A DNA stretch of 58,661 nt. It comes from Aquipuribacter sp. SD81 (lineage in GTDB: Bacteria > Actinomycetota > Actinomycetes > Actinomycetales > JBBAYJ01). The position numbers and the translations under genes are program-made. Positions 1 to 58,661 of this stretch are shown piece after piece. The notes below the pieces were generated by a model, which had not been told where the DNA came from, did not search any database, and worked only from the letters and a program-made list of their open reading frames with translations. The DNA is taken from assembly GCF_037153975.1 (NCBI RefSeq), contig NZ_JBBAYJ010000021.1, positions 24,815-83,475 of the forward strand, written 5' to 3'. Position 1 is the first letter of the stretch. Each line of letters begins with the position of its first letter.

Positions 1-333
1 GCCGGGCCAGCGCTCGCTCAGCAGCGAGCGGCGCGGGTCCTCGGTCTCGTCACCCGTCCACGCGGGGTCGGAGACGACGCCGTGGACCACGACCTCCTCC
101 CCGTCGGGGCCGACCCCGGCCGCGTCGGTGCCGAGCACCATCGGCATGCGCTCGGCGGGCAGCCCCACCCCCCGCAGGCTCCACACGTCGTGGTGGTTGA
201 GCGACGCGGCCCGGACGGTGACCGGCACCCAGTCCGGCGGCGGGGCCTCGACCGGCTCGGGGGCCGTGTCGAGGACCTCGAGGGCGGCGAGCGGGTCGTC
301 GGGGGACGGCTGGCTGACGACGACGGCGACCAT
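1..333 (-). CDS. MDR-family zinc-binding dehydrogenase / quinone oxidoreductase, N-terminal part (runs off the left edge)
   Basis: The first 111 residues of a minus-strand gene are present and the C-terminus lies beyond position 1. The protein starts MVAVVVSQPSPDD. It contains the GroES-like N-terminal signature SLNHHDVWSLRGVG followed by MVLGTDAAGV, which matches the SLNHHD-x-W and GxDxAG motifs of medium-chain alcohol dehydrogenase / quinone oxidoreductase proteins. The Rossmann fold and any NAD(P)H-binding glycines are outside the window, so the substrate cannot be inferred. The ATG at 333-331 has no Shine-Dalgarno sequence. TAGACC lies 6 nt upstream (plus positions 340-345) and may be a leaderless -10 element, though its last base departs from TANNNT. 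The gene is transcribed divergently from the SnoaL-like gene at 457. Confidence 0.8.
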   Translation of the reverse strand, partial: MVAVVVSQPSPDDPLAALEVLDTAPEPVEAPPPDWVPVTVRAASLNHHDVWSLRGVGLPAERMPMVLGTDAAGVGPDGEEVVVHGVVSDPAWTGDETEDPRRSLLSERWPG

Positions 334-456
334 GGCGTCGGTCTACCAGCCGCAGGCGGGTGTGTCCCGCCGGGCGATCCGGGGTACCTCCCCGTCGGCC
401 GGGCCGTCGGCCCGGCGGCAGCCGACCCGCCCCTGCTCGGGGCACGAGGAGGACAC

Positions 457-852
457 GTGGACCACGAGGTGCGCGACGAGACCACGCGGCGCTTCATCGC
501 CGCGCTGCGCAAGGTCGAGCAGGACGGGGACCTCGACGGGCTCGCCGGGCTCTTCACCGACGACGCCGAGGTGCTGAGCATCGACGGGCACGGCCCCCGG
601 CAGGGCCAGGACGGCATCCGCGAGCTCTTCCGGGAGTACGTCGGGCAGTTCGACCGGCTGTCGACCACCTTCACGCAGGTGACGGAGGGGGAGAACCGCT
701 CCGCGCTGGAGTGGACGACGGACGCGGTGCGTCCAGGCGGCCACGAGGTGACGTACACCGGCGTGACGGTCATCGACCGCGACGGGGAGCGTTGCACGGG
801 CTTCCGCACCATCTACGACTCCGCCCGCCTCATGCAGAAGGTGGCGCCCTGA
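457..852 (+). CDS. SnoaL/NTF2-like nuclear transport factor 2 family protein
   Basis: A 131-residue protein beginning MDHEVRDETTRRFIAALRK. It has the layout of a SnoaL-like cone fold: an N-terminal helix, a segment FTDDAEVLSIDGH, the G-x-x-x-I-R-E-L-F-R-E-Y motif, then alternating beta strands (SALEWTTDAV, HEVTYTGVTVIDRDGERCTGFRTIYDSARL). Such proteins may be small isomerases, hydrolases or ligand-binding domains, and the sequence gives no substrate. The GTG at 457 is chosen because GAGGAGG lies 5 nt upstream. The longer reading frame reaching back to position 82 has no ribosome-binding site and overlaps the divergent oxidoreductase gene. It appears monocistronic, ending at a hairpin shared with the convergent gene. 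Confidence 0.75.
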   Translation: MDHEVRDETTRRFIAALRKVEQDGDLDGLAGLFTDDAEVLSIDGHGPRQGQDGIRELFREYVGQFDRLSTTFTQVTEGENRSALEWTTDAVRPGGHEVTYTGVTVIDRDGERCTGFRTIYDSARLMQKVAP

Positions 853-854
853 GC

Positions 855-898
855 CGACCGGTCGCGCGCGCCGCACCAGACCGGGGTTGGACCGGTCG
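855..898. terminator. Putative bidirectional terminator hairpin between convergent genes
   Basis: CGACCGGTC (855-863) and GACCGGTCG (890-898) form a perfect 9-bp stem with a 26-nt loop. It lies between the stop of the SnoaL-like gene (852) and the stop of the convergent GDSL-like gene (911). There is no T-run, which is common for actinobacterial intrinsic terminators. Confidence 0.45.
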
Positions 899-910
899 AG
901 CCGCCGGACG

Positions 911-1555
911 TCAGGCCGGCGGCTCGACCCCCCACCAGGCGTACCAGCCGCCGTGGAGGACGAGGTACGCGAGCAGGCCGTAGCCCGCCTGCCCCGGGAC
1001 CCGCCCGTCGGAGGCGGCGACGTCCCGCAGCCAGTCCTCGTGACCCCGGAGGGCGCCGTGGGTGTCGACGTAGGGCACGCGGCGCCGGTCGCACACGTCC
1101 GCGTACGCCGCGGACAGCTCCCCGACCGCGCGGGCGTGCGCGGCGTCGGGACCGTCGGGCAGCACAGGGGGCGGCCCGACGACCATGACGGGCAGGCCCC
1201 GGTTCTGCGCCGCGTCGACGACGTTGGCGACGTTGAGCCGGCTGCGGGCCACGGTCACGCCCTCCCGGGCGTCGGCGCGGCCGGGCGCGAGCACGAGACG
1301 GCCCCGCTCACCGAGCCGCGGCGCCGTCTCGGCCTCCCACCGCGCGGCCGTGCCGGTCGTCGTCTCGCCCGGCACCGCGAGCGGGTACGACGTGATGCGG
1401 AAGGACTCCTGGGGCGTGCGGGCGACGACCCGACCCACCCACCCGAGGGCGCGCGCGTCACCGCGCCCGGCGACGAGCTCGTCACCGAGCACGCAGAGCG
1501 CGACGTCGACCCGGGCGTCGCGCCCGTCGTGCCCCTGCTGCCGGTCGTCGGCCAC
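911..1555 (-). CDS. GDSL/SGNH-like protein with degenerate catalytic blocks
   Basis: A 214-residue protein. The segment ALCVLGDELVAGRGDARALGW aligns with block I of GDSL (SGNH) hydrolases, and DGRVPGQAGYGLLA aligns with block V. The block I serine is replaced by glutamate (GDE for GDS), and the block V D-x-x-H histidine is absent (DGRVPG). A block III G-x-N motif is also not evident. It is therefore either a non-catalytic relative or a separate subgroup whose chemistry is unknown; GDELVAG-type proteins are, as I recall, found in other actinobacteria. The GTG at 1555 lies 2 nt after the kgd stop codon, so it is probably co-translated with kgd. The longer reading frame back to 2437 is antisense-type shadow inside kgd. 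Confidence 0.65.
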   Translation of the reverse strand: MADDRQQGHDGRDARVDVALCVLGDELVAGRGDARALGWVGRVVARTPQESFRITSYPLAVPGETTTGTAARWEAETAPRLGERGRLVLAPGRADAREGVTVARSRLNVANVVDAAQNRGLPVMVVGPPPVLPDGPDAAHARAVGELSAAYADVCDRRRVPYVDTHGALRGHEDWLRDVAASDGRVPGQAGYGLLAYLVLHGGWYAWWGVEPPA

Positions 1556-1557
1556 CC

Positions 1558-4500
1558 TCAGCGCGCCAGCGCCTGCTCGACGAGCCGCGCCTGCTCGTCG
1601 GCGTGCCGGCGGGCCGAGCCCGTCGCGGGCGAGGCCGACGCGGGACGCGCGACGCGGTGCAGCGGCCGGCCCTGCAGCATGTCGTGGGTCTGCATGGCCA
1701 CGAAGGTCCACGGGCCCTGGTTCTCCGGCTCCTCCTGCACCCACACGAGCGACGCCTCGGCGGGGTAGCGCCCGACCGCCTCCAGCAGCTCCTGCCGCGG
1801 CAGCGGCGCGACCTGCTCCAGGCGCAGGATCGCGGTGCGCTCGTCGCCGGCCTTCGCGCGTGCGGCCTGCAGGTCGTAGAACACCTTGCCGCTGCACAGC
1901 AGGACGCGGTCGACCTGCGAGGGGTCGGAGACGGACGCGTCGTCGACGACGGGCCGGAAGCCGCCCGTCGTGAAGTCCTGCACCGCGCTGGTCGCCGCCT
2001 TGAGCCGCAGCATCGACTTCGGCGTGAACACCACGAGCGGTCGACGTGGCTTCGCGTACGCCTGCCGGCGCAGCAGGTGGAAGTACGACGCGGGCGTGCT
2101 CGGCACCGCCACCGTCATGTTGTCCTCGGCGCACATCTGCAGGTAGCGCTCGATGCGGCCCGAGGAGTGGTCCGGGCCCTGGCCCTCGTAGCCGTGGGGG
2201 AGCAGGAGCACGACGCTGCTGCGCTGGCCCCACTTCTGCTCGCCCGCGGCGATGAACTCGTCGACGACCGTCTGCGCGCCGTTGGCGAAGTCCGCGAACT
2301 GCGCCTCCCACAGCACGAGGGTCTCCGGCCGCTCGACGGAGTACCCGTACTCGAAGCCCATGGCCGCGAACTCGCTGAGCAGCGAGTCGTACACCCAGAA
2401 CCGCGCGTCGTCGGACAGCGCCGACAGCGGTGCCCACTCCGCCCCGCTCTGCCGGTCGATGAGGACGGCGTGGCGCTGGACGAACGTGCCGCGCCGGGAG
2501 TCCTGGCCCGCGAGGCGGACCGGGGTGCCCTCGGACACGAGCGAGCCGAAGGCGAGCAGCTCGCCGAAGGCCCAGTCGATGCCGCCGTCGCGCGACATCT
2601 GCCGGCGCCGCTCGAGCAGCGGCGACAGCTTGGGGTGCGGGGAGAAGCCGTCCGGGGGTGTGGCGAACGCGTCGCCGACGCGGTGGACGAGCTCCTCGCT
2701 CACCGCGGTCGCGCGGGTGTCCGCGGGCTCCGCGTCGTCCTGCACCTGCGCGCTCGGCAGCTCCAGGCCGGCCGCAGACCGCTGCTGGTCGGCCTCGCCC
2801 TGCCGCTGCCGGGTCGCCTCGCGGACCTCCTTGAACACGCGCTCGAGCTGGTCGCTGTAGTCGCGCAGCGCCGCCTCGGCCTCCTCGACCGTGATGTCGC
2901 CGCGGCCGATGAGGGACTCGGTGTACAGCTTGCGGACGCTGCGCTTGCCCTCGATGAGGGTGTACATGAGCGGGTTCGTCATCGAGGGGTCGTCACCCTC
3001 GTTGTGGCCGCGCCGGCGGTAGCAGATCATGTCGACGACGACGTCCTTGGCGAACTTCTGCCGGTACTCGAAGGCGAGCGCCGCGACGCGCACGCACGCC
3101 TCCGGGTCGTCGCCGTTCACGTGGAAGATCGGCGCCTGGATCATGCGGGCGACGTCGGTCGCGTAGTACGACGACCGGCTCGCCTGCGGCGCGGTGGTGA
3201 AGCCCACCTGGTTGTTGACGATGAGGTGGACGGTGCCGCCCGTGCGGTACCCGCGCAGCTGCGACAGGTTGAGGGTCTCCGCGACCACGCCCTGCCCGGC
3301 GAAGGCCGCGTCGCCGTGGATGAGGACGGGCAGGACGGGGAAGCTCGACCCGCCGAGGTTGATGCGGTCCTGCTTGGCCCGCGCGATGCCCTCGAGCACC
3401 GGGTTGACGGCCTCCAGGTGCGACGGGTTCGCCGCGAGGTACACCTTGGTCTGCGCGCCCGACGGCGCGGTGAAGGTGCCCTCGGTGCCGAGGTGGTACT
3501 TGACGTCGCCGGAGCCCTGGACCGTCTTCGGGTCCTGCTGCCCCTCGAACTCCGCGAAGATCTGCCCGTACGTCTTGCCGGCGATGTTGGCGAGCACGTT
3601 GAGGCGGCCGCGGTGCGCCATGCCGATGCACACCTCGTCGAGGCCGGCGTCGGCGCTGTCGCTGAGCACCTGGTCGAGGATCGGGATGATCGACTCCGAG
3701 CCCTCGAGGCTGAACCGCTTCTGCCCGACGAACTTCGTCTGCAGGAAGGTCTCGAACGCCTCCGCCGCGTTGAGGCGGCCGAGGATGCGCAGCTGCTCCT
3801 CGCGCGAGGGCTTGTCGTGGCCGTGCTCGACGTGGTCCTGGATCCAGCGCCGCTCCTCGGGGTTCTGGATGTGCATGTACTCGATGCCGACCGTGCGGCA
3901 GTAGGAGTTGCGCAGCACGCCGAGGATGTCGCGCAGCTTCATGGTCGGGCTGCCGCCGAAGCCGCCCGTGGGGAACGTGCGGTCGAGGTCCCACAGGCTG
4001 AGCCCGTGGGTCTGCACGTCGAGGTCCGGGTGCTTGCGCTGGCGGTACTCCAGCGGGTCCGTGTCGGCCATGAGGTGCCCGCGCACGCGGTAGGCGTGGA
4101 TGAGCTCGACGACGCGCGCGGTCTTGTTGACCTGGTCGTCGTCGGACACCGAGACGTCGCGCACCCAGCGGATCGGCTCGTAGGGGACCCGTAGGCTCGC
4201 GAACACCCGCTCGTAGAAGCCGTCCTCGCCAAGCAGCTTGCGGTGCAGCAGCCGCAGGAAGTCCCCGGACTGCGCGCCCTGGATGATGCGGTGGTCGTAC
4301 GTGCTCGTCAGCGTGATGGTCTTGCTGACGGCGAGGCGCGCGAGGGTCTCCTCGCTCGCGCCCGCGTACTCCGCGGGGTACTCCAGCGCGCCGACGCCGA
4401 TGATGGCGCCCTGGCCCTGCATGAGGCGGGGGACGGAGTGGACGGTGCCGATCGTGCCCGGGTTCGTGAGGCTGACGGTCGTGCCCTGGAAGTCCTCGAC

Positions 4501-5391
4501 CGTCAGCGAGCCGGACCGGGCGCGCCGGACCACGTCCTCGTAGCCGGCCCAGAACTGGGCGAAGTCCATCGACTGGGCGCGCTTGATGGCCGGGACCAGG
4601 AGCTGGCGCGTGCCGTCGGGCTTCGCGAGGTCGATCGCGATGCCGAGGTTGACGTCGCTGCTGCGCAGGATGCCGGGCTTGCCGTCGACCTCGGCGTACG
4701 CCCAGTTCATCTCGGGCAGCTCGCGCAGGCCCTCGACGAGGGCGAAGCCGATGAGGTGCGTGAACGACACCTTGCCGCCGCGTGCGCGGGCGAGGTGGTT
4801 GTTGAGCACGATGCGGTTGTCGATGAGCAGCTTCGCCGGCACCGCGCGGACGCTCGTCGCGGTCGGGACGGCGAGGCTGGACTCCATGTTGGTGACGACG
4901 CGGGCCGCCGGGCCCTTGAGGCGCGCCGGCTCGACCGGGCCCTCCTCGCCGGACGCGCTGGGCGACGGGGCGGACTGCCTGGACGACACCGGACGACCCT
5001 CCTGCTGGGGCTTCTGCTGCTGGGACTGCCGTGCCTCCGGAGCCGCCGCCTGCTCGCGGCGGGGCTCGGGCTCGGGCTGCTTCTGCTGGGGCTGCTTCTG
5101 CTGGGGCTGCTTCTGCTCGGGCTGCTTCTGCTCGGGCTGCTTCTGCTCGGGCGTCGCCCGCTCCGGCTCGCGCGCCGTCGCGTCGGCAGCGCCGGCGTCC
5201 GCGTCGTCCGCGCCGCCGTTCGACCCGCCGTTCGACCCGCCGGCCGTCGACGACTCGTCGCCGAAGAACTCGCGCCACTCCGGGGACACCGACGACGGAT
5301 CCTTCCGGTACGCCTCCTGGAGCTCCTGGACCAGCCACTCGTTGGGTCCGAAGCCCGTCATCGGGTCGTCTGCCGGGGTCTGCTGTGACAC
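1558..5391 (-). CDS. kgd: Multifunctional 2-oxoglutarate metabolism enzyme (E1o / acyltransferase fusion, actinobacterial Kgd)
   Basis: A 1277-residue actinobacterial KGD-type enzyme. In this family one polypeptide carries a SucB-like succinyltransferase domain and the ThDP-dependent E1 of 2-oxoglutarate dehydrogenase, acting in the TCA cycle with partner E2/E3 subunits. Visible order: an N-terminal anchor motif ([19 protein letters not shown]), a Pro/Gln/Glu-rich linker of about residues 45-150, an acyltransferase domain ending in [10 protein letters not shown] near residue 365, and the E1 part with [11 protein letters not shown] near residue 590 and [11 protein letters not shown] in the ThDP site. 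There is no lipoyl domain, as expected for the family. The linker has five exact pentapeptide-length repeats (see repeat feature). The start is GTG at 5391. A purine-rich GGGAAGAAGG lies about 14 nt upstream, further than usual. TAGGCT (minus, 5448-5443) is the likely -10. Confidence 0.95.
5077..5151 (-). repeat. 15-bp tandem repeat x5 inside kgd
   Basis: Five consecutive 15-bp units, ctgcttctgctgggg on the plus strand with c/g variation at one position, encode five E/Q-QKQP pentapeptides (residues about 81-105) of the Kgd linker. The unit length keeps the reading frame, so copy number can change without breaking the enzyme. Confidence 0.9.
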
Positions 5392-5442
5392 GGCGCGGAT
5401 CGCCTTCTTCCCTGCACGCTGTTGTGTCGGCTCGCGGCGGCC

Positions 5443-5448
5443 AGCCTA
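5443..5448 (-). promoter_or_regulatory. Putative -10 element of kgd
   Basis: The minus strand reads TAGGCT, a TANNNT hexamer, about 51 nt before the kgd GTG. This would leave a short leader of about 45 nt. No convincing -35 is seen. Confidence 0.4.
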
Positions 5449-5507
5449 GACCCGCGTCCCGGGCCGGGCCGGTCGGCGCAGGCCCGCCCGGCCGACCGTG
5501 ACGCGGC

Positions 5508-6329
5508 TCACCCCACGTCGCGGCGCAGGCTCACCACCGACGCGGCGCCGGTGAGGACCGCCGCCCAGCCGAGCAGCACGAGCAGGCCACCCCACCACGG
5601 GAGCAGCTGCGCCCCGGTGAAGCCCTCGACGGCCGCCGTCGAGGCGTTCGTCAGCAGGTAGGCCCCGACCTCGGCGAGGTCGACGCCCCCCACCTCGCCG
5701 ACGCCCCCCAGCACGAGGGCGAGGAGGGGGTCGACGAGGAAGACCACGACCACGAGCACGACGACCGCCACGACGAGGTTCCGCACGAGCAGCCCGAAGG
5801 CGACGCCGAGCAGCGCCCAGACCGCGATCCCCGCGACGCCCAGCACGAGCGGTCGCGCGAGGTCGGCGGCCGGTGCGAGGTCGAGGCCGCGGGCCGTCGC
5901 CACGACGGCGAGCAGCAGCAGCGACACCGCCTGCACCGCGAGCCCGTGGACGACACCCACCACGAGCCCGACCACGGACTTCCCCGCCGACACCGCACCC
6001 CGGGACGGGACGACGAGCAGCGTCGGGGCCATGGTCCGGTTCCGGAAGTCGCCCGCGGCGAGCACCGCGCCGGTGACGGCGGCCATGAGGTAGCCCGGCT
6101 GGTAGCCGAACCCGAGCACCGCGAGCTGGCCCGCGGCCGTGCCCAGCGGCGGCAGCCCGAAGCCGTCGGGCCCCTGCTGGCCGTCGACGGGCAGGATGGC
6201 CGCGACCAGGCCGACGTTGACGGCCACGAGCGCGAGGGCGACGACGAGCAGCCCCCACCACACCCACGTCGTCAGCGCCTTCACCGTCTCCAGCCGCACC
6301 GCGCGACCCAGTGCGCGCGCCGGGCTCAC
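5508..6329 (-). CDS. ABC transporter permease (ABC-2 type)
   Basis: A 273-residue membrane protein with about six hydrophobic segments, starting VSPARALGRAVRLETVKALTTWVWWGLLVVALALV. The arrangement (cytoplasmic amphipathic start, TM1, a long loop GFGLPPLGTAAGQLAVLGFGYQPG, and the FRNRTMAPTLLVVPSRGAVSAGKSVVG segment) is typical of ABC-2 exporter permeases. The GDFRNRTMxPTLLxxPxR motif is characteristic. The GTG at 6329 overlaps the stop of the ATPase gene (GTGA), so the two are translationally coupled and probably form one exporter. The substrate is unknown. Antibiotic or lipid export is the usual role of such pairs, but nothing here identifies it. Confidence 0.85.
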   Translation of the reverse strand: MSPARALGRAVRLETVKALTTWVWWGLLVVALALVAVNVGLVAAILPVDGQQGPDGFGLPPLGTAAGQLAVLGFGYQPGYLMAAVTGAVLAAGDFRNRTMAPTLLVVPSRGAVSAGKSVVGLVVGVVHGLAVQAVSLLLLAVVATARGLDLAPAADLARPLVLGVAGIAVWALLGVAFGLLVRNLVVAVVVLVVVVFLVDPLLALVLGGVGEVGGVDLAEVGAYLLTNASTAAVEGFTGAQLLPWWGGLLVLLGWAAVLTGAASVVSLRRDVG

Positions 6330-7309
6330 GCGGCACCCTCCTGCACCGGGGTCCGACGGCTCGCCTCGGCCTCGGTGCGGGCGACGAGCCGGAGGAAGGC
6401 GTCCTCGAGGCGCTGGGTGGTCGGCGCGAGGTGGTGCAGCTCGACGCCGGCGCGCGCGGCGGCGGCCCCGACGACCGCCGGGTCCAGCACCGCCCCCGGG
6501 TCGGCGGCCCTCGCGACGAGGGCGCCGGGCGGGCCGTCGGCGCCGTCCGCGGACACCACCGCGCCGACCGGCCGCAGCGCCTCGGCGAGCAGGTCCGGGG
6601 TGGGGGAGGCGACCACGACGCCGGGCGGCCCGGCGAGGCCGCGGAGCTCCCCGGCGTAGGCGAGCCGACCCGCCGCCAGCACGAGGACCGTGTCGACGGT
6701 CTGCTCGACCTCGCTGAGGACGTGGCTGGAGACGAGCACCGTCCGTCCCTCCGCGGCGAGGGCCCGCAGGAACCCGCGCAGCCACGCGATGCCCTGCGGG
6801 TCCAGGCCGTTGGCCGGCTCGTCCAGCACGAGCATCTCGGGGTCGCCGAGCAGCGCCGCCGCCAGCTGCAGCCGCTGCCGCATGCCGAGGGAGTACCCGC
6901 CCACCCGTCGCCGCGCGGCCCCTGTGAGACCGACGAGGTCGAGCACCTCGTCGCAGCGGCCCGTCGGGATGCCGGCGCCGGCCGCCAGCCAGCGCAGGTG
7001 GTCCCGCCCGCTGCGAGCGGGTGCGGCCGCGCCGCCGTCGAGCGCGGCCCCGACGCGGCGCGCCGGGTCGTCCAGCGACGCGAAGGGCCGGCCGTCCAGC
7101 ACCGCCGTGCCGGCGGTGGGACGCGCGAGGCCGAGGAGCAGCCGCAGCGTCGTCGTCTTGCCGGCGCCGTTCGGGCCGAGGAAGCCCGTCACCCGCCCGG
7201 GCTCGACGCGTGCGTCGAGGCCGTCGACCGCCGTCACCGAGCCGTACCGCTTCGTGAGGCCGCGCAGCTCGACCACGACGCCCTGCCGGGACCCCCGTCC
7301 TGCCGTCAT
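6326..7309 (-). CDS. ABC transporter ATP-binding protein
   Basis: A 327-residue DrrA/CcmA-type ATPase. Walker A is GPNGAGKTTT (about residues 42-51), the signature loop is YSLGMRQRLQLA, and Walker B is MLVLDEPANGLDPQG, followed by the H-loop SSHVLSE. A C-terminal extension of about 100 residues follows the nucleotide-binding domain, as in drug-exporter ATPases. The ATG at 7309 is preferred over the upstream in-frame start because TACGGT lies 7 nt before it, giving a leaderless start. It forms a coupled pair with the permease gene and is divergent from guaB1. Confidence 0.92.
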   Translation of the reverse strand: MTAGRGSRQGVVVELRGLTKRYGSVTAVDGLDARVEPGRVTGFLGPNGAGKTTTLRLLLGLARPTAGTAVLDGRPFASLDDPARRVGAALDGGAAAPARSGRDHLRWLAAGAGIPTGRCDEVLDLVGLTGAARRRVGGYSLGMRQRLQLAAALLGDPEMLVLDEPANGLDPQGIAWLRGFLRALAAEGRTVLVSSHVLSEVEQTVDTVLVLAAGRLAYAGELRGLAGPPGVVVASPTPDLLAEALRPVGAVVSADGADGPPGALVARAADPGAVLDPAVVGAAAARAGVELHHLAPTTQRLEDAFLRLVARTEAEASRRTPVQEGAA

Positions 7310-7316
7310 GCCCCGC

Positions 7317-7322
7317 ACCGTA
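7317..7322 (-). promoter_or_regulatory. Leaderless -10 of the ABC ATPase gene
   Basis: The minus strand reads TACGGT, then 7 nt (GCGGGGC), then the ATG at 7309. There is no Shine-Dalgarno sequence. Confidence 0.55.
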
Positions 7323-7323
7323 G

Positions 7324-8829
<1,506 letters not shown>

Positions 8830-8838
8830 CAGGGCAAC

Positions 8839-8867
8839 TTGAATCGGCGGGACGTCGTCGTTACCTT
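8839..8867 (+). promoter_or_regulatory. Sigma70-like promoter of the M15 peptidase gene, with GTTAC/GTGAC half-sites
   Basis: TTGAAT (8839-8844), a 17-nt spacer and TACCTT (8862-8867) make the best-spaced -35/-10 pair in the window. Overlapping the -10 is GTTAC-N6-GTGAC (8861-8876), an 11-bp direct repeat that resembles sites of the cell-wall regulator MtrA. The MtrA link is inference only. Confidence 0.6.
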
Positions 8868-8873
8868 GTCGTG

Positions 8874-9084
8874 ACCCGCTGACCCCGGTACCCACGACCA
8901 GCGGTTCCCAAACCACGGGCGGACCCCCGACCGCCGAGCGCGACGGTGTCGCGAGCCCCAGCCCCGCGACCCCGGCCCCACCCCCAGCCCCCGCACGACC
9001 CCACCCCCACCCCGAGCCGACCCCTCGGGGCCCGCCCGCCACCGCTGCCTGCCGCGCACGGTGCACGAGACGACCGGAGAGAGC
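8874..9084 (+). promoter_or_regulatory. Structured, C-rich 5' leader of the M15 peptidase gene
   Basis: About 210 nt separate the promoter from the chosen GTG. Three hairpins can be drawn: CCGCTG/CAGCGG (8876-8881 with 8899-8904), GGCGG/CCGCC near 8918-8935, and CGCGAC-ggt-GTCGCG (8939-8953). They are followed by a C-rich tract. By hand count, 8956-9020 holds 44 C, 11 G, 10 A and no T, a strand bias typical of Rho utilisation sites. The hallmark c-di-AMP (ydaO) riboswitch motifs, common upstream of actinobacterial wall hydrolases, are not recognisable. Confidence 0.45.
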
Positions 9085-10101
9085 GTGCCGTTGTCGCGCC
9101 CCGACGAGCAGCCCCTGCCGTCGCGCCGTGCTCTCCGGGCCGCCGAGCGCGCCGCGGAGCACGCCGCCCGGCGGTCGGCCGAGCGCACCGACGCCGTGCG
9201 CTCCCGTACGCGGGCGCCCCGGGTGACGGACGTCCCCGTCGTGCCGCCCGTGGCGCCGCCGGTCGAGCGAGTCCTCGCCGACCACGTGCTCGAGGGCGGG
9301 GACGACGTGTGGGTCGACGACATCACCCCCCGTCCCACCCCGGTCGCGTCCCGGGCGGGCACGCCCGCCCCGGCCGTGCCCGCACCCCGTGCGGGCGGGT
9401 CGGCGTGGCGCCGGCTGCCGCAGGTCCTCGTCGTGGGCTCCCTCGTCGCCGCCACCGCCGGCTACGCCGTCACCGCGGACGTCGCGGCGACCGCGGGCAG
9501 CGTCCCCACCTTCGTCCGCGAGGACGCGGACGTCGTCACGGCGCAGCCCGCGCAGGAGTCGCTCCTCGCCGACATCGACGCCGGCTCGTCGCTGGTCGCG
9601 GGCGAGGACGGCCTGCTGCGTGTCGCCGACGACGGCCAGGCGTCGCGCAGCGGCGAGCGCAGCCTGCTGCCCGGCTGCGACGGCGTCCCGCCGGAGACCG
9701 AGCAGCCCAACGGGCGCATGGACGGCGAGTTCCTCTGCACCCTGTGGGACGGGAAGAGCGAGATCCGCGCGGACGCGGCCGTCTCCCTGGCGGTGCTCAA
9801 CGAGTCCTACCGGGCGGAGTTCGGGCGCGACATGTGCGTGACCGACGGCTACCGCTCCTACGCGGCCCAGCAGTCGCTCAAGGCCCGCAAGCCGGGGCTG
9901 GCCGCCCGGCCCGGCACCTCGGAGCACGGCTGGGGCCTCGCGGTCGACCTGTGCGGCGGCGTCGAGTCGGCCGGGCCCGCCTACTCGTGGCTGCGCGAGA
10001 ACGCCCCCGAGCACGGTTGGGACAACCCCGCCTGGGCCCGCCGCGGCGGGGGCGGGCCGTACGAGCCGTGGCACTGGGAGTACGTCGCCGGTCAGTGGTG
10101 A
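9085..10101 (+). CDS. Membrane-anchored M15-family D-alanyl-D-alanine carboxypeptidase (VanY-like)
   Basis: A 338-residue protein. Residues 1-105 are a charged, Ala/Arg/Pro-rich cytoplasmic region. One transmembrane segment follows ([19 protein letters not shown]), then a linker and a C-terminal peptidase M15B domain. Zinc-site motifs are present: [12 protein letters not shown] (H and D ligands) and PWHWEYV (catalytic Glu and His ligand region), together with the [12 protein letters not shown] substrate loop. The family trims D-Ala from peptidoglycan stem peptides or cleaves LD/DD bonds outside the membrane. The GTG at 9085 has GGAGAG 5 nt upstream; the GTG at 9061 lacks a site. A long leader suggests post-transcriptional control. 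It is convergent with the CPBP-like gene. Confidence 0.88.
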
Positions 10102-10107
10102 CCGGCG
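10086..10107. terminator. Bidirectional terminator hairpin overlapping the end of the M15 peptidase gene
   Basis: CGCCGGTCA, a GTGG loop, then TGACCGGCG form a perfect 9-bp stem. The 5' arm encodes the last residues of the peptidase and the 3' arm begins with its TGA stop. The convergent CPBP-like gene ends 3 nt beyond. Confidence 0.55.
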
Positions 10108-10110
10108 GGC

Positions 10111-10992
10111 TCAGCGCGGCGCGGTGACGAAGACGTCGAACAGCGACGGCGTGTGCGCGTGCACGAGGATCATGAAGATGATCAGGTCGAACGACAGGTG
10201 CACGACGAGGACGTACAGGAACGACTTCGTCCGGTAGAAGATGAACCCCTGGAGCACGGCGAAGGGGATCGTCAGCAGCGGCCCCCACGACTGGTAGCCG
10301 AGCTCCCACAGGAACGAGACGAAGACCGTCGCCTGCAGGAGGTTCGCCTGCCAGAACGAGAAGTGCTGGCGCAGCAGCGCGAAGACGGTGCAGACGAAGA
10401 AGAGCTCGTCCCACAGCCCCACGGCGTTGACGCCGACGAACAGCCGGACGATGTCGCCGGTCTCCACGACCGTCGGCCAGTTCGTGTAGACGCCGGAGCC
10501 GATGAAGTACACCGGCAGCACGAGGTAGCCGAGCGCGACGACCACCGCGAGGTACGTCCACTCGAACCGGCCCCAGCCCTTGCCGGTGCGGACGGGGAAG
10601 CGGATGACGTCCTCGCGCCAGAAGACCCGCGACATGACGTACGGCAGCAGGACGGCGGTGCCGAGCGCGAGCGCGAAGCGCAGGATGCCCGCGTTGCTGA
10701 TGTCCGCCTTGAGCGGCACCAGGCTGATGCCGAACAGCGCGACCGCGATGACGGCGAGGTGACGGAGCAGGGCCCGGTCCCCGCCCCGTGTCACGACGAC
10801 GGCGAGCAGCACGCCCGCGGCCAGCAGCGGCCACCCGACGGCGTGGCTGCGGAACCCGAACAGCGCGACCGCGGACCCGCACACGAGTGCCGCGGCGGCG
10901 AAGCGCGGCCACGGCGCCGCCGACTCGGCCGGTGTGTCCGCGCTCGCCGTGCGTGCGCGCGCCTCCACGGTCGGGACGTCGGAGGAGCTCAC
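10111..10992 (-). CDS. CPBP-like intramembrane protease family membrane protein (divergent motif)
   Basis: A 293-residue protein with about eight hydrophobic helices after a polar N-terminus (VSSSDVPTVEARARTASAD). The stretch GLWDELFFVCTVFALLR resembles motif 1 (EExxxR) of CPBP/CAAX-like glutamic proteases with the first Glu changed to Asp. FLWELGYQSWG and HLSFDLIIF could be motifs 2 and 3. The family processes or chaperones membrane-associated peptides. The divergence of motif 1 makes activity uncertain, and the assignment is moderate. The GTG at 10992 has CATCCT 6 nt upstream, consistent with a leaderless start. The longer upstream frame overlaps the tRNA. Confidence 0.6.
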   Translation of the reverse strand: MSSSDVPTVEARARTASADTPAESAAPWPRFAAAALVCGSAVALFGFRSHAVGWPLLAAGVLLAVVVTRGGDRALLRHLAVIAVALFGISLVPLKADISNAGILRFALALGTAVLLPYVMSRVFWREDVIRFPVRTGKGWGRFEWTYLAVVVALGYLVLPVYFIGSGVYTNWPTVVETGDIVRLFVGVNAVGLWDELFFVCTVFALLRQHFSFWQANLLQATVFVSFLWELGYQSWGPLLTIPFAVLQGFIFYRTKSFLYVLVVHLSFDLIIFMILVHAHTPSLFDVFVTAPR

Positions 10993-10998
10993 GGGACC

Positions 10999-11004
10999 AG
11001 GATG
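10999..11004 (-). promoter_or_regulatory. Leaderless -10 of the CPBP-like gene
   Basis: The minus strand reads CATCCT, a 6-nt spacer (GGTCCC), then the GTG at 10992. Confidence 0.4.
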
Positions 11005-11128
11005 CCGGACCGCGCGCCGGCGGGCGCGGGTGACGAGCGGGTGGCCCGCCCGTCGCGGCGGTCTCGGCGATGGCGTCGGCCCTCGACGAGGCGGTCGCTC
11101 ACCTACGGGAGGAGGGCGGCTGAGTGGG

Positions 11129-11200
11129 TGCCCCCGGCAGGATTCGAACCTGCGCACCCGCCTCCGGAGGGCGGTGCTCTATCCCCTGAGCTACGGGGGC
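11129..11200 (-). tRNA. tRNA-Arg (anticodon CCG)
   Basis: The minus strand folds into a complete 72-nt cloverleaf. The acceptor stem is GCCCCCG/CGGGGGC, the D-arm GCTC-AGGGGATA-GAGC, and the anticodon stem CCGCC/GGCGG with loop CTCCGGA (anticodon CCG, U33 present as T). The variable region is 4 nt, and the T-arm is GCAGG-TTCGAAT-CCTGC. The discriminator base is A and CCA is not encoded. It decodes CGG. It lies 65 bp from argS and is transcribed in the opposite direction. Confidence 0.97.
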
Positions 11201-11251
11201 TCCGGGCGTCCCAGAGACTAGCAGCCGGGCAGGGCGCCGCCGTGCCGCCCG

Positions 11252-11257
11252 TAGGCT
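11252..11257 (+). promoter_or_regulatory. Leaderless -10 of argS
   Basis: TAGGCT is followed by 8 nt (GGTCGGTC) and the GTG at 11266. No Shine-Dalgarno sequence. Confidence 0.6.
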
Positions 11258-11265
11258 GGTCGGTC

Positions 11266-12927
11266 GTGACACCCGAGACCCTCGCCGCCGCCGTCCGCTC
11301 GTGCCTGCTCGCCGCCGTGGAGTCCGGCGAGCTCGCGCTCGAGGTGCCCGGCAGCGTCGTCGTGGAGCGTCCCCGCAACCGCGAGCACGGCGACTGGGCG
11401 ACGAACGTCGCGCTGCAGCTGGCCAAGCGGGCCGGCCGTCCGCCGCGGGAGGTCGCGGAGGTCCTGGCGGCGCGGCTGCGCGAGGTCGACGGGGTGTCGG
11501 GTGTCGACGTGGCCGGGCCCGGGTTCCTCAACGTGCGGGTCGACGCCGCGAGCGCCGGTGGGCTCGCCCGTTCCGTCGTCGAGGCGGGGGAGGCGTACGG
11601 GCGCAACGAGACCCTGGCCGGAGAGGTCGTCAACCTCGAGTTCGTCTCGGCCAACCCCACGGGCCCGCTCCACATCGGCCACACGCGCTGGGCGGCGCTC
11701 GGGGACTCCCTCGCCCGGCTGCTCCGTGCGGCGGGCGCCGTCGTCACCACCGAGTTCTACGTCAACGACGCCGGGGCGCAGATGGACCGCTTCGGCGCGA
11801 GCGTGCTGGCCCGTGCCGCCGGCCGGCCCGTGCCCGAGGGCGGGTACAACGGCGAGTACGTCGCCGGCCTCGCCGAGCAGGTGCTGCGCGAGCACCCCGA
11901 CCTGCTCGACCTGCCGGAGGACGAGGCCGTCGCCACCGCCCGCGACACCGGCTACCGGCTGCAGCTGGCGGAGATCGAGCAGACGCTCGCGGACTTCGAC
12001 GTCCACTTCGACGTGTGGTTCTCCGAGCGGACGCTCCACGGGTCCGGCGCGGTGGAGAAGGCCGTCGCGCGGCTGCGGGAGCAGGGCCACGTCGACGACA
12101 CCGACGGCGCCGTGTGGCTGCGGACCACCGACTTCGGTGACGACAAGGACCGCGTGATGGTGCGGGCCAACGGTGAGCCCACGTACTTCGCCGCCGACGC
12201 CGCCTACTACCTGTCGAAGAAGGACCGCGGCTTCCTGCGCAAGGTGTACCTGCTCGGCGCCGACCACCACGGCTACGTCAAGCGCCTCCAGGCGATCGCC
12301 GCGTGCGCCGGCGACGACCCCGCGACGAGCATCGAGGTGCTCATCGGCCAGCTCGTCGACATCGGCGGCGCCCGGATGAGCAAGCGCGCCGGCAACATCA
12401 TCGAGCTGCGCGACCTCGTCGAGTGGATCGGCAAGGACGCCGTCCGGTACTCCCTCGCCCGCTACCCCGCGGACTCCCCGCTGTCGCTGGACGCGGAGGA
12501 GATGCGGAAGCAGACCAACGACAACCCCGTCTTCTACGTCCAGTACGCCCACGCCCGGACCGCTGCGGTCGCCCGCAACGCCGCGACGGCCGGGGTGCGC
12601 CGCGAGGACGGCTTCGACGCGTCGCTGCTGGACCACCCGAGCGAGGAGGTCGTGCTCGCCGCGCTCGCGCAGTTCCCCGGCGTCGTCGCGCAGGCCGCGC
12701 AGCTGCGCGAGCCGCACCGGGTCGCGCGCTACCTCGAGGACCTCGCCGGTTCGTACCACAGGTGGTACGACCAGCAGCGGCGCGTGGTCCCCGGCGTCGG
12801 TCCCGACGGCGAGGTGGAGGCCGTCACCGACGCGCACCGCACGCGGCTGTGGCTCAACGACGCCGTGCGGACGGTGCTCGCCAACGGCCTGCAGCTGCTC
12901 GGGGTGAGCGCGCCGGAGCGAATGTGA
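11266..12927 (+). CDS. argS: Arginyl-tRNA synthetase
   Basis: A 553-residue class I synthetase charging tRNA-Arg in the cytoplasm. The N-terminal additional domain carries ENxxxGDWATNVALQLAK (NREHGDWATN). The HIGH motif appears as NPTGPLHIGHTRWAALGD near residue 130. The KMSKS-equivalent is ARMSKRAGN near residue 370, and a C-terminal anticodon-binding domain ends the protein. The length is normal for the family. The GTG at 11266 is fixed by a leaderless -10 and by the start VTPETLAAAV. It is the first gene of an argS-lysA unit, with the stop overlapping the lysA start, in the order known from corynebacteria and mycobacteria. Confidence 0.97.
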   Translation: MTPETLAAAVRSCLLAAVESGELALEVPGSVVVERPRNREHGDWATNVALQLAKRAGRPPREVAEVLAARLREVDGVSGVDVAGPGFLNVRVDAASAGGLARSVVEAGEAYGRNETLAGEVVNLEFVSANPTGPLHIGHTRWAALGDSLARLLRAAGAVVTTEFYVNDAGAQMDRFGASVLARAAGRPVPEGGYNGEYVAGLAEQVLREHPDLLDLPEDEAVATARDTGYRLQLAEIEQTLADFDVHFDVWFSERTLHGSGAVEKAVARLREQGHVDDTDGAVWLRTTDFGDDKDRVMVRANGEPTYFAADAAYYLSKKDRGFLRKVYLLGADHHGYVKRLQAIAACAGDDPATSIEVLIGQLVDIGGARMSKRAGNIIELRDLVEWIGKDAVRYSLARYPADSPLSLDAEEMRKQTNDNPVFYVQYAHARTAAVARNAATAGVRREDGFDASLLDHPSEEVVLAALAQFPGVVAQAAQLREPHRVARYLEDLAGSYHRWYDQQRRVVPGVGPDGEVEAVTDAHRTRLWLNDAVRTVLANGLQLLGVSAPERM

Positions 12928-14345
12928 GGGCGCACGAGGCGGGCGCGCTCCACGCGGAGGCCATGGCGCCCGGCCCGTCGTGGTTGCGCGTCCCGGAGGA
13001 CGTCAACGCGCTGCTGCCGCGACTGTGGTCGCGGACGGTGGACCGGGGTGACGACGGCGTGCTGCGCGTGGGCGGCGTGAGCGTCCTCGACCTGGCCGCG
13101 GAGCACGGCACCCCGGCGTACGTGCTCGACGAGACCGACCTGCGGGCCCGCGCCCGGGCCCACGCCCGCGCCTTCGACGCCGCCTTCGCCGACCTGTGCG
13201 GCGGGGCCGACGTCTACTACGCGGCGAAGGCGTTCGTGTCCGTGGCGGTGGCCCGCTGGGTGCACGAGGAGGGCCTCCGGCTCGACACGTGCACGGGCGG
13301 TGAGCTCGCTGTCGGCGTCCGCGCCGGCGTGCCGGGGGCCGCGATGGGCCTGCACGGCAACAACAAGTCCGACGCCGAGATCGACCGCGCGCTCGCGCAC
13401 GGCGTCGGACGCATCGTCGTCGACAGCGCCGAGGAGCCGGCCCGCATCGCACGCATCGCCCGGGAGCGCGGCGTGGTCGCACCCGTGCTCGTGCGGGTCA
13501 ACGTGGGCGTGGAGGCGCACACGCACGAGTTCATCGCCACGGCCCACGAGGACCAGAAGTTCGGCCTGGCGCTGTCCGACGGGGTCGCCGCCGGCGTCGT
13601 CGCGGACGTCCTGGCGCGCCCCGAGCTCGACCTGCGCGGCCTGCACAGCCACATCGGCTCGCAGATCTTCGACCCGTCGGGCTTCGAGGTGGCCGTGCGT
13701 CGCCTCGTGCGGCTGCACGCCGACGTCGCGCGCGACCACGGTGTCGTCCTGCCGGAGATGGACCTCGGTGGTGGCTTCGGTATCGCGTACTCCTCGACCG
13801 ACCGGCCCATGCCCGTCGAGGACATCGCCCGACGCCTCGCGCGCGTCGTCGCCGAGGAGTGCGCGGCCGCCCGGGTCGACGTCCCGCGGATCAGCGTCGA
13901 GCCGGGGCGCGCGGTCGTCGGCCCCACCACGTTCACCCTGTATGAGGTCGGCACGGTCAAGCCCGTCACGCTCGACGGCGGCGGCGACCGGACGTACGTG
14001 AGCGTCGACGGCGGCATGAGCGACAACGTCCGCACCGCGCTTTACGACGCGGACTACTCGTGCACGCTCGCCTCCCGGGCGTCCGACGCGCCGCCGGTGA
14101 TGGCCCGGGTCGTCGGCAAGCACTGCGAGAGCGGTGACATCGTCGTGCGCGACGAGTTCCTCCCGGCCGACGTCCGCCGCGGTGACCTGCTCGCGGTGCC
14201 AGGGACCGGGGCCTACTGCCGGTCCCTGGCCAGCCAGTACAACCACGTGCCGCGTCCGCCGGTCGTCGCCGTGCGGGACGGGGCGTCGCGGGTGCTGCTG
14301 CGGCGCGAGACCGAGGAGGACGTGCTCGCCCTCGACCTGGGGTGA
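12924..14345 (+). CDS. lysA: Diaminopimelate decarboxylase
   Basis: A 473-residue PLP-dependent fold-III decarboxylase that converts meso-diaminopimelate to L-lysine. The PLP lysine lies in VYYAAKAF. Other family motifs are LHGNNKS, LHSHIGSQI, LGGGFGIAY, VEPGRAVVG, VGKHCESGD (the catalytic Cys-Glu from the partner subunit) and GAYCRSLASQYN. The GTG at 12924 overlaps the argS stop (GTGA), and its product VRAHEAGALHAE resembles the family N-terminus. The later ATG at 12963 would remove that conserved start. Together with hom-thrC-thrB it draws on the aspartate pathway. Confidence 0.96.
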   Translation: MRAHEAGALHAEAMAPGPSWLRVPEDVNALLPRLWSRTVDRGDDGVLRVGGVSVLDLAAEHGTPAYVLDETDLRARARAHARAFDAAFADLCGGADVYYAAKAFVSVAVARWVHEEGLRLDTCTGGELAVGVRAGVPGAAMGLHGNNKSDAEIDRALAHGVGRIVVDSAEEPARIARIARERGVVAPVLVRVNVGVEAHTHEFIATAHEDQKFGLALSDGVAAGVVADVLARPELDLRGLHSHIGSQIFDPSGFEVAVRRLVRLHADVARDHGVVLPEMDLGGGFGIAYSSTDRPMPVEDIARRLARVVAEECAAARVDVPRISVEPGRAVVGPTTFTLYEVGTVKPVTLDGGGDRTYVSVDGGMSDNVRTALYDADYSCTLASRASDAPPVMARVVGKHCESGDIVVRDEFLPADVRRGDLLAVPGTGAYCRSLASQYNHVPRPPVVAVRDGASRVLLRRETEEDVLALDLG

Positions 14346-14346
14346 G

Positions 14347-14412
14347 GCCGGGCTCGGGGCTCCGGGCTCCGGGCTCGGGGCTCGGGGCCTCGGGGCTCGG
14401 GGCTCGAGGCGG
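14347..14412. repeat. Low-complexity GGGCTC-rich repeat between lysA and the HNH gene
   Basis: About eight imperfect copies of an 8-mer of the type gggctcgg/gggctccg follow the lysA stop. They lie in the 105-bp convergent gap before the HNH gene. I see no gene or clear terminator stem in this gap. Confidence 0.7.
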
Positions 14413-14450
14413 GGCCGCGTGCACGCACGACGCCTCCGCGTGCCGCGACC

Positions 14451-16184
14451 TCACGCGACGTCGTCGTCGCCCCGGAGCCGCGCGTCCCACGGCCGGCGCT
14501 CGTCCAGGGTCCCTCCGGGCTCCCAGCCGTCGTCCGGTGGCCGGGGCGGCACGTACTCGTCGGGCTCGCCCACCGGCTCCTGGTAACGGACCATGTCGCC
14601 TTCCAGGTCCAGGTCCAGGTCCAGGTCCAGGTCCAGGTCCAGGTCCAGGTCCGGGTCTCGGTCCCGGTCTCGGTCTCGGTCCAATGCGTGATCGAGAGCG
14701 CGCTCCCGGGCCCACCGCTCCGGCGGCCCGACACCGTCCGCTGCTGCCGGCGCGCGCGCCGGGACCCAGCTCGGCGGCAGGGTGCGGTAGAGGTGACCCG
14801 TCGGTGAGGTGTGGTCGAGGCGCCCGTCGGCGGTCTGCGCGACGCCCCAGCCGCCGCGGTGCTTCGCCCGGTGGTGCAGCCGGCAGTAGCCCGCGAGGTT
14901 CCAGGCCGCCGTGGGGCCCTCGGGCCACGGGACGGTGTGGTCGTTGTCGCAGCGCGCGGCCCGTCGGCGGCAGCCCGGCCAGCGGCACGTGACGTCACGT
15001 GCCCGGACGGCCTCCGCGAGACCCGTCGAGGGCTCGTACCCCTCCTCCGCGGGCAGGTGCCGCGTGGCGACCGCGCCCCGAGCGTCGAGGGGGACGACGC
15101 GTGCCCGGCGGGCGGCCCGCACGACGGCGCGGGCGACGGGCGTCGGCAACGGACCGGTCCCCGGCAGCTCCGCGGCCCCGCCGGACCCGGCACGCGCGGG
15201 CACGTCCTGAAGGACGCTCATCGGCACGAGCACGTCGACGCCGATGCTCACGTGCGGCACCGGCGAGCCGAGCACGTCGGGCGTGCCGACGAGCAGCTGC
15301 AGGGCCGCGTCGGCGCGGGCCTGCTCGAGGCTCGGCACGTCGAGCTCGGCGAGGTCGCCGGCCGCCACGGCGCGCCGGGCGTCGGTGAGCCGCGCACGGG
15401 CGTGCGCGTCGAGCTGCTCGTAGGCGGCGGCGACGTCGACGGCCGACGCGGTGAGCTGCAGGACGGCCATGCCGTCGGGCAGGCCCCACGAGACGACGCG
15501 CCGTCGGCGGCGCGCCACGCGGCAGCGACGCCCCTGGCTCGCCGGGTCCGCGCTCGCGAGCGTCCGGCGCGCCGCGGTCGCGAGCTGTCCCGGGGTGCCG
15601 AGCGACCAACCGGCGCCCGACCTGGTTCCTGGGTGCGCCTTGCGCTCCTCCTCGCGGGTCGTGAGGACGTCGGCCTCGACCTCCCGGGCGACGCGGTCGT
15701 CGGCGGCTCCGTCGAGGGCCTCACACAGTGCGCGGGCGTGCGCGAGCCCGATCACGCCTCCGCCGAGGGCTGACAGCGTCGCCGGCTGCCGCACGGCGAG
15801 GCGGAGCGCGAGGTCGACGCGCTCCTGTGCGGCCCGCTGCGACACGCGCAGCGCCGCGGCGACCTCGGTGGCGGTGAAGCGGTCGACCTCCGCGGCGTCC
15901 GCCGGGCCGCCGGCGCGTTCGACGGCGCGCTCGCCACCGAGCTCGGCGACGAGCGCGACGTGGGTGGCGCGCCGTCGGGACGCGAGCACGGCGACGAGCC
16001 GCAGCGTCACGCCCTCGGCCCACCCGGCGAGGGCGGTGGCCTCTGCCATCGCGTCGACGAGCTCTGCGTCAGAAGACACGTCGTCGCCGGCCTGCCCGGC
16101 CGATGAGTCGCCGGCACCGTCAAGGCGCCGTGACAGCTCCGACAGCGAGGCCGTGAGGCGGTCGACGGGCAGGGGCTCGAACAC
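14451..16184 (-). CDS. DUF222 / HNH endonuclease domain protein
   Basis: A 577-residue protein of the DUF222-plus-HNH family that is abundant in actinobacteria. The N-terminal two thirds are helical DUF222. Near residues 430-480 comes the HNH module: [20 protein letters not shown], then GPTAAWNLAGYCRLHHRAKH, with the two CxxC-type pairs and the HH dyad intact. The family is presumed to be a metal-dependent nuclease, but its role is unresolved, with mobile-element linkage often suspected. The C-terminus contains a perfect Asp-Leu dipeptide run encoded by a hexamer repeat. The GTG at 16184 has CACAGT 7 nt upstream (leaderless); a GTG further upstream would overlap the GNAT gene. Confidence 0.85.
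   Translation of the reverse strand: MFEPLPVDRLTASLSELSRRLDGAGDSSAGQAGDDVSSDAELVDAMAEATALAGWAEGVTLRLVAVLASRRRATHVALVAELGGERAVERAGGPADAAEVDRFTATEVAAALRVSQRAAQERVDLALRLAVRQPATLSALGGGVIGLAHARALCEALDGAADDRVAREVEADVLTTREEERKAHPGTRSGAGWSLGTPGQLATAARRTLASADPASQGRRCRVARRRRRVVSWGLPDGMAVLQLTASAVDVAAAYEQLDAHARARLTDARRAVAAGDLAELDVPSLEQARADAALQLLVGTPDVLGSPVPHVSIGVDVLVPMSVLQDVPARAGSGGAAELPGTGPLPTPVARAVVRAARRARVVPLDARGAVATRHLPAEEGYEPSTGLAEAVRARDVTCRWPGCRRRAARCDNDHTVPWPEGPTAAWNLAGYCRLHHRAKHRGGWGVAQTADGRLDHTSPTGHLYRTLPPSWVPARAPAAADGVGPPERWARERALDHALDRDRDRDRDPDLDLDLDLDLDLDLDLEGDMVRYQEPVGEPDEYVPPRPPDDGWEPGGTLDERRPWDARLRGDDDVA
14605..14682 (-). repeat. 6-bp tandem repeat (13 units) inside the HNH gene
   Basis: Eight exact aggtcc hexamers (14605-14652) are followed by five degenerate ones (gggtct, cggtcc, cggtct...). 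On the coding strand they give an Asp-Arg/Asp-Pro tract followed by eight Asp-Leu dipeptides near the C-terminus. The period preserves the frame, and the tract lies outside the catalytic module. Confidence 0.92.
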
Positions 16185-16191
16185 GTGTACG

Positions 16192-16197
16192 ACTGTG
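16192..16197 (-). promoter_or_regulatory. Leaderless -10 of the HNH gene
   Basis: The minus strand reads CACAGT, a 7-nt spacer (CGTACAC), then the GTG at 16184. Confidence 0.45.
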
Positions 16198-16213
16198 CCA
16201 CGACCCCCCGACA

Positions 16214-16759
16214 CTACGACCGGCGCGGCGTCGTCAACGTCTTCGCGTACCGCGTCTCGGCCACGTCCACGGCGTGGCCGGCGACCTGGAGCCTTGCCGT
16301 CCGCTCGACGCCGTCGGCCCGCCAGCCGTGGCGGGAGTAGAAGGCCCGGGCGCGTGGGTTGGCCGTCACGACCCACAGGCGAGCCGTCGCGTGACCGCCC
16401 GCGAGCAGGTCGGCCTCGGCCGCGGCGAGCAGCGCGGTGCCCACGCCGCCGCGCCACGCCGCCGGGTCGACGTTGAGGGCGAACAGCTCCCCGTCGTCCC
16501 CGGTCGCCGCCTCCCGGGCCGCACCTGCGTGGGCGAACCCGAGGACGAGGCCGGGGCCGGCGGCCACGGTGAGTCCGGCACGGTGAGGGCCCTCGAGCAG
16601 GCGCCGCCAGCCCTCGGTGCGCCGGGCCACGTCGAGCGCGTCGAGGGCCTCGTCCGGCATCACCCCGCGGTAGGCGGCCTGCCAGGCGCGCACGTGCACG
16701 CGGGCGAGCCCCGCCGCGTCGTCGACGTCCGCACGACGCAGCTCCCACCCCTCCGGCAC
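16214..16759 (-). CDS. GNAT family N-acetyltransferase
   Basis: A 181-residue acetyl-CoA-dependent acyltransferase. It starts MPEGWELRRADVDDAAGLARVHVRAWQAAYRGVMP, the typical beta1-alpha1-alpha2 of GNATs. Motif A is LFALNVDPAAWRGGVGTALL (pyrophosphate-binding Q/RxxGxG/A: RGGVGTAL). Motif B is LWVVTANPRARAFYSRHGWRADG. The substrate is unknown; proteins of this shape acetylate small molecules or protein N-termini. The GTG at 16759 has CACGCT 6 nt upstream, consistent with a leaderless start, and the upstream frame runs through a tandem repeat. It lies 29 bp before the HNH gene on the same strand. Confidence 0.88.
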   Translation of the reverse strand: MPEGWELRRADVDDAAGLARVHVRAWQAAYRGVMPDEALDALDVARRTEGWRRLLEGPHRAGLTVAAGPGLVLGFAHAGAAREAATGDDGELFALNVDPAAWRGGVGTALLAAAEADLLAGGHATARLWVVTANPRARAFYSRHGWRADGVERTARLQVAGHAVDVAETRYAKTLTTPRRS

Positions 16760-16765
16760 GGCGAC

Positions 16766-16771
16766 AGCGTG
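16766..16771 (-). promoter_or_regulatory. Leaderless -10 of the GNAT gene
   Basis: The minus strand reads CACGCT, a 6-nt spacer, then the GTG at 16759. Confidence 0.4.
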
Positions 16772-16835
16772 GCAGGACGGTCGCGCCCCGGCCACGGGCC
16801 GCCCCGGCCACGGGCTGCCCCGGCCGCGGTCCGCC

Positions 16836-16903
16836 GGGGCGGGACCGTGACCGGGGCGGGACCGTGACCGGGGCGGGACCATGACCGGGACGCGGCCGTG
16901 GCC
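16836..16903. repeat. 17-bp tandem repeat between the GNAT and MMPL genes
   Basis: Units ggggcgggaccgtgacc at 16836-16852 and 16853-16869 are identical. The third (16870-16886) differs by one base and a fourth (16887-16903) is degenerate. They fill the intergenic gap downstream of the MMPL stop. They may act in transcription termination or simply be an expanding minisatellite. Confidence 0.9.
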
Positions 16904-16919
16904 GGGAGTGCGTCGGGTC

Positions 16920-19151
16920 TCAACCGACGAGCGTGTCCTCGCGGTCGGGCACGCGGTGCCGTGGCTGCGGCACCGCCCCGGCCGCGTCCGGCTCCTCCCG
17001 GAACCCGTACCGCTGCCACCAGCGGGCCAAGGGGGCGGGCGCCCACCAGTTCGCGGTGCCGAGCAGCCGCATGGTGGCCGGCACGAGCAGTGTCCGGACG
17101 ACCGTCGCGTCGAGCAGGAGCGCGAAGGCGAGTCCGAGCCCGATCATCTGGATGAAGGTGACGTCGCCGAGCATGAAGCCGCCGACCACGAGCCCGAGCA
17201 GGAGCGCCGCGGCGGTCACGATCCCGCCGGTGCGCTGCAGCCCGTTCGCCACCGCGGTGGTGTTGTCGCCGGTGCGGTCCCACTCCTCGCGCATGCGCGA
17301 CAGCAGGAACACCTCGTAGTCCATCGACAAGCCGAACGCGATGGCCACGATGACGACGAGCTGGCTGGTCTCGAGGAAGCCGGTCTCGGTGAAGCCGAGC
17401 ACGCCCGCGAGGTTGCCGTCGCCGAACGCCCACACGAGCACGCCGAAGGTCGCGGCGATCGTCGCGGTGTTGAGCAGCGCCGCCTTGACCGGCAGCAGCA
17501 CGGAGCCGAAGGCCCAGAAGAGCAGCAGCAGCATCGTGACGACGACGAAGCCGACGGCCCACGGCAGGCGGTCGGTGATGACGTCGAGCCGGTCGACGAA
17601 GTAGGCGGTCTCACCGGTCACGAGGACCTCGACGCCGGGCACGGACAGGTCGCGCAGGTCCGCCACCAGCTCGCGGGACGCGGCCGAGAAGGGGTCGGAG
17701 TCCTCGAGCGGCACCGACAGGCGCAGTGCCCGCTCGGCGGCCGCCTCGACGCGCGGCTCGGCCCCGGCCACGTCGCTCACCGCGGCCGTCAGCGCCGTCC
17801 GCTGCGCTTCGGCCAGGGTGGTCCCGTCGGTGCCGCGGGCGACGACCTGCACGGCGTCGGTCGCGAGCCACGGCAGCTCGGCGTCGACCGTCTCGCCGGC
17901 CTGGCGCGACTCGGCGCGCTCCGGCAGGGCGCGGGTGTCGACGCCACCGAGCTGCAGCCCCCCGACGGGCGCGACGAGCACCGCGAGGAGGGCGACGGTG
18001 CCGACGACGACCAGGACGGGGCGCCGCATGACGGTCCGCGCGATGCGGGCCCACGGCCCGTCCGTCCGGGCGGCACCGGCTCGTGCGCCGCGCCGGAACG
18101 GCAGGCCGAGGGCGTCGACGCGGTGCCCGAGCAGGCGCAGCAGCGCCGGCAGCACCGTCAGGGCGGCGAGCATCGCGAGGACGACCGCCGCGATCGAGCC
18201 GATCCCGAGCGAGCGCACGAACATGAACGGGAAGAACAGCATCGCGGCGAGCGAGACCGCGACGGTGAGGCCGGAGACGAGCACCGTCCGCCCGGCCGTG
18301 CCGAGGGTCGCCTCGAGCGCCGCGCCGACGTCGCGCCCGGGGCGGAGCTCCTCGCGGAAGCGCGCGACCATGAGCAGCCCGTAGTCCACGGCGAGGCCGA
18401 GCCCGAGCGCCGTGATGACGTTGACGCTGAAGATGCTGACGTCGGTCAGCTCGCCGACCGCGGACACGGCGCCGAAGGCGCCGACGATGGCGAAGGCGCC
18501 GATCGCGAGCGGCAGGGACCCGGCGACGAGACCCCCGAGGATGACGACGAGCAGGACGAGGACGACCGGCACCATCACGCCCTCCGCGAGCGCGAGGTCG
18601 GTCGTCACCTGGCTGCTGACGTCGGCGTTGACGGCGGCGACGCCGCCCCGCAGGGTCTGCACCGGGGCGGGCGCCACGAGCGCGTCGGCGACCTCGTCGG
18701 TGTAGCTCGCCGACCTCTCCGTGTCGTCGGCGCCCGCCAGGCGCACGAGCGCGACGACGGTGCTGCCGTCGGCCGACACGAGCCCCGTGGCCGCCGGGTC
18801 GGGTGCGGCCAGCGGGTCGACGACCTCGGTGACGGCGTCCGGGTGCTCGCGGACGAGGTCGTCGAGCGTCGTGCTGACGGCGTCGGTGAAGGCCGGGTCG
18901 GCGACGGTGAGTCCCGGCGCGGTGTACGTGACGAGAAGGTCGACGTCGGTGCGCCCGAGCTCCTCGGTCGACACCCGCGCGGCGACCGACGCCTCCCCGC
19001 GCGGGTCGTCGAAGCCGCCGTCGACGGCCTTGCCGAACAACCCCCCGCCCATCGCGAAGGCGCTCCACGCCGCGAGCGCGAGCAGCAGGCCGGACAGGAC
19101 GAGGACGAGGACGGGGCGGCGGGAGAGGCCGCGCGCGAGTATGGACAACAT
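16920..19151 (-). CDS. MMPL/RND family membrane transporter
   Basis: A 743-residue protein with duplicated halves. Each half has one N-terminal helix (LSRRPVLVLVLSGLLLALAAW; MRRPVLVVVGTVALLAVLV), a large extracytoplasmic domain, and a five-helix bundle. The conserved proton-relay segments are ITALGLGLAVDYGLLMVARFREEL and IAFGLSMDYEVFLLSRMREEWDR, with the GxxxDY/MDYE aspartates intact. MMPL proteins export lipids or small hydrophobic compounds. The ATG at 19151 is chosen because GGAGGT lies 6 nt upstream; the longer frame would cross the divergent regulator's promoter. It is divergent from a TetR gene that probably represses it. Confidence 0.93.
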   Translation of the reverse strand: MLSILARGLSRRPVLVLVLSGLLLALAAWSAFAMGGGLFGKAVDGGFDDPRGEASVAARVSTEELGRTDVDLLVTYTAPGLTVADPAFTDAVSTTLDDLVREHPDAVTEVVDPLAAPDPAATGLVSADGSTVVALVRLAGADDTERSASYTDEVADALVAPAPVQTLRGGVAAVNADVSSQVTTDLALAEGVMVPVVLVLLVVILGGLVAGSLPLAIGAFAIVGAFGAVSAVGELTDVSIFSVNVITALGLGLAVDYGLLMVARFREELRPGRDVGAALEATLGTAGRTVLVSGLTVAVSLAAMLFFPFMFVRSLGIGSIAAVVLAMLAALTVLPALLRLLGHRVDALGLPFRRGARAGAARTDGPWARIARTVMRRPVLVVVGTVALLAVLVAPVGGLQLGGVDTRALPERAESRQAGETVDAELPWLATDAVQVVARGTDGTTLAEAQRTALTAAVSDVAGAEPRVEAAAERALRLSVPLEDSDPFSAASRELVADLRDLSVPGVEVLVTGETAYFVDRLDVITDRLPWAVGFVVVTMLLLLFWAFGSVLLPVKAALLNTATIAATFGVLVWAFGDGNLAGVLGFTETGFLETSQLVVIVAIAFGLSMDYEVFLLSRMREEWDRTGDNTTAVANGLQRTGGIVTAAALLLGLVVGGFMLGDVTFIQMIGLGLAFALLLDATVVRTLLVPATMRLLGTANWWAPAPLARWWQRYGFREEPDAAGAVPQPRHRVPDREDTLVG

Positions 19152-19169
19152 GCTGGACCTCCGTGAGTG

Positions 19170-19189
19170 ACGTTCGTGTCGGTGAACGT
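19170..19189. promoter_or_regulatory. Candidate TetR operator (inverted repeat)
   Basis: ACGTTCGTGTCGGTGAACGT contains perfect 6-bp arms ACGTTC/GAACGT around an 8-bp spacer. It lies between the divergent MMPL and TetR genes, next to the TetR -35. A further GTGAAC and a GAACGTGAAC follow at 19206-19231, possibly secondary half-sites. Confidence 0.6.
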
Positions 19190-19218
19190 TGTTCTCGTCC
19201 GCCACGGTGAACTATGCT
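19189..19218 (+). promoter_or_regulatory. Promoter of the TetR gene (TTGTTC-18-TATGCT)
   Basis: TTGTTC (19189-19194) and TATGCT (19213-19218) are separated by 18 nt. The -10 is 7 nt before the GTG at 19226. The ATG at 19214, which looks like a start codon, is inside the -10 hexamer. Confidence 0.6.
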
Positions 19219-19225
19219 GCCGAAC

Positions 19226-20101
19226 GTGAACACTGTCAACGCTTCCGACGTGCGTTCGCCCGTCGTGCCCCGCCGCGAGCGGGTCCGCGCGGCCACGGAG
19301 GCGGAGATCGTGGCCACGGCACGCAACCTGCTGGTGGCGGGCGGGCCGTCGACGCTGACCCTGCGCGAGGTCGGACGGCGGATGGGCATGACGGCCTCCG
19401 CGCTGTACCGCTACGTCGACGGCCACGACGGGCTGGTCGACCGTCTGGCGGCCTCCTTCTTCGACGAGCTGACGGAGGCGCTGCGCGCCACCCTCGACGG
19501 CGGCGGCACGACCGGCGGCACGACCGACGACGTCGTCGACGGCACGACCGAGGGGTCCGAGGAGGCGGCGGACCGCGCCGTCTCCCGCTCGCTCATGGCC
19601 GCGAGCCGCGCGTTCCGCCGGTGGAGCCTCGAGCACCCGGCGGAGTTCGCCCTCATGTACGGCGGGACGGTGCACCAGCTCGAGTCCGGCTGCCCGCGCA
19701 CGGAGGCCGCCGGCAACCGCTTCGGTGCGGTCTTCCTCCGCCTGCTGCTCGACCGGCTGCCCGGCGTGCCCGTCCCGGCGGGCACGGACGGGTCACCCAC
19801 CGGCGCCGCCGGCCCGGCACCGGTGGGTGACGGCGCCCCCGTCTTCGCCGTGCTGCCCGGGCCGCTGGGGGAGATGTTCGCGCGGGCCTGGGTGCGCCTC
19901 CTCGGGCTCGTCATGGTCGAGGTCGTCGGCAAGGTGGGTCACACCGGCGCCGACCCCGAGCGGCTGTTCGAGGCGGAGATGGCCGACTGCTGCCGCTCGC
20001 TGCTCGCCGTCCTCCGTGACGTGCGCACCGGGACGGGCGGGCGGCCGGTGCCCGGCGGGACGGGAGCCGAGACCGTGCCGCGGGGCGCGCGCCGCCCCTG
20101 A
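19226..20101 (+). CDS. TetR/AcrR family transcriptional regulator (WHG-type C-terminal domain)
   Basis: A 291-residue regulator. The N-terminal helix-turn-helix is recognisable in EAEIVATARNLLVAGGPSTLTLREVGRRMGMTASALYRYVDGHDGLVDRL. The C-terminal part, with SRAFRRWSLEHPAEFALMYG, resembles the WHG domain of TetR proteins. It contains a Gly/Thr-rich insertion (GGTTGGTTDDVVDGTTEG) near residue 95. By position it should control the divergent MMPL exporter through the inverted repeat at 19170-19189. I start it at GTG 19226, not ATG 19214, because the latter is embedded in the -10 box. The ligand is unknown. Confidence 0.88.
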   Translation: MNTVNASDVRSPVVPRRERVRAATEAEIVATARNLLVAGGPSTLTLREVGRRMGMTASALYRYVDGHDGLVDRLAASFFDELTEALRATLDGGGTTGGTTDDVVDGTTEGSEEAADRAVSRSLMAASRAFRRWSLEHPAEFALMYGGTVHQLESGCPRTEAAGNRFGAVFLRLLLDRLPGVPVPAGTDGSPTGAAGPAPVGDGAPVFAVLPGPLGEMFARAWVRLLGLVMVEVVGKVGHTGADPERLFEAEMADCCRSLLAVLRDVRTGTGGRPVPGGTGAETVPRGARRP

Positions 20102-20107
20102 CACACT
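20102..20107 (+). promoter_or_regulatory. Leaderless -10 of hom
   Basis: CACACT, a 7-nt spacer (GCGGGGC), then the GTG at 20115. It directly abuts the TetR stop codon (20099-20101). Confidence 0.5.
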
Positions 20108-20114
20108 GCGGGGC

Positions 20115-21416
20115 GTGGATCGCGTCCGTGTCGCCCTGCTCGGCTGCGGCGTCGTCGGCTCCGAGGTCGCACGGCTGCTGCAGGACCAGGCCGACGACCT
20201 CACGGCGCGCGTCGGGGCGCCGCTGGAGCTCGTCGGCATCGCGGTGCGCCGTCCCGAGCGCGCCCGGCCCGGCATCGACCCGTCCCTGCTCACCGGCGAC
20301 GCGGCCGCCCTCGTGCGCGACGCCGACGTCGTCGTCGAGGTGGTCGGCGGCATCGAGCCCGCCCGCAGCCTCATGCACGAGGCGTTCTCGCACGGCGCGG
20401 GGGTCGTGACGGCGAACAAGATGCTGCTCGCCGAGCACGGGCCGGAGCTGTTCGAGGCGGCGCGGGCCGCCGACGTCGACCTGTACTACGAGGCGGCCGT
20501 CGCCGGCGCCATCCCCCTCATCCGCCCGCTGCGCGAGTCGCTCGCGGGCGACCGCGTGCGCCGGTTCCTCGGCATCGTCAACGGCACGACGAACTACGTC
20601 CTCGACCAGATGGACACGACGGGCGCCGGGTTCGGCGACGCCGTCGAGCGCGCGCAGGCGCTCGGGTACGCCGAGGCCGACCCCACCGCGGACGTCGAGG
20701 GCTACGACGCCGCGAGCAAGGCGGCGATCCTCGCGAGCCTCGCCTTCCACACCCGCGTGCCCGGTGAGGCCGTGCACCGCGAGGGCATCACGGGCGTGAC
20801 GGCGGCCGACGTCGCCGCCGCCGAGCGGATGGGCTGCGTCGTCAAGCTCCTCGCCATCGGCGAGCGCGTGCCCGCCGGCCCCGACGGGCCCGAGGGCGTG
20901 ACGGTCCGCGTGCACCCCGCGTTCGTGCCCCGCACGCACCCGCTGGCGGGCGTCCGCGGGCCGTTCAACGCCGTCTTCGTCGAGGCCGAGGCCGCGGGCG
21001 AGCTCATGTTCTACGGGCCGGGCGCGGGCGGCACGCCGACGGCGGGCGCCGTGCTCGGTGACGTCGTCGCGGTCGCCCGGCACCGTGTGCACGGCGGGCG
21101 CGGACCGGGCGAGTCGGCGTACGCGGACCTCGCGGCGCTGCCGATGTCGCGCGTCCGCACGCGCTACCACGTGCGTCTGGAGGTGGCCGACCGGCCCGGC
21201 GTCCTCGCGCGGGTGGCCGACGCCTTCGCCGCGCGCGGCGTCAGCATCGAGCAGGTGCGCCAGCAGGCGGTCGGCGAGGGCGCGGACCGCACCGCCGAGC
21301 TCGTCGTCGTCACGCACGTCGCGCCCGACACGGCCCTGTCCGACACGGTCGCGGACCTCGGCGACCTCGACGTCGTCCTCGACGTCACGTCCGTCATGCG
21401 TGTGGAGGGGGAGTGA
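20115..21416 (+). CDS. hom: Homoserine dehydrogenase
   Basis: A 433-residue enzyme that reduces aspartate semialdehyde to homoserine, the branch to Thr, Met and Ile. The N-terminal Rossmann motif is [17 protein letters not shown]. The catalytic region includes [26 protein letters not shown] and the [11 protein letters not shown] motif, followed by [23 protein letters not shown] with the catalytic Asp and Lys. A C-terminal ACT domain ([29 protein letters not shown]) implies feedback inhibition, as known for the threonine-sensitive actinobacterial enzyme. The stop overlaps the thrC start (TGATG). It heads a hom-thrC-thrB unit. Confidence 0.97.
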
Positions 21417-22498
21417 TGGCGGCACCCTGGCGCGGCGTCATCCCGGAGTACCGCGAGCGGCTGCCGATCGTGGGTGCGCTCGCACCCGGCTCCCGCGACG
21501 TCACCCTCGCCGAGGGCGGCACGCCGCTCGTGCCCGCGCGGGCGCTCGGCGAGCGCCTCGGCTGCGAGGTGTGGCTGAAGGTCGAGGGCTGCAACCCGAC
21601 GGGCTCCTTCAAGGACCGCGGCATGACGACGGCCATGACGGTCGCCGTCGCCAACGGCGCGCAGGCGGTGGTGTGCGCGAGCACGGGCAACACGAGCGCG
21701 TCGGCCGCCGCCTACGCGACGGCCGCGGGCATCCGCTGCGCGGTGCTCGTGCCCGACGGCAAGATCTCGATGGGCAAGCTCGCGCAGGCGATCGCGCACG
21801 GTGCGACGCTCCTGCAGGTCGACGGCAACTTCGACGACTGCCTGACGGTCGCCCGCAAGCTGAGCGAGGCGTACCCCGTCGAGCTCGTCAACAGCGTCAA
21901 CCCCGCCCGCATCGAGGGGCAGAAGACGGGCGCGTTCGAGGTCGTCGACGTCCTCGGTGACGCGCCCGACGTCCACTGCCTGCCGGTCGGCAACGCCGGC
22001 AACATCACGGCGTACTGGAAGGGCTACACCGAGTACGCCGCCGACGGCCCCGCGACGCACCGTCCCCGCATGTGGGGCTTCCAGGCCGCGGGCGCCGCGC
22101 CCATCGTCAAGGGCCACCCCGTCGACGAGCCCGACACGATCGCGACCGCCATCCGCATCGGGAACCCCGCGAGCTGGGAGCAGGCCGTCGCGGCCCGCGA
22201 GGAGTCCGGCGGGGTGATCGAGGCCGTCACCGACGAGCAGATCCTCGCCGCGCACCGCTGGCTGTCCGCGCGCGAGGGCGTGTTCGTCGAGCCGGCGTCC
22301 GCCGCGGGCGTCGCCGGGCTGCTGCAGCGCCACGAGGCGGGCGAGGTCGACCCGGGCCAGCGGATCGTCGTGACGGTGACCGGCCACGGTCTGAAGGACC
22401 CGCAGTGGGCGCTCCGCGGCGAGGACGGCATGCCGGTCCAGCCGGTCCGCGTCTCCGTCGACACCGTCGAGGTCGCGGGCGCCCTCGGGCTCGCGTGA
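21416..22498 (+). CDS. thrC: Threonine synthase
   Basis: A 360-residue PLP enzyme that converts O-phosphohomoserine to threonine. The PLP lysine is in [11 protein letters not shown]. The phosphate-binding loop is [14 protein letters not shown], and the cofactor-ring glycine motif is [13 protein letters not shown]. The length and the compact start ([14 protein letters not shown]) match the short actinobacterial type. The start is ATG 21416, which shares its A with the hom stop; a GTG at 21413 is also possible. GGAGGGGGAG lies just upstream, so translation is both coupled and SD-led. A 28-bp gap separates it from thrB. Confidence 0.97.
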
Positions 22499-22526
22499 GG
22501 GCGTACGCCGTGACCCGGGAGCCGCG

Positions 22527-23486
22527 ATGACACAGGGCCACAGGCCGCTCGCCGCCGCCCACGTACGGGTCGACGTCGCCGGTTCCTCGGCGAACCTCGG
22601 TCCCGGCTTCGACGCCGTCGGGCTCGCGCTCGACGTGCGCGACACCGTCACGGTGCGCTGCCGGGCCGCGGCCGACCCGCAGCAGCCCCGCACGACCGTG
22701 ACGGTGTCCGGCGAGGGCGCCGGCCAGGTGGCCACCGACGACCGGCACCTGGTGGCGCGCTGGGTGCGCGGCGGTCTCGCGGGACTCGGGGCGGGCGCCG
22801 ACGCCTTCGACCTCGAGCTCGGCTGCACGAACTCGGTGCCGCACGGCCGCGGGCTCGGCTCGTCCGCGGCGGCGGTCGTGGCGGGCCTGCTCGCGGCCTG
22901 GACCCTCGTGCACGGCGACGCCCGCTCCGCCGACGGCCTGGACCGCGTGGCGTGGCTCGTCGACGCCTCCGCGGCGGCGGAGGGCCACGGCGACAACGCC
23001 GCGGCGAGCGTCATGGGCGGTGCGGTGCTCGCGTGGTCCGCGCCCGGTGGGTACCGGGCGGTCCCGCTGGAGGTGGACCCGGACCTGCCCGTCGTCACGT
23101 GCGTGCCAGGGGAGGTGCTGCTGACCGACGTCGCCCGGGCGCTGCTGCCCGCCACGGTGCCGCACGCCGACGCGGCGTTCACCGGGGCGCGCGCCGGGCT
23201 GCTCGTGCACGCGCTGCGCGGGCACCGCGAGCTGCTGCTGCCGGCCACGGAGGACCGCATCCACCAGCAGCAGCGGGCCGGGGCGATGCCGGGCAGCGCG
23301 CAGCTGCTGACGGCGCTGCGGGCCGAGCGCGTCGCGGCGTGCGTGTCCGGGGCGGGCCCGTCGCTGCTGTGCCTCGGGGCCCCGGTGGAGCACGTCGCCG
23401 CCGTGGCCGAGCGCTGCGCGCCGGGCGCGTGGCGCGTCGGCCGGCACGACGTCGGCGCCCAGGCCCGGGCCGACGTGCTCGGCTGA
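22527..23486 (+). CDS. thrB: Homoserine kinase
   Basis: A 319-residue GHMP-superfamily kinase that phosphorylates homoserine. Motif 1 is VAGSSANLGPGFDAVGLALD. The ATP-binding loop is VPHGRGLGSSAAAVVAGLLAA, and motif 3 is ACVSGAGPSLLCL. The length is normal. The ATG at 22527 has GGGAG 6 nt upstream. It closes the hom-thrC-thrB unit; the next gene, rho, has its own promoter and a 222-bp leader region. Confidence 0.97.
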   Translation: MTQGHRPLAAAHVRVDVAGSSANLGPGFDAVGLALDVRDTVTVRCRAAADPQQPRTTVTVSGEGAGQVATDDRHLVARWVRGGLAGLGAGADAFDLELGCTNSVPHGRGLGSSAAAVVAGLLAAWTLVHGDARSADGLDRVAWLVDASAAAEGHGDNAAASVMGGAVLAWSAPGGYRAVPLEVDPDLPVVTCVPGEVLLTDVARALLPATVPHADAAFTGARAGLLVHALRGHRELLLPATEDRIHQQQRAGAMPGSAQLLTALRAERVAACVSGAGPSLLCLGAPVEHVAAVAERCAPGAWRVGRHDVGAQARADVLG

Positions 23487-23558
23487 GCCGACCCCGGCGA
23501 CACGGGTCCGTCGCGGGCCGTTCCGGCCGGGAGCGCCCGCCGGTGGGCGGCCGGGTGC

Positions 23559-23564
23559 TACCGT
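23559..23564 (+). promoter_or_regulatory. Putative -10 of rho
   Basis: TACCGT at 23559 would give a leader of about 140 nt before the rho GTG. No good -35 is visible. Confidence 0.4.
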
Positions 23565-23611
23565 CTGTGGTACGGCCGGGGGTCTGACGGATCCCGTCGT
23601 GCCGTTCTCCC

Positions 23612-23651
23612 AGCCCGCAGGCTCCGGTCCGCGATCGGCGCGCCTGCGGCT
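23612..23651 (+). promoter_or_regulatory. Hairpin in the rho leader
   Basis: AGCCCGCAGG (23612-23621) can pair with CCTGCGGCT (23643-23651), giving nine pairs with one bulged C, around a 21-nt loop. It lies between the putative promoter and the Shine-Dalgarno of rho, where autoregulation of Rho by termination in its own leader is known in other bacteria. Confidence 0.4.
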
Positions 23652-23708
23652 GTCCAGACCGCCGTGCCCGTCACGAGGCAGGCGGACGCATCCGAAGGAA
23701 GGACCTTC

Positions 23709-26069
23709 GTGACAGACACCCACGACGCCGTGGCCTCCGTGCCCGGCGCCCCGGCGGGAGCCGCCGACCTCGGCCGCCTCAAGGTCGCCGAGCTCCAGGC
23801 CCTCGCCGCCCGCCTCGGCATCAGCGGGGCAGGCCGCCTGCGCAAGGCCGACCTGCTCGCCGCCGTGCGCGAGCGCACCGCCGGCTCCGGCACCAACGGC
23901 ACGGCGCGACCCGCCCGCGACGACGCGGCCGGCCGGCCGACGCCGGACGCCTCCGCGGCCGACGCCGCCGACGCCGCCGATGCCGAGGCCGCCGGGTCCG
24001 CGCCCACCCGCAGCCGCCGGTCGCCACGCGCCCGTGGCGAGCAGCAGCAGCTCACGACCGTCGACGAGCCCGCCGGGTCGTCGCAGGCGCCGGCCGCGTC
24101 GCCTGCGCAGGCGGCTGCGCGGGGGGGGGCCCCGCAGGACGACCGGCGGGGGTCCGGTCGGCAGTCCGCGCCGGAGTCCGGCCAGCAGCCCGGCCCGCAG
24201 TCCCGCCAGGAGTCCGGCGACCGGTCCCGGCAGGGGTCCGGAGGGCAGACCGGCGAGGAGCCGCGCGAGCCGTCCGGTGAGCAGCGGGAGCAGCCGTCGC
24301 GCAGCAGCCGCGACGAGGACGACGACCGTCGGCCGGTGAGCCGCGCCCGGCGGCGGGCGCAGCGCGACGCGGAGGCCGCCGTGCAGGAGGCCGTGCTCAA
24401 GGCCGAGCCGATCCTGCCGGACCTCCCGCCGCGCCGCGGCGAGGACTCCGGCCGCGACGGCGGGACCGGCCGCGACCGCCTCCGCGAGCGGCAGCAGGCG
24501 CGCCAGGACCGGCAGGCCGAGCTGCGTCAGGACCGTCAGGACCGTCAGGACCGTCAGGACCGTCAGGACCAGCGCCCGGACGGCCGCCAGGACCGCCAGC
24601 AGGACCGCCAGCAGGACCGCCAGCAGGACCGGCAGCAGGACCGTCAGCAGGACCGTCAGCAGGAGCCGCGGGACGACCGTCAGGACCGGGCGGACCGCCA
24701 GCCCGACCTGCGCCCGCAGGGCGGCCAGGACCGGAACGGCCCGCAGGACGACGACCTCGACGACGACCGCAACGGCCGCCGCCGGCGCGGCCGCAACCGC
24801 CAGCGCGACAAGCGCACGGGCCGTCGCGACCAGGTGGACCCGGAGCCGGAGGTCCGCGACGACGACGTGCTCGTGCCCGTCGCCGGCATCGTCGACATCC
24901 TCGACAACTACGCCTTCGTCCGGACCAGCGGCTACCTGCCGGGTCCGCACGACGTCTACGTCTCGCTCGGGCAGGTCAAGAAGTACGGCCTGCGCAAGGG
25001 CGACGCGGTCGTCGGGCAGGTGCGCCAGGAGCGCCCGGGCGAGGAGCGGCGGCAGAAGTTCAACGCGCTCGTGCGCGTCGACACCGTCAACGGCACCTCG
25101 CCGGAGGACGCCCGCGGCCGCGACGAGTTCGGCAAGCTCACGCCGCTCTACCCGCAGAGCCGGCTGCGGCTGGAGACCGAGCCCAACCAGCTGACGACGC
25201 GGATCATCGACCTCGTCGCTCCCATCGGCAAGGGCCAGCGCGGGCTCATCGTGTCCCCGCCCAAGGCGGGCAAGACGCTCGTGCTGCAGGCGATCGCCAA
25301 CGCGATCACCCGCAACAACCCCGAGTGCCACCTCATGGTCGTCCTCGTGGACGAGCGTCCCGAGGAGGTCACCGACATGCAGCGGACGGTCAAGGGAGAG
25401 GTCATCGCCTCGACCTTCGACCGGCCCGCCGACGACCACACGACGGTCGCCGAGCTCGCCATCGAGCGGGCCAAGCGCCTCGTCGAGCTCGGCCACGACG
25501 TCGTCGTGCTGCTCGACTCCATCACCCGCCTCGGCCGCGCGTACAACCTCGCGGCGCCCGCGAGCGGGCGGATCCTGTCCGGCGGCGTCGACTCCAGCGC
25601 CCTGTACCCGCCGAAGCGGTTCTTCGGGGCCGCGCGCAACATCGAGAACGGCGGCTCGCTCACGATCCTCGCCACCGCGCTCGTGGAGACCGGCTCCAAG
25701 ATGGACGAGGTCATCTTCGAGGAGTTCAAGGGCACCGGGAACATGGAGCTGCGGCTGTCGCGGCAGCTCGCCGACAAGCGGATCTTCCCCGCGGTCGACG
25801 TCAACGCCTCCGGCACCCGGCGCGAGGAGATCCTGCTGGCCGGCGACGAGCTCACGATCATGTGGCAGCTGCGTCGCGTGCTCGGGGCGCTCGAGCAGCA
25901 GCAGGCCGTCGAGCTGCTGCTCGACCGGCTCCGCAAGTCCCGCAGCAACACCGAGTTCCTCCTGACGGTCGGCAAGACCTCGCCGTCGGGGCCGGGCATG
26001 ACGCTGCACGGGGCCACCGGGGACCGCCCGCACGACCGGCAGCACAACGGGAACAGCCACGACCACTGA
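23709..26069 (+). CDS. rho: Transcription termination factor Rho (with long disordered N-terminal insert)
   Basis: A 786-residue hexameric RNA helicase for factor-dependent termination. Order: SAP-like Rho_N helices ([20 protein letters not shown], about residues 18-55), then a roughly 320-residue Gln/Arg/Asp-rich insert, an RNA-binding cold-shock-like domain ([20 protein letters not shown], from about residue 386), Walker A PPKAGKT near residue 515, Walker [17 protein letters not shown], and the R-loop region. Large inserts of this kind are characteristic of actinobacterial Rho and are reported to add RNA affinity. The GTG at 23709 has GGAAGG upstream. Tandem QDR/QQDR repeats occupy residues 273-318. 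Confidence 0.97.
24525..24665 (+). repeat. Tandem 9-bp and 12-bp repeats inside rho
   Basis: Five 9-bp units (caggaccgt type) followed by about six 12-bp units (cagcaggaccgt type) encode (QDR)5 and (QQDR)6 within the disordered insert. Both periods are multiples of three. Confidence 0.92.
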
Positions 26070-26135
26070 GAGGTTGACGAGGTCGGCAGCAGGGGTCGGG
26101 CGCCGTCACGGTCCGGACGGACCGCGCGCATGCGT

Positions 26136-26141
26136 CACACT
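26136..26141 (+). promoter_or_regulatory. Putative -10 of rpmE
   Basis: CACACT about 80 nt before the rpmE ATG would leave a leader of roughly 70 nt that ends in the Shine-Dalgarno GAGGAGAGAC. Confidence 0.35.
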
Positions 26142-26220
26142 TGCTGCCGACACAGGTCACCCACCGGTCCCGGTTCACGTGCCCCGCACGACCCGGCGAC
26201 CTGAGACCGCGAGGAGAGAC

Positions 26221-26439
26221 ATGCAGAAGGACATCCACCCCGAGTACGTCACCACCACCGTGACGTGCACGTGCGGCAGCACGTTCGAGACGCGGAGCAC
26301 CGCGACGAGCGGCCGCATCAGCGCCGACGTGTGCAGCCAGTGCCACCCGTTCTACACGGGCAAGCAGAAGCTGCTCGACACCGGCGGCCGCGTGGCCCGC
26401 TTCGAGAAGCGGTACGGCAAGAAGGCCGACGCCAAGTAG
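26221..26439 (+). CDS. rpmE: 50S ribosomal protein L31 (zinc-binding, C+ type)
   Basis: A 72-residue ribosomal protein. [20 protein letters not shown] and [14 protein letters not shown] show the CxC...CxxC zinc ligands (C16, C18, C37, C40). This is therefore the zinc-containing paralogue, which many actinobacteria can replace by a zinc-free form during zinc starvation. GAGGAGAGAC precedes the ATG. It lies between rho and prfA, as in mycobacteria, and is followed by a strong hairpin. Confidence 0.97.
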
Positions 26440-26447
26440 GACCCCCC

Positions 26448-26485
26448 GACGGCGCCCGTCCCGCAGCAGCGGGCCGGGCGCCGTC
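26448..26485 (+). terminator. Strong hairpin terminator after rpmE
   Basis: GACGGCGCCCG (26448-26458) pairs perfectly with CGGGCGCCGTC (26475-26485). Inside, CCCGC-AGCA-GCGGG adds five more pairs after a single T/C mismatch, making a 38-nt near-perfect hairpin. It begins 8 nt after the rpmE stop. There is no T-run. Confidence 0.75.
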
Positions 26486-26561
26486 GCACGTCACGGGCCG
26501 GGCGGCACCCGGCCGTCCGCCGGCGTCCGACCGTCCGGCGCCAGGAGCAGAGGAGACGCCG

Positions 26562-27629
26562 GTGAGCACGCAGGGCCTGCAGCCGCTGCTCGACGAGCAC
26601 GCCGAGCTCGAGGCCGCGCTCGCCGACCCCGCAACGCACGCCGACGCCGCACTCGCCCGCCGTCTCACCCGTCGCTACGCGCAGCTGTCGCGCGTGGCCG
26701 AGGCGCACCGGCGCTCGCGGTCGGCCGAGGACGAGCTCGCGACGGCGCGGGAGCTGGCCGCGGAGGACCCCGACATCCGCGCCGAGCTGCCGGGGCTCGA
26801 GGCCGCCGCGCGAGAGGCCGCGGCGCACCTCGAGCAGCTGCTCGTGCCGCGCGACCCCGACGACGACCGGGACGCCATCGTCGAGGTGCGCGCGGGGGAG
26901 GGCGGCACCGAGTCCGCGCTCTTCGCCGCGGAGCTGGTCCGCATGTACGAGCGGTGGGCCGAGCGACGAGGCTGGCGCACGCAGCTGCTCGACACGACGT
27001 GGGCGGACCTCGGCGGCGTCAAGGCCGCGACCCTCGCGGTCGCCGCACCCGAGGGCGCGTACGGCCTGCTGCGCCACGAGGGCGGGGTCCACCGCGTGCA
27101 GCGGGTGCCGGTCACCGAGTCCTCCGGCCGCACCCACACCTCCGCCGTCGGTGTCCTCGTGCACCCCGAGGCCGACGAGGTCGAGGTCGACATCGACCCG
27201 GCCGACCTGCGCGTCGACGTGTTCCGGTCCAGCGGGCCGGGCGGGCAGAGCGTCAACACGACCGACTCCGCGGTCCGCATCACCCACCTGCCGACCGGGA
27301 CGGTCGTCAGCTGCCAGAACGAGAAGTCGCAGCTGCAGAACCGGGAGCAGGCGATGCGCGTGCTGCGGGCCCGGCTGCTCGCCGACGCGCGCGCCGCCGC
27401 GGCCGACGCCGCCTCGCAGGCGCGCGCCGCGCAGGTGCGGACCGTCGACCGCTCCGAGCGGGTGCGCACGTACAACTTCGGCGAGAACCGCGTCGTCGAC
27501 CACCGCAGCGGCTACAAGGCGTACAACCTCGACCAGGTGCTCGACGGCGACCTCGACCCCGTCGTCGGCTCCCTCGTGCGCATGCGGACGGACGAGGCGC
27601 TCGCCCAGCAGGCGGAGGCGGGCGCGTGA
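26562..27629 (+). CDS. prfA: Peptide chain release factor 1
   Basis: A 355-residue RF1, which recognises UAA/UAG. The catalytic GGQ motif is in [17 protein letters not shown] (near residue 230), and its glutamine is the PrmC methylation target. The codon-recognition region contains [16 protein letters not shown], in which the PxT motif appears as PVT. The GTG at 26562 has GGAG and AGGAG upstream. The downstream prmC gene starts inside the prfA stop codon, so the factor and its modifying enzyme are made together. Confidence 0.96.
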
Positions 27630-28513
27630 GCCTCGTCGACGACCTCGCCCGGGCCGTCGCCACGCTGCGGGCCGCGGGCGTCCCGAGCGCGCGCACCGAC
27701 GCGGAGCTGCTCGCCGCGCACGCCGCGGGCACCGGCCGCGGCGGGCTGCAGCGCCTCGTGGTGATGCGGGCGGACTGGCCGGACGGGGCGGGGGAGCGCT
27801 TCGCCGCGCTCGTCGCCGAGCGCGCCGCGCGCGTGCCGCTGCAGCACCTCACCGGCACCGCCGGCTTCCGCGGGCTCGAGCTCGCGGTGGGGCCCGGGGT
27901 GTTCGTGCCGCGCCCGGAGACCGAGCTGCTCGCCGGCCTCGGCGTCGCCGGGCTCGCCGCGGCCGGCCCCGCGCCGCGGGCGGTCGACCTCTGCACAGGG
28001 AGCGGCGCGGTCGCGCTCGCGCTGGCGGTCGAGGTGCCGGACGCGGTCGTCGGGGCGGTCGAGCTCGAGCCGGCGGCGCACGCCTGGGCCGAGCGCAACG
28101 TCGCGGCGCTCGGCGACGGGCGGGTGCGGCTCGTCCGGGGTGACGCGGGCGACCCCGCCGCGGTCGCGGCCGCGCTGCCGGACCTCGTCGGCGCGTGCGC
28201 CGTCGTGACGGCCAACCCGCCGTACGTGCCCGACGACATGGTGCCGCTGGACCCCGAGGTCGCCGAGCACGACCCGCCCGCCGCGCTGTACGGCGGCCCC
28301 GACGGCATGCGGGTGCTCGCCGGCTGCGTGCGCGTGGCCGCGCGGCTGCTCGTCTCCGGCGGGCTGCTCGCGCTCGAGCACGGGGAGCACCAGGCCGAGC
28401 GGGTCGCCGGCGTGCTGCGTCGTGCCGGTGGCTGGCACGACGTCGCCCACCACGTCGACCTCACCGGCCGCCCTCGGGTCACGACGGCGCGGGTGGGAGG
28501 ATCGCCCGCGTGA
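27626..28513 (+). CDS. prmC: Release factor glutamine methyltransferase
   Basis: A 295-residue SAM-dependent N5-glutamine methyltransferase acting on the GGQ motif of release factors. It has an N-terminal helical domain ([48 protein letters not shown]). The SAM-binding motif I is [19 protein letters not shown], and the catalytic NPPYVP motif follows. The GTG at 27626 forms a GTGA overlap with prfA, and the stop overlaps the next gene in the same way. Confidence 0.95.
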
Positions 28514-29277
28514 GCCGCTCGTACGACTGCGCGCGCCCCCGCGAGCGCGAGCGCGGGCTGGCCGCCGCGGAGGCGGCGCTCGGGCGCGGGGCGCTCGTCG
28601 TCGTCCCCACCGACACCGTGTACGGGGTCGCGGCCGACGCCTTCGCCCCCCTCGCCGTCGACGACCTGCTCGCCGCCAAGGGCAGCGGGCGCGACGCCCC
28701 GCCCCCGGTGCTCGTCGGTGACCCGACGGGCCTCGACGCGCTCGCGACGCAGGTGCCGGCGTGGGCCCGCGACCTCGCCGAGGCTTTCTGGCCGGGCGGG
28801 CTCACGCTCGTGCTCCCCGCGCAGCCCACGCTCGCGTGGGACCTCGGCGACACCGGCGGGCGCGTCGCCCTGCGGATGCCGCTGCACCCGGTGGCGCTGG
28901 AGCTCCTCGCGCGGACCGGGCCGCTCGCGGTCTCCGGCGCCAACACGGTGGGCTCGCCGGTCCCGCGCTCGGCCGAGGACGCGCGGGACATGCTCGGCGA
29001 CGCCGTCGCGGTGTACCTCGACGGCGGGGCGTGCCTCGACGAGCCTGCCTCGAGCGTCGTCGACGCGACGGGCGCGACGCCTCGGCTGCTGCGCGCCGGC
29101 GCCGTGCCGCTCGCGCTGCTGCGGGAGGTCGTGCCCGACGGCTGGGACGACGAGGAGCCCGACGCGGAGCCCGACGAGGGCGTGCAGGACCCGGACGCGG
29201 AGGACCCGGACGCGCACGATCCGGACGTGCAGCACGAGGACCACGACCAGCCGCAGCCCGAGGAGGCCGCCCCGTGA
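28510..29277 (+). CDS. L-threonylcarbamoyladenylate synthase (Sua5/YwlC/YrdC family)
   Basis: A 255-residue protein that makes threonylcarbamoyl-AMP for the t6A37 modification of ANN-decoding tRNAs. Motifs: VVPTDTVYGVAADAFAP, AAKGSGRDAPPPVL (the K-x-R/S-P loop), FWPGGLTLVL, and TGPLAVSGANTVGSP. The catalytic YrdC core ends near residue 205. The last 45 residues are an acidic tail rich in DPD/EPD repeats (for example DPDAEDPDAHDPDVQHEDHD) with no similarity I recognise. Both the start and the stop are in GTGA overlaps with prmC and the atpI-like gene, so it is the third member of a coupled chain. Confidence 0.92.
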   Translation: MSRSYDCARPRERERGLAAAEAALGRGALVVVPTDTVYGVAADAFAPLAVDDLLAAKGSGRDAPPPVLVGDPTGLDALATQVPAWARDLAEAFWPGGLTLVLPAQPTLAWDLGDTGGRVALRMPLHPVALELLARTGPLAVSGANTVGSPVPRSAEDARDMLGDAVAVYLDGGACLDEPASSVVDATGATPRLLRAGAVPLALLREVVPDGWDDEEPDAEPDEGVQDPDAEDPDAHDPDVQHEDHDQPQPEEAAP

Positions 29278-29780
29278 GCGCCGACGACGACGTCCCGTAC
29301 GGCTCGCCGAGCCCGTCCGACCCGCCCCCGGGCGCCGCTCGGACGGGAGACGAACCCGTCGGGGAGGCGGGCCTCGCGCTCCGCGCGGCCCTGCGCCGGG
29401 CCGTGCGGCTGGCCGCGCTCGCGTGCGCCGTCGCCGCGGTGCTGACGGCCGTCGTCGCCGGGCTGCTCGTCGGCCTGCCGGGGGTGTGGGGCGCGCTCGT
29501 CGGGTTCGCGGTGGCCTTCGGCTTCCTCGCGGTCACCGCGCTCGTCGGCGCCCGGGTCGCGGGCGGCGACCCCGTGGTCGTCGCCGGCTGGGTGCTCGGG
29601 TCGTGGCTCGTCAAGGTCGTCGTCGTGGGCGCCGTGCTGTGGCTCGTGCGCGACCTCGACTTCTACGACCCGGTCGCGCTGTTCGTCGGGGTCGTCGTCG
29701 GCATGGTCGCCACGCTGTTCGCCGAGTACCGCGCGCTCACGTCCGCGCGCATCCCCTACGTCGACACCAGCGGCCGCTGA
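29274..29780 (+). CDS. AtpI-like membrane protein preceding the ATP synthase genes
   Basis: A 168-residue protein with a polar 35-residue N-terminus and four predicted transmembrane helices (LAALACAVAAVLTAVVAGLLVG, VWGALVGFAVAFGFLAVTALV, VVAGWVLGSWLVKVVVVGAVLWLV, PVALFVGVVVGMVATLFAEY). The position before atpB and the four-helix layout match the actinobacterial counterpart of AtpI, a c-ring assembly helper or Mg/Ca-associated protein. Sequence identity with AtpI cannot be shown here. The GTG at 29274 overlaps the preceding stop. About 135 bp with a possible promoter separate it from atpB. Confidence 0.65.
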   Translation: MSADDDVPYGSPSPSDPPPGAARTGDEPVGEAGLALRAALRRAVRLAALACAVAAVLTAVVAGLLVGLPGVWGALVGFAVAFGFLAVTALVGARVAGGDPVVVAGWVLGSWLVKVVVVGAVLWLVRDLDFYDPVALFVGVVVGMVATLFAEYRALTSARIPYVDTSGR

Positions 29781-29827
29781 CGCCCCGGCGCCGCGGCCCG
29801 ACGTGCGGGGCACCGCCGGGAGGTTGG

Positions 29828-31023
<1,196 letters not shown>

Positions 31024-31024
<1 letters not shown>

Positions 31025-31620
31025 TGTCGTCCGCACCGTTCGCCGTGCTCGCGGCGGAGGGGGCCGAACGTCCGGTCCTGCTCCCCGCGTACTACGACAT
31101 CATCTGGTCGGCGGTCGTCTTCGTCGTCCTGTTCGTCCTGTTCTGGCGCTACGTGCTGCCGTCTTACCTCCGGGTCCTCGACGAGCGCAACGAGAAGATC
31201 CAGGGCGGGCTCGAGCGGGCGGAGAAGGCGCAGGCCGAGGCCGACGCGCGGCTGCACGAGTACGAGCAGCAGCTCGCCGAGGCGCGCGAGGAGGCCGGCC
31301 GCATCCGCGAGCAGGCCCGGGGCGAGGGCGCCGCGATCATCTCCGAGATGCGCGGGCGGGCCCAGGCCGAGGCCGACCGGGTGACCGAGCAGGCGACGCG
31401 GCAGATCGAGGCCGAGCGCCAGCAGGCCGTCGCGCAGCTGCGCGGCGAGGTGGGCCGGCTGGCGGTCGACCTCGCGGGTCGCGTGGTCGGGGAGTCGCTG
31501 AGCGACGAGGAGCGGCAGCGCCGGGTCGTCGACCGCTTCCTCGCCGACCTCGAGGCCGAGCAGGGCGGCGCGCGCACGAGCGGCGCCGGCACCGGCGCGA
31601 CCGGGGGCGGGACCGTCTGA
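31024..31620 (+). CDS. atpF: ATP synthase Fo subunit b
   Basis: A 198-residue peripheral stalk subunit. One membrane helix (YDIIWSAVVFVVLFVLFWRYVLPSYL) is followed by a long charged coiled coil (RNEKIQGGLERAEKAQAEADARLHEYEQQLAEAREEA) that links Fo to F1 through delta. The ATG at 31024 shares a base with the atpE stop, and the stop TGA shares a base with the atpH ATG. A Gly/Thr-rich tail (GARTSGAGTGATGGG) ends the protein. Confidence 0.96.
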
Positions 31621-32441
31621 TGCGAGGCGTCAGCCGCACCAGCCACGCCGAGGCCGCCGAGCGGCTCGAGGCGCTGCTCGACCGAACCGCGGACCCCGCG
31701 GCGCGGTCGCAGCTGGGCACCGAGCTCTTCGCGGTGACGGACCTGCTCGACTCCTCCATCTCGCTGCGGCGCTCGCTCACCGACGCCTCCCGCCGCGGCG
31801 AGGACAAGGCGCGCCTCGTCGAGCGGCTGCTCGGCGACAAGGTGAGCGCCGACGCCGTCGACCTGCTCTCGGGCGCCGTCCGCGCCCGCTGGAGCGAGGC
31901 CCGCGACCTGGCCGACGCCACCGAGCTGCTCGGCGTCGACGCGGTGCTCGCCGCCGCGGAGGCCGGCGGCCGGCTCGACGCGGTCGAGCAGGAGGTCGAC
32001 GTCGCCGGGCGCGCGCTCGCGGGCGACCGCGACGTGCGCTCCGCGCTGTCGCGGCGTGACGCGACGCCGGCGGCGCGCCGCCGGCTCGTCGAGCGCCTCG
32101 TCGGCGGCTCGCTCGGCGAGGAGTCCCGTGTCCTCGTCACGCGGATGGCGGCCGCGCCCCGGGGCCGTCGCCCCGAGGAGGCCTTCGACCTCGTGGTCGA
32201 GGCCGCGGCACAGCGCCGCGAGCGGCTCGTGGCCCGGGTCAGCGTCGCGACGTGGCCGACCGAGGAGCAGCAGCAGCGCCTCGCCGCGGCCCTGTCGCGC
32301 TCGTACGGCCGCACCGTCCGGCTCGCGATCGACGTCGACCCCGGCGTCGTCGGCGGCATGCGCGTGCAGGTCGGCGACGAGGTGCGCGACGGCACGGTCG
32401 CGCGCCGGCTGCAGGCCGCGGCCGAGCAGCTCGGCCGCTGA
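31620..32441 (+). CDS. atpH: ATP synthase F1 subunit delta
   Basis: A 273-residue subunit that joins the b-stalk to the alpha3beta3 head. It has the longer actinobacterial length; the delta of many bacteria is about 180 residues. The C-terminal signature RVSVATWPTEEQQQRLAAAL...GRTVRLAIDVDPGVVGGMRVQVGDEVRDGTV is intact. The N-terminal helical bundle has the pattern ELFAVTDLLDSSISLRRSLTDASR. Translation is coupled to atpF (TGATG). Confidence 0.95.
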   Translation: MRGVSRTSHAEAAERLEALLDRTADPAARSQLGTELFAVTDLLDSSISLRRSLTDASRRGEDKARLVERLLGDKVSADAVDLLSGAVRARWSEARDLADATELLGVDAVLAAAEAGGRLDAVEQEVDVAGRALAGDRDVRSALSRRDATPAARRRLVERLVGGSLGEESRVLVTRMAAAPRGRRPEEAFDLVVEAAAQRRERLVARVSVATWPTEEQQQRLAAALSRSYGRTVRLAIDVDPGVVGGMRVQVGDEVRDGTVARRLQAAAEQLGR

Positions 32442-32499
32442 GCGCCGGCCACACCCCCACACCTGAGACACACACCAGAGCACACCCGAGGAGCACGAG

Positions 32500-36659
<4,160 letters not shown>

Positions 36660-36660
<1 letters not shown>

Positions 36661-36935
36661 TGGCCCTGCGCGTCGAGCTCGTCGCCGCCGACCGGCAGGT
36701 GTGGTCGGGCGAGGCCAACCTGGTCTCGGCCCGCACCCCCGACGGCTCGCTCGGCGTGCTGCCCGGTCACGAGCCCTTCCTGTCGCTGCTGGCCGACGGA
36801 CCCGTGTCCGTCGAGCCGGTGGACGGGTCGCGGCTCGTGGCCGAGGTGTCCAACGGCTTCCTCTCGGTCGACCACGACCTCGTGACCGTCGTCGCACAGC
36901 ACGTCGACGTGTCCGAGGGCCGGTCCGGGGACTGA
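36660..36935 (+). CDS. atpC: ATP synthase F1 subunit epsilon (lacking the C-terminal helical domain)
   Basis: A 91-residue protein equal to the N-terminal beta-sandwich of epsilon: VELVAADRQVWSGEANLVSARTPDGSLGVLPGHEPFL and VEVSNGFLSVDHDLVTVVAQHV. The two inhibitory C-terminal helices of many bacterial epsilon subunits are absent. Short epsilon is seen in other actinobacteria, so this is a lineage feature, not a truncation. The start overlaps the atpD stop. Confidence 0.95.
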
Positions 36936-36978
36936 CGGCCGGCAGGGGACGACGACGGACGCCTTCCTCGGGCCCTAC

Positions 36979-37431
36979 GTGGCCACGGTCTGGCGCTCGT
37001 CGCCGCCCGTGGAGGCGCTCGTCCTCGTCGGCGTCGGGGTGCTCCTCGGCCTCGGTCTGCTGCTGACGCTGCGCTGGTTCCACGTATCCCGGGGCCTCGG
37101 GGCGTTCCGCTGCTATGTGCGCCTGCCCGGCTCCCGCGGTCCCTTCGCCCGGTGGCGGCGGGGGGCCGCGCGCTTCGACACGCACTGCCTGCGGTGGTTC
37201 CCGTCGTGGACGCCGTTCGCCTCCCGGGGCCTGCTCATGGAGCGGGCCTCGCTGGAGCTGTACGGGCGCTGGACCGCCGGCGACGACGACCCGGTGCCGG
37301 GGGGCCTCACCGTGCTGCACGGCAGCATCGGCGCGCGCAGCGTCGAGCTCGCGGTGCCCGCGTCGTCCGCGGCCGCGCTCACGCTGTGGGTGGAGTCCGG
37401 GCCGCCGGGGCGCGGCGTCAACGTCGCCTGA
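36979..37431 (+). CDS. DUF2550 family membrane protein
   Basis: A 150-residue protein with one N-terminal transmembrane helix (VEALVLVGVGVLLGLGLLLTLRW) and a cytoplasmic domain (GAFRCYVRLPGSRGPFARWRRGAARFDTHCLRWFPSW). It matches the DUF2550 protein that follows atpC in mycobacteria and streptomycetes; its function is unknown. The GTG at 36979 is the first reasonable start, 43 nt after atpC. Its stop lies in a hairpin shared with the convergent cobO-like gene. Confidence 0.85.
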   Translation: MATVWRSSPPVEALVLVGVGVLLGLGLLLTLRWFHVSRGLGAFRCYVRLPGSRGPFARWRRGAARFDTHCLRWFPSWTPFASRGLLMERASLELYGRWTAGDDDPVPGGLTVLHGSIGARSVELAVPASSAAALTLWVESGPPGRGVNVA

Positions 37432-37453
37432 GCACCGCCCCGGCGCGGCTCAG
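37428..37453. terminator. Hairpin containing both stop codons of convergent genes
   Basis: CTGAGC (37428-37433) and GCTCAG (37448-37453) form a 6-bp stem. The TGA of the DUF2550 gene lies in one arm and the TGA of the adenosyltransferase gene in the other. It is weak by itself. Confidence 0.35.
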
Positions 37454-38100
37454 CCGTCGCTGCGCCCCGGTGCCTCCTGGCGCCCGCCGCCCGGCGCCCA
37501 CGTGACGTCGCCGACCTCGCGGTTCGCGTGCCGCGACAGCACGAAGAGCAGGTCGGAGAGCCGGTTGAGGTACTGCGCCGCGAGCACGCTCACCCCGCCG
37601 GGGCCGTCGTCGACCGGGACCGGCTCGGTGCCGTAGCGCTCGAGCGCCTCCCACGTCGAGCGCTCGGCCCGGCGCACGACGGTCCGGGCGGTGTGCAGCC
37701 GGGCCGCCGCGAGCGTGCCGCCGGGCAGCACGAACGACCGCAGCGCCGGCAGGTCGGCGTTGTACACGTCGATCGCGGCCTCGAGGTCGGCGACGTACTG
37801 CTCCTGCACGCGCAGCGGCGGGTACTCGTACGCCGGCCGCAGCGGCGCGCACAGGTCGGCGCCCACGTCGAACAGGTCGTTCTGGATGCGCGTCAGCAGG
37901 GCGAGCACGTCGTCGTCGAGCCCCTCGCGGCCCTCGGGCGAGCGGGCCCCGGCCACCACCTCGCCTATCGCGCAGTTCGCCTCGTCGGTGTCGGCGTAGG
38001 CGACGAGCCGCGGGTCGGTCTTCGACGTGCGGGACATGTCGCCGAGGGCCGTCGTGCCGGCGTCGCCGGTCTTCGTGTAGATGCGCGAGAGGATGACCAC
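37450..38100 (-). CDS. Cob(I)yrinic acid a,c-diamide / cob(I)alamin adenosyltransferase (PduO type)
   Basis: A 216-residue trimeric ATP:corrinoid adenosyltransferase that makes adenosylcobalamin, the cofactor of acyl-CoA mutases. The ATP-binding N-terminus RIYTKTGDAGTTALGD is intact. VAYADTDEANCAIGE, FDVGADLC, FVLPGGT and RTVVRRAER (the conserved ATP/Cbl-binding Arg region) followed by LNRLSDLLFVLSRHAN complete the family pattern. The GTG at 38100 has TAGCGT 6 nt upstream (leaderless). It supplies the cofactor for icmA at the right end. The same gene follows DUF2550 in mycobacteria. Confidence 0.94.
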   Translation of the reverse strand: MVILSRIYTKTGDAGTTALGDMSRTSKTDPRLVAYADTDEANCAIGEVVAGARSPEGREGLDDDVLALLTRIQNDLFDVGADLCAPLRPAYEYPPLRVQEQYVADLEAAIDVYNADLPALRSFVLPGGTLAAARLHTARTVVRRAERSTWEALERYGTEPVPVDDGPGGVSVLAAQYLNRLSDLLFVLSRHANREVGDVTWAPGGGRQEAPGRSDG

Positions 38101-38106
38101 GGCCTC

Positions 38107-38112
38107 ACGCTA
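38107..38112 (-). promoter_or_regulatory. Leaderless -10 of the adenosyltransferase gene
   Basis: The minus strand reads TAGCGT, a 6-nt spacer (GAGGCC), then the GTG at 38100. Confidence 0.55.
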
Positions 38113-38164
38113 ACGGGACCCCCCGGCCCCGGCCGCCCGGCGCGACGCCGCGGGCGGCGGGGCG

Positions 38165-38170
38165 CACACT
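38165..38170 (+). promoter_or_regulatory. Leaderless -10 of the DUF2007-like gene
   Basis: CACACT, a 6-nt spacer (GGTGCG), then the GTG at 38177. Confidence 0.5.
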
Positions 38171-38176
38171 GGTGCG

Positions 38177-38512
38177 GTGCCCGACTGGGGGAGCTACAGC
38201 TACGCCTTCGGCCCGCTCGTCGGGCTCGCGGCCGTGGCCGTCCTCGTGCTGCTGCTGCGGTGGACGTTCACCCGGGGCAAGTCGCTCGTCGAGCGCCGGT
38301 CCGTGCCCGGCGGCGAGGAGGACTACGGCCTGCTCGTGCCGGTGGCCCGACCGTCGACATTCGTCGAGGCCGAGCTGCTCCGGCAGCGCCTGCTCGCCCA
38401 CGACATCCGCGCGACGCTCGCGCCGACCACCGCGGGCCCGCGCGTCATGGTGTGGCCGAGGGACGAGCACCTCGCCCGCGAGGTGCTGCGCGTGGCGGGC
38501 TCCGGCGGCTGA
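38177..38512 (+). CDS. Small membrane protein with a DUF2007-like domain
   Basis: A 111-residue protein. One N-terminal helix (FGPLVGLAAVAVLVLLLRWTF) precedes a soluble part whose pattern VARPSTFVEAELLRQRLLAHDIRATLAPTTAGPRVMVWPRDEHLAREVL resembles DUF2007 (putative signal-transducing protein), a PII-like ferredoxin fold. Its function is unknown. The GTG at 38177 is set by the leaderless -10. It is divergent from the adenosyltransferase gene and convergent with nucS, 19 bp away. Confidence 0.6.
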   Translation: MPDWGSYSYAFGPLVGLAAVAVLVLLLRWTFTRGKSLVERRSVPGGEEDYGLLVPVARPSTFVEAELLRQRLLAHDIRATLAPTTAGPRVMVWPRDEHLAREVLRVAGSGG

Positions 38513-38531
38513 GCGGGACGCCGGCCGGGGG

Positions 38532-39224
38532 TCAGAACAGGCGGGCGGTGGGGTCGTCGCGCCCGGACAGCTCGACGTAGTCCACGACGAGGCAGTCGAT
38601 GCCTCGGTCGGTGGCGAGCACGCGCGCCTGCGGCTTGATCTCCTGCGCGGCGAACACCCCGCGGACCGGCGCGAGCAGCGGGTCGCGGTTCATGAGGTCG
38701 AGGTAGCGGGTGAGCTGCTCGACGCCGTCGATCTCGCCGCGGCGCTTGACCTCGACCGCGACGTGGCCGCCCGCGGCGTCCCGCAGCAGCAGGTCGACGG
38801 GCCCGATGGGCGTCATGTGCTCGCGCCGGACGAGGCGGTAGCCCCGGCCGAAGGTGTCGACGTGCTCGGCGAGCAGGCGCTGCAGGTGCGCCTCCACGCC
38901 GTCCTTGACCAGACCCGGGTCCACGCCGAGGTCGGCGCTGTGGTCGTGGAGGACCTCGTGGACGACGACGCGCAGCTCGTCGTCGGACTTCGCGGCGCGG
39001 ACGCGCCACACCTCGGTCGCGCCCTCGGGGTCGGTGGGTGCCGGGGCCTCGACGCTCGTGCGGCACGGCGGCGACATCCAGTTGAGCGGCTTGTACGAGC
39101 CGCCGTCGGAGTGCACGAGCACCGAGCCGTCCGCCTTGAGCACGAGCAGCCTGGTCGCGAGCGGCAGGTGCGCGGTGAGCCGCCCGACGTAGTCCACCGA
39201 GCAGCTGGCGATCACGAGGCGCAC
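38532..39224 (-). CDS. nucS: Endonuclease NucS (non-canonical mismatch repair)
   Basis: A 230-residue actinobacterial/archaeal nuclease that makes double-strand cuts at mismatches in lineages lacking MutS/MutL. The N-terminal DNA-binding domain begins [21 protein letters not shown]. The C-terminal RecB-like nuclease has [23 protein letters not shown], in which D and EVK form the PD-(D/E)xK site. The C-terminal DPTARLF resembles the beta-clamp-binding tail described for NucS. The GTG at 39224 has TAGCCT 7 nt upstream (leaderless). The frame that extends to 39254 lacks such a signal. Confidence 0.95.
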
Positions 39225-39231
39225 GGCGGCG

Positions 39232-39237
39232 AGGCTA
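39232..39237 (-). promoter_or_regulatory. Leaderless -10 of nucS
   Basis: The minus strand reads TAGCCT, a 7-nt spacer (CGCCGCC), then the GTG at 39224. Confidence 0.6.
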
Positions 39238-39295
39238 GTGCCTCGCCCCTGCACCCCGGGGTGGGTGTCCCGGGCGGGCGCCGGGTCGGTGGCTC

Positions 39296-40408
39296 GTGAG
39301 CAGCGGGCCGCTGCGGGTCGTCGTGCTCGGCGACAGCCTGTCCGTGGGCGTGGGGGACCCGGACCCGGCGCTGCCGCTGCTCGCCGGGGTGCTGGGGCGC
39401 CTGCACGGCTGGCCGCACCACCTCGCTGGCCTCGCCGACGGCCTGGGGGCTCCGGTGGAGCTGCACGTGCTGGCCCGGACCGGCTCGCGCACCGCCCGGG
39501 TCCGGCACGAGCAGCTCGGCGCGGCCCTCGCCCTCCGGCCGGACGTCGCGACCTGGTTCACCGGCGTCAACGACGTCTTCTCGCCGTCCTTCGACGCCGA
39601 CGCCTTCGAGGCCGACTACCGCGCCGGGGTCGAGGCGCTCGTCGCGGGCACCCGGTCGGCGGTGCTGGCCCTCGGCCTGCACGACGTGGCCGCCGGTCCG
39701 CCGCTGCGCCCCTCGGTGAGCCGGCGGGTCCGCTCGGCGACGGCGGTCGCCGACGAGGTCGTGCGCCGGGTGTCGGACGGGGCCGGAGCCCACCGGCTGG
39801 ACCCGGACCGGCTCGGCCTGGACCTGCGCTCGGGCCGCCCCGTGCGCGACGGCGTGCTGAGCCTCGACCGCCTGCACCCCGGCAGGGCGGGCCACGTGCA
39901 CCTCGCGCGCGCCGTCGCGGGTGTGCTGCAGGCGCGCGGCCTCCTGCCGCCCGGCGCGCTGCCGGGCGTCCCCGAGCCCGGCCCGGGCGCGCGCCTCGGC
40001 GCGCACGCCTCGCACGTGCTGTGGTGCGCCCGCTACGGCCCGGGGCCGCTGCTGCGCGGCCGCATGGCCGACACTGGTGGCATGGCCTCGCGCTCGCGCC
40101 GCCCCGGACGCCTGTCGAAGTGGCAGCGCGCGGCGCTCGCCGCGGACGAGGACGAGCGCAGCCGGTCGTTGCCGGCCGTCGACGCCGTCGAGCACCACCG
40201 CGACGGGCCGTGGGTGGTGCGGCGGATCAGCGGCTCGACGAGCACGAAGCCGTACACCTGCCCGGGGTGCGGCCAGCCGGTCCCGCCCGGCACGCCGCAC
40301 GTCGTCGCGTGGCCGCAGGAGCGTCCGCTGCTCGAGCGCGAGGCCGCGGCCGCACGCCGGCACTGGCACAGCCCCTGCTGGGGGCAGCGGTCCCGCGCCG
40401 GTCGCTGA
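39296..40408 (+). CDS. SGNH/GDSL hydrolase fused in frame to a zinc-ribbon protein
   Basis: A 370-residue continuous reading frame. Residues 1-225 are an SGNH hydrolase with complete catalytic blocks: [14 protein letters not shown] (nucleophile Ser), FTGVNDVF (block III), and [11 protein letters not shown] (Asp and His of block V). Residues 263-370 match a separately encoded actinobacterial protein with [19 protein letters not shown] and RRHWHSPCW, a CxxC...H-x-H...C zinc-binding pattern. No stop codon separates the two, although GACACT and an ATG at 40082 look like an independent leaderless start for the second part. Either it is a true fusion, or both a long and a short protein are made. 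The family's substrate is not indicated. Confidence 0.8.
40070..40075 (+). promoter_or_regulatory. Possible internal leaderless -10 for the zinc-ribbon part
   Basis: GACACT, a 6-nt spacer (GGTGGC), then the in-frame ATG at 40082. The first base deviates from the YANNNT pattern. Confidence 0.35.
40082..40408 (+). CDS. Alternative short product: zinc-ribbon protein (nested in the SGNH fusion)
   Basis: An in-frame ATG gives 108 residues starting [23 protein letters not shown]. The start has the basic, Arg-rich character of the stand-alone homologue, and the segment [20 protein letters not shown] follows. In other actinobacteria, as I recall, this is a single gene of about this length. Its function is unknown; the CxxC plus HWHxxC residues suggest structural zinc. 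Whether it is expressed separately depends on the internal promoter at 40070-40075. Confidence 0.45.
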   Translation: MASRSRRPGRLSKWQRAALAADEDERSRSLPAVDAVEHHRDGPWVVRRISGSTSTKPYTCPGCGQPVPPGTPHVVAWPQERPLLEREAAAARRHWHSPCWGQRSRAGR

Positions 40409-40434
40409 GCACCGACCGGCAGCCGGTGGCCCGG

Positions 40435-40440
40435 TAGCGT
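40435..40440 (+). promoter_or_regulatory. Leaderless -10 of the COG2945-like hydrolase gene
   Basis: TAGCGT, a 7-nt spacer (GCCGCCG), then the GTG at 40448. Confidence 0.6.
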
Positions 40441-40447
40441 GCCGCCG

Positions 40448-41284
40448 GTGAGCCAGCCACCCGAGCTCGACGTCGTCGTCGCCCCGGCGCACGGTCCGGT
40501 CGAGATCGGCCCGACCACCCGGCTGCCCGCCCGGCGGGAGGACGTCGAGCTGCACACGCCCGACGGGCTCCGCCTCGTGGGCGAGCTCGCGCTGCCCGAG
40601 GAGCGCGAGCCGCGCGCGACGCTCGTCACGCTGCACCCGCTGCCCACGCACGGCGGCTACATGGACAGCCACGTCCTGCTCAAGGCGTCGTGGCGGCTGC
40701 CGGCGCTCGCGGACCTCGCCGTGCTGCGCTTCAACCTGCGCGGCGTCACGAGCCGGCGCGGCACGAGCGAGGGCGCCTTCGACGCCGCCCGGGGGGAGGC
40801 GAACGACGTCGCCGCCGCGCTCGCCTTCGCCGAGGACCACGGGCTGCCGCACGTGAACGTGCTCGGCTGGTCGTTCGGCACGGACCTCGCGCTCCTGCAC
40901 GCGCGCGCCCCGCTGGTGGAGCGCCTCGTGCTGCTGTCCCCTCCGCTGCGCTTCACCACGGACGCGGACCTCGCGTTCTGGGCCGAGGACGGGCGCGACG
41001 TCCTCGCGCTCGTGCCCGAGCACGACGACTACCTGCGTCCGGACCAGGCGCGGGAGCGCTTCGCGGCGGTGCCGCAGGCGCGCGTCGTCGGTGTCGACGG
41101 CGCCAAGCACCTGTGGGTGGGGGAGCAGCACGTCCGCACGGTGCTCGACCACGTCGTCGAGGCGGTGCGACCCGGGGCGGGCCCGCTGCCGACGTCGTGG
41201 GAGGGGCCCTACGACAGGATGACCACCCGCGTCGTAGGGCCCCGGACCGCGGGGACCCCGTCCGCCACCGAGGAGTCCCCGTGA
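40448..41284 (+). CDS. Alpha/beta hydrolase (COG2945-like)
   Basis: A 278-residue hydrolase. The oxyanion/HP motif is LHPLPTHGGYMDSHVL, followed by LRFNLRGVTSRRGTSEGAFDAARGEANDVAAAL, the COG2945 hallmark. The nucleophile elbow is LGWSFGTDLAL, the acid is probably in VPEHDDYLRPDQ, and the histidine in GAKHLWVGEQH. The substrate is unknown. The GTG at 40448 is set by its leaderless -10. The stop overlaps the Dabb gene start (GTGA), so the two are co-translated. Confidence 0.85.
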   Translation: MSQPPELDVVVAPAHGPVEIGPTTRLPARREDVELHTPDGLRLVGELALPEEREPRATLVTLHPLPTHGGYMDSHVLLKASWRLPALADLAVLRFNLRGVTSRRGTSEGAFDAARGEANDVAAALAFAEDHGLPHVNVLGWSFGTDLALLHARAPLVERLVLLSPPLRFTTDADLAFWAEDGRDVLALVPEHDDYLRPDQARERFAAVPQARVVGVDGAKHLWVGEQHVRTVLDHVVEAVRPGAGPLPTSWEGPYDRMTTRVVGPRTAGTPSATEESP

Positions 41285-41574
41285 TCGAGCACACCGTCAG
41301 CTTCCGCCTCGTCCACCCGGAGGGCTCCGAGGCCGAGGTTCGGTTCCTCACCGACGCCCGCGAGACGCTGTCGCGCATCCCCGGGGTCACCGACCTCGTG
41401 GTGAACCGCCAGGTCAGCCCGAAGAGCGACCACCGGTTCCAGCTCGCGATGCGGTTCGCGGACGAGCAGGCCTACCGCGCCTACGACGAGCACCCCGACC
41501 ACCGCGCGTTCGTCGAGGACCGGTGGCTGCCCGAGGTGGCCGCCTTCCAGGAGCTCGACCTCGTCCGCTGGTGA
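41281..41574 (+). CDS. Dabb (stress-responsive alpha/beta barrel) family protein
   Basis: A 97-residue ferredoxin-like dimeric barrel protein. It starts VIEHTVSFRLVHPEGS and contains IPGVTDLVVNRQVSPKSDHRFQLAMRFADEQAYRAYDEHPDHRAFVEDRWLPEVAAFQELDL, the standard Dabb pattern with the YxxHPxHxxF motif (YDEHPDHRAF). Biochemical roles vary and none is indicated. Translation is coupled to the upstream hydrolase. Confidence 0.88.
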   Translation: MIEHTVSFRLVHPEGSEAEVRFLTDARETLSRIPGVTDLVVNRQVSPKSDHRFQLAMRFADEQAYRAYDEHPDHRAFVEDRWLPEVAAFQELDLVRW

Positions 41575-41593
41575 CGACGCGGCCGGGCAGGCC

Positions 41594-43051
41594 CTAGCGG
41601 GCCTCCTGGCGCGGGTACACGACCTGCTTGACCACGAGGAGGACGGTCGCGGCGAGCGGGATGGCGACGAGGGCGCCGATGAGCCCGAGCAGCGACCCGC
41701 CGACGAGCGCCGCCACGACCGCGAGCGTGCTCGGCACCGCGACGGTGCGCGACATGATCCGCGGCAGGATGAGGTAGTTCTCCACCTGCTGGTAGACGAG
41801 GAACCACACGGCCAGCACGATGCCGTCGCTCAGGTCGCCGAGCGCCGCGACCGTGCACGCGAGGATCGCCCCGAGCGTCGCCCCGACGAGCGGGATGAGG
41901 CCGAACACCCCTACCGCGAAGGCGAGCGCGACGGAGTAGCGCACGTCGAGCACCGTCATGACGACGAAGGAGAGCAGGCCGTTGAGGCTGGCGACGCCGA
42001 GCTGGCCGAGCACGTAGCCGCCGACGCGCCGCTGCGCCTCCTCGCCGATGGCCTGCCAGCGGGCCCGGCGGGTGCGCGGCACCAACCGGTACGCCCCGGC
42101 GGTGATGCTGCGCAGCGAGGCGAGGAAGTACAGCGTGAGGACGAGGACGAGGAGCAGGCTGAAGACGCCGGTGACCACCGCCCGGCCCGCGCCGAGGATG
42201 CCCCCGAAGAGCGCGTCGATGGTGGTGCTGCTGCGCAGCCGGTTCTCCAGCTCGGTGTTGATGCGCTCGAAGATGTTGAACTGGGCGTCGAGGGACTGCG
42301 CGAGCCCGCTCTGCTCGATGCGACGCACGTAGAACGGCGACACCCGGATGAGCTGGCTGCCCTCCTCCACCACGAGCGGCGCGACGGCGGCGACGAAGCC
42401 GCCGACCCCGGCGAGCAGCAGGGCGAAGGTGACGGCGACCGCCGCCGGGCGCGGCAGCCGGCGCCGCTCGAGCCAGCTGACGAAGGGGTCGAGGCTGAGC
42501 GCGAGGAACAGCGCGGCGAACACGAGGGTGACGATCTGGCCGGCCTGCACGACCGCCTGGACGATGCCGACGGCGAGCAGGACCCCCAGCGCCCCGGTGA
42601 AGCCGAGCGTGAACGCGCCGACGGCCCGTCGCCCGGGCGGGGCGCCGGGGTCGGGGAACACCTCCGGCGCCTCCGGACCGTCCGCGCCCAGCGCGGCGAC
42701 GGGGTCCGCGGCGGGCGCCGTACCGGTCGGCCGCGGGGGCACGGGGGCGCTGCCGGTCGCGCGCGCCGCCGCCGCGGGCAGGCCCCCGCCCGTCGACCCC
42801 GCGGCGGCAGGCGGTGCGGCCCGGTCGGCCCGGTCGTCGTGGTCGTCGTGGTCGTCGTGGTCGTCGTGGTCGTCGTGGTCGTCGTGGTCGTCGCGGTCGT
42901 CGTGGTCGTCGCGCCGGGTCGGCTGGTCCGGGGGCGCGTCGGCGGACGGCCGCTCGGACGGCTCGGCGGACGGCTGCGCGTGGGCGGACCCCGGGGACCC
43001 CGTCCCGGGGCGGGCCGAGGCGCCACCCGTCGGGGTCCCTGTCCTGCTCAC
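41594..43051 (-). CDS. AI-2E family transporter with a DDH-repeat N-terminal tail
   Basis: A 485-residue integral membrane protein. Residues from about 135 carry seven to eight helices in the AI-2E/PerM pattern: ALFLALSLDPFVSWLERRRLPRPAAVAVTF, LRSITAGAYRLVPRTRRARW, GLIPLVGATLGAILA and VYQQVENYLILPRIMSRTVAVP. Despite the name, most family members are uncharacterised, and some are Na+/H+ antiporters. The N-terminal 130 residues are disordered and contain a run of Asp-Asp-His triplets encoded by a 9-bp repeat. The GTG at 43051 has TACGGT 6 nt upstream. It lies downstream of the FilP/Scy-like gene but has its own promoter. Confidence 0.87.
   Translation of the reverse strand: MSRTGTPTGGASARPGTGSPGSAHAQPSAEPSERPSADAPPDQPTRRDDHDDRDDHDDHDDHDDHDDHDDHDDRADRAAPPAAAGSTGGGLPAAAARATGSAPVPPRPTGTAPAADPVAALGADGPEAPEVFPDPGAPPGRRAVGAFTLGFTGALGVLLAVGIVQAVVQAGQIVTLVFAALFLALSLDPFVSWLERRRLPRPAAVAVTFALLLAGVGGFVAAVAPLVVEEGSQLIRVSPFYVRRIEQSGLAQSLDAQFNIFERINTELENRLRSSTTIDALFGGILGAGRAVVTGVFSLLLVLVLTLYFLASLRSITAGAYRLVPRTRRARWQAIGEEAQRRVGGYVLGQLGVASLNGLLSFVVMTVLDVRYSVALAFAVGVFGLIPLVGATLGAILACTVAALGDLSDGIVLAVWFLVYQQVENYLILPRIMSRTVAVPSTLAVVAALVGGSLLGLIGALVAIPLAATVLLVVKQVVYPRQEAR
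42832..42912 (-). repeat. 9-bp tandem repeat x9 inside the AI-2E gene
   Basis: Nine units of ggtcgtcgt (two with a final c) encode Asp-Asp-His triplets with two Asp-Asp-Arg variants, near residues 47-73. The result is a His/Asp-rich tail ahead of the first helix. Confidence 0.92.
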
Positions 43052-43057
43052 GCGCCC

Positions 43058-43063
43058 ACCGTA
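43058..43063 (-). promoter_or_regulatory. Leaderless -10 of the AI-2E gene
   Basis: The minus strand reads TACGGT, a 6-nt spacer (GGGCGC), then the GTG at 43051. Confidence 0.5.
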
Positions 43064-43127
43064 GGCGGACGGGGACCGCTCCGGCGGGTGGCCGCGGGCG
43101 AACACCCGGTCGCGTCGGCTCCGGGGC

Positions 43128-44585
43128 TCAGCCGCCGTCCGGCCGGCCGCCGGCCGGACCGACGCCGACCTCGTCCTCGCCGGTCACGTCGCCCTCGTGG
43201 GGGTGCCCGTCGGTCGCCTCGTCGGGACCCCCGTCAGGACCCTCGTCACGACCCTCGACGGTGGAGTCGTCGCTCCCGCCGTCCGCGCCGTCCCAGCTGT
43301 CCGGGTCCCCGCCCGGGGCGTCTGCCGTGTCGGCGGGGTCGTCGCCGGGCTCGCTCTCGTCGTCGTGCACCTCCTCGGCGTCGACGACGTCCTCCTCCTC
43401 CGCCGGCTCCGCGGAGCGGTCGCCGATGGCGGCGGGGGAGCCGGACGTGTCGAGCTGGGGCACGGCGGCGCCGCCGAGCAGGCTCCGCAGCTGGTTGAGG
43501 TGCGACGTGATGGACTCCCGCTGCCGCGTGAGGTCGTCGACCTCGCGCTGCGCGGTGCCGCGGGAGCGCTCCGCCTCGGCCCGCGCCTCGGCGAGCACGC
43601 GCTCGGCGTGCAGGCGGGCCGCCGCCAGCGCCTCGTCGGCGTTCCGGCGGGCGTTGCCGACGAGCTGCTTCGCCTGCTCGTCGGCGTTGCGGCGGGTGGC
43701 GTCGGCGGTCTGCAGCGCCTTGGCCGCCCGTGCCTCGGCGGCGCTCGCGCGTCCCTCGGCCTCGCCCACGACGGCCTGCGCCTGCTGGACGGCGGCGTCG
43801 TGGCGGGCCGCGATGTCGCGCTCGGCCTCCTCGCGCTTCGACACGAGCTCCATCTCGAGGTCGGCGCGCTGCTGCTCGGCCTCCTCGCGGGCCTGCTCGA
43901 GCAGGCGCTGCGCCTCCGCGCGCATCGCGTCGGCCTCCTGCTTGGCCTGCGACCGCGCGTCCTCCGCCTCGCGGCGGGCCGTCAGGCGCACCTCGGTGAC
44001 CTCCCGCTCGACCGTCGCGCGGAGGCGGGCGGCGTCGCGCTCGCCGCTCGAGCGCTTCTCCGAGGCCTCCTGCTCGGCGGTCGACACGAGCCTGGCGGCC
44101 TGCCGCTCGGCCGCCTGGACGAGGTCGTCGGCACGCCGCTGGGCGTCGGCGAGGAGCTCCTCGGCCTCCGCACGGGCCTGCTCGACGCTCTCCTGCGCCT
44201 CCCTGGAGGCGGTGGCGCGGGTCTCGGCGACGGCGTTCTCGGCCCCGGCCCGCAGGTCGGTCACCTCCAGACGCGCCTGCGCGCGCATCTCCTCGGCGTC
44301 GCTGCGGGCCTGCTGCACCATGTCGGAGGACTGCTCCTCCGCGAGGCGCAGCAGCTGCTCGATCTTGGCGCCGAGCCCGGAGTACGACGGCCGCTCGGCC
44401 TCGCGGAGCTGCCGGTTCGCCTCCGAGAGCTCCCCCGACAGCCGCATCGAGCGCCCGTCGAGGTCCTCGACGCGGCCGCGCGCCTCGCGCAGGGACCGCT
44501 CGAGCTGGGCGATGCGGGCCTCGACCTGGGCGCGGTCGTAGCCGCGCATGACCACGGCGAACTGGTGGGGGCTGATGTCGCTCAC
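43128..44585 (-). CDS. FilP/Scy-like coiled-coil cytoskeletal protein (DivIVA-type N-terminus)
   Basis: A 485-residue protein. The N-terminus FAVVMRGYDRAQVEARIAQLE matches the RGYDRxQVxxRI motif that begins FilP, Scy and DivIVA-like polar-growth proteins. Residues 30-385 are an almost uninterrupted Ala/Glu/Arg-rich coiled coil. The last 100 residues form a strongly acidic, Gly/Asp-rich disordered tail. In Streptomyces, filP and scy lie next to mce-thiolase-meaB, and the same neighbours are found here, which supports the assignment. A role in cell shape or polarity is inferred. The GTG at 44585 has AGGAG about 8 nt upstream. Confidence 0.8.
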   Translation of the reverse strand: MSDISPHQFAVVMRGYDRAQVEARIAQLERSLREARGRVEDLDGRSMRLSGELSEANRQLREAERPSYSGLGAKIEQLLRLAEEQSSDMVQQARSDAEEMRAQARLEVTDLRAGAENAVAETRATASREAQESVEQARAEAEELLADAQRRADDLVQAAERQAARLVSTAEQEASEKRSSGERDAARLRATVEREVTEVRLTARREAEDARSQAKQEADAMRAEAQRLLEQAREEAEQQRADLEMELVSKREEAERDIAARHDAAVQQAQAVVGEAEGRASAAEARAAKALQTADATRRNADEQAKQLVGNARRNADEALAAARLHAERVLAEARAEAERSRGTAQREVDDLTRQRESITSHLNQLRSLLGGAAVPQLDTSGSPAAIGDRSAEPAEEEDVVDAEEVHDDESEPGDDPADTADAPGGDPDSWDGADGGSDDSTVEGRDEGPDGGPDEATDGHPHEGDVTGEDEVGVGPAGGRPDGG

Positions 44586-44625
44586 GCGGGTTCTCCTGGC
44601 GCCTGTCGGGGATGTGGTCGGGAGG

Positions 44626-45105
44626 CTACTGCGGGTGCTCGACGACCGCGGGGGCCCGGTCGCCCGCGGGCTGCACGAGCTCGACGAGCACGCCCCCGCA
44701 GTCCTTGGGGTGGGCGAAGGCGACGAGGCTGCCGGCCGTGCCGCGCCTCGGCTGCGGGTCGAGCACCCGCACGCCGCGCGAGCGGAGGTGCTCGGCCGCC
44801 GCGACGACGTCGACCACCCGCAGCGCCAGCTGCTGCAGGCCGGGCCCGCTGCGGTCGAGGAAGCGCGCGACGGGGGACGTCGCGGACGTGGGGGCCAGCA
44901 GCTGCACCTGCGCGCCCCCGCCGGCGCCGGGGGCGGCCACCATCGCCTCCTCGACCTGCTGCTCGTCGTTGCGCTCGCGGTGCGTGCACACCAGGCCGAG
45001 CACGTCGGCGTACCACCGCAGCGCCTCGTCGAGGTCGGCCACGGCCACGCCGACGTGGTCGACTCCCAGCACGCCCGGCATGCCCTCCCACACGGTGGCC
45101 GTCAC
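44626..45105 (-). CDS. mce: Methylmalonyl-CoA epimerase
   Basis: A 159-residue VOC/glyoxalase-fold metalloenzyme interconverting (R)- and (S)-methylmalonyl-CoA. Metal-site motifs: LGVDHVGVAVADLDEALRWYADVLGL (first His), QVQLLAPTS, GLQQLALRVVDV (where the usual second ligand His of the HHLAF motif is here QQLAL) and GGVLVELVQ (Glu ligand). The change at the HHLAF position is worth checking. The GTG at 45105 has TACCGT 7 nt upstream (leaderless). It is divergent from the thiolase gene. Confidence 0.82.
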   Translation of the reverse strand: MTATVWEGMPGVLGVDHVGVAVADLDEALRWYADVLGLVCTHRERNDEQQVEEAMVAAPGAGGGAQVQLLAPTSATSPVARFLDRSGPGLQQLALRVVDVVAAAEHLRSRGVRVLDPQPRRGTAGSLVAFAHPKDCGGVLVELVQPAGDRAPAVVEHPQ

Positions 45106-45112
45106 GGCGCCC

Positions 45113-45118
45113 ACGGTA
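45113..45118 (-). promoter_or_regulatory. Leaderless -10 of mce
   Basis: The minus strand reads TACCGT, a 7-nt spacer (GGGCGCC), then the GTG at 45105. Confidence 0.55.
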
Positions 45119-45176
45119 CGCGCGGGCGGCCCGGCGGGCGCGCCGCCCAACAGCGGTCGGTGACCGCGCGGAGGAC

Positions 45177-45182
45177 TAGCGT
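45177..45182 (+). promoter_or_regulatory. Leaderless -10 of the thiolase gene
   Basis: TAGCGT, a 6-nt spacer (GGCGCC), then the ATG at 45189. Confidence 0.55.
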
Positions 45183-45188
45183 GGCGCC

Positions 45189-46409
45189 ATGGTCTCCGTC
45201 ATCGTCGCCGGCGCCCGCACCCCGATGGGCCGCCTGCAGGGGTCGCTGTCCACCCTCACCGCACCGGTCCTCGGCGGTGCCGCCGTCCGTGCCGCGCTCG
45301 AGCGCTCCGGCCTGGCCCCCGAGGACGTCGACCACGTCGTCATGGGCCAGGTCCTGCAGGCGGGCGTCGGGCAGTCGCCCGCGCGCCAGGCGGCCGTCGC
45401 GGGCGGGCTGCCGATGTCGGTCCCCGCGACGGCGGTCAACAAGGTGTGCCTGTCGGGCCTGCACGCGGTCGTGGTCGCCGACCTCATGATCCGCGCCGGG
45501 CTCGCCGACGTCGTCGTCGCGGGTGGCACCGAGTCGATGTCCCAGGCGCCGCACCTGCTGCCCGGCAGCCGCTCGGGCCACACCTTCGGCGACGTCGCGC
45601 TGCTCGACCACATGGCCCACGACGGCCTGCGCGACACCTTCACCGCGCAGGCGATGGGCGGGCTCACCGACGCCGCCAACACCCCCGGGACCCCCGAGAA
45701 CGCCGAGCGGCCCGTCTTCACCCGCGAGCAGCAGGACGCCTTCGCCGCGCGCTCGCACCAGCGCGCCGCGGCGGCGTGGAAGGACGGCCGCTTCGCCGAG
45801 GAGGTCGTGCCGGTCGAGGTGCCGCAGCGCCGTGGCGACCCGGTCGTCGTCACCGAGGACGAGGGCGTGCGCCCGGACACGACGGTGGAGTCCCTCGCCC
45901 GGCTGCGCCCGGCCTTCCGGGCCGACGGCACGGTGACGGCCGGCTCGGCCTCGCAGATCTCCGACGGCGCGGCCGCGCTCGTCGTGGCGCGCAAGGAGCT
46001 CGTGGAGTCCCGCGGCCTGCCGTGGCTGGCGGAGGTCGGGGAGTCCGGGAGCGTGGCCGGCCCGGACTCCACGCTGCAGACCCAGCCGTCGGCGGCCATC
46101 CGGGCGGCGTGCGCCCGCGCGGGTGTCGACCCGGCGCGCCTGGACCGCTACGAGATCAACGAGGCCTTCGCCGTCGTCGGTCTCGCCTCGGTGCAGGACC
46201 TGGGGCTGCCCGAGGAGGTGGCCGACGCCCGGGTCAACGTCAACGGCGGCGCCATCGCGCTCGGGCACCCCATCGGGATGTCGGGGGCGCGGCTGCTGCT
46301 CACCCTCGCCCTCGAGCTGCGCCGCACCGGCGGCGGTACCGGCGCCGCCGCGCTGTGCGGTGGCGGCGGCCAGGGCGACGCCCTGCTGCTGCACGTCCCG
46401 CGCACCTGA
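45189..46409 (+). CDS. Acetyl-CoA C-acetyltransferase (thiolase)
   Basis: A 406-residue biosynthetic-type thiolase. The nucleophilic cysteine is in [15 protein letters not shown], near residue 88. NEAFAVVGL carries the NEAF motif. [16 protein letters not shown] carries the catalytic His. The C-terminal [12 protein letters not shown] carries the second catalytic Cys. It condenses or cleaves acetoacetyl-CoA or longer 3-ketoacyl-CoA; the in-vivo direction is not shown by sequence. The stop overlaps meaB (TGATG). The mce-thiolase-meaB arrangement is conserved in actinobacteria. Confidence 0.95.
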
Positions 46410-47392
46410 TGGGCGGCCGCGCCCGGCGGGCCCGTCACCTCGACGTGCCCGCCGAGCTGGCCGCGGCCCGCAGCGGCTCCCACCGTGCCGTGGCCCGCCT
46501 GGTCTCGGTCGTGTCCGACGGCGGCCCGCAGCTGCGGGAGGTCGCCGCGGCGCTCGCCGACGGCTCGGGCGAGGCGGCGTGGGTGCTCGGCGTCACCGGC
46601 TCCCCGGGGGTCGGGAAGTCGACGACGGTCTCGGCGCTCGTCACCGCCCTGCGAGCCGACGGGCTGCGGGTCGGCGTGCTCGCGGTCGACCCGTCGTCGC
46701 CGTTCTCCGGCGGCGCCCTGCTCGGGGACCGGGTGCGGATGGGCGACCACGCGCTCGACGACGGCGTCTACGTGCGCTCGATGGCCTCCCGCGGGCACCT
46801 CGGCGGCCTCGCCGCCGCGACCCCGCAGGCGGTGCGCGTGCTCGAGGCGGCGGGCGTCGACGTCGTCGTCGTGGAGACCGTGGGGGTCGGGCAGAGCGAG
46901 GTCGAGGTGGCCGCGCTCGCCGACACGACAGTCGTCCTGCTCGCCCCCGGCATGGGCGACGGCGTGCAGGCGGCGAAGGCGGGCATCCTCGAGGTCGCCG
47001 ACGTGCTCGTCGTCAACAAGGCCGACCGCGACGGGGCCGACGCGACCGTGCGGGAGCTGCGGCAGTCCGTCGCGCTCGGCGGGGACGCCCGCGCCCCCGG
47101 CGAGTGGCGGCCCACCGTCGTGCGGACCGTGGCCGCGGGCGGCGACGTCGAGGAGCTGGTGCAGGCGCTGCACGCGCACCGGGCGTGGGCCCGCGACCAC
47201 GACGCGGTCGCGCCGCGGCGCCTGCGCCGGGCGGCGGCCGAGGTGAGCGCGATCGCGCTCGGCCGGCTCCGGCAGACCTTCGGGCGGGCAGGGGAGGGCG
47301 GCCTCCTCGACGACGTCGCCGGGCGGGTCGCCGCCCGGACGCTCGACCCCTTCGCCGCCGCCGACCGGCTCGTCGCGGCGGTCGAGGGCTGA
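46409..47392 (+). CDS. meaB: MeaB-family G-protein chaperone of acyl-CoA mutase
   Basis: A 327-residue G3E GTPase (MMAA/ArgK type) that loads and protects adenosylcobalamin-dependent mutases. Walker A is GVTGSPGVGKST (about residues 62-73). The Mg/switch region is AVDPSSPFSGGALLGDRVRM, with SMASRGHLGGL behind it. The Walker B/switch III region is DVVVVETVGVGQSEVEV, and the base-recognition motif is NKADRDGA. Coupled to the thiolase gene, it can serve icmA in this window and any methylmalonyl-CoA mutase elsewhere. Confidence 0.95.
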   Translation: MGGRARRARHLDVPAELAAARSGSHRAVARLVSVVSDGGPQLREVAAALADGSGEAAWVLGVTGSPGVGKSTTVSALVTALRADGLRVGVLAVDPSSPFSGGALLGDRVRMGDHALDDGVYVRSMASRGHLGGLAAATPQAVRVLEAAGVDVVVVETVGVGQSEVEVAALADTTVVLLAPGMGDGVQAAKAGILEVADVLVVNKADRDGADATVRELRQSVALGGDARAPGEWRPTVVRTVAAGGDVEELVQALHAHRAWARDHDAVAPRRLRRAAAEVSAIALGRLRQTFGRAGEGGLLDDVAGRVAARTLDPFAAADRLVAAVEG

Positions 47393-47418
47393 GCGCGGCC
47401 CCCGGGCACGACCGGCCG

Positions 47419-47424
47419 TAGCCT
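47419..47424 (+). promoter_or_regulatory. Leaderless -10 of the thiamine-binding-type gene
   Basis: TAGCCT, a 6-nt spacer (GCGACG), then the GTG at 47431. Confidence 0.55.
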
Positions 47425-47430
47425 GCGACG

Positions 47431-47754
47431 GTGCTCGTCGCCTTCTCCGTCGCCCCGTCCACCGCCGGCCCCGACGGCTCGGTCTCCGAGTCCGTCGCCG
47501 ACGTCGTCCGCCTCGTGCGGGACTCGGGCCTGCCCCACCGCACCGACGCCATGTTCACGACGGTCGAGGGCTCGTGGGAGGAGTGCATGGACCTCGTGCG
47601 GCGCTGCGTCGAGGTCCTCGCCGCCACGGCGCCACGCGTGTCGCTCGTGCTCAAGGCCGACGTGCGGCCCGGGCGCACCGGCGAGCTCGACGGCAAGCTC
47701 GAGCGGCTCGAGGCGGCGCTGGAGCGGCGCGGCGGCGAGCCCGGCCCGGCGTAG
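47431..47754 (+). CDS. MTH1187/YqgV family thiamine-binding protein
   Basis: A 107-residue ferredoxin-like protein. The pattern MLVAFSVAPSTAG, VSESVADVVRLVRDSGLPHRTDAMFTTVEGSWEECMDLVRRCVEVL and VSLVLKADVRPGR is that of the MTH1187 family; YkoF-like members bind thiamine or its precursors. Its cellular role is unknown. It is monocistronic and ends at twin hairpins. Confidence 0.88.
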   Translation: MLVAFSVAPSTAGPDGSVSESVADVVRLVRDSGLPHRTDAMFTTVEGSWEECMDLVRRCVEVLAATAPRVSLVLKADVRPGRTGELDGKLERLEAALERRGGEPGPA

Positions 47755-47775
47755 GCCACGGGCCGGCGGGCAGGG

Positions 47776-47815
47776 GGGCGCACGGCGACGGGCAGGGGGT
47801 CGTCGCCGTGCGCCC
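47776..47815. terminator. Perfect 15-bp hairpin terminator (first of two)
   Basis: GGGCGCACGGCGACG (47776-47790), a 10-nt loop, then CGTCGCCGTGCGCCC (47801-47815). It is 21 nt downstream of the thiamine-binding-type gene. There is no T-tail. Confidence 0.8.
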
Positions 47816-47820
47816 GGAGG

Positions 47821-47853
47821 GGGCCCGGCCGGGAAGGGGGACCGGCCGGGCCC
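47821..47853. terminator. Perfect 12-bp hairpin terminator (second of two)
   Basis: GGGCCCGGCCGG (47821-47832), a 9-nt loop, then CCGGCCGGGCCC (47842-47853). It is 12 nt downstream (on the minus strand) of the EAL gene stop, so it faces the convergent signalling operon. Confidence 0.8.
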
Positions 47854-47865
47854 GCACGGGGAGGT

Positions 47866-49356
47866 CTAGGAGGCGGCGCGCACCTCGTCGGGCTCTGGGT
47901 CGTGGGCCACCAGGTCCTCGCCGAACGCCAGCGGCGAGAGCGGGCCGGTGACGGCGGCCGGGACGGGCGCGAGCGGACCGAGCCGGCCGGAGACCTCGAG
48001 GTGCTCGGCGCTCGCCGGTCGCTGGAAGTGGAAGCCCTGCCCCCGGTGGCAGCCGAGGCCCCGCAGGACCGAGGCCTGCCGGGCCGTCTCCACGCCCTCG
48101 CCCACCACGTCGAGGCCGAGGCCGCGCGCGAGCCGCACCACGGACTCCACGAGCAGGCCGTCCCGCCGGTCGACGCCGAGGCCGCGGACGAAGCTCTGGT
48201 CCACCTTGAGCCGCGTGACGGGGAAGCGCCGCAGGTAGGTGAGCGTGGAGTAGGCCGTGCCGAAGTCGTCGAGGGCGAGGCCGACCCCCAGGTCGCGGAC
48301 GGCCTGCAGCTGGGCGACCGTGCCCGCGTCCCCGGAGGCGACGAGGACGGTCTCGGTGAGCTCGAGGGTGAGGGCGTGCGCCGGCAGCCCGCTGCTCTCC
48401 AGGGCCGTCTCGACGAGCTCCACGAGCGAGCCGGTCTCCAGGTGGCGGCCGGACACGTTGACCGACAGCTCGAGGTCGGCGGTGTCCGGTCGGGTGCGGC
48501 GCCAGTGCTGCACCTGGTGGCAGGCCTCCTCCAGCACGAGGGCGTCGACGGCGAGGACGAGGTGCTCCTGCTCGGCCTCGGGCAGGAACTCCCCGGGCTG
48601 CAGCAGCCCGAGGGTCGGGTGCTCCCAGCGCACGAGGGCCTCCACACCCGTCGTGCGCCCGTCGGCCAGCGTCACGATCGGCTGGTAGAACGGCACGATC
48701 TCGCCGGCCGCGAGACCGCCCGCGACGTCGAGCGGTTCGGTCGCGGCCCGGGGCCCCGACCCGGCGGCGGAGCCGGGACCGTGGGGTGCGCGCTGGGTGG
48801 GCACGTCCGTCGCCACGGCCGGCGACGTCGCGGCGAGGAGGGCGCGGGCGCCCCCGAGGTCCTCGGCGAGGGTGAGGGCGAGGTGCGACTCCGCGAGCAG
48901 CGCGAGCTCCCGCAGCAGCTCGCGCTGGCTCGCGTCCAGGTGGCGGGGCGAGGTGTCGAAGACGCAGAAGGCACCGAGCGGGAGGCCGTCGGCGGCGTGC
49001 AGCGGGACGCCGTGGTACGAACGCAGCCCCTCCGCGACGAGGTCGCCGTCGCGGAAGCGCGAGTCGCCCGCGAGGTCCGGGACCGACAGCGCCGCGTCCG
49101 CCGCGACGGCCCAGGCGCACATCGTCTGCACCCGTGGCCGCGTGGCGCCGCGGCGCTCGCCGCGGGCCGCGACGACGTGCGTCTCCGTCTCGTCGACGAG
49201 CGTGACGGTCGCGACGGGGACGCCGAGCAGCCGCGCCCCCATCGTCGTGAGCGTCCGCAGGACCGGGTCGTCCCCGCAGCGCTCGGCGACGGCGCGCTGC
49301 GCCTGCACCGCCAGCAGCCGCCGCGCCTCCTCGGGGTGCACCGGGACGCGACTCAC
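47866..49356 (-). CDS. GAF-EAL protein (probable c-di-GMP phosphodiesterase)
   Basis: A 496-residue cytoplasmic protein. The GAF-type sensor occupies about residues 20-165 (LGVPVATVTLVDETETHVVAARG, CAWAVAADAALSVPDLAGDSRF, SYHGVPLHAADGLPLGAFCVFD). The EAL domain spans about 225-470. Its catalytic residues look intact: GVEALVRWEHP, ELSVNVSGRHL, LTLELTETV, LDDFGTAYS, LKVDQSFV and GEGVET. No GGDEF domain is attached. It should hydrolyse c-di-GMP in response to a GAF ligand. The GTG at 49356 overlaps the stop of the degenerate receiver gene (GTGA). Confidence 0.93.
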   Translation of the reverse strand: MSRVPVHPEEARRLLAVQAQRAVAERCGDDPVLRTLTTMGARLLGVPVATVTLVDETETHVVAARGERRGATRPRVQTMCAWAVAADAALSVPDLAGDSRFRDGDLVAEGLRSYHGVPLHAADGLPLGAFCVFDTSPRHLDASQRELLRELALLAESHLALTLAEDLGGARALLAATSPAVATDVPTQRAPHGPGSAAGSGPRAATEPLDVAGGLAAGEIVPFYQPIVTLADGRTTGVEALVRWEHPTLGLLQPGEFLPEAEQEHLVLAVDALVLEEACHQVQHWRRTRPDTADLELSVNVSGRHLETGSLVELVETALESSGLPAHALTLELTETVLVASGDAGTVAQLQAVRDLGVGLALDDFGTAYSTLTYLRRFPVTRLKVDQSFVRGLGVDRRDGLLVESVVRLARGLGLDVVGEGVETARQASVLRGLGCHRGQGFHFQRPASAEHLEVSGRLGPLAPVPAAVTGPLSPLAFGEDLVAHDPEPDEVRAAS

Positions 49357-49805
49357 GACGTCACCTGCGCGAGGGCGGGACGGTCGGCGCCCGGTCGGGG
49401 GGTGCCGGGGGACGGGGTGAGCCCGACGGTTCGCAGGTGACGCAGCAGGCTCGCGCGGGTGAGGCGTCGCCGGGGCAGGGCCGAGTCGACCGCGGGGTCG
49501 GGTGCGTCGAGCTGGAGGTCGCTCACGCTCAGCAGGTGTACGCGGGCGCCGTCGGGGAGCCCGGCCCGCACGTCGTGGGCCGGGGTGCGCGCGGGGTCGA
49601 AGGCGACGACGAGCACGCCGGGGGCCTCGCGCAGCCACAGCCGCACCTGCTCGGGACGGGGGACCGCCAGGGGCAGGAGCTCGGCCGGCGCGGCGGCGAG
49701 CACGTGGTGGCGTACGTTCTCGTCGGGGTGGACCACGACGAGGACGGGCCCGCCCGGTGGCTCCGGGGTCGGCTCGAGCTCGAGCACTCGGGGGGCGCTG
49801 TCCAC
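49353..49805 (-). CDS. Degenerate receiver-like small protein
   Basis: A 150-residue protein I do not recognise by family. Its alternating pattern resembles a response-regulator receiver: GPVLVVVHPDENVRHHVLAAA (beta1), GVLVVAFDPARTP (beta3 with one Asp), ARVHLLSVSDL (beta4), then ALPRRRLTRASLLRHLRTVGL, which resembles alpha5. The acidic pair after beta1 is replaced by HPDE, and the invariant Lys of beta5 is missing. It is followed, in a GTGA overlap, by the GAF-EAL gene, and so may deliver protein-protein control instead of phospho-signalling. The GTG at 49805 has no clear Shine-Dalgarno. Confidence 0.5.
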   Translation of the reverse strand: MDSAPRVLELEPTPEPPGGPVLVVVHPDENVRHHVLAAAPAELLPLAVPRPEQVRLWLREAPGVLVVAFDPARTPAHDVRAGLPDGARVHLLSVSDLQLDAPDPAVDSALPRRRLTRASLLRHLRTVGLTPSPGTPRPGADRPALAQVTS

Positions 49806-49880
49806 GCCAGGAGGGTCCCGCGGCCACCTGTGGCGAACCTGAGGCGGGCGGCCGCGGTCCGCGCCAGGTCGGACGGCCCG

Positions 49881-50546
49881 TCAGCCGAGCCGGTAGCCGA
49901 CCCCGCGGACCGTCCGCAGGACGGGCTCCGGGAAGGGCCGGTCGAGCTTCGCGCGGACGGCGGACACGAGGACGTCCAGCGCGTTGGGCGTCACGTCGGC
50001 GGCGAAGTCCCAGAGGTGGGCGGCGATCGTGTCGCGGTGCACGATGCGCCCCCCGTGGCGGGCGAGCAGCTCCACCAGCGCGTACTCGCGGCCCACCAGC
50101 GGCACCGGCACCCCCGCTCGGGACACCGCGCGCGTGGCCGGGTCGACGACGACCTCACCCACCTCCAGCCGCAGCAGGACCTCGCGCTCGCCGCGACGGG
50201 CCACCGCCCGCAGCCGGGCGCCGAGCTCGGCGAGGTGGAAGGGCTTCGCGAGGTAGTCGTCCGCGCCGCTGTCGAGGCCGCGGACGCGGTCGGCGACGTC
50301 CGAGCGCCCCGTCAGCATGACGACGGGGGTGGCGTCGCCGGCCTCGCGCAGCCGGGCGCACACGGTGAAGCCGTCCACGCCCGGCAGGTCGACGTCGAGG
50401 ACGACCGCGTCGTACGTCTGCTCCGTCGCCAGCCACAGCGCGTCCTCGCCGTCCTGCAGCAGGTCGACGACGTGCCCCTCGCCCTGCAGCTGCTCCAGCA
50501 GCAGCGGGCCCAGGTCCGGGTCGTCCTCGACCAGCAGCAGCCTCAT
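49881..50546 (-). CDS. OmpR/PhoB-family response regulator
   Basis: A 221-residue two-domain regulator. The receiver starts MRLLLVEDDPDLGPLLLEQL. The phospho-acceptor is in AVVLDVDLPGVDGF, the Thr in VVMLTGRSD, and the Lys in YLAKPFHLAELGARL. The C-terminal winged helix ends ALDVLVSAVRAKLDRPFPEPVLRTVRGVGYRL. The ATG at 50546 overlaps the kinase stop (ATGA), so the cognate kinase is almost certainly the gene upstream. Targets are unknown. Confidence 0.95.
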   Translation of the reverse strand: MRLLLVEDDPDLGPLLLEQLQGEGHVVDLLQDGEDALWLATEQTYDAVVLDVDLPGVDGFTVCARLREAGDATPVVMLTGRSDVADRVRGLDSGADDYLAKPFHLAELGARLRAVARRGEREVLLRLEVGEVVVDPATRAVSRAGVPVPLVGREYALVELLARHGGRIVHRDTIAAHLWDFAADVTPNALDVLVSAVRAKLDRPFPEPVLRTVRGVGYRLG

Positions 50547-52807
50547 GGCGCGAGCAGCTCCCGGACGGCCGCGAGCAGGGCGCGCGGGCGGAACGGCTTG
50601 GCGAGGAACGGCCCGTCGACCTCCTCGCCACGACCGGACACGAGCAGCACGGGCAGGTCCGGTCGCTCCCGCGCCAGCCGCGCACGCAGCGTCCGGCCGT
50701 CCGTCCCGGGCATGTGGACGTCGCTGACGACGAGGTCCAGGGAGGGGCCCATCGCCCGGGCGAGCAGCAGCGCCTTGTCGCCGTCGGCCGCCTCGAGCAC
50801 CGTGTGCCCGGCCGCCCGCAGGGTCGCGGCGACCACGTCGAGCACGTCGGGGTCGTCGTCCACGACGAGTGTGGTCGGGCCCGGGCCCGCCGGTGCCGGG
50901 GGCGCGTCCTGGTCCGGACCGGCGTCGGGGCTGCTGCCGCGCGTCCCCCCCGGGTCGGCGCCGCCGTCGGGCGCCAGCGGCAGCAGCAGCGTGAACGTCG
51001 TCCCGACGCCCTCGCGGCTGCTGACCCGGAGGTCGCCGCCGCTCTGCCGCGCGATGCCGAAGGCGGTCGACAGGCCGAGGCCGTGCCCGCCCCGGCCGTG
51101 CCGGGTCGTGAAGAACGGCTCGAAGCAGCGGCGCAGCACCGGCTCGCTCATGCCGACGCCGTCGTCGGACACCGACACCGCCGCGTAGCGCGTCGCCCGC
51201 AGCTCGTGGCCGCGGGCGAGCGCGAGGGACGCGGCGTCGGCGTCCCCGCCGGGGGCCTCGTGCCCGGTGACGACCACCGTGCCGCCGTCGGGGAGCGCGT
51301 CGCGGGCGTTGAGCACGAGGTTGAGGACCACCTGCTGCACCTGGGCGTGGTCGGCCCGCACCGGCAGCACCGGCAGGACCCCCAGCTCCAGCCGCACCGT
51401 GCCCGGCAGCAGCCGACGGCACATGTCGGCGAGGTCGTGCACGGCCGCACCGAGGTCGAACGTCGTCGGCTCGAGCTCCTGCTGCCGGGAGAAGGCGAGC
51501 AGCCGGTCGACGAGGTCGCGGGCCCGGGCGACCGCCCGGTGGATGCCGGCGAGGTGACGGGCCGGCGAGCCCGTCGCCGGCACGTGCGGCTCGAGGAGGT
51601 CGGCGTACCCGCCCACCGCGGCCAGCACGTTGTTGACGTCGTGCGCGATGCCTCCGGCCACGGCCCCCACCGCCTCGAGCCGCTCGGACTCCACCAGCCG
51701 CGCCTGCAGCTCCCGCACCGGGGACAGGTCGCGGACGATGAAGGAGACGGTCGAGCCGTCGTTGAGCACCGTGGCGCTCGCGAGGACGGGCACCGCGCGG
51801 CCGTCGAACCGACGGAGCTCGCCGTCGACCTCGATCGAGCGACGACCCGCCTCGACCGCCGCCCCGAGCCCCGCGGCCCAGCCCTCGGGGTCGACGACGA
51901 GGTCGCCCGTGTCGCTGGCGAGCACCTGCTCGACGCTGCCGCCGAGGAGCGCGGCGAAGGCGTCGTTGCACTCCAGGACGCGGTGGGTGGTGCCGGAGGC
52001 GACGCACTGGCCGAGCGTGGTCCCGGCGAAGATGTCGCGGTAGAGCGCCCGGCTCGCGGCGAGCTCGCGCTCGGCCGTCTTCTGCTCGCTGATGTCGGTG
52101 TGGATGGCCGCGACGCCGAGCAGGTCCCCGCTCGCCTGGTAGACCGGGAAGCGCGTCGACAGGTACGTCCGCTCGAGGCCGTCGACCGGGACCACCTCCT
52201 CGGTGGTCCGGCTGCGACGGGTGCGCGCGACCTCGGCCGTCGTCTCGCGCGAGGCGGTGGCGACGGAGGGTGCGTAGACCTCGCCGACGTCCCGTCCGAC
52301 CATCTCGGCGGGGTCGCTCGCGGCCTGCCGGGCGGCGGCGGCGTTGACGTACAGGAAGCGGCCGTCGGCGTCCTTGACGGTGACACCCACCGGGGCGCGG
52401 TTGACGAGCTGGGTGAGGACGGCGAGGTCGGCGATGTCGCTGAGGCTGTGGCGCCGCTCGGCGGTGACGTCGGAGAACAGCACCGTGATGCCCGCCCGGC
52501 ACGGCAGGACCTGCGAGCGGAACCAGCGGTCCCACGGCTCGTAGAGGTTGTCGACGGTCTCGGGCACACCGGTGGCGAGGACCCGCCGGTAGGCCAGCTC
52601 GAAGGCCGAGCCGGCGTCGTCGGGGAACTCGCGCCGGTAGTCGCGCCCGACGAGCGAGGCCGCGCTCCGGCCGAGCAGCCCGGCCGCGGCCGGGTTGACG
52701 TACCGGTACCGCCAGTCGCGGTCGATGACGACGAGCCCGAGCGCGAGGTCGTCCCACGCCCTGACCAGCTCCGTCGCGTCGCCCCCGGTCGTGCGGGAGT
52801 CGCTCAT
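50543..52807 (-). CDS. PAS-domain hybrid sensor histidine kinase
   Basis: A 754-residue soluble-type kinase with no obvious membrane helix. Three PAS domains are visible at about residues 12-120 (DLALGLVVIDRDWRYRYVNPAAAGLLG), 130-250 (RAPVGVTVKDADGRFLYVNAAAA) and 260-370. The HisKA helix carries the phospho-accepting His in GGIAHDVNNVLAAVGG near residue 389. HATPase motifs follow: VLNLVLNARDAL (N box), VSDDGVGMSE (G1), GHGLGLSTAFGI (G2). A C-terminal receiver has Asp in LVVSDVHMPGTDG near residue 694 and Lys in FLAKPFRP. The ATG at 52807 has AAGGAGGGG upstream. It heads the minus-strand signalling operon. Confidence 0.94.
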   Translation of the reverse strand: MSDSRTTGGDATELVRAWDDLALGLVVIDRDWRYRYVNPAAAGLLGRSAASLVGRDYRREFPDDAGSAFELAYRRVLATGVPETVDNLYEPWDRWFRSQVLPCRAGITVLFSDVTAERRHSLSDIADLAVLTQLVNRAPVGVTVKDADGRFLYVNAAAARQAASDPAEMVGRDVGEVYAPSVATASRETTAEVARTRRSRTTEEVVPVDGLERTYLSTRFPVYQASGDLLGVAAIHTDISEQKTAERELAASRALYRDIFAGTTLGQCVASGTTHRVLECNDAFAALLGGSVEQVLASDTGDLVVDPEGWAAGLGAAVEAGRRSIEVDGELRRFDGRAVPVLASATVLNDGSTVSFIVRDLSPVRELQARLVESERLEAVGAVAGGIAHDVNNVLAAVGGYADLLEPHVPATGSPARHLAGIHRAVARARDLVDRLLAFSRQQELEPTTFDLGAAVHDLADMCRRLLPGTVRLELGVLPVLPVRADHAQVQQVVLNLVLNARDALPDGGTVVVTGHEAPGGDADAASLALARGHELRATRYAAVSVSDDGVGMSEPVLRRCFEPFFTTRHGRGGHGLGLSTAFGIARQSGGDLRVSSREGVGTTFTLLLPLAPDGGADPGGTRGSSPDAGPDQDAPPAPAGPGPTTLVVDDDPDVLDVVAATLRAAGHTVLEAADGDKALLLARAMGPSLDLVVSDVHMPGTDGRTLRARLARERPDLPVLLVSGRGEEVDGPFLAKPFRPRALLAAVRELLAP

Positions 52808-52825
52808 CGTGCGCCCCTCCTTGCC

Positions 52826-52844
52826 CGTCACCTCCCCGGTGACG
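52826..52844. promoter_or_regulatory. Inverted repeat just upstream of the hybrid kinase gene
   Basis: CGTCACC, a TCCCC spacer, then GGTGACG make perfect 7-bp arms. It sits about 20 nt before the kinase ATG, next to its Shine-Dalgarno, and could be an operator of the operon's own response regulator or a leader hairpin. Confidence 0.4.
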
Positions 52845-52903
52845 ACCGCCCCCAGCGGATGATGGCGCATGACCGGCGGATCGCGGCAGTCCCCGCAGGA
52901 CGG

Positions 52904-52909
52904 CAGGAT
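52904..52909 (+). promoter_or_regulatory. Possible leaderless -10 of the TspO-like gene
   Basis: CAGGAT, an 8-nt spacer, then the ATG at 52918. This is one of the weaker matches. Confidence 0.35.
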
Positions 52910-52917
52910 GGGCGGCC

Positions 52918-53784
52918 ATGACCAGTCGCGACGTCGCGCCGCCGTCCGGCCCGCCGGGGCAGCCCGGGACGGGCACGGACCCGACCACGGGTGGTCCCGC
53001 CACCCGGTACGGACGGTGGGACGTCGCGCGGGCGGTCGCGGTGGCCGTCACCGCGCTCGCGCAGGTCCTCGGCAGCCCGCTCGGCGCGGCGCTGCCCGGC
53101 GCCTCCGACGTCGGTGCGGTCTCCGACCGCTGGCAGACGGTCATCACCCCCGCGGGCTCGACCTTCGCCGTCTGGGGGGTGATCTTCGCCGGCTGCCTCG
53201 CCTACGCCGTCTACCAGGCGCTGCCGGCCCAGCTCGCCCGCGACGTCCACCGCCGGGCGGGCTGGCCGCTCGCGGTCGCCTTCGCCGCCAACACCGCCTT
53301 CGAGCTCGTGTTCCCGCAGGACGGCACCGCCGTGCTCGTCGGCAACGGCCTCGTCGTGCTGTCGGTCGTGGCGGCGGGGGTCGCCGTCGCGCGGCTGCAG
53401 GTCCCGCCCACGTACGGCGTGGCGCGCGTGCTGCCCGGTGTCGTGGCGCCGCTGCTGCTCGGCTGGGTGACGTTCGCGACGGTCGCCAACGTCGCCCTGT
53501 CCGGGGTGCTGCTCGGGGCACCGGACTCCGGCGGCCTGGCGCGCGCCGCCGGGATCGTCGCGCTCGTCGCCGCGGCCGCCGTGGTGCTCGACGTCGGGCT
53601 GCGGCTGCGCGGCGGCACGACGGCCTTCGTGCTGCCCGCCGCGTGGGGCGCCTACGGCGTCACGCTCGCGGACCCGCCGTTCGCGGTGGCGGTCGCGGCG
53701 TGGGTCGCGCTGGCGGTCATGCTCCTCGCGGTGCCGGTGCAGCTGTACCGCACGCGCGACGTCGGTCGCGTGCTGCTGTCCTGA
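52918..53784 (+). CDS. TspO/tryptophan-rich sensory protein-like membrane protein
   Basis: A 288-residue protein with about seven hydrophobic helices after a Pro/Gly-rich 35-residue N-terminus. The region ITPAGSTFAVWGVIFAGCLAYAVYQAL, followed by RAGWPLAVAFAANTAFELVFPQ, resembles the tryptophan-rich sensory (TspO/MBR) proteins of actinobacteria, which bind porphyrins or other hydrophobic ligands. The match rests on this segment only, so the call is moderate. The ATG at 52918 is used. It is divergent from the kinase operon and ends convergent with the beta-propeller gene, 37 bp away, with nothing notable between. Confidence 0.55.
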   Translation: MTSRDVAPPSGPPGQPGTGTDPTTGGPATRYGRWDVARAVAVAVTALAQVLGSPLGAALPGASDVGAVSDRWQTVITPAGSTFAVWGVIFAGCLAYAVYQALPAQLARDVHRRAGWPLAVAFAANTAFELVFPQDGTAVLVGNGLVVLSVVAAGVAVARLQVPPTYGVARVLPGVVAPLLLGWVTFATVANVALSGVLLGAPDSGGLARAAGIVALVAAAAVVLDVGLRLRGGTTAFVLPAAWGAYGVTLADPPFAVAVAAWVALAVMLLAVPVQLYRTRDVGRVLLS

Positions 53785-53821
53785 CCCCGACCGACCGGAG
53801 GGGCCGGCGCGCCCGTGCGCC

Positions 53822-56014
53822 TCAGCCGAGGTCGACGTCGGTGACGGGCTCGAGGGTGCGGGCGTCGAGGACGGTGAGGCCCCGGGTGGCTCCGCCGTCC
53901 CCGTCGCCGTCCCAGCGCTCGACGGTCACGAGGACCTGGTCCCCGGCCGCGGCGAGCGCCGAGAGGTACCCCGCGCGCTCGCCGTCCCAGCGGCCCGACT
54001 CCGTCAGCCCGCCGGCCGGGTCCACGGCGACGGCCACGAGGCCCGAGGAGCCGTCGCCCCCGGCCCAGGTGTCGAGCGGGACCACCGCCGTCCGCAGGTC
54101 GGGCAGGTAGGCGAAGCGGCGGCTGTCCTGCTCGACCGGGCTGGCGCTGTCGGGCCAGACGAGGCGGTCGACGTCGGTCGGGGCGGCGAGGTCGCGCAGG
54201 TCGTAGGTCTCGACCTTCGCCCCGGACAGGACGCCCTCCTGGTCGCCCTCCTGTCCCACCCCCAGGAGCAGGCCGTCGCCGACGGGGTGCAGGTAGCCGG
54301 AGTAGCCGGTCACCTTCAGCTCGCCGAGCACCCGCGGCCGCGCGGGGTCTGCGAGGTCGACGGTGTAGAGCGGGTCCGTCTGCTCGAAGGTGACGACGAC
54401 GGCGAGGTCGTCGAACCAGCGCAGCGACCGGATCTGCTCCCCGGGCCCGAGCCCGTCGACCCGACCGGTCTCGACGAGGCCGTCGCCGGTCTCGGTGAGC
54501 ACGACCACGCTCGACGTCGTGCGCGGCGGCGCCGGCGCGCCCGAGGGCCCGGGCGGCGCCTCGTCGGGGCCCGGCGCCTCCAGCGTCGTGCCCACGCGCA
54601 GGGTGCCGTCGTGGGCGTCCATCGCCCACTGCCCGAGCAGCCACCCCTCGACCTGCCCGGAGCCGAGGTAGGCGGTGTCGCGGGGGTCGCTCGTGTCGAA
54701 GCCGTGCAGCTGGGTGCGGACGGGCTCGGTGCGGCCCGGACCGCCCGCCCACGGCCACCCCCACAGCCATCCGCCGCGGGTCGTGGCGACGTACAGCCGG
54801 TCCGCGGTCGCGTGCACGTAGGACCCGTCGGCGCTCACGGCGGTGGTGTCGAGCAGCACGGAGCCCGCCCCGGCGGCCGGGTCGAGCGTGAGGACGCCGA
54901 TCGTCCCGAGGCCGGCGGGGCCGTCGACGGGGTGGGCGACGTCCTCGCACGCGACGGGTCGGCGCGCCGTCACCGCGCCCGCGTCGTCGCGCTCGACGAG
55001 GTCGGGCAGCCACGCCGCGAGGTCGGCCTCCTCGACGACGGCCCGGTTGCGCGCCTCGGCCTCGGCGAGGGCCTCGTCGCTCGGGGAGCCGTCGCGGCGC
55101 GGGGTGCGCACGTCCTCCGGCGCACCGGGCTCCTGCATGACCTGCCACGGGTCGGTGAACCGCAGCGCGGGGGCGGTCGTCGTCACGAGCCGGGTCGTGC
55201 CCTCGGAGGCCCGGGCGGCGACGTAGGACCCCTCGACCTCGACGACGTCCACGACGCGGGGGTCGGCCGGGTCCGACACGTCGACCGTGGTCGCCGTCGT
55301 GGTCGGGGTGGAGGCCGGCCACCAGACGGCGTCGGCCACCCGGCCCGGCCCGGCCGCACCCGGCCCGTCCGCCGCGTCGCCCTGGTCCTCCTCCTCCGGC
55401 AGCGACGCCGAGCCGAGCACGACGACCCGGTCGCCGACGAGCAGCAGGTCGCTGAACCACGCCGTCGGCTCCGGTGCGGGCAGCGACAGCCCCGCCGGGT
55501 CGTCCGCCCCGGCGGCCGCCGGCCCCGCACCGGCCGAGTCGTCCGGTGCGAGCCGGACCCGACCGGCCACCTCACCGCGGTCGGTGTCGACCACGACCAG
55601 GTCCTCACCCGCGAGCGCCACCGCCCAGCGGCCGTCCGGGCCCGTCACCTTCAGCGGGCTGGGCTCGTCGACCCCGGCCTCCTGCACGTTCGTGCCGGTC
55701 GAGGACGAGCCGACCGCCTCCCCGGTCCGGGCGGCGCCGGCGTCCGCCGCCGTGTCCGCGCCCGCCATGGTCTCCGCCGCCTCCGCCACCGCGACCGGGC
55801 CGCCCTCCCCGAGCCCGTAGGGCCCCACCTGCTCCGCGGCGGCGTCCCGGTACCAGCCGAGGAGTTCCTCGCACGAGCCGAAGGGCTCGAGGGTCGCGGC
55901 GGCCGCGCCGGGCGCGGCGGCGAGGTCGGCGGCGACGACGCCGCCGGTCACGACGAGGGCACCGGCGGCCACGACGGCGGCGGTGCGGGTACGGGTCCTG
56001 CGGCGTGCGTCCAC
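53822..56014 (-). CDS. Secreted beta-propeller domain protein
   Basis: A 730-residue exported protein. The Sec signal begins VDARRRTRTRTAAVVAAGALVVTGGVVAADLAAAPGAAAA, with a likely cleavage after AAA. Residues from about 105 match the actinobacterial/archaeal Beta_propel family: TNVQEAGVDEPSPLKVTGPDGRW, VDVSDPADPRVVDVVEVEGSYVAARAS, TQLHGFDTSDPRDTAYLGSGQVEGWLLGQWAMDAHDGTLRVGTT and LYTVDLADPARPRVLGELKVTGYSGYLHPVGDGLLLGVGQ. The repeated D-x-SDPxxPR blades support a propeller. The function is unknown. The GTG at 56014 has GGGAGGT 5 nt upstream. Confidence 0.87.
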   Translation of the reverse strand: MDARRRTRTRTAAVVAAGALVVTGGVVAADLAAAPGAAAATLEPFGSCEELLGWYRDAAAEQVGPYGLGEGGPVAVAEAAETMAGADTAADAGAARTGEAVGSSSTGTNVQEAGVDEPSPLKVTGPDGRWAVALAGEDLVVVDTDRGEVAGRVRLAPDDSAGAGPAAAGADDPAGLSLPAPEPTAWFSDLLLVGDRVVVLGSASLPEEEDQGDAADGPGAAGPGRVADAVWWPASTPTTTATTVDVSDPADPRVVDVVEVEGSYVAARASEGTTRLVTTTAPALRFTDPWQVMQEPGAPEDVRTPRRDGSPSDEALAEAEARNRAVVEEADLAAWLPDLVERDDAGAVTARRPVACEDVAHPVDGPAGLGTIGVLTLDPAAGAGSVLLDTTAVSADGSYVHATADRLYVATTRGGWLWGWPWAGGPGRTEPVRTQLHGFDTSDPRDTAYLGSGQVEGWLLGQWAMDAHDGTLRVGTTLEAPGPDEAPPGPSGAPAPPRTTSSVVVLTETGDGLVETGRVDGLGPGEQIRSLRWFDDLAVVVTFEQTDPLYTVDLADPARPRVLGELKVTGYSGYLHPVGDGLLLGVGQEGDQEGVLSGAKVETYDLRDLAAPTDVDRLVWPDSASPVEQDSRRFAYLPDLRTAVVPLDTWAGGDGSSGLVAVAVDPAGGLTESGRWDGERAGYLSALAAAGDQVLVTVERWDGDGDGGATRGLTVLDARTLEPVTDVDLG

Positions 56015-56126
56015 GGTGACCTCCCGGTGCGTGCCCCGGGGCGTGCCCGGGTGCTGGTTCCGCGGATGGGACGCGCCGGGGGCGCGCCCGGTTCCACGAC
56101 CGGCCCGCGGGCGCCCCCGACCTCAC

Positions 56127-56158
56127 CCGAACGAGCGGTCGGTCCGTGGTCGGTCCGG
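56127..56158. promoter_or_regulatory. Candidate operator upstream of icmA
   Basis: CCGAACGAGCGGTCGG (56127-56142) is an imperfect 16-bp palindrome, with six of eight positions pairing, of the CCGAxCG...CGxTCGG type bound by TetR-family lipid regulators. It overlaps two 11-bp direct repeats, GGTCGGTCCGT and GGTCGGTCCGG (56137-56158). The site lies immediately before the -10 at 56163, where a repressor would block transcription. The regulator is not identified. Confidence 0.45.
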
Positions 56159-56162
56159 GTCG

Positions 56163-56168
56163 TAGGCT
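56163..56168 (+). promoter_or_regulatory. -10 element of icmA
   Basis: TAGGCT lies 35 nt before the ATG, leaving a short leader of about 29 nt with the Shine-Dalgarno CAGGAGGC. This gene is leadered, unlike many neighbours. Confidence 0.5.
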
Positions 56169-56203
56169 GGCGGGCACGACACCGACGTCGGCAGGAGGCA
56201 GCG

Positions 56204-57904
56204 ATGGACGCGCGCGCACGGTGGCAGGCCCGCTTCGACGCCGCGGCGGCCGCGGGCAGGGTCCGCGAGGCCGACTTCACGACGCTGTCCGGCGACGAGG
56301 TCGACCCGGTCTACGGCCCGCCGGGCGACGACGTCGACCCGCGGATCGGCTGGCCGGGGGAGTACCCCTTCACCCGCGGCCTGCACAGCACCGGCTACCG
56401 CGGGCGGGCGTGGACGATCCGGCAGTTCGCGGGCTTCGGCAACGCCGCGCAGTCCAACGAGCGCTACAAGCTCATCCTCGCCCGGGGCGGCGGCGGGCTC
56501 TCGGTCGCCTTCGACATGCCGACCCTCATGGGCCGGGACTCCGACGACCCCCGCAGCGTCGGCGAGGTCGGGCACTGCGGCGTCGCGATCGACTCCGCGG
56601 CCGACATGGAGGTCCTCTTCGACGGCATCCCGCTCGACGAGGTGACGACGTCGATGACGATCTCCGGGCCCGCCGTCCCGGTGTTCTGCATGTACCTCGT
56701 CGCCGCCGAGCGGCAGGGCGTCGACACGCGCCGGCTCGACGGCACGCTGCAGACCGACATCTTCAAGGAGTACATCGCGCAGAAGGAGTGGCTCTTCGCC
56801 CCGGAGCCGCACCTGCGCCTCATCGGCGACCTGCTGCAGCACTGCACGACCGAGGTGCCCCGCTTCAAGCCCGTCAGCGTGTCGGGCTACCACATCCGCG
56901 AGGCCGGCTCCACGGCCGCGCAGGAGCTCGCCTTCACCCTGGCCGACGGCTTCGCGTACGTGGAGCTCGGCCTGTCGCGCGGCCTCGACGTCGACGCGTT
57001 CGCCCCCGGGCTGTCGTTCTTCTTCGACGCCCACATCGACCTGTTCGAGGAGGTCGCGAAGTTCCGTGCGGCCCGTCGGATCTGGGCGCGGTGGCTGCGC
57101 GACCGCTACGGCGCGACCAGCGAGCGGGCGCAGTGGCTGCGCTTCCACACCCAGACCGCCGGGGTGTCGCTGACGGCGCAGCAGCCGTACAACAACGTCG
57201 TGCGCACCGCCGTGGAGGCGCTCGCAGCGGTGCTCGGCGGCACCAACAGCCTCCACACCAACGCCCTCGACGAGACCCTCGCCCTGCCGAGCGAGCAGGC
57301 GGCGGAGATCGCCCTGCGCACGCAGCAGGTGCTGGCCGAGGAGACCGGGGTGGCGAACGTCGCCGACCCGCTCGGCGGCAGCTGGTACGTCGAGGCGCTC
57401 ACGGACCGTCTCGAGGCCGACGCCGAGCGCATCTTCGCCCGGATCGAGGAGATGGGCGAGGCCGGCCGCGAGCGGGACGCCGACGGCCGTGTGCCGCACG
57501 AGGTCGGGCCCATGACCTCCGGCGTGCTGCGTGGCATCGAGGACGGCTGGTTCCTGTCCGAGATCGCCGACGCGTCCTTCGCCTACCAGACGGCGCTGGA
57601 GAAGGGCGACAAGCGGGTCGTCGGCGTCAACTGCCACACCGGCTCCGTGAGCGCGCCGCTGGAGATCCTGCGCGTCGGGCACGAGGTGGAGACCGAGCAG
57701 GTCGCCGCGCTCGCCCGGCGGCGCGCCGCCCGCGACGACGCCGCGGTCCGCTCCGCGCTCGCCGCCATGGTGCAGGCGGCCCGCGACGGCTCCGACCTGG
57801 TCGCGCCGATGCTCGACGCGTGCCGCGCGGAGGCGACGCTCGGCGAGGTGTGCGGCGTGCTGCGCGAGGAGTGGGGCGGCTACACCGAGCCCGCGCGCTT
57901 CTAG
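56204..57904 (+). CDS. icmA: Isobutyryl-CoA mutase large subunit (acyl-CoA mutase, substrate-binding barrel only)
   Basis: A 566-residue adenosylcobalamin-dependent mutase barrel that interconverts isobutyryl-CoA and n-butyryl-CoA. The length equals streptomycete IcmA. The C-terminal B12-binding domain of methylmalonyl-CoA mutase is absent, so a separate small subunit (IcmB) is needed and is not in the window. Specificity residues agree with IcmA: Phe75 (in TIRQFAGF), where MCM has Tyr89, and Gln193 (in YIAQKEW), where MCM has Arg207. Ala102 fits IcmA Ala107, not the Asp117 of 2-hydroxyisobutyryl-CoA mutase. SGYHIREAG carries the conserved His. CAGGAGGC precedes the ATG. MeaB and the adenosyltransferase in this window would serve it. 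Confidence 0.93.
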   Translation: MDARARWQARFDAAAAAGRVREADFTTLSGDEVDPVYGPPGDDVDPRIGWPGEYPFTRGLHSTGYRGRAWTIRQFAGFGNAAQSNERYKLILARGGGGLSVAFDMPTLMGRDSDDPRSVGEVGHCGVAIDSAADMEVLFDGIPLDEVTTSMTISGPAVPVFCMYLVAAERQGVDTRRLDGTLQTDIFKEYIAQKEWLFAPEPHLRLIGDLLQHCTTEVPRFKPVSVSGYHIREAGSTAAQELAFTLADGFAYVELGLSRGLDVDAFAPGLSFFFDAHIDLFEEVAKFRAARRIWARWLRDRYGATSERAQWLRFHTQTAGVSLTAQQPYNNVVRTAVEALAAVLGGTNSLHTNALDETLALPSEQAAEIALRTQQVLAEETGVANVADPLGGSWYVEALTDRLEADAERIFARIEEMGEAGRERDADGRVPHEVGPMTSGVLRGIEDGWFLSEIADASFAYQTALEKGDKRVVGVNCHTGSVSAPLEILRVGHEVETEQVAALARRRAARDDAAVRSALAAMVQAARDGSDLVAPMLDACRAEATLGEVCGVLREEWGGYTEPARF

Positions 57905-57906
57905 GA

Positions 57907-57966
57907 CCCCTGCCTCCTGAACTCCTGCCTCCTGGTTCCCCTGGCGCCTGGTCCCCTGGCGCCTGC
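57907..57966. repeat. 15-bp imperfect tandem repeat after icmA
   Basis: Four consecutive 15-bp units of the cccctgcctcctg(g/a)-type begin 3 nt after the icmA stop; the last two are nearly identical (tcccctggcgcctgg). They are pyrimidine-rich on the plus strand. The 130-bp gap to the next gene holds nothing else that I can see. Confidence 0.75.
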
Positions 57967-58022
57967 CGCACGTCCGCGGGTGCCCCGGGGCGTGCCTCCC
58001 CGGTCCGGCGCGCGTGCGCGCC

Positions 58023-58028
58023 TAGGGT
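58023..58028 (+). promoter_or_regulatory. Leaderless -10 of the last gene
   Basis: TAGGGT, a 7-nt spacer (CGCCGAC), then the GTG at 58036. Confidence 0.55.
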
Positions 58029-58035
58029 CGCCGAC

Positions 58036-58661
58036 GTGGTGCCCCGAGCCGTCCCGACGCTCGTGGCGGCGACCGGGCTCGCGCTCCTCGTCGCCGGTCT
58101 CGTCATGCTCACGCTCGCCCGACCGCCGCAGGTCGTCGGCGGCGAGGCCGCCGGCGGCTACGTGACGACGGGTCCCGGCGTCCTCGCGCTCACGGGGGAG
58201 CCGGTCCGTGTCGAGGCCGTCGGCGCCGCCGCCCCGGGCGTGACGCCCGGGGTCTACGTGGGCCGCTCGGCGGACGTGGCCGCCTGGCTGCAGGGCACCG
58301 CCCGGACGGTCGTGACCGGCGTGGCCGACGCGCAGACCCTGTCCGCGGGCACCGAGGGCGGGGACGCCGATGCGCCCGACCCGGCGCGGGCCGGCGTGTG
58401 GCAGCAGCGGGCCACCGGTCCCGGCGCCGCGCTCGTCGTCCCGGAGCCCGGTCCCGACGACGTGGTCGTCGTCGCGGGACAGGGGGCGCGCCTGGAGTGG
58501 GACCGCCCCGCCCGCCACCCCGGTGCGTGGCCGCTGCTGGTCGGCGGGGCCCTCACGCTGCTGCTAGGGCTGCGCTGGCTGACGGTCCTCGCCGCGCGGC
58601 GCGCGCGGCTGCGGCGCCGTCGGTCCCGGCCGCGTGCGGCCGGGCCGGCGCGAGCGGCACG
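58036..58661 (+). CDS. Putative membrane protein with extracytoplasmic domain (runs off the right edge)
   Basis: 208 codons are visible. The N-terminal helix is AVPTLVAATGLALLVAGLVMLTLA. An extracytoplasmic segment of about 135 residues (VTTGPGVLALTGEPVRVEAVGA, GVYVGRSADVAAWLQGTARTVVTGVADAQTL, ATGPGAALVVPEPGPDDVVVVAGQGARLEWDRPARHPGAWP) is followed by a second helix (LLVGGALTLLLGLRWLTVLA) and an Arg-rich cytoplasmic run. I do not recognise a family. The start is GTG 58036, or GTG 58039 one codon later. Confidence 0.65.
   Translation, partial: MVPRAVPTLVAATGLALLVAGLVMLTLARPPQVVGGEAAGGYVTTGPGVLALTGEPVRVEAVGAAAPGVTPGVYVGRSADVAAWLQGTARTVVTGVADAQTLSAGTEGGDADAPDPARAGVWQQRATGPGAALVVPEPGPDDVVVVAGQGARLEWDRPARHPGAWPLLVGGALTLLLGLRWLTVLAARRARLRRRRSRPRAAGPARAA

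Follow-up and report, generated by a model that had tools for sequence, protein, structure and literature searches.

The locus analyzed here raises the question of whether a two-component system can have its own output into c-di-GMP turnover and by which route the two would be connected. We examined it within a window of 58,661 nucleotides, i.e. the whole stretch of DNA that was analyzed, and compared three congeners, namely the source genome of the window (G000), G001, and G002. Four genes lie on the minus strand, and open reading frames and Pfam matches place them exactly as the first-pass annotation had reported: a hybrid histidine kinase (50543..52807, 754 aa), an OmpR-family response regulator (49881..50546, 221 aa), a protein of 150 residues that belongs to no family (49353..49805), and a GAF-EAL protein (47866..49356, 496 aa), Pfam having assigned all but the third. 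The reading that we favor, and to which we give an even chance, is that a two-component system confined to this genus has a c-di-GMP output of its own, which would be reached via a repeat-controlled internal promoter and a receiver-like partner protein.

Organization and distribution of the locus

The gene contacts claimed earlier were all confirmed in the sequence: the kinase and OmpR genes share an ATGA overlap, the genes for the 150-residue and the GAF-EAL proteins share a GTGA overlap, and the two pairs are separated by 75 bp. The same four-gene order with both overlaps is conserved in G002, where the spacing between the pairs is 93 bp; the order is thus not unique to the source genome. 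In G001, all four genes are absent and both neighboring genes are kept, with 61 bp in place of the 5163-bp interval (47755..52917, no strand assigned) that extends from the thiamine-binding protein gene to the membrane protein gene in the source genome. Across the three congeners, the four genes are present or absent together. Judging from the genomes searched, the exact four-gene set appears confined to two species of one genus, and the reach of our findings is limited to these two genomes.

An absence of a nearby GGDEF partner had also been claimed, and a six-frame scan of the 58.7-kb window for GG[DE][DE]F agrees in finding none, a degenerate GGDEF domain being invisible to such a scan. There was no Rfam match at the gathering threshold in positions 47500-53500, and a riboswitch as in CmrRST was therefore dropped. 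A scan for sigma-70-type promoters and terminators, which suits high-GC genomes poorly, was empty.

The hybrid kinase and the OmpR-family regulator

As claimed, the kinase carries three PAS stretches and a receiver of its own, since Pfam identified three PAS domains, HisKA, HATPase_c, and Response_reg, all above the cut-offs. H389 lies in the HDVNN box of HisKA, and the C-terminal receiver contains acidic residues at 650-652, D696, and K737. No 19-residue window exceeds a hydropathy of 1.6, and the kinase is probably a soluble protein. Its nearest NCBIfam names are CckA-type kinases, at 296 bits compared to a cut-off of 1000 bits. Pfam gave no Hpt match in the kinase and only one in G000, inside a CheA-type protein, in a search that could miss a divergent HPt. 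The OmpR protein consists of Response_reg and Trans_reg_C, and 62 of the 74 residues of its DNA-binding domain are identical between G000 and G002. With the HisKA histidine, HATPase_c, the receiver residues, and a partner of the receiver-Trans_reg_C type in place, the two proteins are, by their sequence features, a two-component system.

Kinase orthologues at E 1e-70 or better were detected in two of 396 genomes of the order, both from this genus, with two candidates scored per genome and weaker relatives uncounted. The best match of the OmpR query in G001 did not exceed 47% identity. In G002, the two OmpR proteins that rank next in similarity (53% and 45% identity) adjoin non-hybrid kinases, and no EAL domain was present in the eight frames selected for scanning at these two loci; within this scope, a second copy of the module was rejected.

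The GAF-EAL protein and the 150-residue protein

The GAF-EAL protein matches the Pfam domains GAF and EAL (EAL E 1.2e-65) and contains no receiver. Its motifs start at residues 239 (EALVRW), 300 (NVSGR), 332 (ELTET), 363 (DDFGTA), 383 (LKVDQ), and 418 (VGEGVET), and alignment to solved EAL domains showed that the E, N, E, DD, K, and E motifs are all present. With the expected catalytic motifs intact, the protein is probably a c-di-GMP phosphodiesterase.

Among the four genes, the one for the 150-residue protein evolves fastest. Of the six frames compared between G000 and G002, this one nevertheless shows the lowest pN/pS (0.36/0.51; dN 0.49, dS 0.85), and 32 of the 42 residues at positions 88-129 are identical, which indicates that the open reading frame is more than chance. 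The protein has no match in Pfam, NCBIfam, the PDB sequences, or 72,556 plasmid records, and outside the genus no match was accepted in samples of 396 genomes from the order and 394 from the class. Marginal profile matches in two of the 396 genomes (L051, E 9.2e-4, and L050, E 7.8e-4) were rejected, and by eye their neighboring open reading frames include no EAL, kinase, or similar; a match to 25 residues in a Streptomyces blattellae record (L002) turned out to be an unrelated low-complexity translation in that frame. Compared with a home-made profile of six receivers, the protein scored no better than shuffles. This profile included the two receivers of the operon, and an origin of the 150-residue protein by duplication from these, for which we found no sequence signal, was discarded.

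The first-pass annotation had described this protein as a degenerate receiver. Two AlphaFold models, both of low confidence (mean pLDDT 59 and 68), show the order b-a-b-a-b-a-b-a, in which the fourth helix and the fifth strand of a (beta-alpha)5 fold are not formed. In VIA comparisons, receiver or receiver-containing titles accounted for 48 of 50 and 47 of 50 among the matches listed, with best Z values of 9.5 and 9.3, respectively. The designed Rossmann protein 2kpo is among the listed VIA matches of both models. Foldseek returned no match at E 0.001 or better for either model; BaeR was on top for the first (E 0.048), while for the second the dehydrogenase 3hg7 (E 0.03) was followed by BaeR (E 0.056). 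These low-confidence models suggest a roughly receiver-like fold. Because sequence methods give no receiver homology, the designation as a degenerate receiver stands at the level of the predicted fold and falls at that of sequence homology. An HPt identity was dropped because strand and helix alternate in both models.

Hand mapping of the active site on the uncertain predicted strands places V, H, or P at the positions of the acidic pair (DD) and an arginine (R113) at that of the lysine, in line with the earlier claim that these residues are lost. The same mapping revealed D70 at the end of strand 3 and S93 at the end of strand 4, which had been missed and which are kept in both G000 and G002. 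In a recent review, the term pseudo-receiver denotes a receiver in which one or more of DD, D, T, and K are missing (PMC12632262). Direct control of c-di-GMP turnover, which had been read from the overlap of this gene with the EAL gene, is weakened as a claim, as the overlap suggests coupled translation only.

A conserved direct repeat between the two gene pairs

The 75-bp gap contains a feature that the first-pass annotation had not seen, i.e. a conserved direct repeat with an 11-bp period, CTCAGGTTCGCCACAGGT (CAGGT - 6 - CAGGT), at 49826..49843 on the minus strand. It lies 20 nt upstream of the start codon of the 150-residue protein in G000 and 21 nt upstream in G002, and 16 of its 18 positions are identical between the two. 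Each genome with the operon contains a single exact copy of its repeat, and G001 contains none. Loose matches with three mismatches elsewhere number three in G000 and seven in G002, and the backwards control pattern matched one, five, and two times in G000, G001, and G002, respectively. The similarity of the two gaps was not reached in 2000 simple shuffles; G000 and G002 are relatives, and part of this similarity is descent. When gaps were shuffled, 14-17% of them contained some exact pair of 5-mers at a spacing of 11, a share that rose to 36-41% with spacings of 10-12 allowed.

We regard the repeat as a site to which the OmpR protein may bind, and its conservation in the gap suggests the second gene pair as a target of the first. 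PhoP is a regulator of the OmpR/PhoB family. PhoP boxes in Streptomyces are described as 11-nt direct repeat units (PMC6283541). Direct repeats of 9 bp are given for PhoP of M. tuberculosis (PMC3413638) and 11-bp repeats for SARP regulators (PMC3367932), and our reasoning draws on neither of these two.

Proposed circuit and alternative explanations

Starting from features that can be read in the DNA itself, namely the genes and their domains, the intact active-site motifs, the conserved order and overlaps, and the repeat with its rarity, we infer every binding, phosphotransfer, and promoter step of the following circuit. The PAS-domain kinase, probably soluble, would autophosphorylate and then phosphorylate the OmpR-type regulator by direct transfer. 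The C-terminal receiver of the kinase may serve as a brake or a phosphate sink within the protein, given that no HPt besides that of CheA was found to carry a relay. Counted against direct transfer is a possible relay by way of an HPt that has diverged too far for Pfam to recognize it. The phosphorylated regulator would bind the 11-bp-spaced repeat and switch an internal, possibly leaderless promoter of the genes for the 150-residue and GAF-EAL proteins, such that the input signal would alter c-di-GMP breakdown via the amount of the GAF-EAL enzyme. The 150-residue protein, receiver-like and presumably not phosphorylated in the ordinary way, would most likely be a co-made partner binding the GAF-EAL protein or the kinase. 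A more specific version, which we consider unlikely, is that the protein represents a new small family, a receiver-like, phosphorylation-free adaptor that sets GAF-EAL activity in trans; an HPt-free hybrid kinase would then act on c-di-GMP at two levels, with transcription controlled through the repeat and enzyme activity through protein contact.

The four genes might instead form a single transcript, with the 150-residue protein docking either on the kinase or on the receiver of the latter and signaling to the GAF-EAL protein by contact, which would amount to a receiver-EAL regulator divided between two polypeptides. Receiver-EAL proteins in a single chain are known, NCBIfam naming PvrR a response-regulator phosphodiesterase and RocR being another example. 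The GTGA overlap in both genomes, the predicted receiver-like fold, and the strong conservation of residues 88-129 are consistent with such a split, but the phosphorylation residues of the 150-residue protein are mostly gone according to the hand mapping, and the conserved site in the gap suggests a separate promoter, so that we see this arrangement as possible yet doubtful. It is rather improbable that the 150-residue protein inhibits the kinase as VieB does VieS, leaving the OmpR protein and the EAL enzyme as the only outputs. VieB is described as binding VieS and inhibiting its autophosphorylation as well as phosphotransfer (PMC4352251); however, VieB has a phosphorylatable aspartate and a TPR domain, whereas the 150-residue protein is, according to the hand mapping, without most of the active site and is too short for both, and the gene with which its own is coupled is that of the EAL protein and not that of the kinase.

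Functionally separate units with incidental adjacency, in which the kinase and the OmpR protein would have targets elsewhere and the 150-residue and EAL proteins would be under other control, could explain the gap of 75-93 bp. This explanation would also agree with the 18 EAL matches in G000, the one of the operon included, and with the loose repeat matches elsewhere in the genome. Nevertheless, the co-presence or co-absence of the four genes in the three congeners and the position of the repeat between the pairs argue against it, and we hold it to be very improbable.

Relation to known systems

The first-pass annotation had stated that no system with this combination is described. The exact set was indeed not found in the literature searched, but descriptions exist of a hybrid sensor together with a DNA-binding regulator that controls a phosphodiesterase (PvrSR/RcsCB), and of a kinase with an EAL regulator plus an auxiliary receiver protein (VieSAB). 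The type of wiring is already known, with RcsB-PvrR, VieSAB, and CmrRST as close precedents. PvrR combines receiver and EAL in one regulator, and RcsB does not belong to the OmpR type. Like the present locus, PvrSR/RcsCB of P. aeruginosa PAPI-1 is reported to comprise four signaling genes, there predicted to be one operon; they include a hybrid sensor and a phosphodiesterase as well as the DNA-binding regulator RcsB, which raises pvrR expression (PMC3842833). In contrast to the one sensor here, two sensors are reported there, of which RcsC is unorthodox and has its own HPt (PMC3842833). The locus described here further differs in that its GAF-EAL enzyme lacks a receiver and is accompanied by a separate receiver-like protein, and in that there is no second kinase/regulator pair.

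VieSAB of Vibrio cholerae likewise unites a kinase with its own receiver, an EAL phosphodiesterase, and a DNA-binding output in one putative operon, together with the auxiliary, receiver-bearing protein VieB (PMC4352251); the 150-residue protein is receiver-like according to the low-confidence models. As reported for VieSAB, however, phosphodiesterase and DNA-binding domain are both parts of VieA, an HPt is present in VieS, and VieB keeps its aspartate and has a TPR domain (PMC4352251), whereas the two outputs are separate proteins here and the kinase has no Pfam Hpt match. In Clostridioides difficile, the cmrRST operon similarly encodes a kinase, an OmpR-family regulator, and an atypical pseudo-receiver regulator (PMC12632262, PMC8844915, PMC12548384), and CmrR is reported to autoactivate it (PMC12632262, PMC8844915). 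Unlike the locus studied here, no EAL gene is mentioned for that operon in the available text of these sources (PMC12632262, PMC8844915), and CmrT belongs to the OmpR family of regulators; the 150-residue protein, by contrast, contains no output domain. The Bordetella gene bvgR, which lies downstream of bvgS, is described as an EAL-domain gene that is virulence-activated and under BvgAS control; in contrast to the enzyme expected here, BvgR is said not to be a phosphodiesterase, and the available text of that source mentions no small receiver-like protein (PMC11537037).

Through the specific candidate DNA site, a two-component system would be tied to a phosphodiesterase of its own, in a genome that is high in GC and probably actinobacterial. 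According to a 2025 review, the switching of bacterial pseudo-receivers "remains a mystery", and control by the amount of the pseudo-receiver is proposed in the same source (PMC12632262). If the predicted fold of the 150-residue protein holds, the locus would provide a small case of a pseudo-receiver with a nameable partner enzyme and an operon-free congener.

Organization and conservation of the operon

The first-pass annotation had described a four-gene signalling operon (47866-52807), and both the ORF listing and the sequence bear this out. The operon lies on the minus strand and encodes a hybrid kinase (50543-52807; three PAS stretches, HisKA, HATPase_c and Response_reg according to Pfam), an OmpR-type regulator (49881-50546; Response_reg and Trans_reg_C), a 150-residue protein without a Pfam family (49353-49805), and a GAF-EAL protein (47866-49356; GAF and EAL). 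The kinase and regulator genes overlap by ATGA, the 150-residue and EAL genes by GTGA, and 75 bp separate the two pairs, all as annotated. The G+C content of the operon (76.6%) is similar to that of its flanks (76.7-78.0%) in the 3.86-Mb assembly of 69 contigs.

We compared the genome of the window (G000) with those of two congeners, G001 and G002, a family sample of three genomes from one genus. The gene order is not unique to G000: all four genes recur in G002, arranged identically and with the two overlaps preserved. Pfam domains match apart from small PAS differences, and amino-acid identity is 76% for the regulator, 64% for the EAL protein, 62% for the kinase and 51-59%, varying with the alignment, for the 150-residue protein. 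In G001, we found distant regulator matches and EAL-domain matches only, and no match to the kinase or the 150-residue protein. On its contig C183, 61 bp separate the end of the thiamine-binding gene (1351) from the in-frame ATG that opens the membrane-protein gene (1413), compared to 5163 bp in G000, of which the operon makes up 4942 bp. Both flanks are syntenic in G002. The flanking genes place G000 nearer to G002 than to G001 (meaB, 87% versus 82% identity; membrane protein, 71% versus 63%); therefore, the operon may have been gained in the ancestor of G000 and G002 or lost in G001.

At an E value of 0.001, a profile of the 150-residue protein matched four of 396 genomes of the order, namely G000, G002 and two with marginal places, which were rejected on reading them. 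Among 394 genomes of the class, G000 alone matched, G002 evidently lying outside this draw; the draws overlap, and with nine candidates scored per genome in the matches listed, more distant relatives could have escaped notice. At E 1e-70 or better, two of the 396 order genomes matched the kinase. Parts of the operon's plan are shared by PvrSR/RcsCB (PMC3842833), VieSAB (PMC4352251), CmrRST (PMC12632262, PMC8844915) and BvgAS/bvgR (PMC11537037), and the portions of these published accounts available to us did not contain all four parts in the present form. We regard the operon as one of a kind already known, in an apparently new combination detected so far in one genus.

The 150-residue protein

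The ORF is a real gene judging from its sequence, because pN/pS is lowest in this frame among the six tested and residues 88-129 are conserved (32 of 42 identical between G000 and G002); just 6 of 18 residues could be aligned at one end, and 14 of 21 at the other. There was no Pfam family at E up to 1 (the program discards most matches above 0.1) and no NCBIfam match at E up to 0.1. Against a profile of six receivers, the protein scored -0.4 bits and the version from G002 scored -1.1, below the best of 1000 shuffles (7.5); hence, the sequence lends no support to receiver homology.

AlphaFold2 models, built from an alignment of two rows, show strand/helix alternation through strand 4 and a last helix, but helix 4 and strand 5 are not clearly formed. 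Mean pLDDT is 59 for the protein of the window and 68 for the G002 counterpart. Foldseek returned nothing at E 0.001 or better for either model. The structure aligner VIA gave best Z scores of 9.5 to DivK (99 residues, 3.0 Å) and 9.3 to a Dyadobacter receiver (98 residues, 2.4 Å; G002 model), where by its stated caveat a best Z of 7 to 8 is usual without a clear relative. By title, 48 of 50 and 47 of 50 entries listed were receivers or receiver-bearing, receivers being abundant in the PDB. We consider it probable that the fold is receiver-like. The earlier designation as a degenerate receiver is thus tentatively backed by the low-confidence models, but not by the receiver profile. Likewise, the reported loss of the acidic pair and the lysine agrees with Val/His/Pro and R113 at these positions in a hand mapping on predicted strands, in which D70 and S93 end strands 3 and 4. 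If the fold holds, the protein would be a pseudo-receiver as defined in the portion of PMC12632262 available.

Proposed phosphotransfer and intergenic repeat

The kinase retains its phosphoacceptor candidate H389 within an HDVNN box and, in its receiver, the acidic residues 650-652, Asp 696 and Lys 737. It is probably soluble, since all 19-residue windows fall below a hydropathy of 1.6. The EAL domain can be aligned over its full length to solved EAL domains and contains the E, N, E, DD, K and E motifs; the GAF-EAL protein is likely an active phosphodiesterase. An HPt is expected as a requirement for a hybrid sensor to reach another receiver, according to the available part of PMC3842833. The Pfam Hpt model matched once in G000, within a CheA-type protein. 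We favour direct phosphorylation of the OmpR protein by the kinase over an HPt that escaped detection.

In G000 and G002, the gap between the two gene pairs (75 and 93 bp, respectively) contains a direct repeat with 11-bp spacing (CTCAGGTTCGCCACAGGT and CTCAGGTTCCCGACAGGT), which ends 20 and 21 nt, respectively, before the start codon of the 150-residue gene. Without mismatch, the pattern occurs at exactly one place in each of these two genomes; the other matches listed, three in G000 and seven in G002, all have three mismatches. G001 has ten matches (one with two mismatches, nine with three). As a control, the pattern written backwards matched at 1 place in G000, 5 in G001 and 2 in G002. None of 2000 simple shuffles reached the best ungapped match between the gaps. 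Taken together, conservation, position and rarity make a moderate case for a functional site, moderate because some exact 5-mer pair arose in 14-17% of shuffled gaps at spacing 11 (36-41% at spacings 10-12) and because the two gaps share descent (28 of 59 fourfold sites of the 150-residue gene are identical). Streptomyces PhoP boxes consist of 11-nt direct repeat units (PMC6283541, available part), and the DNA-binding domain of the regulator is identical at 62 of 74 residues between G000 and G002. A sigma-70 promoter scan found nothing; by eye, A-N3-T, a possible -10 element, lies near the site expected for a leaderless GTG start in both genomes.

The circuit we favour, with confidence evenly balanced, is one in which the OmpR protein would receive the phosphoryl group from the kinase and act on an internal promoter upstream of the 150-residue gene, so that the 150-residue protein and the phosphodiesterase would be made together. 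More tentatively, the former might be a co-made partner of the enzyme or the kinase. Alternatively, given the predicted receiver-like fold, the second pair could form a split receiver-EAL device, or the 150-residue protein could inhibit the kinase in the manner of VieB; the two pairs, separated by the gap, could also be unrelated neighbouring units.

Genomic neighbourhood

The operon is set within a neighbourhood that is common to the congeners. On one side lie genes for a thiolase, MeaB and the thiamine-binding protein (45189-47754). On the other, the kinase gene has as divergent neighbour a plus-strand gene (52918-53784) for a 288-residue protein with strongly hydrophobic segments, for which Pfam gave nothing at E 0.01, followed by a minus-strand gene for a 730-residue protein with a Pfam Beta_propel domain (53822-56014) and, further out, a methylmalonyl-CoA-mutase domain protein (56315-57904). 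A single copy of the 288-residue protein is present in each of the three genomes of the genus (63-71% identical to that in the window), and similar-looking ORFs were seen by eye at the place of the Beta_propel protein in G002 and G001.

With 18 matches to the EAL query in G000 at E 1e-20 or better, the operon's own gene included, the c-di-GMP network of the organism is probably large. By eye, we also noted an inverted repeat, GTCACC-GGGGA-GGTGAC, 5' of the kinase gene in the window (52808-52917), and, 5' of the kinase gene in G002 (L034:13894-13976), TAGCGT where the -10 element of a leaderless GTG start would lie.
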